From positions 1-25,013 of IMG/VR virus record IMGVR_UViG_3300044825_000844: a stretch of DNA of 25,013 bases; one strand, written 5' to 3'. The number at the start of each line of letters is the position of its first letter. Position 1 is the first letter of the stretch. This document shows, one piece after another, positions 1-25,013 of this stretch. The position numbers and the translations under genes were made by a program. The notes beneath the pieces were generated by a model. The model was not told where the DNA came from and searched no databases. It was given only the letters and a program-made list of their open reading frames with translations. Source of the DNA: a virus.

Positions 1-54
1 GGTTGGGAAATACTCGCACCACGCTTGACATCAACCACCACGGAGACACCAGTC

Positions 55-357
55 ATGCCGCCGAAAACCCCCGTTGCACCGAAAGTCCCCGGCGAAACGC
101 CCGCACCCGAAGCAACCACCACGGAGACCGTCGAGGAAACCGTCAGCGTTCCGAAGGCCCAGCTCGATGCGTTGCTGGCCCGCGTTGCGGCGCTGGAAGC
201 CAATCCGACCCCTGTCGCCCGTCGTGCCAATCCCGACGCTTCGCTGCCGGATCAGGACGACGTCGATCTGTCCACGCTGAAGTCGCCGGTTCTGACGAAG
301 CAGGGCTGGCTGGTCCCGACCGGCTTCGGCGCCAACCCGAACGGCCAGAAGATCTGA
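55..357 (+). CDS. Small Pro/Thr-rich phage protein, unknown function
   Basis: Encodes about 100 aa. The N-terminal third is rich in Pro, Thr and Glu and probably disordered. A short heptad-like stretch follows (QLDALLARVAALEA), then a conserved-looking C-terminus around KQGWLVPTGFG. I chose ATG 55 because GGAG at 42-45 sits nine bases upstream. The frame is also open leftward through a TTG at 25 to the window edge, so a longer protein beginning outside the window cannot be excluded. One base separates its stop from the next start, so it is co-transcribed with the acetyltransferase and portal genes. Small proteins at this position are usual upstream of the portal in such phages, but I do not know a function. 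Confidence 0.7.
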   Translation: MPPKTPVAPKVPGETPAPEATTTETVEETVSVPKAQLDALLARVAALEANPTPVARRANPDASLPDQDDVDLSTLKSPVLTKQGWLVPTGFGANPNGQKI

Positions 358-358
358 C

Positions 359-802
359 GTGTCCGTCCGACTCGCTACCGCAGCAGACATCCCGGCCGTC
401 CTCGCGATGGCCGAGGCGTTTGTGCGGGAGTCGGACTACGGCATGACCTTCGATCCGATGCGCGCCGTCGATTACCTGGCGCTGCTGATCGGCCATCCGG
501 AGGCTGCCGTTTTCATCGATGACGAACACCCGGCCGCGATGATCGTTACCGTGCAGCACGCATGGTGCGTGCAGCCTGAGTGCTACGTCGAGAAGCTGTT
601 CGTGATGCCGGCGGCCAGAGGTTCCGGCGTCGCCCGCGCACTGGTCGCTGCTGCCGTCGAGTTCGCCAGGCAATACCACTGCTCGCACATCTTCGCCACG
701 GCAACGGCCGGCATGGGCGACATCGTCGGGCAGCTCTACACCAACCTTTTCGCAAAGTTCGGGTTTCACGGCTGTGGGCCCGTGCTTTGCCGGAGCATGT
801 GA
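359..802 (+). CDS. GNAT-family N-acetyltransferase
   Basis: Encodes 147 aa, the normal length of a single GNAT domain. The acetyl-CoA pyrophosphate-binding motif A is visible at about residues 80-95 (LFVMPAARGSGVARAL), after a beta strand, and is followed by a helix. The C-terminus has the usual aromatic-rich strand (YTNLFAKFGFHGCG). Such enzymes move an acetyl group from acetyl-CoA to an amine; the substrate here is unknown. The start is GTG 359, one base after the previous stop. It lies in the virion operon just before the portal, so it may modify a virion or host protein during assembly or infection. This is inference from position. A second, divergent GNAT gene lies at 10752-11213. Confidence 0.88.
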   Translation: MSVRLATAADIPAVLAMAEAFVRESDYGMTFDPMRAVDYLALLIGHPEAAVFIDDEHPAAMIVTVQHAWCVQPECYVEKLFVMPAARGSGVARALVAAAVEFARQYHCSHIFATATAGMGDIVGQLYTNLFAKFGFHGCGPVLCRSM

Positions 803-804
803 TC

Positions 805-1059
805 ATGGGCAAGATCGCCAAGATTCTCGGAGGCGGCCAACAGAAGGCGCCGACCGTTCCGACCGTCGATCCCGAAGCCGAGCGCCGCAAGGCCGAAGCC
901 GAGGCCGCAGCCAAAGCGAATGAGCAACTGACGGCCGACGCACGCCGCAAACGCCAGCAGAAGGGCCTGCTTGCAGGCGATGAGGCCGGCACGGGCGGCA
1001 GCGTTCTCGCTTCCGGTGGCAAGACCGGCGGCAGCGTCCTCGCATCGGGCGGGCAGTGA
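805..1059 (+). CDS. Small charged phage protein with C-terminal tandem repeat
   Basis: Encodes 84 aa. The N-terminus is short and basic (MGKIAKILGG). A strongly charged Ala/Glu/Lys/Arg helix spans about residues 25-52 and is likely coiled-coil. The C-terminus is Gly/Ser-rich with two copies of an 11-residue unit (TGGSVLASGG plus K or Q). ATG 805 follows GGAG at 792-795; a GTG at 799 overlaps the GNAT stop and is an alternative. Comparable small proteins with a helical middle and Gly-rich tail often precede the portal in podovirus-type phages. No function can be read from the sequence. Confidence 0.75.
   Translation: MGKIAKILGGGQQKAPTVPTVDPEAERRKAEAEAAAKANEQLTADARRKRQQKGLLAGDEAGTGGSVLASGGKTGGSVLASGGQ
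991..1056 (+). repeat. 33-bp tandem repeat, two copies, in coding sequence
   Basis: Two consecutive 33-base units (991-1023 and 1024-1056) encode TGGSVLASGGK and TGGSVLASGGQ. The copies differ mostly at third positions, which indicates selection on the peptide or an old duplication rather than a recent slippage event. Confidence 0.85.
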
Positions 1060-1060
1060 C

Positions 1061-2680
1061 ATGGACGCCAAGGCACACATCCGCCGACTGGCCGCGCTGA
1101 AGGCGCTGCGCCAGCCGCATGAACAGGGCTGGGAGGAGTGCTACAGCTATTCGTTCCCGGAGCGTGCGCTTGGCCTGAACGGTACCGCCGTCCTTGCAAC
1201 GTCTTCGCAGGACTCCCAGGCGAAGAAGAACCGAATCCTCGACGACACTGCCGCGGATTCGGCTCGCACGCTTGGATCGAGCGTCGTGTCCGGCACAACC
1301 CCGGCAAATTCGTTGTGGTTCGGCCTCGATGCCGGCCTGGAGATCGAAGACGGATCGGAAGCCAGCGACGAAGGCCTTTGGCTCGACGAGTCGGCCCGCA
1401 CGATCTTCGAGAACATCCACCAGTCGAACTTCGACGCTGCAGCCTACGAGTGCGCGATCGACCTGACTGCCGCCGGCTGGTTCGTGCTCTACATCGATGA
1501 GGCCAAGGAAGGCGGCTACGCCTTCGAACAGTGGCCCATCGCGCAATGCTTCGTGAGTGCGTCGCGCCTTGGCGGGCTGGTCGATACGATCTACCGCGAA
1601 GTCGAGATGACCGTCGAGCAGGTCGTCGCCGAGTACGGGCTCGACAAGGTGTCGAAGAAGACGGCCGACTGCTACCGGGCCGAGAAGTTCGACGAGAAGG
1701 TGCTGGTCTGCCACGCGATCTATCCGCGCCAGATCCACATGGTCGATGCCAGGCGCTCGAAGAATCTGCCGTTCGCCTCTGACCACTTCGAAGTGGTCGC
1801 CCAGCATGTTCTGCGCGAATCCGGCTATCACGAGTTCCCCTGCGTCGTGCCGCGCTGGATGCTGATCCCCGGCACGGCCTACGCTACCGGCCCGATGTCG
1901 AATGCGCTGGGATCGATCCGCTCGGTCAATGACATCAAGGCGCTCGAGCTGGCCGGCATGGATGTGGCCGTCTCCGGCATGTACATCGCCGAGGACGACG
2001 GGGTCCTAAACCCCCGCGCCGTGAAGCTCGGTCCGCGCAAGATCATCGTCGCCAACTCGGTCGATTCGATGAAGGAGCTGAAGACCTCGGCGAACTTCAA
2101 CGTCGCATTCACCGCCGAGGAACGACTGCAGGCCGCTATCCGGAAGGCCATGCTTGCCGACCAGCTGCAGCCGCAGGATGGCCCGGCGATGACGGCCACC
2201 GAGGTTCATGTCCGCGTGCAACTGATCCGCCAGCTGCTCGGCCCGATCTATGGCCGGTTGCAGGCAGAGTACCTGAAGCCGCTGATCGATCGCTGCTTTG
2301 GCATTGCCTACCGTGCCGGCGTGCTTGGTCAGGCACCGGAAAGCCTGCAGGGCAAGCTCTTCACCGTGAAGTATCTGTCGCCCCTGGCCCGCGCCCAGCG
2401 ACTGGAAGACGTCACGGCGATGGATCGCTTCGAAGCCTCGCTGATCGCAGAAGCACAGGCTGACCCGACCGTCCTCGATGTCTATGACTTCGAACTCGCC
2501 GCCCGCGAGCGCTCCGGATTCCTGGGCGTGCCGCAGCGCCTGATGCGCACGCCGGAGAAGATCAGGTCGCTGCGTGATGCGCGCGAGCAGAAGCAGGCCG
2601 AAACCGAGATGGGCGCCGTCGGGGCCGAAGTCCTCACCCGTGCCGCGCCGGAAATGGTGAAGCAAGCGGCCGCAGCATAG
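1061..2680 (+). CDS. Head-tail connector (portal) protein, T7 gp8-like
   Basis: Encodes 539 aa, the usual size of the T7-type head-tail connector family. In that family twelve subunits form the ring at one capsid vertex through which DNA is packaged and ejected. Supporting features are the N-terminal region with WEECYSYSFPER, the stretch LDDTAADSARTLGSSVVSGT followed by W-F motifs, and the central segment MLIPGTAYATGPMSNALGSI. Also typical are the long helix around QDGPAMTATEVHVRVQLI that contributes to the clip and tunnel, and the mixed-charge C-terminus. ATG 1061 follows the preceding stop by one base. Its place ahead of scaffold and capsid genes matches T7-like order, except that seven small genes intervene before the scaffold. 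Confidence 0.95.
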   Translation: MDAKAHIRRLAALKALRQPHEQGWEECYSYSFPERALGLNGTAVLATSSQDSQAKKNRILDDTAADSARTLGSSVVSGTTPANSLWFGLDAGLEIEDGSEASDEGLWLDESARTIFENIHQSNFDAAAYECAIDLTAAGWFVLYIDEAKEGGYAFEQWPIAQCFVSASRLGGLVDTIYREVEMTVEQVVAEYGLDKVSKKTADCYRAEKFDEKVLVCHAIYPRQIHMVDARRSKNLPFASDHFEVVAQHVLRESGYHEFPCVVPRWMLIPGTAYATGPMSNALGSIRSVNDIKALELAGMDVAVSGMYIAEDDGVLNPRAVKLGPRKIIVANSVDSMKELKTSANFNVAFTAEERLQAAIRKAMLADQLQPQDGPAMTATEVHVRVQLIRQLLGPIYGRLQAEYLKPLIDRCFGIAYRAGVLGQAPESLQGKLFTVKYLSPLARAQRLEDVTAMDRFEASLIAEAQADPTVLDVYDFELAARERSGFLGVPQRLMRTPEKIRSLRDAREQKQAETEMGAVGAEVLTRAAPEMVKQAAAA

Positions 2681-2705
2681 AAACACTTTTTCAAAGGAGC
2701 ACGAG

Positions 2706-3134
2706 ATGTCGATCTACTCACTCAGTCTTAACACAACCGTAACAACCACAGGCGCTGCGGCCATGGACTGCAAAGCCGCTGCAACCAATACGCCGAACAT
2801 CATGGAAGTCGGCCTGTCCCTCGGCGCTGCAACCGCATCGACCTATGGCCTTGGCCGTGCCGGCAATACGCCGACGCAGACCAGCCCGGTACTGTTGCAG
2901 GCGGAAGACCCGAGCAAACCGGCTGCGCTTACCGGCTGTGCCGTTGCTTGGTCCGTCGCGCCGACTGTCCCGACTCAGTTCTTCCGCCGGATCGGCTTGC
3001 CCGCAACGATTGGTGCCGGAGTTATCTGGACCTTCCCGCGAGGCCTTGCGCTGGCCGTGTCGGCATCGATGCTGATCTGGAACCTCGCCACCAACAGCGC
3101 CAGCACCAACGCCTGGTGGGTGGCTGACGAATGA
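2706..3134 (+). CDS. Probable small virion protein, beta-rich
   Basis: Encodes 142 aa, rich in Ala, Thr and Ser with alternating hydrophobic residues and almost no long helix. This pattern suits a beta-sandwich virion decoration or fibre subunit. Notable stretches are VGLSLGAATASTYGLGRAG, FFRRIGLPATIGAGVIWTFP and a C-terminal LIWNLATN. A good ribosome-binding site (AAAGGAG) lies seven to eight bases before ATG 2706, so translation restarts strongly after the portal. It heads the block of seven small genes up to the scaffold and overlaps the next start by four bases (ATGA). I recognise it only as a recurring phage structural-region protein. A role on the capsid surface is inference. Confidence 0.75.
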   Translation: MSIYSLSLNTTVTTTGAAAMDCKAAATNTPNIMEVGLSLGAATASTYGLGRAGNTPTQTSPVLLQAEDPSKPAALTGCAVAWSVAPTVPTQFFRRIGLPATIGAGVIWTFPRGLALAVSASMLIWNLATNSASTNAWWVADE

Positions 3135-3358
3135 TGGCTCAATCGCTCGAGCAAAAGTACGCGGCAGACGACAACGACGTCATGGCGCAGATCACTGTGA
3201 CCGTCTATCGATCTGGCGCAATGTCTGTGGCTGGCGACATCCACGACGAGAAATTCGCCCTTTCGCTGATCGACGCTGCGCGGGACTCTGTGAAATCGCA
3301 CCATCTGCGCAAGCATGGCGAGCTCATCATCCCGGCAGGAAGCGCGAGGGTGATGTGA
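3131..3358 (+). CDS. Small phage protein, unknown function
   Basis: Encodes 75 aa, acidic near the N-terminus and then predicted alternating strand and helix (ITVTVYRSGAMSVAGDIHD, then a helix FALSLIDAARDSVKSHH). The start ATG 3131 overlaps the previous stop (ATGA), and its own stop overlaps the next GTG, so translational coupling is likely. An internal ATG at 3182 could give a shorter form but has no better ribosome-binding site. I recognise no domain. Confidence 0.65.
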   Translation: MMAQSLEQKYAADDNDVMAQITVTVYRSGAMSVAGDIHDEKFALSLIDAARDSVKSHHLRKHGELIIPAGSARVM

Positions 3359-3861
3359 GCCAGTTCCTGATGCCGAACGGTGGATTCTGGACGGGCTTCC
3401 TCACCATTCAGGACGAGGAGAAGGGCGACCTGTGGAAACCGGCGTGGGGCTATGGCTACAAGAACCGGGGGCCGCAAGCCATCTCTTGGCAGTGGAACAA
3501 AGACCAGCGCTGGCCGAACACGGGGTTTATGTCCGGCGACCCGTCTGCACCCTTCGGCCCTCTGGGCATGGATGCGCGCGAAAATGACATATACGGCCCA
3601 TGGAACCTCGGCATCAGTGGCCATTCCCGCCCCTACTTCATTCGCGGCATCTGCAAGGATGGTGCGGGTAATCCGCTCGGCGGGGCTGTGGTCTATGCGG
3701 TGCGTGCCTCGGATAACGTCATGGTCGGCTCTGTGGCCTGTGATGACCGTGGCGTTTTCGAATGCCCGACGCTCGACACGACGCCGCACTTCGTTCATTC
3801 CTTTTACGCCTCCGGCAGCTTGGCCGGTCGGTCAGTCAATACCCTTACACCGGTGCTCTAA
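3355..3861 (+). CDS. Virion-block protein with C-terminal transthyretin/Ig-like domain
   Basis: Encodes 168 aa. The N-terminal half is rich in Trp, Tyr, Pro and Gly (for example FWTGFLTIQDEEKG and YKNRGPQAISWQWNK). The C-terminal 75 residues (from about residue 95, YFIRGICKDGAGNPLGGAVV) follow the pattern of the carboxypeptidase-regulatory or transthyretin-like fold: strand, then DGxGNPLxGAxV, strand, DDRGxF, strand. Such domains are common on phage surfaces and often bind carbohydrate. The start is GTG 3355, overlapping the stop of the gene before. It sits among decoration-type genes between portal and scaffold, so a surface-exposed accessory role is plausible but not shown. Confidence 0.72.
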   Translation: MSQFLMPNGGFWTGFLTIQDEEKGDLWKPAWGYGYKNRGPQAISWQWNKDQRWPNTGFMSGDPSAPFGPLGMDARENDIYGPWNLGISGHSRPYFIRGICKDGAGNPLGGAVVYAVRASDNVMVGSVACDDRGVFECPTLDTTPHFVHSFYASGSLAGRSVNTLTPVL

Positions 3862-4259
3862 TGCCCAATTCGGTCATCATCCTCGCGCCGGCGGCCGATG
3901 CTCCGGTCGACGCAACGCTGCTGGAACTGACGCTGCGAGCGACGGATGCGACACCGGAGAACATCATCCTCTATCCGCGCCCCTCACTAGCCGCAGCTGG
4001 TCTTGCCGTCATTACGCTGGTGGCGATGGGGATCACCGACTCGTGGCCATCCGTGAATCAGGTTACGGGCGGAATCGAGTGGCTGCAGAACGGGGTGAAA
4101 TTCACCGGTGCGCTATCCGCTGGTGCTGCGGTATTCCCTGCACAGCCTGACGTCCGCACGGGTGTCACGTATGGCCCCGGCGGCACGGACTATACCGGCA
4201 GCTATGATCCGCCAGCAGGTGGCAGTGGTGTGTCACGTTCGAGAGTTGCCAATGCGTAA
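3861..4259 (+). CDS. Small virion-block protein, unknown function
   Basis: Encodes 132 aa. ATG 3861 shares one base with the preceding TAA (TAATG), so it is coupled. The N-terminus reads as a beta domain (VIILAPAADAPVDATLLELT). A hydrophobic segment follows (LAAAGLAVITLVAMGI, about residues 45-60), which could be a buried strand pair rather than a membrane helix. Near the C-terminus is DVRTGVTYGPGGTDYTGSYD, a Gly/Tyr-rich motif of a type seen in phage structural proteins. Its end overlaps the next gene by eight bases. A structural role is inferred from context. Confidence 0.68.
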   Translation: MPNSVIILAPAADAPVDATLLELTLRATDATPENIILYPRPSLAAAGLAVITLVAMGITDSWPSVNQVTGGIEWLQNGVKFTGALSAGAAVFPAQPDVRTGVTYGPGGTDYTGSYDPPAGGSGVSRSRVANA

Positions 4260-4776
4260 ATCCAAGCAATCCACCGCCAAGAATGTCATGGTGCTGATGG
4301 TCGGTTCGGCAGATCATGTCACCGGGCTGGCCGGGCTGGCGCTGACGATCACGGCGAGCAAGAACGGTGGCGCGTTCGCTTCGATCAGCCCGACCGTCAC
4401 GGATCGGGGGGATGGATGGTACAGCGTAGCCCTGACCGCGTCGCACACCGATACCCTTGGCGACTTGGCGCTGCACATCACTGGCGCAGCGGCTGATCCT
4501 GCTGACATGGTGCTATTGGTCGAGGCCGGCGCGACTGATGTCGATGTCTCAACGCGGCTCCCGACTGCTGGATATACCGCTCCGGACAATGCAGCCGTGG
4601 GGCTGGCGCTGAAACTGCTCAGAAACAAGACCATCTCTGACCCGACGACCGGCATCCTGACGGTCTATGACGACGACGGCGTGACGCCGCTGCTGACGGC
4701 GCAGCTGTACAAGGATGCGGCCGGCACCGAGAACTACAGCGGCACCGGTGTCGAGCGCCGCGAGCGCCTGGCATGA
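4252..4776 (+). CDS. Phage structural protein, fibre/decoration-like
   Basis: Encodes 174 aa. The N-terminal 80-90 residues form a beta-rich domain (MVLMVGSADHVTGLAGLALT, then DRGDGWYSVALTASHTDTLG) of a type common in phage decoration and fibre-neck proteins. The C-terminal part, DPTTGILTVYDDDGVTPLL and ending in RRERLA, is a module I recognise as recurring at the ends of phage virion proteins. ATG 4252 overlaps the previous gene by eight bases, and its stop overlaps the next ATG (ATGA). A surface structural protein is the best reading. The exact virion location is unknown. Confidence 0.75.
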   Translation: MRKSKQSTAKNVMVLMVGSADHVTGLAGLALTITASKNGGAFASISPTVTDRGDGWYSVALTASHTDTLGDLALHITGAAADPADMVLLVEAGATDVDVSTRLPTAGYTAPDNAAVGLALKLLRNKTISDPTTGILTVYDDDGVTPLLTAQLYKDAAGTENYSGTGVERRERLA

Positions 4777-5087
4777 GCATCGTTCTCCGCGGCCTGGGCA
4801 TCGGCATCGATACCGGATCAACCATCGTCGCCTTCGGTCTGGCGCGTGACGTCGAGGCCGGCGAGAGCGTCGAGACCGTTGTCGCGAATGCCGACGTGTC
4901 GCAGCTCTTCGTGATCGACTTCGGGCTCGGCAAGCGCAAGCCGACGAAGGCCGAAATCCGCAGATTCCAGCGCATCGCCGCAATGGTGGGCTCGCGCGGT
5001 CTGCAATTCACCGAACGCAAGGGGCGCAGGAAGGGACAGGTCGAGTTCGACGTATCCCCGGCGCCCATTCTGAGGAAAGCCGCATGA
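4773..5087 (+). CDS. Small basic phage protein, unknown function
   Basis: Encodes 104 aa. The N-terminal half is hydrophobic and Gly/Val-rich (IVLRGLGIGIDTGSTIVAFG). The C-terminal half is strongly basic (GLGKRKPTKAEIRRFQRIAA and ERKGRRKGQVEF). Start and stop both use ATGA overlaps with the flanking genes, so it belongs to the same coupled block. The basic helix could contact DNA or a negatively charged partner, but no family is recognised. Confidence 0.65.
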   Translation: MSIVLRGLGIGIDTGSTIVAFGLARDVEAGESVETVVANADVSQLFVIDFGLGKRKPTKAEIRRFQRIAAMVGSRGLQFTERKGRRKGQVEFDVSPAPILRKAA

Positions 5088-5326
5088 GCCAGACAGAACG
5101 CCCGACGCCGCAGGACTATGCCGATCTGTTCGAGGTCGACAAGCGCGGTGCCCGCATCCTCGACGACCTGGTCCTGCGCTTTGCACGGCCAGCCGTCAAT
5201 AAGGGCGGCATTGATGCAGTGCTGCAGACCTATCAACGCATGGGCGCCCGCGAGGTGCTCGAATTCATTGCCAACCAGATCAACCGCGCCAACGGCGTGC
5301 AGGTTGATGAAACCCAAGGAGAGTGA
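5084..5326 (+). CDS. Bbp19-like small phage protein
   Basis: Encodes 80 aa, mainly helical. The pattern DYADLFEVDKRGARILDDLV, then a segment with bulky aromatic and Arg residues, then GGIDAVLQTYQRMGAREVLE, resembles the Bbp19-like family of small proteins in the structural regions of BPP-1-type phages (recalled pattern, not a search). In those phages the gene lies next to scaffold and capsid genes, as here. The function is not established. The start ATG 5084 overlaps the previous stop, and the scaffold ribosome-binding site lies within its last codons. Confidence 0.7.
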   Translation: MSQTERPTPQDYADLFEVDKRGARILDDLVLRFARPAVNKGGIDAVLQTYQRMGAREVLEFIANQINRANGVQVDETQGE

Positions 5327-5328
5327 TT

Positions 5329-6231
5329 ATGTGGATCAGGAAAGGACGACACTATGTTTTCATGGATGCGGCAGGCGATGGCGGCGATCCGGGCGGCGGG
5401 GCTGCTTCGGGCGATGCGGGAACTGCGGCGGCAGCCGGCGCCGCTGGTGGGAATGAGGGCGCTGGTAGCGCTGCGGCAGGTAGCGAAGCCGGAAGTGCAA
5501 GCGTCCTCGCTGCCGGCGCAGAAACCGGGACCGTCACGATCCCGGAGAAATACCAAGTCAAGAAAGAAGACGGCTCGATCGACATCGAAGCCAGCAGCCT
5601 GAAACTGGCCGAGGCATACGGCCATCTTGAGAAGCGCCTTGGCTCTGGCGACGCACCGCCGAAGACGGCCGAGGATTACCAGATCGCCGTCCCCGATACG
5701 CTCAAGGACGTCTGGAACCCGAAGGAGGACCCGCTGCTCGGCGAGTTCCTGAAGAACGCGCACGCTGCCGGCATGAACCAGAAGCAGGTTGATCTGGCGA
5801 TGCAGACCTATCTCGACGTGGTGCCGAAGCTGCTCGAAGGCTCGAAGACGCTGTCGTCCGAGGAATGCACAGCCGAGCTGCAGAAGGAGTGGAATACGCC
5901 GGAGCAGTACAAGGCCGAGGTGCGCAAGGCTTACCAGGCCGCCATCGCATACGGCGACAGCGATGCCGAGGCGATCCTGAAGGACTACGGCAACGATCCG
6001 CGCGTGATCCGCTTGCTGGCCCGCGTCGGTGGCGAGATGGGCGAGGACCGTTCCGTTACGCCGCCGGGCGGTGGCAGCGCTACCGGGCAGGCCGTCGAGT
6101 CGCTGATGACGTCCGAGGCCTACAACAACCCGAGGCACCCGGAGCATGCAACGGTGTCGCGCCAGGTGGCGGACCACTTCGCACGGCAGGCAGAGGCTGC
6201 GGCGAAGAGCGGGAACGTGCCGATCCTTTGA
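5329..6231 (+). CDS. Capsid assembly scaffolding protein, T7 gp9-like
   Basis: Encodes 300 aa, a typical length for the T7-type capsid assembly protein, which templates procapsid formation and then leaves. After a short basic leader (MWIRKGRHYVFMDAAGDGG) comes an 80-residue Gly/Ala/Ser-rich stretch that is probably disordered. Then follow the family-typical IPEKYQVK, PPKTAEDYQIAVPDTL and a long helical region (FLKNAHAAGMNQKQVDLAMQ). The C-terminal ASATGQ-like region and helix (VSRQVADHFARQAEAAAKSG) are likely to bind the capsid. ATG 5329 is chosen because AAGGAG at 5316-5321 is seven bases upstream; GTG 5323 and ATG 5362 are alternatives. A terminator follows immediately. Confidence 0.93.
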   Translation: MWIRKGRHYVFMDAAGDGGDPGGGAASGDAGTAAAAGAAGGNEGAGSAAAGSEAGSASVLAAGAETGTVTIPEKYQVKKEDGSIDIEASSLKLAEAYGHLEKRLGSGDAPPKTAEDYQIAVPDTLKDVWNPKEDPLLGEFLKNAHAAGMNQKQVDLAMQTYLDVVPKLLEGSKTLSSEECTAELQKEWNTPEQYKAEVRKAYQAAIAYGDSDAEAILKDYGNDPRVIRLLARVGGEMGEDRSVTPPGGGSATGQAVESLMTSEAYNNPRHPEHATVSRQVADHFARQAEAAAKSGNVPIL

Positions 6232-6252
6232 GCATCACCAGCGTTACGAGAG

Positions 6253-6274
6253 AGCCGCCTTCGGGCGGCTTTTT
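6253..6274 (+). terminator. Rho-independent terminator after scaffold gene
   Basis: A 7-bp perfect GC-rich stem AGCCGCC/GGCGGCT (6253-6259 and 6264-6270) closes a TTCG tetraloop and runs into five T residues (6270-6274). It lies 20 bases after the scaffold stop and separates scaffold from capsid transcription. Confidence 0.9.
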
Positions 6275-6279
6275 CATTT

Positions 6280-6297
6280 GGGCAGGAATCTGCCCCC
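6280..6297 (+). promoter_or_regulatory. Inverted-repeat element, copy 1, before capsid gene
   Basis: GGGCAG and CTGCCC form a perfect 6-bp inverted repeat around GAAT. The 16 bases at 6281-6296 recur exactly at 20328-20343, before the tail-fibre gene. Both copies lie directly after a gene or terminator and upstream of a highly expressed virion gene. This suggests a control element such as a phage promoter, a processing site or a protein-binding site. Function is not known. Confidence 0.5.
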
Positions 6298-6322
6298 GCA
6301 GTCGAACAACAATCGCCAGCAA

Positions 6323-6423
6323 CAGGCCCGAAGTAGCGCGCGGACACCCTGAAAGCTCGCAGCCCGATGCATAGCCAGCAGAGGGAACGTAGCAGGCCCG
6401 GAGAGCCGGACACCCTGGAAAGG
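6323..6423 (+). repeat. Paired imperfect repeats in the capsid mRNA leader
   Basis: Two related segments, 6323-6355 and 6393-6423, each begin CAGGCCCG and end with CGGACACCCTG followed by a GAAAG-like run. They are 70 bases apart. They fill the noncoding leader between the terminator at 6274 and the capsid start at 6455. The second copy contains CCGGAGAGCCGG, which can fold. They may form a structured leader controlling capsid translation or stability. Confidence 0.55.
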
Positions 6424-6454
6424 CTGAAGACCATCAACCTTTTTGGAGAACATC

Positions 6455-7321
6455 ATGTCCAGTACCATCACCGCAGCATTTGTGCAGCAGTGGGATACCG
6501 CCATCCGCCTGCAAGCTCAGCAAGCTGAGTCCCGTCTGATGAAGGCCGTTACCGATCGCGGCCAGATCACCGGTGACGGCTTCACCGTCAATAACCTCTC
6601 GAGCGTCGAGATGGACGAGAACACCGTCCGTCACGGTGACACCGAGTGGGGCGAAATCAATCACACGAACCGTCTGGCCGTGATGAAGGATTTCTACAAG
6701 GCCCTGCCGCTCGATCGCAACGACATTCCGAAGATGATCGTCAATCCCGTCACTGGCGGCGACTACATGCGCACGCTGATGAACGCCAAGAACCGCAAGG
6801 CCGATGCAGTCATCTATTCGGCGCTGGGCGGCACGATCACCTCGAAGGACGGCGTTACCAGCAACGTGCTGCCGGCCGGTCAGAAGATCGCCCACGGCAG
6901 TACCGGCTTCACGAAGGCCAAGATCATTCAGGCCCGTGCGATCTTCCGCGCGAACGAGTGCGACGAGGAGAACGGCGAAGAGCTGTTCATGATGTACAAC
7001 CACGAGGCCCTGCAGGACATCCTGTCGGACACCTCGCTGACCTCGGCGGACTACATGGCCGTTCAGATGCTGCAGTCCGGCAAGGTTGCGCAGAACTGGA
7101 TGGGCTTCACCTGGATCCCGTATCAGGGCCTCACCTTCAGTGCCTCGACCTACTACGCCTATGCGTGGGCCAAGTCGGGCATCCACTTCGGCAAGGGCTA
7201 CGAGGAAGGCAACGTCACCCGCCGCGGCGACAAGAAGGATCTCTGGCAAGTCTCGATGGGCGCCTCCTACGGTGCCGGCCGTCAGGACGAAACCAAGGTC
7301 GTCGAGATCGCCTTCCAGTAA
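6455..7321 (+). CDS. Major capsid protein
   Basis: Encodes 288 aa with no long Gly-rich or signal region, located directly after the scaffold gene. The N-terminus (AFVQQWDTAIRLQAQQAESR) and the block RLAVMKDFYKALPLDRNDIP match the capsid family I associate with BPP-1-type podoviruses, which has an HK97-type fold. The helix NAKNRKADAVIYSALGG and the strand-rich C-terminus ending VVEIAFQ fit the same family; the attribution is from memory. ATG 6455 has GGAG at 6445-6448, six bases upstream, after a TTTTT run; an in-frame TTG at 6443 overlaps that site and is rejected. It is isolated from its neighbours by a terminator upstream and a GC hairpin downstream, as expected for a gene needed at high dosage. 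Confidence 0.92.
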   Translation: MSSTITAAFVQQWDTAIRLQAQQAESRLMKAVTDRGQITGDGFTVNNLSSVEMDENTVRHGDTEWGEINHTNRLAVMKDFYKALPLDRNDIPKMIVNPVTGGDYMRTLMNAKNRKADAVIYSALGGTITSKDGVTSNVLPAGQKIAHGSTGFTKAKIIQARAIFRANECDEENGEELFMMYNHEALQDILSDTSLTSADYMAVQMLQSGKVAQNWMGFTWIPYQGLTFSASTYYAYAWAKSGIHFGKGYEEGNVTRRGDKKDLWQVSMGASYGAGRQDETKVVEIAFQ

Positions 7322-7332
7322 CCAACACGGTC

Positions 7333-7350
7333 GGGGGCTTTGGCCCCCTT
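7333..7350 (+). terminator. GC hairpin between capsid and cement genes, possible attenuator
   Basis: A perfect 6-bp stem GGGGGC/GCCCCC (7333-7338, 7343-7348) closes a TTTG loop 11 bases after the capsid stop. The tail after it is only TTCCTCC, not a T run, so it probably acts as a weak terminator or a 3-prime mRNA stabiliser. It probably tunes the cement to capsid ratio. Confidence 0.55.
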
Positions 7351-7378
7351 CCTCCGAACCTCTCAAGGAGAATCGAAC

Positions 7379-7840
7379 ATGGCTGAAACCAACTCCCGCC
7401 AGGCTGCAAAAAACGCCGCTGGCACCAAGAACCTCAACGCCGACTCGGGGCGCGTTCGTACCCTGGTCATCGAGACCCCGGCAACGTTCGCCCAGCTGGC
7501 CATCGATGACACCATCGCCGGTGGCGTCTATGTTCCGGCAGGCTGCCGCGTCATTGGCGCCCGCGTCTCGAACAGTGCCGGCACGGCTTCCTCGACGATC
7601 AACATCGGTCTGCGCAAGCGCAAGGACAACGTAGTCCTGTCCGCCACTGCGATTGCCAGCCTGATCGCGATCACGACCGCGACGACCAATCCGACGGCCG
7701 CTTCGAACGGTGCCTATCTGGCCGCCGGCGTGGCCGCCCAGGTGCTGACCGACGATGCCGAGGTGTACATCACGGCGAAGGGTGCTGTCCTTGCCGCCAA
7801 CCAGGCGCTGCGCGTCGAAGTCGACTACGTCGGCGCCTGA
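7379..7840 (+). CDS. Probable capsid cement/decoration protein
   Basis: Encodes 153 aa. A short disordered Asn/Ala-rich N-terminus is followed by a beta-rich body (TLVIETPATFAQLAIDDTIA, then GGVYVPAGCRVIGARVSNS and STINIGLRKRKDN). The C-terminus is ALRVEVDYVGA. This strand pattern resembles phage jelly-roll stabilising proteins, and in BPP-1-like phages a cement protein gene is adjacent to the capsid gene. ATG 7379 follows AAGGAG at about 7365-7370. The gene shares a transcription unit with the capsid gene and is closed by a strong terminator at 7876-7906. The role is inferred from fold pattern and position. Confidence 0.75.
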   Translation: MAETNSRQAAKNAAGTKNLNADSGRVRTLVIETPATFAQLAIDDTIAGGVYVPAGCRVIGARVSNSAGTASSTINIGLRKRKDNVVLSATAIASLIAITTATTNPTAASNGAYLAAGVAAQVLTDDAEVYITAKGAVLAANQALRVEVDYVGA

Positions 7841-7875
7841 CATCGAACTACCTCCCCCTCCGTGAAAGCGGGTTG

Positions 7876-7906
7876 AGCCCGGCCCATAACAGGGTCGGGC
7901 TTTTTT
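7876..7906 (+). terminator. Strong Rho-independent terminator after cement gene
   Basis: A 10-bp stem with one G-T pair, AGCCCGGCCC (7876-7885) with GGGTCGGGCT (7892-7901), closes the loop ATAACA. It runs into six T residues (7901-7906). It separates the capsid/cement unit from the tail genes. Confidence 0.93.
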
Positions 7907-7921
7907 CTTAGGTGATGTGAC

Positions 7922-8491
7922 ATGGCGACCAGTGCCGTATCGATCTGCTCAAATGCGCTGCTGCTGCTCGGCGACAGCCCGATCTCGTCGTTCGACGAGG
8001 ACAACGACCGCACGCGGCTGGTAGCCAACCTGTACGACACCAAGCGGGACAAGGTGCTGCGGCTGCATCCGTGGAACTGCGCGACGAAGCGCGTGATCCT
8101 GGCGCGGGATTCCACCGACCCGGAATTCGGCTATGCCTACCGATTCCTGCTCCCCGAGGACTGGCTGCGCACGCTGTCCGTCGGCCTCGATGATGATCAG
8201 GACGACTACGTGATCGAGGGGCGCTACATCCTCATGGACAACAGCGTCTGCCGGCTGCGCTACATCTATCGCAACGCCGACGAAGCGACGTGGGACGCGA
8301 TCCTTATCGACGCCATGACGCAGGTCATGGTGGCCGCGCTGACCTACGCGATCACGAAAAGCACGACCAAGCAGGCTACCGAGGAAGAGATCGTCAAGCA
8401 GGTGCTGAAGACTGCGCGCGCCGTCGATGGTCAGGAAGTCACGCCGGAGACGCTGGGCGACTTCCCTCTGTTGGCGAACCGGATGCGCTGA
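7922..8491 (+). CDS. Tail tubular protein A / head-tail adaptor, T7 gp11-like
   Basis: Encodes 189 aa, close to the T7 gp11 length. The opening SAVSICSNALLLLGDSPISS, the segment LYDTKRDKVLRLHPWNCATK and the later YRFLLPEDWLRTL are hallmark motifs of the tail-tube adaptor family. The family forms a twelve-fold ring between portal and nozzle. The C-terminal half is helical (LIDAMTQVMVAALTYAITKS). ATG 7922 lies 16 bases after the T run of the terminator and has AGGTGATG upstream. It overlaps nothing and is followed one base later by the nozzle gene, its structural partner. Confidence 0.93.
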   Translation: MATSAVSICSNALLLLGDSPISSFDEDNDRTRLVANLYDTKRDKVLRLHPWNCATKRVILARDSTDPEFGYAYRFLLPEDWLRTLSVGLDDDQDDYVIEGRYILMDNSVCRLRYIYRNADEATWDAILIDAMTQVMVAALTYAITKSTTKQATEEEIVKQVLKTARAVDGQEVTPETLGDFPLLANRMR

Positions 8492-8492
8492 C

Positions 8493-10748
8493 ATGCCGAA
8501 GATCAAGACGATCCAGAGTAACTTCAGCTCCGGCGAACTGTCACCGCAGGCGCTGGGCCGGGTCGATATTGCCCGATACCCGAACGCCGCAAAGCGCATG
8601 GTCAATGTGATCTCGCGCACCCTCGGCGGGGCTCAGAAGCGACCTGGAAGCCAGTACATTGCGCCGGCAAAGCACGCAGACAAGCGGGCGCGGCTTATCC
8701 CCTACGTGAAGAGCAGGGACGATGCCTACATGTTGGAGGTCGGCGACCAGTACCTGCGCGTCTTCAAGCCGGACGGCACGCAAGTCGAGACGTCGCCGGG
8801 CGTGCCCTACGAGATCACGACGCCCTACACCGAAGCCTATGTCGCCGAGATCGACTTTACGCAGGGAGAGGGCACGATGTACGTGTTCCACTCGTCCGTC
8901 TATCCGAACCGGCTGCGCACCTTCGGCGATGCAAAGTGGGACTGTTCGAACGCCCCCTTCACGACGACCCCGTTCTCGGAAAATGGCGACTACTACGCCG
9001 TCGCGCTGACGCTGTCGCTGAACACCGTCGGCACCGGCCGCACCATGACCGCTGCGTCTGCCGTGTTCCTCGCATCCGATGTGGGCCGAGCCATTCTGTG
9101 GAATGCCGGCGTTGCCGTGATCACTGGTTTCACCGATACCCAGACCGTTACTGTTGAGGTGAAGGTGATCTTCGATTCGACGTCGATCCCGTCTGGCGCG
9201 TGGAACCTCGATGCCAGCCCGCAGACGACGCTGACGCCGGGTGCGAAGGATCCGGTCGGCACCTCGACAAGCTTGACGCTGGCGGCAAATGGATGGCGCT
9301 CGACGGACGTCGGCAAGTTCGTCCGGATCAACAGCGGCCTGATCAAGATCACCGGCTACACCTCCGGCACCGTGGCGACCGGGACGATCATCAAGGCCCT
9401 GACCGCGACGACGGCCGCGCCGGCCCTCTCATGGACGCTTGAGTCCTCCGACTGGGGCGGCACCAACGGCTACCCGCGCACCGGCACGATGCATCAGCAG
9501 CGACTGGTCTGCGGCGGCACCGCCGGCAAGCCGCAGACGGTATTCGGCAGCAAGACCTCGGAACCGCTCGATTTCACCAAGGGCACCGCCGACGACGATT
9601 CCTTCATCTTCACGATCGGCACCTCGCAGAACCAGGTGACGCCGATCAACTACATGCTCTCGACGCGCGACCTGCTGCTGCTGACGCACGGCGGGGAATA
9701 CTCGCTGCGCTCCGGGGTCGAGAAGCCGATCACGCCGACGAACGTGCAGATCAAGCCGGAAACCTCCTATGGCTGCGCCAAGGTCAAGCCGGCGTCGCTC
9801 GGCAAGGAGACGCTGTTCGCCCATCGTGCCGCCCGCAAGCTGCGTGCTGCCGGCTTCCGCTACGACGAGGACGGCTACAAGTCACCGGACCTGACGACGC
9901 TTGCCGAACACATCACCGAGACCGGCATCCGCGAAATGTCGGTGCAGCTCGAACCCGATCCCGTCGTCTGGGTCGTGCTGAACAATGGCCGGCTGATCAG
10001 TGTCACGCTCGACCGCGATCTGGACGTGATCGCATGGAACCGGCACGAAATCGACGGCGGGGTCGAATCCGTCGCGACGATTCCTGACGGCGACAAGGAT
10101 CAGGTCTGGCTGATTGTCCGGCGCCTGGTCGATGGCGCCATCGTCCGCTACGTCGAGCGCCTGCAGCCGGACTGGTACCCGATCATCGGCACGGCATCGC
10201 CTGACCCTGACGACTTCCCGCCCGGTGACGAGCCGACAAACTGGGGTTTCATGCTCGACTGCGCTATCTCTCAGGACTTCGAAGAAGGGAAGCCGATCTG
10301 GGACGGCCTCGATCATCTCGAAGGGCTGACGGTGCGCTGCCTTGCCGATGGTGTCGACATGGGCGATTTCACGGTAACCGGTGGCGAGATCACCCTGCCG
10401 CGCACGGCCAAGCGAACGCTGATCGGGCTGATGATCACCCCCGAGATCGTGATGCTGACGCCGGAGATACAGACCGGCAGCGGTACCAGCCAGGCCGATG
10501 CGATGAGCGTCAATGACGTCACCGTCCGCGTGCACAACACCCTCGGCCTGACGATCAACGGGCAGCAGACCATCCCCGGCCGCGTCGTGGGTCCAGACCA
10601 GCTCGACATGGCGCCCGAACTGTTCACAGGGGACAAGCGGGTGTCCAATATCGGATGGGATCGGGCGGAGACGGTCATCTCGCAGGATGCGCCATTCCCG
10701 TTCCATCTGCTCGCGGCGATCCGCACGCTGACGATCAATGGGGGCTGA
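8493..10748 (+). CDS. Tail tubular protein B / nozzle, T7 gp12-like
   Basis: Encodes 751 aa, in the usual range for podovirus nozzle proteins. The N-terminal signature is clear: QSNFSSGELSPQALGRVDIA, then GAQKRPGSQYIAPAK and RLIPYVKSRDDAYMLEVGD. The middle contains repeated Thr/Gly-rich beta segments (LTLAANGWRSTDVGKFVRIN). Further on are family motifs such as GNTGYPRTG-like turns, HQQRLVCGGTAGKPQTVFGS and LLLTHGGEYSLRSG. These line the tail knob beneath the adaptor and gate DNA exit. ATG 8493 follows the adaptor stop by one base. The region 9000-9440 looks like an inserted duplicated beta module within the shoulder domain. Confidence 0.94.
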   Translation: MPKIKTIQSNFSSGELSPQALGRVDIARYPNAAKRMVNVISRTLGGAQKRPGSQYIAPAKHADKRARLIPYVKSRDDAYMLEVGDQYLRVFKPDGTQVETSPGVPYEITTPYTEAYVAEIDFTQGEGTMYVFHSSVYPNRLRTFGDAKWDCSNAPFTTTPFSENGDYYAVALTLSLNTVGTGRTMTAASAVFLASDVGRAILWNAGVAVITGFTDTQTVTVEVKVIFDSTSIPSGAWNLDASPQTTLTPGAKDPVGTSTSLTLAANGWRSTDVGKFVRINSGLIKITGYTSGTVATGTIIKALTATTAAPALSWTLESSDWGGTNGYPRTGTMHQQRLVCGGTAGKPQTVFGSKTSEPLDFTKGTADDDSFIFTIGTSQNQVTPINYMLSTRDLLLLTHGGEYSLRSGVEKPITPTNVQIKPETSYGCAKVKPASLGKETLFAHRAARKLRAAGFRYDEDGYKSPDLTTLAEHITETGIREMSVQLEPDPVVWVVLNNGRLISVTLDRDLDVIAWNRHEIDGGVESVATIPDGDKDQVWLIVRRLVDGAIVRYVERLQPDWYPIIGTASPDPDDFPPGDEPTNWGFMLDCAISQDFEEGKPIWDGLDHLEGLTVRCLADGVDMGDFTVTGGEITLPRTAKRTLIGLMITPEIVMLTPEIQTGSGTSQADAMSVNDVTVRVHNTLGLTINGQQTIPGRVVGPDQLDMAPELFTGDKRVSNIGWDRAETVISQDAPFPFHLLAAIRTLTINGG

Positions 10749-10751
10749 ACT

Positions 10752-11213
10752 ATGGCAAACATCACTATCCGCGCATGTTCTGTCGAAGAGATCGAGCAGG
10801 CTGGCGCCTTGGAAATCCTGCTGGAAGCCTATGCTCAGGAATCCAGCATTCCCGAACTCGGCGAAGCCAGCGCGGACATGGACACCTATCGAGATTTCGA
10901 AGCGCGCGGGGCAATGCACACGATTGGTGCCTTTGCGCCCGAGTTGGTTGGTGTGGCGACAGTGCTGGTCTATGGCCTGCCGCACTACGCTGGCCGCAGG
11001 ATTGCGGCAATGGAATCGCTGTTTGTGCTGCCGGAGGCGCGGCGCAACGGTACCGGGACGCGGCTACTGCAGGCAGCAAAGGACTTGGCGCGCGAACTTG
11101 GAGCCCCGGCGCTGCTTGTCAGCGCACCGGTCGGCAGTCGCCTGGACAAAGTTCTGCAGCGCACAGCGAATTGCCGAGAAACGAATCACATCTTCTTGGT
11201 AAATCTGAAATGA
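10752..11213 (+). CDS. GNAT-family N-acetyltransferase, second copy
   Basis: Encodes 153 aa. Motif A is visible at about residues 90-106 (LFVLPEARRNGTGTRLL), with the acetyl-CoA loop RRNGTGT, preceded by the strand ELVGVATVLVYGL. It differs widely from the GNAT at 359-802, so it is not a recent duplicate. It starts three bases after the nozzle stop and overlaps the cupin-like gene that follows (ATGA), suggesting the two act together. The target is unknown. Position within the tail and ejection genes suggests a virion or early-infection substrate. Confidence 0.87.
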   Translation: MANITIRACSVEEIEQAGALEILLEAYAQESSIPELGEASADMDTYRDFEARGAMHTIGAFAPELVGVATVLVYGLPHYAGRRIAAMESLFVLPEARRNGTGTRLLQAAKDLARELGAPALLVSAPVGSRLDKVLQRTANCRETNHIFLVNLK

Positions 11214-11668
11214 ATGCGATAGCACTTTCCGCACCTTTTTTTCCGGCGATGGATGCTGGCGATGTTGCCAAGGTCGGCCGCCTGCAGTCGTGTCTTCGGG
11301 ACATGGATCAGGTACCAATCACCACGTTTCACCACTTTCATGCCGGTATGTACGCGCGAACCATCCGCATTCCGAAAGGCGTCGTCATCACGGGGGCCTT
11401 GATCCGCATCCCGACGATTCTTATCGTTTCTGGCCATGCGACCGTCTTTATCGGAGGTGACTCGATCGATCTGCACGGATACCACGTCATTCCAGGCAGT
11501 GCCGGTCGAAAACAGGCTTTTCTTGCCCACGAAGACACTGACCTGACGATGCTCTTCCCGACCGAAGCCCGGACAGTCGAGGAAGCCGAAGCGGAGTTCA
11601 CCGACGAAACAGATCTGCTGATGTCGCGCCAGCAGTCCGGAAATTTGATCATCACCACAGGAGAATAA
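11210..11668 (+). CDS. Cupin-like small protein coupled to the GNAT
   Basis: Encodes 152 aa. The central region reads as a beta barrel with His-containing strands: TTFHHFHAGMYARTIRIPKG, then VVITGALIRIPTILIVSGHA and LHGYHVIPGS. The pattern HxxAGMYxRxxxIPxGxxxxG is cupin-like and could bind a metal through His residues. The C-terminal tail is acidic (TVEEAEAEFTDETDLL). ATG 11210 overlaps the GNAT stop, so the two are co-translated. Pairing with a GNAT recurs in phages as far as I recall. No activity can be assigned. Confidence 0.72.
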   Translation: MNAIALSAPFFPAMDAGDVAKVGRLQSCLRDMDQVPITTFHHFHAGMYARTIRIPKGVVITGALIRIPTILIVSGHATVFIGGDSIDLHGYHVIPGSAGRKQAFLAHEDTDLTMLFPTEARTVEEAEAEFTDETDLLMSRQQSGNLIITTGE

Positions 11669-11670
11669 CC

Positions 11671-12150
11671 ATGTCCGGATACACGGCCGCAGCCGTTGCA
11701 ATAGCTGGAGCAGCCGCCTCCGTTATGGGGCAAATGCAGCAAGCCAAACAACAGCAGAAGATGCACAACGCCCAGGCGCAACAGACCCTGAACGAAGGGG
11801 CCTACCGTGCCGACGCCGCGAAGCAGCAGGCCGAGAAGTTCCGCAAGGCCGGCAAGTCACAAGCCGGCGAAGCCAAGGCCCAGCTTGCCGCATCCGGTGT
11901 GAAGGTCGGGGAGGGTACCCCGCTTGAGATCGACAAGGAGATCAACCAGAACGCCGAGGAAGATGCGCTCTCCGCGCTGATCGGCGGCAAGCGGGCCACG
12001 ACTGCTGCACAGGAAGAGGCAAAGCTGCTCGGCAAGGCCGGCGACAACGCCGTCACGAATGCGGGCTACGGCGCCGCATCGACCGTGCTGTCCGCGGGTG
12101 GCTCGATGATCAAGAGCGGGTGGAAGACTCGCCTGAAGGCGGAGGGCTGA
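11671..12150 (+). CDS. Internal virion protein, T7 gp14-like
   Basis: Encodes 159 aa. A short hydrophobic helix near the N-terminus (AAAVAIAGAAASVMG) leads into a Gln/Ala/Lys-rich coiled coil (QMQQAKQQQKMHNAQAQQ). After this comes the family-typical segment QLAASGVKVGEGTPLEID, also rich in Ala. This layout matches the small ejection protein of T7-like phages, which enters the outer membrane on infection. CAGGAG just upstream lies in the last codons of the previous gene. It heads the run of four ejection-protein genes. Confidence 0.87.
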   Translation: MSGYTAAAVAIAGAAASVMGQMQQAKQQQKMHNAQAQQTLNEGAYRADAAKQQAEKFRKAGKSQAGEAKAQLAASGVKVGEGTPLEIDKEINQNAEEDALSALIGGKRATTAAQEEAKLLGKAGDNAVTNAGYGAASTVLSAGGSMIKSGWKTRLKAEG

Positions 12151-12151
12151 C

Positions 12152-14167
12152 ATGGCACGCATCCCGATGGGCAACTTCGGCACGGTCATCGCCCAGCCGG
12201 CCCCCACTGTCCGCATCCCTGCGGCAGCATTCGACGATGGCGGCAGCGGTGCGCAGAAGCTCGGCGACACCGCGATGCAGGTAGGGGTGTCGCTGATGGA
12301 TGATCAGCGCCGCCAGGACGATGCCCTGATGCGGGCGCGTGCGGCAAATGCTGCCATCGATCGCGAAATGGCCGTCGATCAGCTCGGGCGCGAGATTGAG
12401 GAAGAGGTGACCGCCGGACGTCTGCACTACTCCAAGGCCAGCGAGACCTACAAGCAGCGCGTCGCGGCGCTCCCCGGTGACAAGTTCGACGGGCTCTCCC
12501 CAGTCGATGCCGAGAACTATTCGCGCAGCCTGAAGCGCATCGACTTCAAGGGCGAGAAGCACATCGAGACGGTGACGGCCAAAGCCAAGACGGCAGACTT
12601 CCGGGCGCAGACTGACGGCATCCTCGACAAGCTGGGCAAGCAGGCCGGGCTGCCGGGCACCGACATGGCCGCGCTGACGGGCCAGATCGACGCGATGGAC
12701 GAGATCGGGCGCAGCGCCTACGGGGCCGCCTGGGAGAAGCGCAAGCAGGACTGGAAGGACAACAGCTGGGACGCCCGGCTGAACCAGCAGGCCATTTCCG
12801 TGCGCAACGACCTGAACGGCATCAATGCCCTGCAGCAGCAACTCACTGGCGAATACGCCGACAAGCTCGATTCGAACCGCCGCAATACGCTGGTTTCCCG
12901 CCTCGATGGCTACAAGACCTCGCTTGTGCAACGGGCTGAAGCTGCCAGCGCCCGGGCGGATCGCGCTGCCGAGCGGCACCTGAAGAAGGCCGAGGCCGAG
13001 TTCAACACGTTCCAGAGCCTTGCCGACAAGGGCACGACCATCGACCCGACCTATATCGACGTGGTGCTGCAGAAGACCGCCGGCACGCCGTATCAGCAGG
13101 CCGTCGCCAGCGTTGCCAAGCAGGCACAGGAAAACGGCGGTATCGCCTCGCAGCCGATCGCGCAGCAGCAGGCCGAGCTCGACCAGATCGACGCCAAGAT
13201 CGTCAAGACCGGGCGCACTCCGGAACTGGACAAGCGCCGCGAGCAGCTGCAGAAGATCGTGCGCGGCAGCCAGACCGACCTGAAGGACAACGGGCTGCGG
13301 GCAGGCCTTGAGCGTGGCGTGATCGCCGACATGGCCCCGCTCGATGTCAGCACGCCGGAAGCCATTGCCGCCAGCATCCCGAAGCGCATCGAGCAGGCCG
13401 AGGCCGTCGGCGCATGGGCCGGGAAACCGGTATCCCCGTTCGACGCCAAGGAAGCCGAGAAGATCCGCAACACGCTGGATTCCCTGCCGCCGAAACAACG
13501 CTCCGAGGCAGTCTCGACCATCGCTCAGTCGGTCGGGCCGCGTCTTGCCGGCGCCGTTGCCGAGCAGCTGGACAAGCAGGACAAGCCGCTTGCGCTGGCG
13601 TTCGCAATGGCCGGGTCGCAGACCACGACCAACCGCTTCACCTCCGAACTGATCCTGAAGGGTGCGCAGGCCATGAAGGACGGCGCCGTGATGAAGGACG
13701 ACAAGAAGGTGACCGGCTGGAAGGCCAGCATTGCCAGCGCTGTCGATGGCGCCTTCGCGAACGAGAAAGCCGCGTCTGCCGTCAAGGATGCGGCCTACTA
13801 CATTGCCGCCGGCATCGCTGCGGAGAATGGCGGCAACGTTGGGGGTTCTGACATCAAGCGGGCCGTGCGCCTGGCGGTCGGTGGCGACATCATCGAGCGC
13901 AACGGCAAGAAGCTGCCGATCCCCGCCGGCATGGAGGCGGGCGACTTCGAGAAGCGTCTGCAGGGCATTCCGAAAGGCGACATTCTCAAGCAGGCGCCGG
14001 GCGGAAAGGTCCGTGTGGCCGGTGCGGAAATGTCCGCCGATGAGTTCGCGACAACCATTCCCGGTCAGGAACTGGCCATCGTCGGACCGGGGCGGTACGC
14101 GGTCATCGTCAAGGGGCGCCCGGTGGTCAATGCCAACGGCCGCCCGATCATCGTCGGGGTTCAATGA
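12152..14167 (+). CDS. Internal virion protein, T7 gp15-like position
   Basis: Encodes 671 aa, mostly helical and charged with little hydrophobicity, starting one base after the gp14-like gene. The N-terminus (RIPMGNFGTVIAQPAP) is typical of phage internal proteins. Long helices follow (QQAELDQIDAKIVKTG, KAEAEFNTFQSLADKG). The C-terminal 130 residues hold a compact domain (DAAYYIAAGIAAENGG, then strands IVGPGRYAVIVKGRPVV). By order and character it is the tube-forming ejection protein. Sequence similarity to T7 gp15 itself is weak by eye, so the name is positional. Its stop overlaps the next start. Confidence 0.82.
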   Translation: MARIPMGNFGTVIAQPAPTVRIPAAAFDDGGSGAQKLGDTAMQVGVSLMDDQRRQDDALMRARAANAAIDREMAVDQLGREIEEEVTAGRLHYSKASETYKQRVAALPGDKFDGLSPVDAENYSRSLKRIDFKGEKHIETVTAKAKTADFRAQTDGILDKLGKQAGLPGTDMAALTGQIDAMDEIGRSAYGAAWEKRKQDWKDNSWDARLNQQAISVRNDLNGINALQQQLTGEYADKLDSNRRNTLVSRLDGYKTSLVQRAEAASARADRAAERHLKKAEAEFNTFQSLADKGTTIDPTYIDVVLQKTAGTPYQQAVASVAKQAQENGGIASQPIAQQQAELDQIDAKIVKTGRTPELDKRREQLQKIVRGSQTDLKDNGLRAGLERGVIADMAPLDVSTPEAIAASIPKRIEQAEAVGAWAGKPVSPFDAKEAEKIRNTLDSLPPKQRSEAVSTIAQSVGPRLAGAVAEQLDKQDKPLALAFAMAGSQTTTNRFTSELILKGAQAMKDGAVMKDDKKVTGWKASIASAVDGAFANEKAASAVKDAAYYIAAGIAAENGGNVGGSDIKRAVRLAVGGDIIERNGKKLPIPAGMEAGDFEKRLQGIPKGDILKQAPGGKVRVAGAEMSADEFATTIPGQELAIVGPGRYAVIVKGRPVVNANGRPIIVGVQ

Positions 14168-15627
14168 TGAGCCTGCTTGATGCCTACGCAGACAGCACGG
14201 AAACCGCGCTGAACGTCATGGCTTCCCGTCCGGTGGAAGCAGAACCGCCAAAGCCAAAGCACTCCGCATGGTCAGCCATTCCGCGAGGGGTGGCTGCTGC
14301 AGCGGTCGAGGTCGGCGGCAACGTGATCGATGCCGGAACGATGATCGGCCAGGCCGCTGCGGCTGCCGTGAATGAGAACGCCGCGAAGATGCTCCGCGAG
14401 GAAGGCTACGACCTGCAGACGGAAGCCAGCCGCGTGCAGTACGACTACGCCCGCTCGCTGCGCCCTGATCCGTTGACAGCCGGCACAGCCGAGAACCTGG
14501 TGTTCGGCCTGACGCGGGGCCTGACGAAAGCAGTTCCTGCAGCCCTGGCGTTTGGGCCGTTCGGAGGCGCGGCTGCATTCGGCGTGTCCGAGGGCCTGAC
14601 CGATGCCGACAATCTGGCCGCACAGGGCGTCGACAAGGCCACGCGCACGAAGGTCGGAATGGTGTCCGCCGGCGTGAATGCCGTTGGTGTCGCGCTCCCT
14701 GTCGCTGGCAAGACGCTGGCGCAGACGGTCGGATTGGTCGCCGTCGGCGGGCCGCTCTCGTTCATGACGCAGCAACAGGCAACGCGCTCGATTCTGGAAG
14801 CTGCCGACTATCACGACATCGCCAAGCAGTACGACCCGCTCGACCCGGTCGGCCTGACGGTGGCAACTCTGGTACCAGCTGGTTTCGCCGCAGCTGCACG
14901 CGCTGGCGCAAGAGGTGCGGCAAAGCCGCTCGAAACCGGAACAAAAGCCCCGGAAACTGCGCCGGAAACAGTGCCGCAAACCCCCGACATCGTGCCGACA
15001 CGCGACGACATCGATGCGGCGATGGTGCATAACCTGACCACGCTGCGGGATGTGCATGAGGCCGTGTCGGCTGAGATTGCGGCGCGTCAAGCCGATCCCG
15101 CCCTGCAATCCGTCGAGGCATTTGCCGCCGATTCGTTGAGCAAGGCGCGCGAAGCAATCAACAAAGAACGCCTTGATATGCAGACCATTGCAGAAGGGCG
15201 GCTGACAGATCATCAGAAGGCATTGCCAGTCTCGCAGCGCATGACAGCAGACGATGCGCGGGCAAGGCTTGCAGAACTCGACCAGATGGAGGCTGATGCG
15301 GCGGTCAAATACGCGCCAGATAATCCCGTGGTGGCTGCCGCATTCGACATGCACAGCAAGCGGCAGGCAATGGATGCGCAGCCAAAACCAGTTGAGGATG
15401 TTACCCCGGAAATTTACCGCGCCCGAGTCGAGCAACTGGCGACCGAGCAGCCCGATCTGATCGCACGTCTTGACGAAGCCGGGCAACCGGTGCGACTGGC
15501 CGACGAACTGGATGCGGTGCGCAAGGCCGCGCAGGAAGGAACGGAGACGGAGTTCGGTGCGCTCGACGCCCCGCTGCTTAAGGTTGCCGCCGAGTGCGCG
15601 CTGGCTACAGGAACAGCAGCGCTATGA
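14164..15627 (+). CDS. Internal virion protein with hydrophobic segments
   Basis: Encodes 487 aa. ATG 14164 overlaps the preceding stop. Glycine/alanine-rich hydrophobic segments lie at about residues 120-145 (PAALAFGPFGGAAAFGVSEG) and 162-200 (VGMVSAGVNAVGVALPVAG, VGLVAVGGPLSFM), suited to membrane insertion. The second half is a charged helical region with Pro/Thr-rich linkers. The end (LLKVAAECALATGTAAL) overlaps by 23 bases the minus-strand gene that follows. In related phages the equivalent protein lies directly before the large last ejection protein, so the last few codons may be altered by the inserted gene. Confidence 0.82.
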   Translation: MMSLLDAYADSTETALNVMASRPVEAEPPKPKHSAWSAIPRGVAAAAVEVGGNVIDAGTMIGQAAAAAVNENAAKMLREEGYDLQTEASRVQYDYARSLRPDPLTAGTAENLVFGLTRGLTKAVPAALAFGPFGGAAAFGVSEGLTDADNLAAQGVDKATRTKVGMVSAGVNAVGVALPVAGKTLAQTVGLVAVGGPLSFMTQQQATRSILEAADYHDIAKQYDPLDPVGLTVATLVPAGFAAAARAGARGAAKPLETGTKAPETAPETVPQTPDIVPTRDDIDAAMVHNLTTLRDVHEAVSAEIAARQADPALQSVEAFAADSLSKAREAINKERLDMQTIAEGRLTDHQKALPVSQRMTADDARARLAELDQMEADAAVKYAPDNPVVAAAFDMHSKRQAMDAQPKPVEDVTPEIYRARVEQLATEQPDLIARLDEAGQPVRLADELDAVRKAAQEGTETEFGALDAPLLKVAAECALATGTAAL

Positions 15628-15811
15628 GGCAGGCGACGAAGATCATGCCGACGATGACCTTCAGCCATATGGCGGTGTATGCCTTGGCCTGCCGCCAGTT
15701 CCCGAAGGTGACGAGCCCGGCGATCGGCACGACCGAGACGAGCATCGCAATGGCCACGGGGAACCGTAGCCATTCCGGAAACATCATCACGAAGTCATAG
15801 ACGGGGCGCAT
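15605..15811 (-). CDS. Small two-helix membrane protein on opposite strand
   Basis: Encodes 68 aa read leftward from ATG 15811 to TAG 15605. Residues about 17-37 (FPVAIAMLVSVVPIAGLVTF) and 47-68 (AIWLKVIVGMIFVACLIALL) form two strong transmembrane helices joined by a short basic loop (NWRQAKAYT). The chain ends at the second helix. Codon third positions are overwhelmingly G or C in this strand, like real genes of this genome, and no plus-strand frame explains the 184-base gap. No clear ribosome-binding site is seen. Its start codon abuts that of the divergent gene at 15812. It could be a superinfection-exclusion protein or a holin/antiholin; I cannot decide between them. Confidence 0.72.
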   Translation of the reverse strand: MRPVYDFVMMFPEWLRFPVAIAMLVSVVPIAGLVTFGNWRQAKAYTAIWLKVIVGMIFVACLIALLFL

Positions 15812-18343
15812 ATGCACGCAGACTGTATAAAAAAGGTTCAGGCCGCAGCCGGTGGGCGGAAGCTCTCGGAATCGAAGATTCAGGCTATCGACGACGCCAT
15901 CAGCGGGAAGATGCGCGAACTCGCGCGACTCGATCCGGAGGGCTGGCAGGCGAAAAGCAGGGATCAGCGTATCACCGAAGCCGCCACGGCAGCAATGCAG
16001 GACATTCAGGCCACTGCCGCCCGCAAGGAAATGCTGACCGGCATGCAGGCGATCAAGGCCGCCGAGACGGCATCGCGCATCGCCGACATGAAGCGGGTGT
16101 CTGCCCAGAAGGTGACGCAGTCGCAGGCGCTGGCGCGCGAGATCGAGACCTCGCAGAACTACGTGCACGCCGTCCATGACGATGCTGTCTCAACGCTTGG
16201 CGACATGCTGGACGCGGCCGGAAACAAGGACGGCACCGGCCTGCTGCGCAACCTCGGGATGCGGATCTTCAACCTCGACAACCCGGCCATGACCGCCGAC
16301 GTGGTGCGCGAGGTGTTCAAGGGGGCCGACGGATCGACCGGAAACCGTGTGGCGCAGGCCGGCGCCCGGGCATGGCTGGACACCATCGAACGGATGCGCA
16401 TGCGCTTCAACGCCGCCGGCGGCGACGTTGGCCGGATCGACTATGGCTATCTGGGGCAGGCCGTTGATTCTGTCCGCGTGCGTGGCGTGACGGCGGACCA
16501 GTTCGCCGAGAAGATCGTCCCGCTGCTCGACCGTCGCCGCTACCTGAACGAAGACGGCTCGATGATGACGACCCAGCAGGTCGCTGCCATCGTCAAGGCG
16601 GCACACGAAACGCTGGCCAGCGACGGGATCAACAAGACCGAGCCGGGGCAGTTCAAGGGTGCCGGCGCACGGGCGAACCGTGGCAGCGAGAGCCGGGTTC
16701 TGCACTTCAAGGACGGCGATGCGTGGATGGCCTACATGGGCGAGTTCGGCGAGGGTTCGCTTTATGACTCGATGATGGGCCATGTCGGCGCGATGGCGCG
16801 GAATATCGGGCTTGTCGAGCGCTACGGACCGAACCCTGACCAGACATTCCGGGTGCAGGCCGACATTGCCGAGCGCACGGACGGGCGCGGCACCACGGCG
16901 AATCGTTCCTGGGGTAACACGCCGCAGGCCCGCTGGGACATCCTGACCGGGAAAACGTCAAGCCCGGAGAACGCATTTGTCGCCCAGGTCGGGCAGGACG
17001 TGCGCAACATCCAGACTGCAGCCAAGCTCGGCAGCGCCGTGGTGACCTCGCTGACGGACGTTGGCACCATCGCCGCAACCCTGCACTACGACCGGCTGCC
17101 GTACTTCGACATGCTGAAGAACCTCGGCAGGAATCTGGACAAGGATCACCGGGCCTTTCTGAAGGCGCATGGCGTCATTGCGGAGAGCCTGACCAGCACG
17201 ATGAACCGCTGGACCGGCGACCACATGACGAACGGGCTGACCGGCAAGGTGGCGAACAGCGTCATGAAGCTGTCGTTCATGAATGCCTGGACCGATGGCC
17301 TGCGCAATGCCTTTTCGGCCACGATGATGCAGGGCTTCGCGAAGAAGCTCGGGAAGGGATGGGCCCAGCTCGACGAGTGGGACCGCTTCCTGATGGAGCG
17401 CAAGGGCATCACCGAGCAGGACTGGAACATCATCACCAAAGCCGAGGCGACGGAGCACGGCGGCGCGAAGTTCCTGACGCGGGACGGCATCCTTGCGACC
17501 GGCGACGACGGAGCGCAGACGGCCGCTACGAAGTGGATGGCCTTCGTCTCTGACGAGGCGCAGTTCGCCGTGATCAATCCCGATATGGCAACCCGGGCCA
17601 TTGCCACCGGTGGCGGCATGCCGGCGGGCACTCTCAAGGGCGAGGCGATGCGCTCGTTCATGCAGTTCAAGAGCTTCCCGACGGCGATGATCACCCGGCA
17701 CTGGGGGCGGTTGTTCGATACCCCGCAGGGCATGGAAGGCGCGCCGGCCGGGTTTGGCGCACAGACATCGACCGGCGCGGCGATCAATCGCATGGCCGTC
17801 ATGGCCGGGCTGAACGTATCGCTGATGATGCTCGGCGCGATCGTGCTTCAGGAAAAGGCAATCCTCGGCGGGAAAGACCCCTACGACATGACGCAGGGGA
17901 AGTTCTGGGTCAAGGCGATGGGGCAGGGCGGCGGGCTCGGTTATGTCGGCGACTTCCTGACGAAAGACCCGACCGAGCAGCGCGGCAGCAACTTCGAGCA
18001 GGCCGGCGGCGTTGTCCTCGGCCCTGCCGGCGGCGCGGTGGCGGGCCTTGCCGGCGACCTGCTGCTGACGAACGCATGGGAGGCCGCCAAGGGCAAGGAT
18101 ACGCATGCGATGGGCGAGGCGATCCGCTGGGGCAACTCGCAGCTGCCCTATACCTCGCTGTGGCAGATCCGTGGCGCATGGGATCACTGGTTTGTCCATA
18201 ACCTGCAGGAAGCGGCGAACCCCGGCTATCTGGGCCGCATGCGCTCGCGGGCGATGAAAGACTGGCAGCAGGATTATTACTGGGCCCCGGGCGAGATTGC
18301 CCCGGATCGTGCGCCCGACCTTTCACGAATGGCAGGAGGCTGA
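15812..18343 (+). CDS. Large internal virion protein, ejection channel, T7 gp16-like position
   Basis: Encodes 843 aa. The N-terminal 60 residues are a small helical domain (DCIKKVQAAAGGRKLSESKI). A long central region follows, with family-like segments (NEDGSMMTTQQVAAIVKAAH, AKLGSAVVTSLTDVGTIAAT) and MRSFMQFKSFPTAMITRHWG at about residues 613-632, a motif I associate with these phage ejection proteins. Hydrophobic helices lie at about 663-680 (LNVSLMMLGAIVLQ) and 730-752 (AGGVVLGPAGGAVAGLAGD). No lytic transglycosylase motif is evident, unlike T7 gp16. ATG 15812 abuts the start of the minus-strand gene; the only candidate ribosome-binding site is a weak GGGG at 15803-15806. Confidence 0.88.
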   Translation: MHADCIKKVQAAAGGRKLSESKIQAIDDAISGKMRELARLDPEGWQAKSRDQRITEAATAAMQDIQATAARKEMLTGMQAIKAAETASRIADMKRVSAQKVTQSQALAREIETSQNYVHAVHDDAVSTLGDMLDAAGNKDGTGLLRNLGMRIFNLDNPAMTADVVREVFKGADGSTGNRVAQAGARAWLDTIERMRMRFNAAGGDVGRIDYGYLGQAVDSVRVRGVTADQFAEKIVPLLDRRRYLNEDGSMMTTQQVAAIVKAAHETLASDGINKTEPGQFKGAGARANRGSESRVLHFKDGDAWMAYMGEFGEGSLYDSMMGHVGAMARNIGLVERYGPNPDQTFRVQADIAERTDGRGTTANRSWGNTPQARWDILTGKTSSPENAFVAQVGQDVRNIQTAAKLGSAVVTSLTDVGTIAATLHYDRLPYFDMLKNLGRNLDKDHRAFLKAHGVIAESLTSTMNRWTGDHMTNGLTGKVANSVMKLSFMNAWTDGLRNAFSATMMQGFAKKLGKGWAQLDEWDRFLMERKGITEQDWNIITKAEATEHGGAKFLTRDGILATGDDGAQTAATKWMAFVSDEAQFAVINPDMATRAIATGGGMPAGTLKGEAMRSFMQFKSFPTAMITRHWGRLFDTPQGMEGAPAGFGAQTSTGAAINRMAVMAGLNVSLMMLGAIVLQEKAILGGKDPYDMTQGKFWVKAMGQGGGLGYVGDFLTKDPTEQRGSNFEQAGGVVLGPAGGAVAGLAGDLLLTNAWEAAKGKDTHAMGEAIRWGNSQLPYTSLWQIRGAWDHWFVHNLQEAANPGYLGRMRSRAMKDWQQDYYWAPGEIAPDRAPDLSRMAGG

Positions 18344-18344
18344 C

Positions 18345-18719
18345 ATGCTGAGACCGGATCAAATCGCACGCATCGAGGAATTGCAGGAGGAACTGGCGGA
18401 TGTGTTCATTCAGGAGGCCGACCCGCAGAACTGGACGGCCGCCGGGAAGCTGCCAAGCGACATGAGCAAGGACGAGCGCGGCGACCGCCACTGGGACCGC
18501 AAGGGAGCGATGGGTACCGGTGCCGTGCTGAAATATACGCTCGACATCCTGAAAACGCATACCGACCCCGACAAGGCCAGCGACAATGACGACGATGCAG
18601 AACTCGACGCCATCGTGGCGAATGCCGAGAAGCGGGCAAAACAGGCGCTGTCCCGGGTGATGAACAAGGCGAGCGGCAAGGCAGAGTTCGACAAGCGGAC
18701 GCATGGCAAAGCCCACTGA
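18345..18719 (+). CDS. Candidate small terminase subunit (DNA maturase A)
   Basis: Encodes 124 aa directly before and overlapping the large terminase, the place of the small packaging subunit in T7-like phages. The N-terminal helix (IARIEELQEELADVFIQEAD) and the segment PQNWTAAGKLPSDMSKDERG followed by GDRHWDRKGAMGTGA fit that family. The C-terminal half is acidic and then basic (DNDDDAELDA, EKRAKQALSR). CAGGAGG is eight bases before ATG 18345. Assignment rests mainly on position and length. The function would be recognition of genome ends and regulation of the motor. Confidence 0.78.
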   Translation: MLRPDQIARIEELQEELADVFIQEADPQNWTAAGKLPSDMSKDERGDRHWDRKGAMGTGAVLKYTLDILKTHTDPDKASDNDDDAELDAIVANAEKRAKQALSRVMNKASGKAEFDKRTHGKAH

Positions 18720-20328
18720 CTTCGTCACGTTCTTCCAGATCTGGGCCGACCTGCAGGGTTGGGAAGTCCCGGACGAACACTGGCTTGCGGTGCAGTGGCT
18801 ACAGAATCGCGGCCGGCTGGCGGTCTTGCGCTGCTTCCGGGGCTTCGGGAAATCGACCCTGCTGGCGGTCTATAACGCCTGGCGATACTACTGCGACCCG
18901 GCGTTCCGCATCCTGCACCAAGGCGACCAGGACGGCACGGCCTACAAGACGAGCCGGGACACAAAGCGGGTATTGATGCGGCACCCGCTGACCAAGCACA
19001 TGCGGGACATTCGCGGGGAATCGTCGTTCTGGTGGGTGCCGGGGGCGGACGACGAACGGAACCCGAGCATGCAGGCTGCCGGCATCATGAGCAACATCAC
19101 CAGCTCGCGGGCCGACGAGGTGCAGAACGACGACGTCGAGGTGCCGCGAAACATTCGCACGCCGGAGGCACGGGAGACGCTTCGTTACCGGCTGGGCGAG
19201 CAGACGCACATTCTGGTACCGGGAGGGAGCAAGTTGTATATCGGAACCCCGCACACGCACGATTCCCTCTACGACGAGCAGGAAAAGCTCGGCGCCGACT
19301 GCCTGACGATCCGCATGTTCGAGCAGGAGAACCGCATCGAGGATGCCCGGAACTCCCGCTACTCGCTGCCGTTCCGACCTGACTTCGTATTCTCCGGGAT
19401 CGGGCAGGGCGCCCGGCTGCTGAAGGAGGGCGAGGATTACCTGCTCAACGGCACAACGCTCGAATTCCCTGCCGGCGGGCCGGGTACCCTGATCGACTGC
19501 TATGCCGGCGCCTCATGGCCGAAGCGCTTCACCCGGGCCGAACTGCTGAACCGGCGCATGGAAACCCGGACGATCAACGAATGGGACAGCCAGTACCAGC
19601 TGCACTCGAAACCTGTCTCCCAGATCCGCCTCGATCCGGCGCGGATCATTCCGTATGCGGTCGACCCGGTCATCAAGCACGCGAACCGCACGCCGTCGAT
19701 GTGGCTCGGCAAGGTGAAGATCGCCGGCATGGCCTGTCGCTGGGACCCGGCGTCAGGGAAGCTGAACAGCGACGTATCTGCCGCTGCGCTGGTGCTGCAG
19801 GACGAACACGGGCGGCGCTACCTGCATCGGATGCTGCAGCTTGTCGGGGACGTGGCCGAGTTCTCGGAGGATGGCCGGCGCATCATCGGGGGTCAGGTCT
19901 GGCAACTGTGCGATCTGATCGAGGAATTCCACATTCCCCGGGTCGTCGTCGAAACGAACGGCATCGGCCAGTTCGCCCCGTCCGTGCTGAAGGCCGCGCT
20001 GAAGCAGCGCAAGCTGCAGTGCGGTGTCGCCGAAGAGCCGGCGGTGACGAACAAGAACAAGCGCATCCTCGAAGGCTACGAGGACATCATTTCCTCGCAG
20101 ATGCTGTGGGCGCATGTCGGGGTACTGGATGGCCCGTTCTGGGACCAGATGAAGGACTGGAACCCGGACGCCAAGAACCAGGCGGACGATTACCTCGATG
20201 CCGGGGCCGGCGCCATTACCGACACGCCGGAACGCCTCAAGGTCACCGTGCGCGACGATGACAGAACGCCCCGCCGGGAAGAGTGGCGGCAGAACTCTGG
20301 CGTATTTGAGGCCGCTTTCGAACGATAG
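18703..20328 (+). CDS. Terminase large subunit (packaging ATPase and nuclease)
   Basis: Encodes 541 aa, overlapping the small-subunit gene by 17 bases. The ATPase half shows Walker A at residues 45-51 (FRGFGKS) and a Walker B region at about 134-147 (SSRADEVQNDDVEV, acidic D143/D144). A GTPH motif lies at 181-184. The nuclease half shows WDPASGK (D348) followed by D357, VVVETNG (E417) and ADDYLDA (D495/D496), which together suit the RNase H-like metal site. WDSQYQLHSKP before the nuclease domain is typical of the T7-like group. It translocates DNA into the procapsid through the portal. The stop overlaps the first base of the second inverted-repeat element. Confidence 0.95.
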   Translation: MAKPTDFVTFFQIWADLQGWEVPDEHWLAVQWLQNRGRLAVLRCFRGFGKSTLLAVYNAWRYYCDPAFRILHQGDQDGTAYKTSRDTKRVLMRHPLTKHMRDIRGESSFWWVPGADDERNPSMQAAGIMSNITSSRADEVQNDDVEVPRNIRTPEARETLRYRLGEQTHILVPGGSKLYIGTPHTHDSLYDEQEKLGADCLTIRMFEQENRIEDARNSRYSLPFRPDFVFSGIGQGARLLKEGEDYLLNGTTLEFPAGGPGTLIDCYAGASWPKRFTRAELLNRRMETRTINEWDSQYQLHSKPVSQIRLDPARIIPYAVDPVIKHANRTPSMWLGKVKIAGMACRWDPASGKLNSDVSAAALVLQDEHGRRYLHRMLQLVGDVAEFSEDGRRIIGGQVWQLCDLIEEFHIPRVVVETNGIGQFAPSVLKAALKQRKLQCGVAEEPAVTNKNKRILEGYEDIISSQMLWAHVGVLDGPFWDQMKDWNPDAKNQADDYLDAGAGAITDTPERLKVTVRDDDRTPRREEWRQNSGVFEAAFER

Positions 20329-20343
20329 GCAGGAATCTGCCCC
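20328..20343 (+). promoter_or_regulatory. Inverted-repeat element, copy 2, before tail-fibre gene
   Basis: These 16 bases are identical to 6281-6296 and fold as GGCAG/CTGCC around GAAT. The copy begins at the last base of the terminase stop codon and lies 41 bases before the tail-fibre start. The shared position, just upstream of a virion gene, supports a control function, but its nature is unknown. Confidence 0.5.
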
Positions 20344-20384
20344 TTCCGTCGGGCGAAACTCCCGAAAACGCGGAGGCCGCCCCC

Positions 20385-21989
20385 ATGACCGTACCTGTAC
20401 AGAACCCCTTCACCTCGTCCGTCGCGAACGGGGTCACGACCGTTTTTCCCTACAGTTTCATGATCGCCGACGAGGACGACATCAAGGTCGTTGTCGATGG
20501 CGTCGTGCAGATTTCCGGCTACACCGTGACCGGGGTCGGCAATCCTGCGGGGGGTGACGTCATCTTCACAGTCGCCCCTGCCAATAACGTAAAGGTGCTA
20601 CGTTATCTGGACCCGATTCTTTGGCGAGAGACGGATTACCAGCAATTCGGCGACTTCCTTGCCGATACCGTCAATCTGGATTTCGATCGAATTTGGCTTG
20701 CGTTGCAGTCGATTGTGGCCATTTCCGATAGGTCGATCAAATTGCCGATCGATACGGTGGATGCTCAGGAGATTACTGAAACTGCAGCGGTTCGGGCAGG
20801 GAAGATTCTTGGCTTCGACGATGACGGAAATGCTGTTCTGATGGTTCCGGCAGATGTCAGCCTTGCAACGATCACGCTGTTCATGCAGTCGCTACTGGAC
20901 GACTCGACGGCTGCTGATGCCAGGGCAACGTTAGGGCTTGGAACCGCGGCCATCTTGGATTCAGGAGTATCGGCCGGAGATGTGGTTGTACTCGAAACCG
21001 GGGCAAAACTCCCTGCCGTCGATGGGTCTCAGCTGACCGGGATTCAGATTGCAGACCAGGTGGCCCGCGACCAGATTGCGCTGACAAACCTGCGGCTGAT
21101 GCTGAACTCTGCCGTCACGACGGGCGAGCTGGTGCAGGGCAAGCAGTGGGAACTCTCCACCGACGAATGGGCGGCGAGCAGTACGAACGAGACTTACACA
21201 GCCGGCACGCCGAACTACTACACCGGGGCGACGACCGAATACACGCCGACCGGCTCGACGTTCGGGGATATGACGGCCAACGGCGGACTCGCGGCATCGT
21301 TTGACGGGACGACAAGCAGCGATTCGTCAGTCTGTTCGCTGAAGGCTACGGCAACATCTTCCTATTGCGGAAAGGCGTTCGCCTCTGCGCAGAAGATCGC
21401 CCGCGTGGATACCTACGCATCGAACAACACCGGCTATCTCGGCGGCACCAATGCCTCGCTGACGATCACAATCTACGGGAAGTCGTCGTCGCCGGCCAAC
21501 GCGACGGATGGGACGGTACTCGGCAGCACGACCTTTACGGACACCGACGCCACCCAACTGAAGCAGATCACCTGCGATTCGACCACGGCCTACCAATACG
21601 TGTGGGCCACCATCACCACCGCCGCGCCGAAGGGTTTATATTTTGCCGAGATCAAATACTTCACGACCAGCGACGTGACGCTGATCCCGCCGGCTTCGAC
21701 CAGCGTTTCGACGGCGCCGACCTACATGGACGCCTATCTGCTCTGGAAGGACGACAGCGGCAGCGCCGTGCTGGGCACCGATCTGACGGTAGAACTCAGC
21801 CGCGACGGCGGCACGACCTACACCACGGCGACGCTCACGAACCTTGCCAGCTACGACGGCACGTATTCGATCATCAAGGCGCGTGCTGACGTGTCCGCGC
21901 AGCCGAGCGGAACGTCGATGCTGTGCCGGATCAAGCAGATCAATTCCAAGCTGCAGCGCGTCGCCGCGCCGGCCCTTTACGCGGAGTAA
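20385..21989 (+). CDS. Tail fibre protein, T7-type N-terminal domain
   Basis: Encodes 534 aa. Residues 1 to about 150 match the T7 tail-fibre N-terminal domain that docks to the tail (FTSSVANGVTTVFPYSFMIA, then VKVLRYLDPI and ETDYQQFGDFLADTVNLDFD). A linker holds the fibre motif DSTAADARATLGLGTAA. From about residue 245 a Thr/Ser-rich section follows; a stretch starting near GKAFASAQKIARVDTYASNN and running through ASLTITIYGK resembles an F5/8-type (discoidin-like) carbohydrate-binding domain. The last 85 residues (LTVELSRDGGTTYTTATLTN) are a recurring fibre end module. ATG 20385 follows GGAGG at 20372-20376. It determines host receptor binding. Confidence 0.9.
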   Translation: MTVPVQNPFTSSVANGVTTVFPYSFMIADEDDIKVVVDGVVQISGYTVTGVGNPAGGDVIFTVAPANNVKVLRYLDPILWRETDYQQFGDFLADTVNLDFDRIWLALQSIVAISDRSIKLPIDTVDAQEITETAAVRAGKILGFDDDGNAVLMVPADVSLATITLFMQSLLDDSTAADARATLGLGTAAILDSGVSAGDVVVLETGAKLPAVDGSQLTGIQIADQVARDQIALTNLRLMLNSAVTTGELVQGKQWELSTDEWAASSTNETYTAGTPNYYTGATTEYTPTGSTFGDMTANGGLAASFDGTTSSDSSVCSLKATATSSYCGKAFASAQKIARVDTYASNNTGYLGGTNASLTITIYGKSSSPANATDGTVLGSTTFTDTDATQLKQITCDSTTAYQYVWATITTAAPKGLYFAEIKYFTTSDVTLIPPASTSVSTAPTYMDAYLLWKDDSGSAVLGTDLTVELSRDGGTTYTTATLTNLASYDGTYSIIKARADVSAQPSGTSMLCRIKQINSKLQRVAAPALYAE

Positions 21990-21994
21990 TAACC

Positions 21995-22210
21995 ATGCCG
22001 TTTCCGAACTGGCTGCAGAAGTCGCTGGAAGACATCCCCGAGGATCTGCATTGGAAAACGCGGCGCCGCATGGCGATCATGAACCGATGCACCGTCAGTC
22101 GTCAGCTTGAGGCGCTGCTTGATTTCGCCAATGGCGACCCGAAAACGCTGGCGGATCTGAACGCCGACATCGCGGCGATCAAGGCGGCCATTCCGAAGGT
22201 CGAAGAATGA
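21995..22210 (+). CDS. Small helical phage protein, unknown function
   Basis: Encodes 71 aa, predicted helical: an amphipathic start (FPNWLQKSLEDIPEDLHWKT), a basic section (RRRMAIMNRC) and a C-terminal helix (ADLNADIAAIKAAIPKVEE). ATG 21995 comes five bases after the fibre stop, and its own stop overlaps the next ATG. It lies between tail fibre and lysis genes, so it could be a fibre assembly or lysis accessory protein. No family is recognised. Confidence 0.65.
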   Translation: MPFPNWLQKSLEDIPEDLHWKTRRRMAIMNRCTVSRQLEALLDFANGDPKTLADLNADIAAIKAAIPKVEE

Positions 22211-22491
22211 TGGACAAGAACGACCTCCTGCTCATCGTCAATATCCTGCTCGGCCTCGTCGCCTTCTTCGGCGCGACTGTCGGGCGCAACCTTACCGAAG
22301 CGATCAAGGAACTGAAGCTGGCCGACAAGGCGCTCGCCGATCGGTTTGACAGCTACGTGCGACGCGACGATCTGCGCGACATCAAGGATCAGATAAACGC
22401 CATGTTCAAGAAGCTCGACGACATCAAGGACGCGCTTGGCAACAAGGTCAGCCGCGACGAGTGCGAGTTTCACCGGAGCAAGGGCAATTGA
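22207..22491 (+). CDS. Membrane-anchored coiled-coil protein, candidate holin or spanin
   Basis: Encodes 94 aa. One transmembrane helix lies near the N-terminus, about residues 7-26 (LLLIVNILLGLVAFFGATVG), after a short MMDKND head. The rest is a charged helical coiled coil (AIKELKLADKALADRFDS, YVRRDDLRDIKDQINAMFKK). It is co-translated with the endolysin gene (TTGA overlap). This form fits lysis-cassette proteins: an XhlA-like holin helper or an inner-membrane spanin. A single helix makes a classical holin less likely. No spanin lipoprotein partner is seen. Confidence 0.72.
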   Translation: MMDKNDLLLIVNILLGLVAFFGATVGRNLTEAIKELKLADKALADRFDSYVRRDDLRDIKDQINAMFKKLDDIKDALGNKVSRDECEFHRSKGN

Positions 22492-23024
22492 CCGTCAAGC
22501 TTGAGCAGCTGCAGAAGATCATGCCTTACGCCGGGCGGCGCGCCGGCACCTACCTCGAACCGCTGAATCTGGCGATGTGGGAATTCGGGATCGATACGCC
22601 GATGCGTCAGGCGGCATTCCTGGCGCAGATCGCACACGAATCCGGGAGCCTTCGCTATGTCCGAGAACTGGCATCAGGTGAGTCTTACGACACAGGCCGA
22701 CTGGCGCAGCGCCTCGGCAATACGCCGGAGGCAGACGGAGACGGCCAGCGCTACAAGGGTCGGGGCCTCATCCAGATTACCGGAACCGATAACTATCGCG
22801 ATTGTGGCCTGGCACTCGGTATCGATCTGCTGGCTCACCCTGAGCTGCTTGAACAGCCTGATTTGGCTTGCCGCTCTGCAGGATGGTTCTGGCAGTCGCG
22901 AGGACTGAACCCGCTGGCCGACGTCGGCGCATTCCGGGCGATCACCCGGGCGATCAACGGCGGCCTCAACGGGTACGACGACCGGCTGGCCTACTACGAG
23001 CGGGCCAAGGTGGTGCTGACGTGA
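22488..23024 (+). CDS. Endolysin, glycoside hydrolase family 19
   Basis: Encodes 178 aa, a compact GH19 (chitinase/lysozyme-like) domain with no signal peptide, so it needs a holin or similar route to the periplasm. The likely catalytic pair is E51 in AQIAHESGSL and E60 in YVRELASGESYDTG. YKGRGLIQITGTDNY (89-103) and FRAITRAINGGLNG (149-162) form the conserved substrate groove. The start is taken as TTG 22488, overlapping the previous stop, because it gives the usual N-terminus before EQLQKIMP. GTG 22461 and ATG 22521 are alternatives. It cleaves peptidoglycan to release progeny. Confidence 0.93.
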   Translation: MTVKLEQLQKIMPYAGRRAGTYLEPLNLAMWEFGIDTPMRQAAFLAQIAHESGSLRYVRELASGESYDTGRLAQRLGNTPEADGDGQRYKGRGLIQITGTDNYRDCGLALGIDLLAHPELLEQPDLACRSAGWFWQSRGLNPLADVGAFRAITRAINGGLNGYDDRLAYYERAKVVLT

Positions 23025-23428
23025 TGATCCGGTACTCAGAGGGCTACAAGTACCAGCTCGAAGCGCTGTACGCCTGCGAGACGCCGGTCACCGGCACGCT
23101 GATCGAGGACGACCTTTTCACGCTCTATGAGTCCGGCCTGCTTGTGATCCGCAAGGGCTTTGCATGGGATGGCGCATCGGGTCCAACGTTCGACTCGAAG
23201 AGCAGCATGCGGGCCTCGCTGGTGCATGACGTGTTCTGCATCTGCATGCGCGATGGCCGGCTGCCGTATGAGAAGTGGCAGGATACGGTGAATGAATTCT
23301 TCCGCCAGCAGTGCATCGAGGATGGGATGTGGGCATGGCGGGCCGGGCTGTGGCATGCGGCCGTCGAACTGGCGGACGCCGGGAACCCGGATCAAGGACG
23401 GGACAGGGTTGTTCTGACGGCGCCCTGA
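23024..23428 (+). CDS. DUF1353-like phage protein
   Basis: Encodes 134 aa. ATG 23024 shares a base with the endolysin stop (TGATG); an in-frame GTG at 23021 is an alternative. The segment VIRKGFAWDGASGPTFDS followed by RASLVHDVFC matches the DUF1353 pattern, a Gly-Phe-x-x-Asp strand turn and then a His-Asp helix. The C-terminus is helical with several Trp residues (DGMWAWRAGLWHAAVELA). The family is common beside phage lysis genes, but its role is unknown. It is the last gene of the plus-strand late unit. Confidence 0.75.
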   Translation: MIRYSEGYKYQLEALYACETPVTGTLIEDDLFTLYESGLLVIRKGFAWDGASGPTFDSKSSMRASLVHDVFCICMRDGRLPYEKWQDTVNEFFRQQCIEDGMWAWRAGLWHAAVELADAGNPDQGRDRVVLTAP

Positions 23429-23538
23429 AAGGCCCGGAGTAATTCTGGTGTAAAACCCTGCCGTTCTTCGCTATTCCCAGACGCGCTATGAACGCAGCCA
23501 TGCGGGTTTGCGGCGTGGTTGTTGATGCGCAGTTGCCT

Positions 23539-23649
23539 TCACACGGCAGGGGTATAGGGTAGCCCAAGAAGCTCAAGGCGTCGAATCGTTGATTCTGACA
23601 CCCCGAGCGCGGCGCATAGCTGCTGTCTGTTGAGGTCAATCACTGGCAT
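23539..23649 (-). CDS. Short helix-turn-helix peptide, possibly truncated
   Basis: Read leftward from ATG 23649, this encodes 36 aa. The core RQQLCAALGVSESTIRRLE has the spacing of a helix-turn-helix (first helix, G-V turn, recognition helix), followed by LLGLPYTP, typical of short phage DNA-binding proteins similar to excisionases or Nu1-type small terminases. Those are usually about 60-80 aa, so the TGA at 23539 may cut the gene short. Alternative frames beyond it stay open. GGAG lies ten bases upstream within an 18-bp repeated leader. It would act on DNA, perhaps as a regulator. Confidence 0.55.
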   Translation of the reverse strand: MPVIDLNRQQLCAALGVSESTIRRLELLGLPYTPAV

Positions 23650-23667
23650 TGCAGTAAAACTCCGTCA
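23650..23667 (-). repeat. 18-bp repeated ribosome-binding leader, copy 1
   Basis: Read on the minus strand, TGACGGAGTTTTACTGCA is identical to the copy at 23889-23906. It carries the TGA stop of the 74-aa gene and the GGAG ribosome-binding site of the helix-turn-helix gene. Confidence 0.85.
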
Positions 23668-23889
23668 TTTCCACTGTCTCCTCACCGACTCGAAAACAAA
23701 CGCACCAAGCCTCTGATCGCCACCGACAATGACCAGGCCGCGTTCGCGCATCGCCTTGCAGTCAGCCCAGAACGGATAGATGAACGAGCCATCTTCTCGC
23801 CACTTTGGCTTTCCGAACAGAGGGCTTCTGACCTGTGGGTGGCGTGTTAGGTTCTCTGCAACAAGGTCAAGTGCAATCTCGAATTCCAT
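23665..23889 (-). CDS. Small phage protein, unknown function
   Basis: Encodes 74 aa. ATG 23889 is preceded by GGAG nine bases upstream on the minus strand, so it is preferred to a TTG at 23907. The chain starts with an amphipathic helix (FEIALDLVAENLTRHPQVRS). A possible beta section follows (WREDGSFIYPFWADCKAM, then RGLVIVGGDQRLGAFVFES), ending in basic residues. The stop TGA forms part of the repeated leader of the next gene, so the two are coupled. I recognise no family; such small genes are common in accessory regions. Confidence 0.68.
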   Translation of the reverse strand: MEFEIALDLVAENLTRHPQVRSPLFGKPKWREDGSFIYPFWADCKAMRERGLVIVGGDQRLGAFVFESVRRQWK

Positions 23890-23906
23890 GCAGTAAAACT
23901 CCGTCA
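23889..23906 (-). repeat. 18-bp repeated ribosome-binding leader, copy 2
   Basis: This is the second copy of the leader at 23650-23667. The two are identical over 18 bases and are 239 bases apart. The last base on the minus strand is the A of the 74-aa gene's start codon (ATG 23889). Confidence 0.85.
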
Positions 23907-23974
23907 ATACTTCGACACATTGCCCGTAAGCCTTGTGCCTGCTGTGTTTCGGTGCGCCGCGTGTTCCAGCGTAT

Positions 23975-23990
23975 ACGGCGAAAACGCCGT
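23975..23990 (-). other. Hairpin directly after the 99-aa gene
   Basis: A perfect 6-bp stem ACGGCG/CGCCGT with a four-base loop (TTTT on the minus strand) lies immediately after the TAG at 23991-23993. No T run follows, so it is not a standard terminator. It could stabilise the mRNA end or attenuate. Confidence 0.45.
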
Positions 23991-24290
23991 CTATTTCGCG
24001 TTCGGCGTCAATCTATGCGCTTCGATCAGCCGCGCCCATTCTTCGTCTTCGCGCCAGTTCTCCGGCATCACGGCCAACACGTCACGCTTCAACCGGCACA
24101 GTTCAATCCTGTACGCAGTGCCCTCGCACAGCCTCGCGCATGTGTCGCCTGTTCTCAGCATCGCGTTCTCGGAGCGCAGCCTGCGAACCTCGGCCGCCAG
24201 CGACATCAGCGCTTGCGCATCTCCGTTCGGTGGATGGCTCGGCACTGGCCCCCATGTGTCGGCCCACTTCAATGCCTGCTCAATTTCCAT
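23991..24290 (-). CDS. Coiled-coil phage protein, unknown function
   Basis: Encodes 99 aa, read leftward. AGGAAAG is five bases before ATG 24290, a good ribosome-binding site. A mid-protein coiled coil is visible (SLAAEVRRLRSENAML), then a basic and acidic helical region (RLKRDVLAVMPENWREDEEW) ending in RLIEAHRL. This is typical of early-region phage proteins that act as small partners. It lies between the methyltransferase and the small genes on the same strand, with the attC-like site in the gap upstream. Confidence 0.7.
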   Translation of the reverse strand: MEIEQALKWADTWGPVPSHPPNGDAQALMSLAAEVRRLRSENAMLRTGDTCARLCEGTAYRIELCRLKRDVLAVMPENWREDEEWARLIEAHRLTPNAK

Positions 24291-24318
24291 CGTGCTTTCC
24301 TTTCTGCGTAATCATGCC

Positions 24319-24390
24319 GCCGAACACAGCGGTCAAACCGCTTCGCTTGGACGTGCCGCAAGCGGCACGCCATTTACCTCGGCGTTAGGG
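24319..24390 (+). other. Integron attC-like folded recombination site, candidate
   Basis: This is a 72-bp imperfect palindrome with attC layout. R'' is GCCGAAC (24319-24325) and R' is GTTAGGG (24384-24390). Five-base spacers lie on each side. L'' is GGTCAAA (24331-24337) and pairs with L' TTTACC (24373-24378), leaving one bulged C, as the extrahelical base in known attC sites. The centre is a strong stem, CGTGCCGC/GCGGCACG (24352-24359, 24362-24369). Each R box deviates from the consensus at one base. It may also act as a hairpin terminator for the minus-strand methyltransferase. Confidence 0.5.
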
Positions 24391-24391
24391 C

Positions 24392-25013
24392 TCAAAACCC
24401 CATGCCCTGCTGTTCAGCCACCGGGGCGGCGTCTTCGTCCAGCAGGGAACCTTGCGCCTGCGCTTGCCGTATGCGCTCGCAGGCAATCTCAAAATACTTC
24501 GGCTCGCGTTCAATGCCCACGAACTGCCGGCCCTGCTGTACGGCAGCAACGCCAGTCGTTCCGCTGCCCATGAACGGGTCCAGCACCGTTTCGCCGCGCC
24601 TGGTGGTCAGTGCCACAAGCCAGCGCATCCAGCCCACCGGCTTGGGCACCGGGTGGCCGTTCTTCTCGGCAGTCTCGTTGCTGGCAATCACGGTCGGGTA
24701 CTGCGCGCCCTTGTGCAAGTCCGGGTAGGTGCCGTACAGCAGCACCGGCAGGAAGTTCTTAAACCCCCACTGGTGGCGTCCGGTTGCAGCAGAGCAGTAC
24801 ACGCCGCCCAGCGCGTCGAACTTCGGCAGTTCGTGAATGTGGGGTCCAATGAACACGGCTGCGCGTCCGGTCAGTTGCATGGCCTGCGTCAGCGCCGGCA
24901 CAACCTGCGTCACGTAGTTCTCGTAGGTGTCGGCGTAGCTCGCGTAGGCTTGCAGTTGCAGGCCATGCGCTCCGCCGCTGCCCTTTGTGCTGCCAAGGTC
25001 AACGCCGTAGGGT
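24392..25013 (-). CDS. DNA methyltransferase (N4/N6 type), 5-prime end cut by the window edge
   Basis: Read leftward, the frame is open from the right edge to TGA 24392 and encodes about 206 aa of a longer protein. The visible chain starts within a Pro-Tyr that is probably the catalytic (S/D)PPY motif IV, then runs GVDLGSTKGSGGAHG. Motif I follows as DPFMGSGTTGVAAVQ, the AdoMet-binding loop. Motif IV before motif I is the class-beta order. The substrate-facing middle has VFIGPHIHELPKFDALGG and GRHQWGFKNFLPVLLYGT. GTG 24913 is an internal codon, not a convincing start. It would methylate adenine or cytosine in DNA, perhaps protecting the phage genome from host restriction. Confidence 0.88.
   Translation of the reverse strand, partial: PYGVDLGSTKGSGGAHGLQLQAYASYADTYENYVTQVVPALTQAMQLTGRAAVFIGPHIHELPKFDALGGVYCSAATGRHQWGFKNFLPVLLYGTYPDLHKGAQYPTVIASNETAEKNGHPVPKPVGWMRWLVALTTRRGETVLDPFMGSGTTGVAAVQQGRQFVGIEREPKYFEIACERIRQAQAQGSLLDEDAAPVAEQQGMGF

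Follow-up and report, generated by a model that had tools for sequence, protein, structure and literature searches.

A probable attC site and gene cassettes of reversed orientation in a tailed phage

The segment 24319–24390 of the viral contig IMGVR_UViG_3300044825_000844 is very probably a genuine attC site that closes a mobile gene cassette at 24001–24384 in a tailed phage, with a DNA methyltransferase cassette coming next. The contig is a 25,013-base IMG/VR record, analysed over its whole length and referred to below as the window. By PHROG annotation it carries genes for a head-tail connector, a major head protein, a tail protein, a terminase and an endolysin; its source is a tailed phage, and the record is probably incomplete. 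Integrons are gene-capture platforms of bacteria in which a promoter located beside the integrase gene drives the cassettes; the integrase, IntI, binds attC in the form of its folded bottom strand and exchanges it at G^TT with attI, another attC or loose sites. The wider comparison, in which all contigs are metagenome assemblies, makes it likely, with some reservation, that phages possess a separate integron lineage with an integrase clade and a pool of flipped cassettes of their own, in which the cassettes and intI would form one co-directional unit served by phage promoters, the phage in the window carrying two such cassettes.

The elements of the site can be read directly from the (+) strand, which corresponds to the attC top strand. 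The R'' box GCCGAAC (24319–24325) has a single Y mismatch to RYYYAAC and is separated by the five-base spacer ACAGC from the L'' box GGTCAAA (24331–24337), which was also aligned to bacterial attC sites, whereas on the other side the L' box TTTACC (24373–24378) is followed by the five-base spacer TCGGC and the R' box GTTAGGG (24384–24390), the final base of which deviates from GTTRRRY. The R''/R' box test (RYYYAAC, GTTRRRY and a G^TT crossover) is met, with the crossover between G24384 and T24385 confirmed by the homology breakpoints. A first-pass annotation of the sequence had pointed out spacers of five bases and one bulged C at the TCAA position; both are present as described, the extra C at 24334 in L'' being the extrahelical base (a G on the bottom strand). 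The same annotation had seen a full attC arrangement, and all four boxes are indeed there, but R'' and R' pair poorly, since in an array it is the next cassette that contributes the last six bases of R'.

The central hairpin (24349–24371, +) consists of GGACGTGCCG-CAAG-CGGCACGCC, as a whole GGACGTGCCGCAAGCGGCACGCC, and matches bacterial attC sites letter for letter. The stable central stem proposed earlier is therefore present, but the folding prediction is less favourable for the remainder of the site: the L''/L' pairing rule is satisfied in the sequence (GGT[C]AAA/TTTACC), yet the pairing is energetically unfavoured, and the minimum-energy fold of the single-stranded DNA leaves the L boxes unpaired with a pair probability of about 0, as the hairpin GCGGTTTGACCGC competes with it. 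The corresponding probabilities are about 0.2–0.9 in two bacterial relatives. According to these predictions the central stem is real and the recombinogenic fold weak, and the attC of the window may itself be a weak one; there are no bench data on its recombination activity.

The appearance of the boxes is by itself a poor guide. It had been assumed that chance palindromes rarely reproduce both the spacer symmetry and the bulge, which was too optimistic, as the hand-made box-and-bulge score of the site (27.0) is equalled many times in 300 kb of shuffled sequence and is not significant; the R/L-box scanner was for that reason kept only for proposing sites. The covariance-model search that had been recommended as a check was run with models of our own, for which bacterial attC sites were the sole training data. 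The subtype model (R2) draws on 24 sites, taken from Thauera, Azospira, further genomes (mostly betaproteobacterial) and a single plasmid array, and the generic bacterial attC model (R1) has a shortened centre; the alignment A1, in which the L boxes were misplaced, was excluded from model building. The subtype model recovers the site at full length with 64.6 bits (E=1.3e-19) and gives no other match in the window. With the generic model the site is the top match in the window, although a borderline one at 15 bits (E=0.078; the runner-up has 7.5 bits), and it reaches 26.5 bits (E=1.2e-4) in a search of the whole record. No Rfam family matched the site. That the segment is a plain transcription terminator or a palindrome unrelated to integrons is hardly conceivable: a GC-rich hairpin between two genes and the ease with which shuffled sequence attains the hand-made score would fit such an explanation, but it is opposed by the subtype-model E-value against bacterial attC, the absence of a T run after the hairpin, the homology breakpoints at the crossover base and the presence of a complementary start box. 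As far as sequence comparison can establish it, 24319–24390 is a real attC site.

The complementary start box is GTTCGGC at 24000–24006 (+), with the G outside and TTCGGC inside the cassette and the crossover between 24000 and 24001. It is the exact reverse complement of the R'' box GCCGAAC (7/7), as expected of one excisable cassette, and the same test is met in the contigs G001 and G002 and by most phage cassettes. Together with the R' crossover it delimits a complete first cassette of 384 bp, 24001–24384, which consists of a flipped gene and the attC. The gene (23991–24290, −) lies on the strand opposite the attC top strand, its stop falls 9 bases past the cassette start, and it encodes a 99-aa protein of unknown function. 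Neither this protein nor the product of the antisense ORF 24015–24311 belongs to any Pfam or PHROG family, and no relatives of the 99-aa protein were found among the viral contigs or phage records searched; its gene start region has a homologue that adjoins an attC in L082/G003, at 73% DNA identity.

The second cassette (24385–25013) begins with the TTAGGG of the R' box and is cut by the end of the record, as is the 5′ end of its gene (24392–25012, −), which encodes an N6/N4 DNA methyltransferase (Pfam PF01555, E=1.8e-20; likewise a DNA methyltransferase in PHROG). In G001 this cassette is complete, with 807 bp and its own attC, whose R'', CCCTAAC, is exactly complementary to GTTAGGG. As the record stops within the second cassette, the window shows a single attC and falls short of a CALIN, which requires two or more attC sites and no intI; the arrays in G003 and G006 qualify. 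A complete integron, with intI and attI beside the array, is not present either, since the record lacks IntI, which is found in the relatives G009–G011.

How the cassettes were joined is indicated by contigs that share them. The methyltransferase cassette occurs in three, namely the window, G001 (99% protein identity) and G002 (94%), and in all of them it begins at the same base, 24384|24385 of the window, with 39–40 of 40 bases identical in the right flanks and only 8–16 of 40 in the left. The left partner is the attC 24319–24390 in the window, a different textbook attC (27300–27409) with a 91-aa gene in G002, and ordinary phage sequence in G001, where a plain G^AT target lies inside a phage gene. 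The G001 cassette is flanked by CTCCTCG and ATGTGC, and rejoining the flanks restores an open 62-aa frame with homologues in four phage contigs (L114–L117; 62–74% identical) that are uninterrupted there, so that in G001 the cassette has been inserted into a phage gene at a loose G^AT. The array in G003 has at least five attC sites, one of which matches that of the window over 59/59 bases, and the generic model finds ten attC sites and nine cassettes in G006, with the start an exact match to the cassette's own R'' in 8/9. The earlier inference that a cassette or cassette fragment had entered the phage by integron recombination is supported by the exact shared junctions, by the match of start box and R'', and by the occurrence of the attC subtype in IntI-encoding bacteria.

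A comparison with attC sites of chromosomal integrons, also advised at the outset, located the same subtype in mostly betaproteobacterial arrays. The hairpin sequence of the window site is identical in attC sites of Thauera, Azospira and relatives (L101–L112), and a near copy of the whole site is present in a Klebsiella plasmid cassette array; an exact-core scan of genome contigs with the phage version of the core gave no match, whereas the bacterial version of the hairpin did. IntI is encoded in 6/7 bacterial genomes carrying the subtype, which therefore belongs to real integrons, and the bacterial arrays hold their genes in canonical orientation. A betaproteobacterial, Rhodocyclales-like host range can be inferred from the subtype. 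The bacterial character of the subtype and the lack of IntI in the record would also be compatible with the phage having acquired a bacterial integron fragment through recombination, ordinary or illegitimate, without any integrase acting on phage DNA. Such an origin is nevertheless highly improbable, given that the junction is base-identical in three contigs with unrelated left flanks, that the G001 insertion at G^AT is clean in an otherwise conserved gene, and that gene orientation is the opposite in bacterial arrays. The plasmid array (L100, NZ_CP056487.1 28092–40137) comes from a wastewater Klebsiella and contains about ten unknown-gene cassettes of the attC subtype seen in the phage, with intI1 nearby. 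Another array of the Rhodocyclales subtype, L108 (JAFLCR010000043.1), lies in a MAG labelled Alphaproteobacteria in which IntI was not found, and represents either a transfer or a misbinned contig.

In the window both genes are on the (−) strand and the attC is on the (+) strand, so that the usual, though not absolute, requirement for the same direction is unmet. The neighbouring genes had already been said to run opposite to usual cassette orientation, which is correct, and the trait proves to be common in related phage integrons. It does not appear to lie in the attC polarity, since attC is on the strand opposite intI in 75/76 viral attC matches and in 33/33 bacterial ones. Orientation was scored by amino-acid composition, independently of base composition and with bacterial controls; a test by codon usage misread bacterial cassettes and was dropped. 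By this measure 48/56 cassettes are flipped in phages as compared with 9/59 in bacterial arrays, where 50/59 are canonical (Fisher p about 7e-15), and when only strong calls are considered 14/14 are flipped in phages and 17/17 canonical in bacteria (Fisher p about 4e-9). The p values are optimistic, as cassettes within an array are related and their independence is overstated. At the level of loci, the first cassette gene shares the strand of intI in 17/18 phage loci versus 3/18 bacterial ones.

Several of the small cassette genes have no known family, and their strand assignment rests on composition. A rival explanation, in which the cassettes are real and only appear flipped through the choice of ORFs, draws on the long antisense ORFs of high-GC DNA and on the failure of the first codon-usage test with bacterial cassettes. 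It is very unlikely, however, considering the complete separation of the strong calls in a composition-independent test and the restriction of PHROG and Pfam families to the flipped strand; these include DNA methyltransferases, PAPS reductases, a PHROG-322 protein and a Mom protein beside intI (G009), and none of the opposing ORFs tested matched a family. Moreover, the phage TJE1 from the published set scores as canonical in the same test, in agreement with its annotation. The reversed genes are, on this sequence evidence, a family trait of this phage group.

No IntI was detected by a profile search in the window record, nor in G001, G002, G003 and G006, all of which may be incomplete. Full-length integron integrases are encoded in G009, G010 and G011 (450–482 bits against a cut-off of 265), with 57–58% identity to IntI1 and no large gaps. 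The IntI-encoding phages also have structural proteins homologous to those of the window, in G010 a terminase (68%), a connector (49%), a tail protein (44%) and a head protein (38%); PF03237 was tried as a hallmark for these phages and performed poorly. A scan using the phage integrase yielded 53 viral loci with such an IntI, several of which adjoin tail, head-protease, endolysin or phage-integrase genes. When 83 integrases were placed in a tree, a single clade (support 100/94), separate from IntI1 and the betaproteobacterial IntI, united 32 phage sequences, and a few other integrases from viral contigs are placed among bacteria or on long branches. The suggestion that the site serves the phage in gene capture finds indirect support in relatives that encode IntI together with arrays, but the window record itself has no IntI. 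Two further loci were observed in this connection. L162 (IMGVR_UViG_3300048837_002364) is a viral contig with a T7-like connector, the IntI of which clusters with those of bacteria although its cassettes, too, mostly look flipped; it may offer a view of phage arrays arising from a bacterial intI. In L123 (G009) a Mom-family DNA modification gene (1231–1875, +; PF25680, E=1.1e-39) directly precedes the phage IntI, and its location next to methyltransferase cassettes possibly marks an anti-restriction island.

In the proposed model, an integron integrase would cut the folded bottom strand of attC at G^TT and recombine it with one of three partners: an attI, a second attC or a loose G-A/T-T target. 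Recombination of this kind would have joined the first cassette of the window to the methyltransferase cassette, and the same methyltransferase cassette to another attC in G002 and to G^AT in G001. The array belongs to a phage type with normal attC polarity relative to intI and flipped cassette genes that read towards and with it. Since the flipped genes are co-directional with intI, expression is inferred to occur most likely by read-through from an upstream phage promoter and not from the integron promoter Pc, and each cassette would have its own ribosome-binding site, as seen for instance in G002. The window lacks intI at the usual place of the family, between the lysis genes and the array; it may have been lost, or the integrase may have acted in trans from the host or a co-infecting phage. 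The cargo of DNA methyltransferases and Mom-type modification suggests an anti-restriction use. While the identity of the attC, the cassette bounds, the exact shared junctions, the flipped orientation and the phage-clade integrases of relatives can be read from sequence data, the acting integrase (phage-borne or host), the expression, the function and the recombination of the site are inferences without bench data.

The occurrence of attC sites and cassettes in phages, both virulent and temperate, has been reported before; their cargo includes methyltransferases, an integrase is often missing, and attC activity with IntI1 was shown (Qi et al. 2023, PMC9892861). Those phage CALINs and integrons resemble the present case in their attC sites, cassettes, methyltransferase cargo and often missing integrase, but belong to a different phage family, and in TJE1 the genes run the same way as attC; we found neither flipped cassettes nor a clade of phage integrases described in that study. 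The Rhodocyclales-type chromosomal integrons (Thauera and Azospira) share the attC subtype and the identical hairpin, but are located on bacterial chromosomes and have canonical cassette genes. The "atypical" integrons of Treponema, in which intI is turned towards attI (PMC3607928), likewise have co-directional intI and cassette genes; in Treponema, however, it is intI that is turned, whereas in the phages intI is normal by attC polarity and the cassette genes are turned. Finally, the G001 cassette at a loose G^AT outside any integron is reminiscent of attG insertion sites (Loot et al. 2024, doi 10.1038/s41564-023-01548-y, as far as can be judged from its citation in PMC12901181), although the G001 target is a phage gene and a natural case without an assay. 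The open-access literature contains no report that we could find of flipped-cassette phage integrons or of a phage integrase clade, subscription papers and preprints being outside the scope of the search, and the flipped-cassette phage integron is provisionally regarded as new. A phage lineage with reversed cassettes would imply that captured genes are expressed by a different route and that phages have a cassette pool of their own, not simply shared with bacterial arrays, and its methyltransferase and Mom-type cargo suggests that phages swap anti-restriction genes by this route. It also supplies cases, natural and exact to the base, of cassettes inserted into phage genes at loose G^AT sites, and makes testable both cassette formation and the reason why gene and attC polarity are linked.

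Some minor features were recorded in the same contigs. In G001 a second, degenerate attC-like site (23439–23497; 15.1 bits) is flanked by the interrupted 62-aa gene and the methylase gene that comes next, and a long inverted repeat at 37702–37839, with GTCCAAC/GTTGGAC ends and an alternating CG-rich centre, is attC-like by box score and was not reported by the attC model. In the window, RF02278 (Betaproteobacteria toxic small RNA) has a weak match at 7849–7908 (+; 29.4 bits, where the gathering score is 50); downstream of the head-protein region, this stretch resembles a terminator hairpin and its T run.
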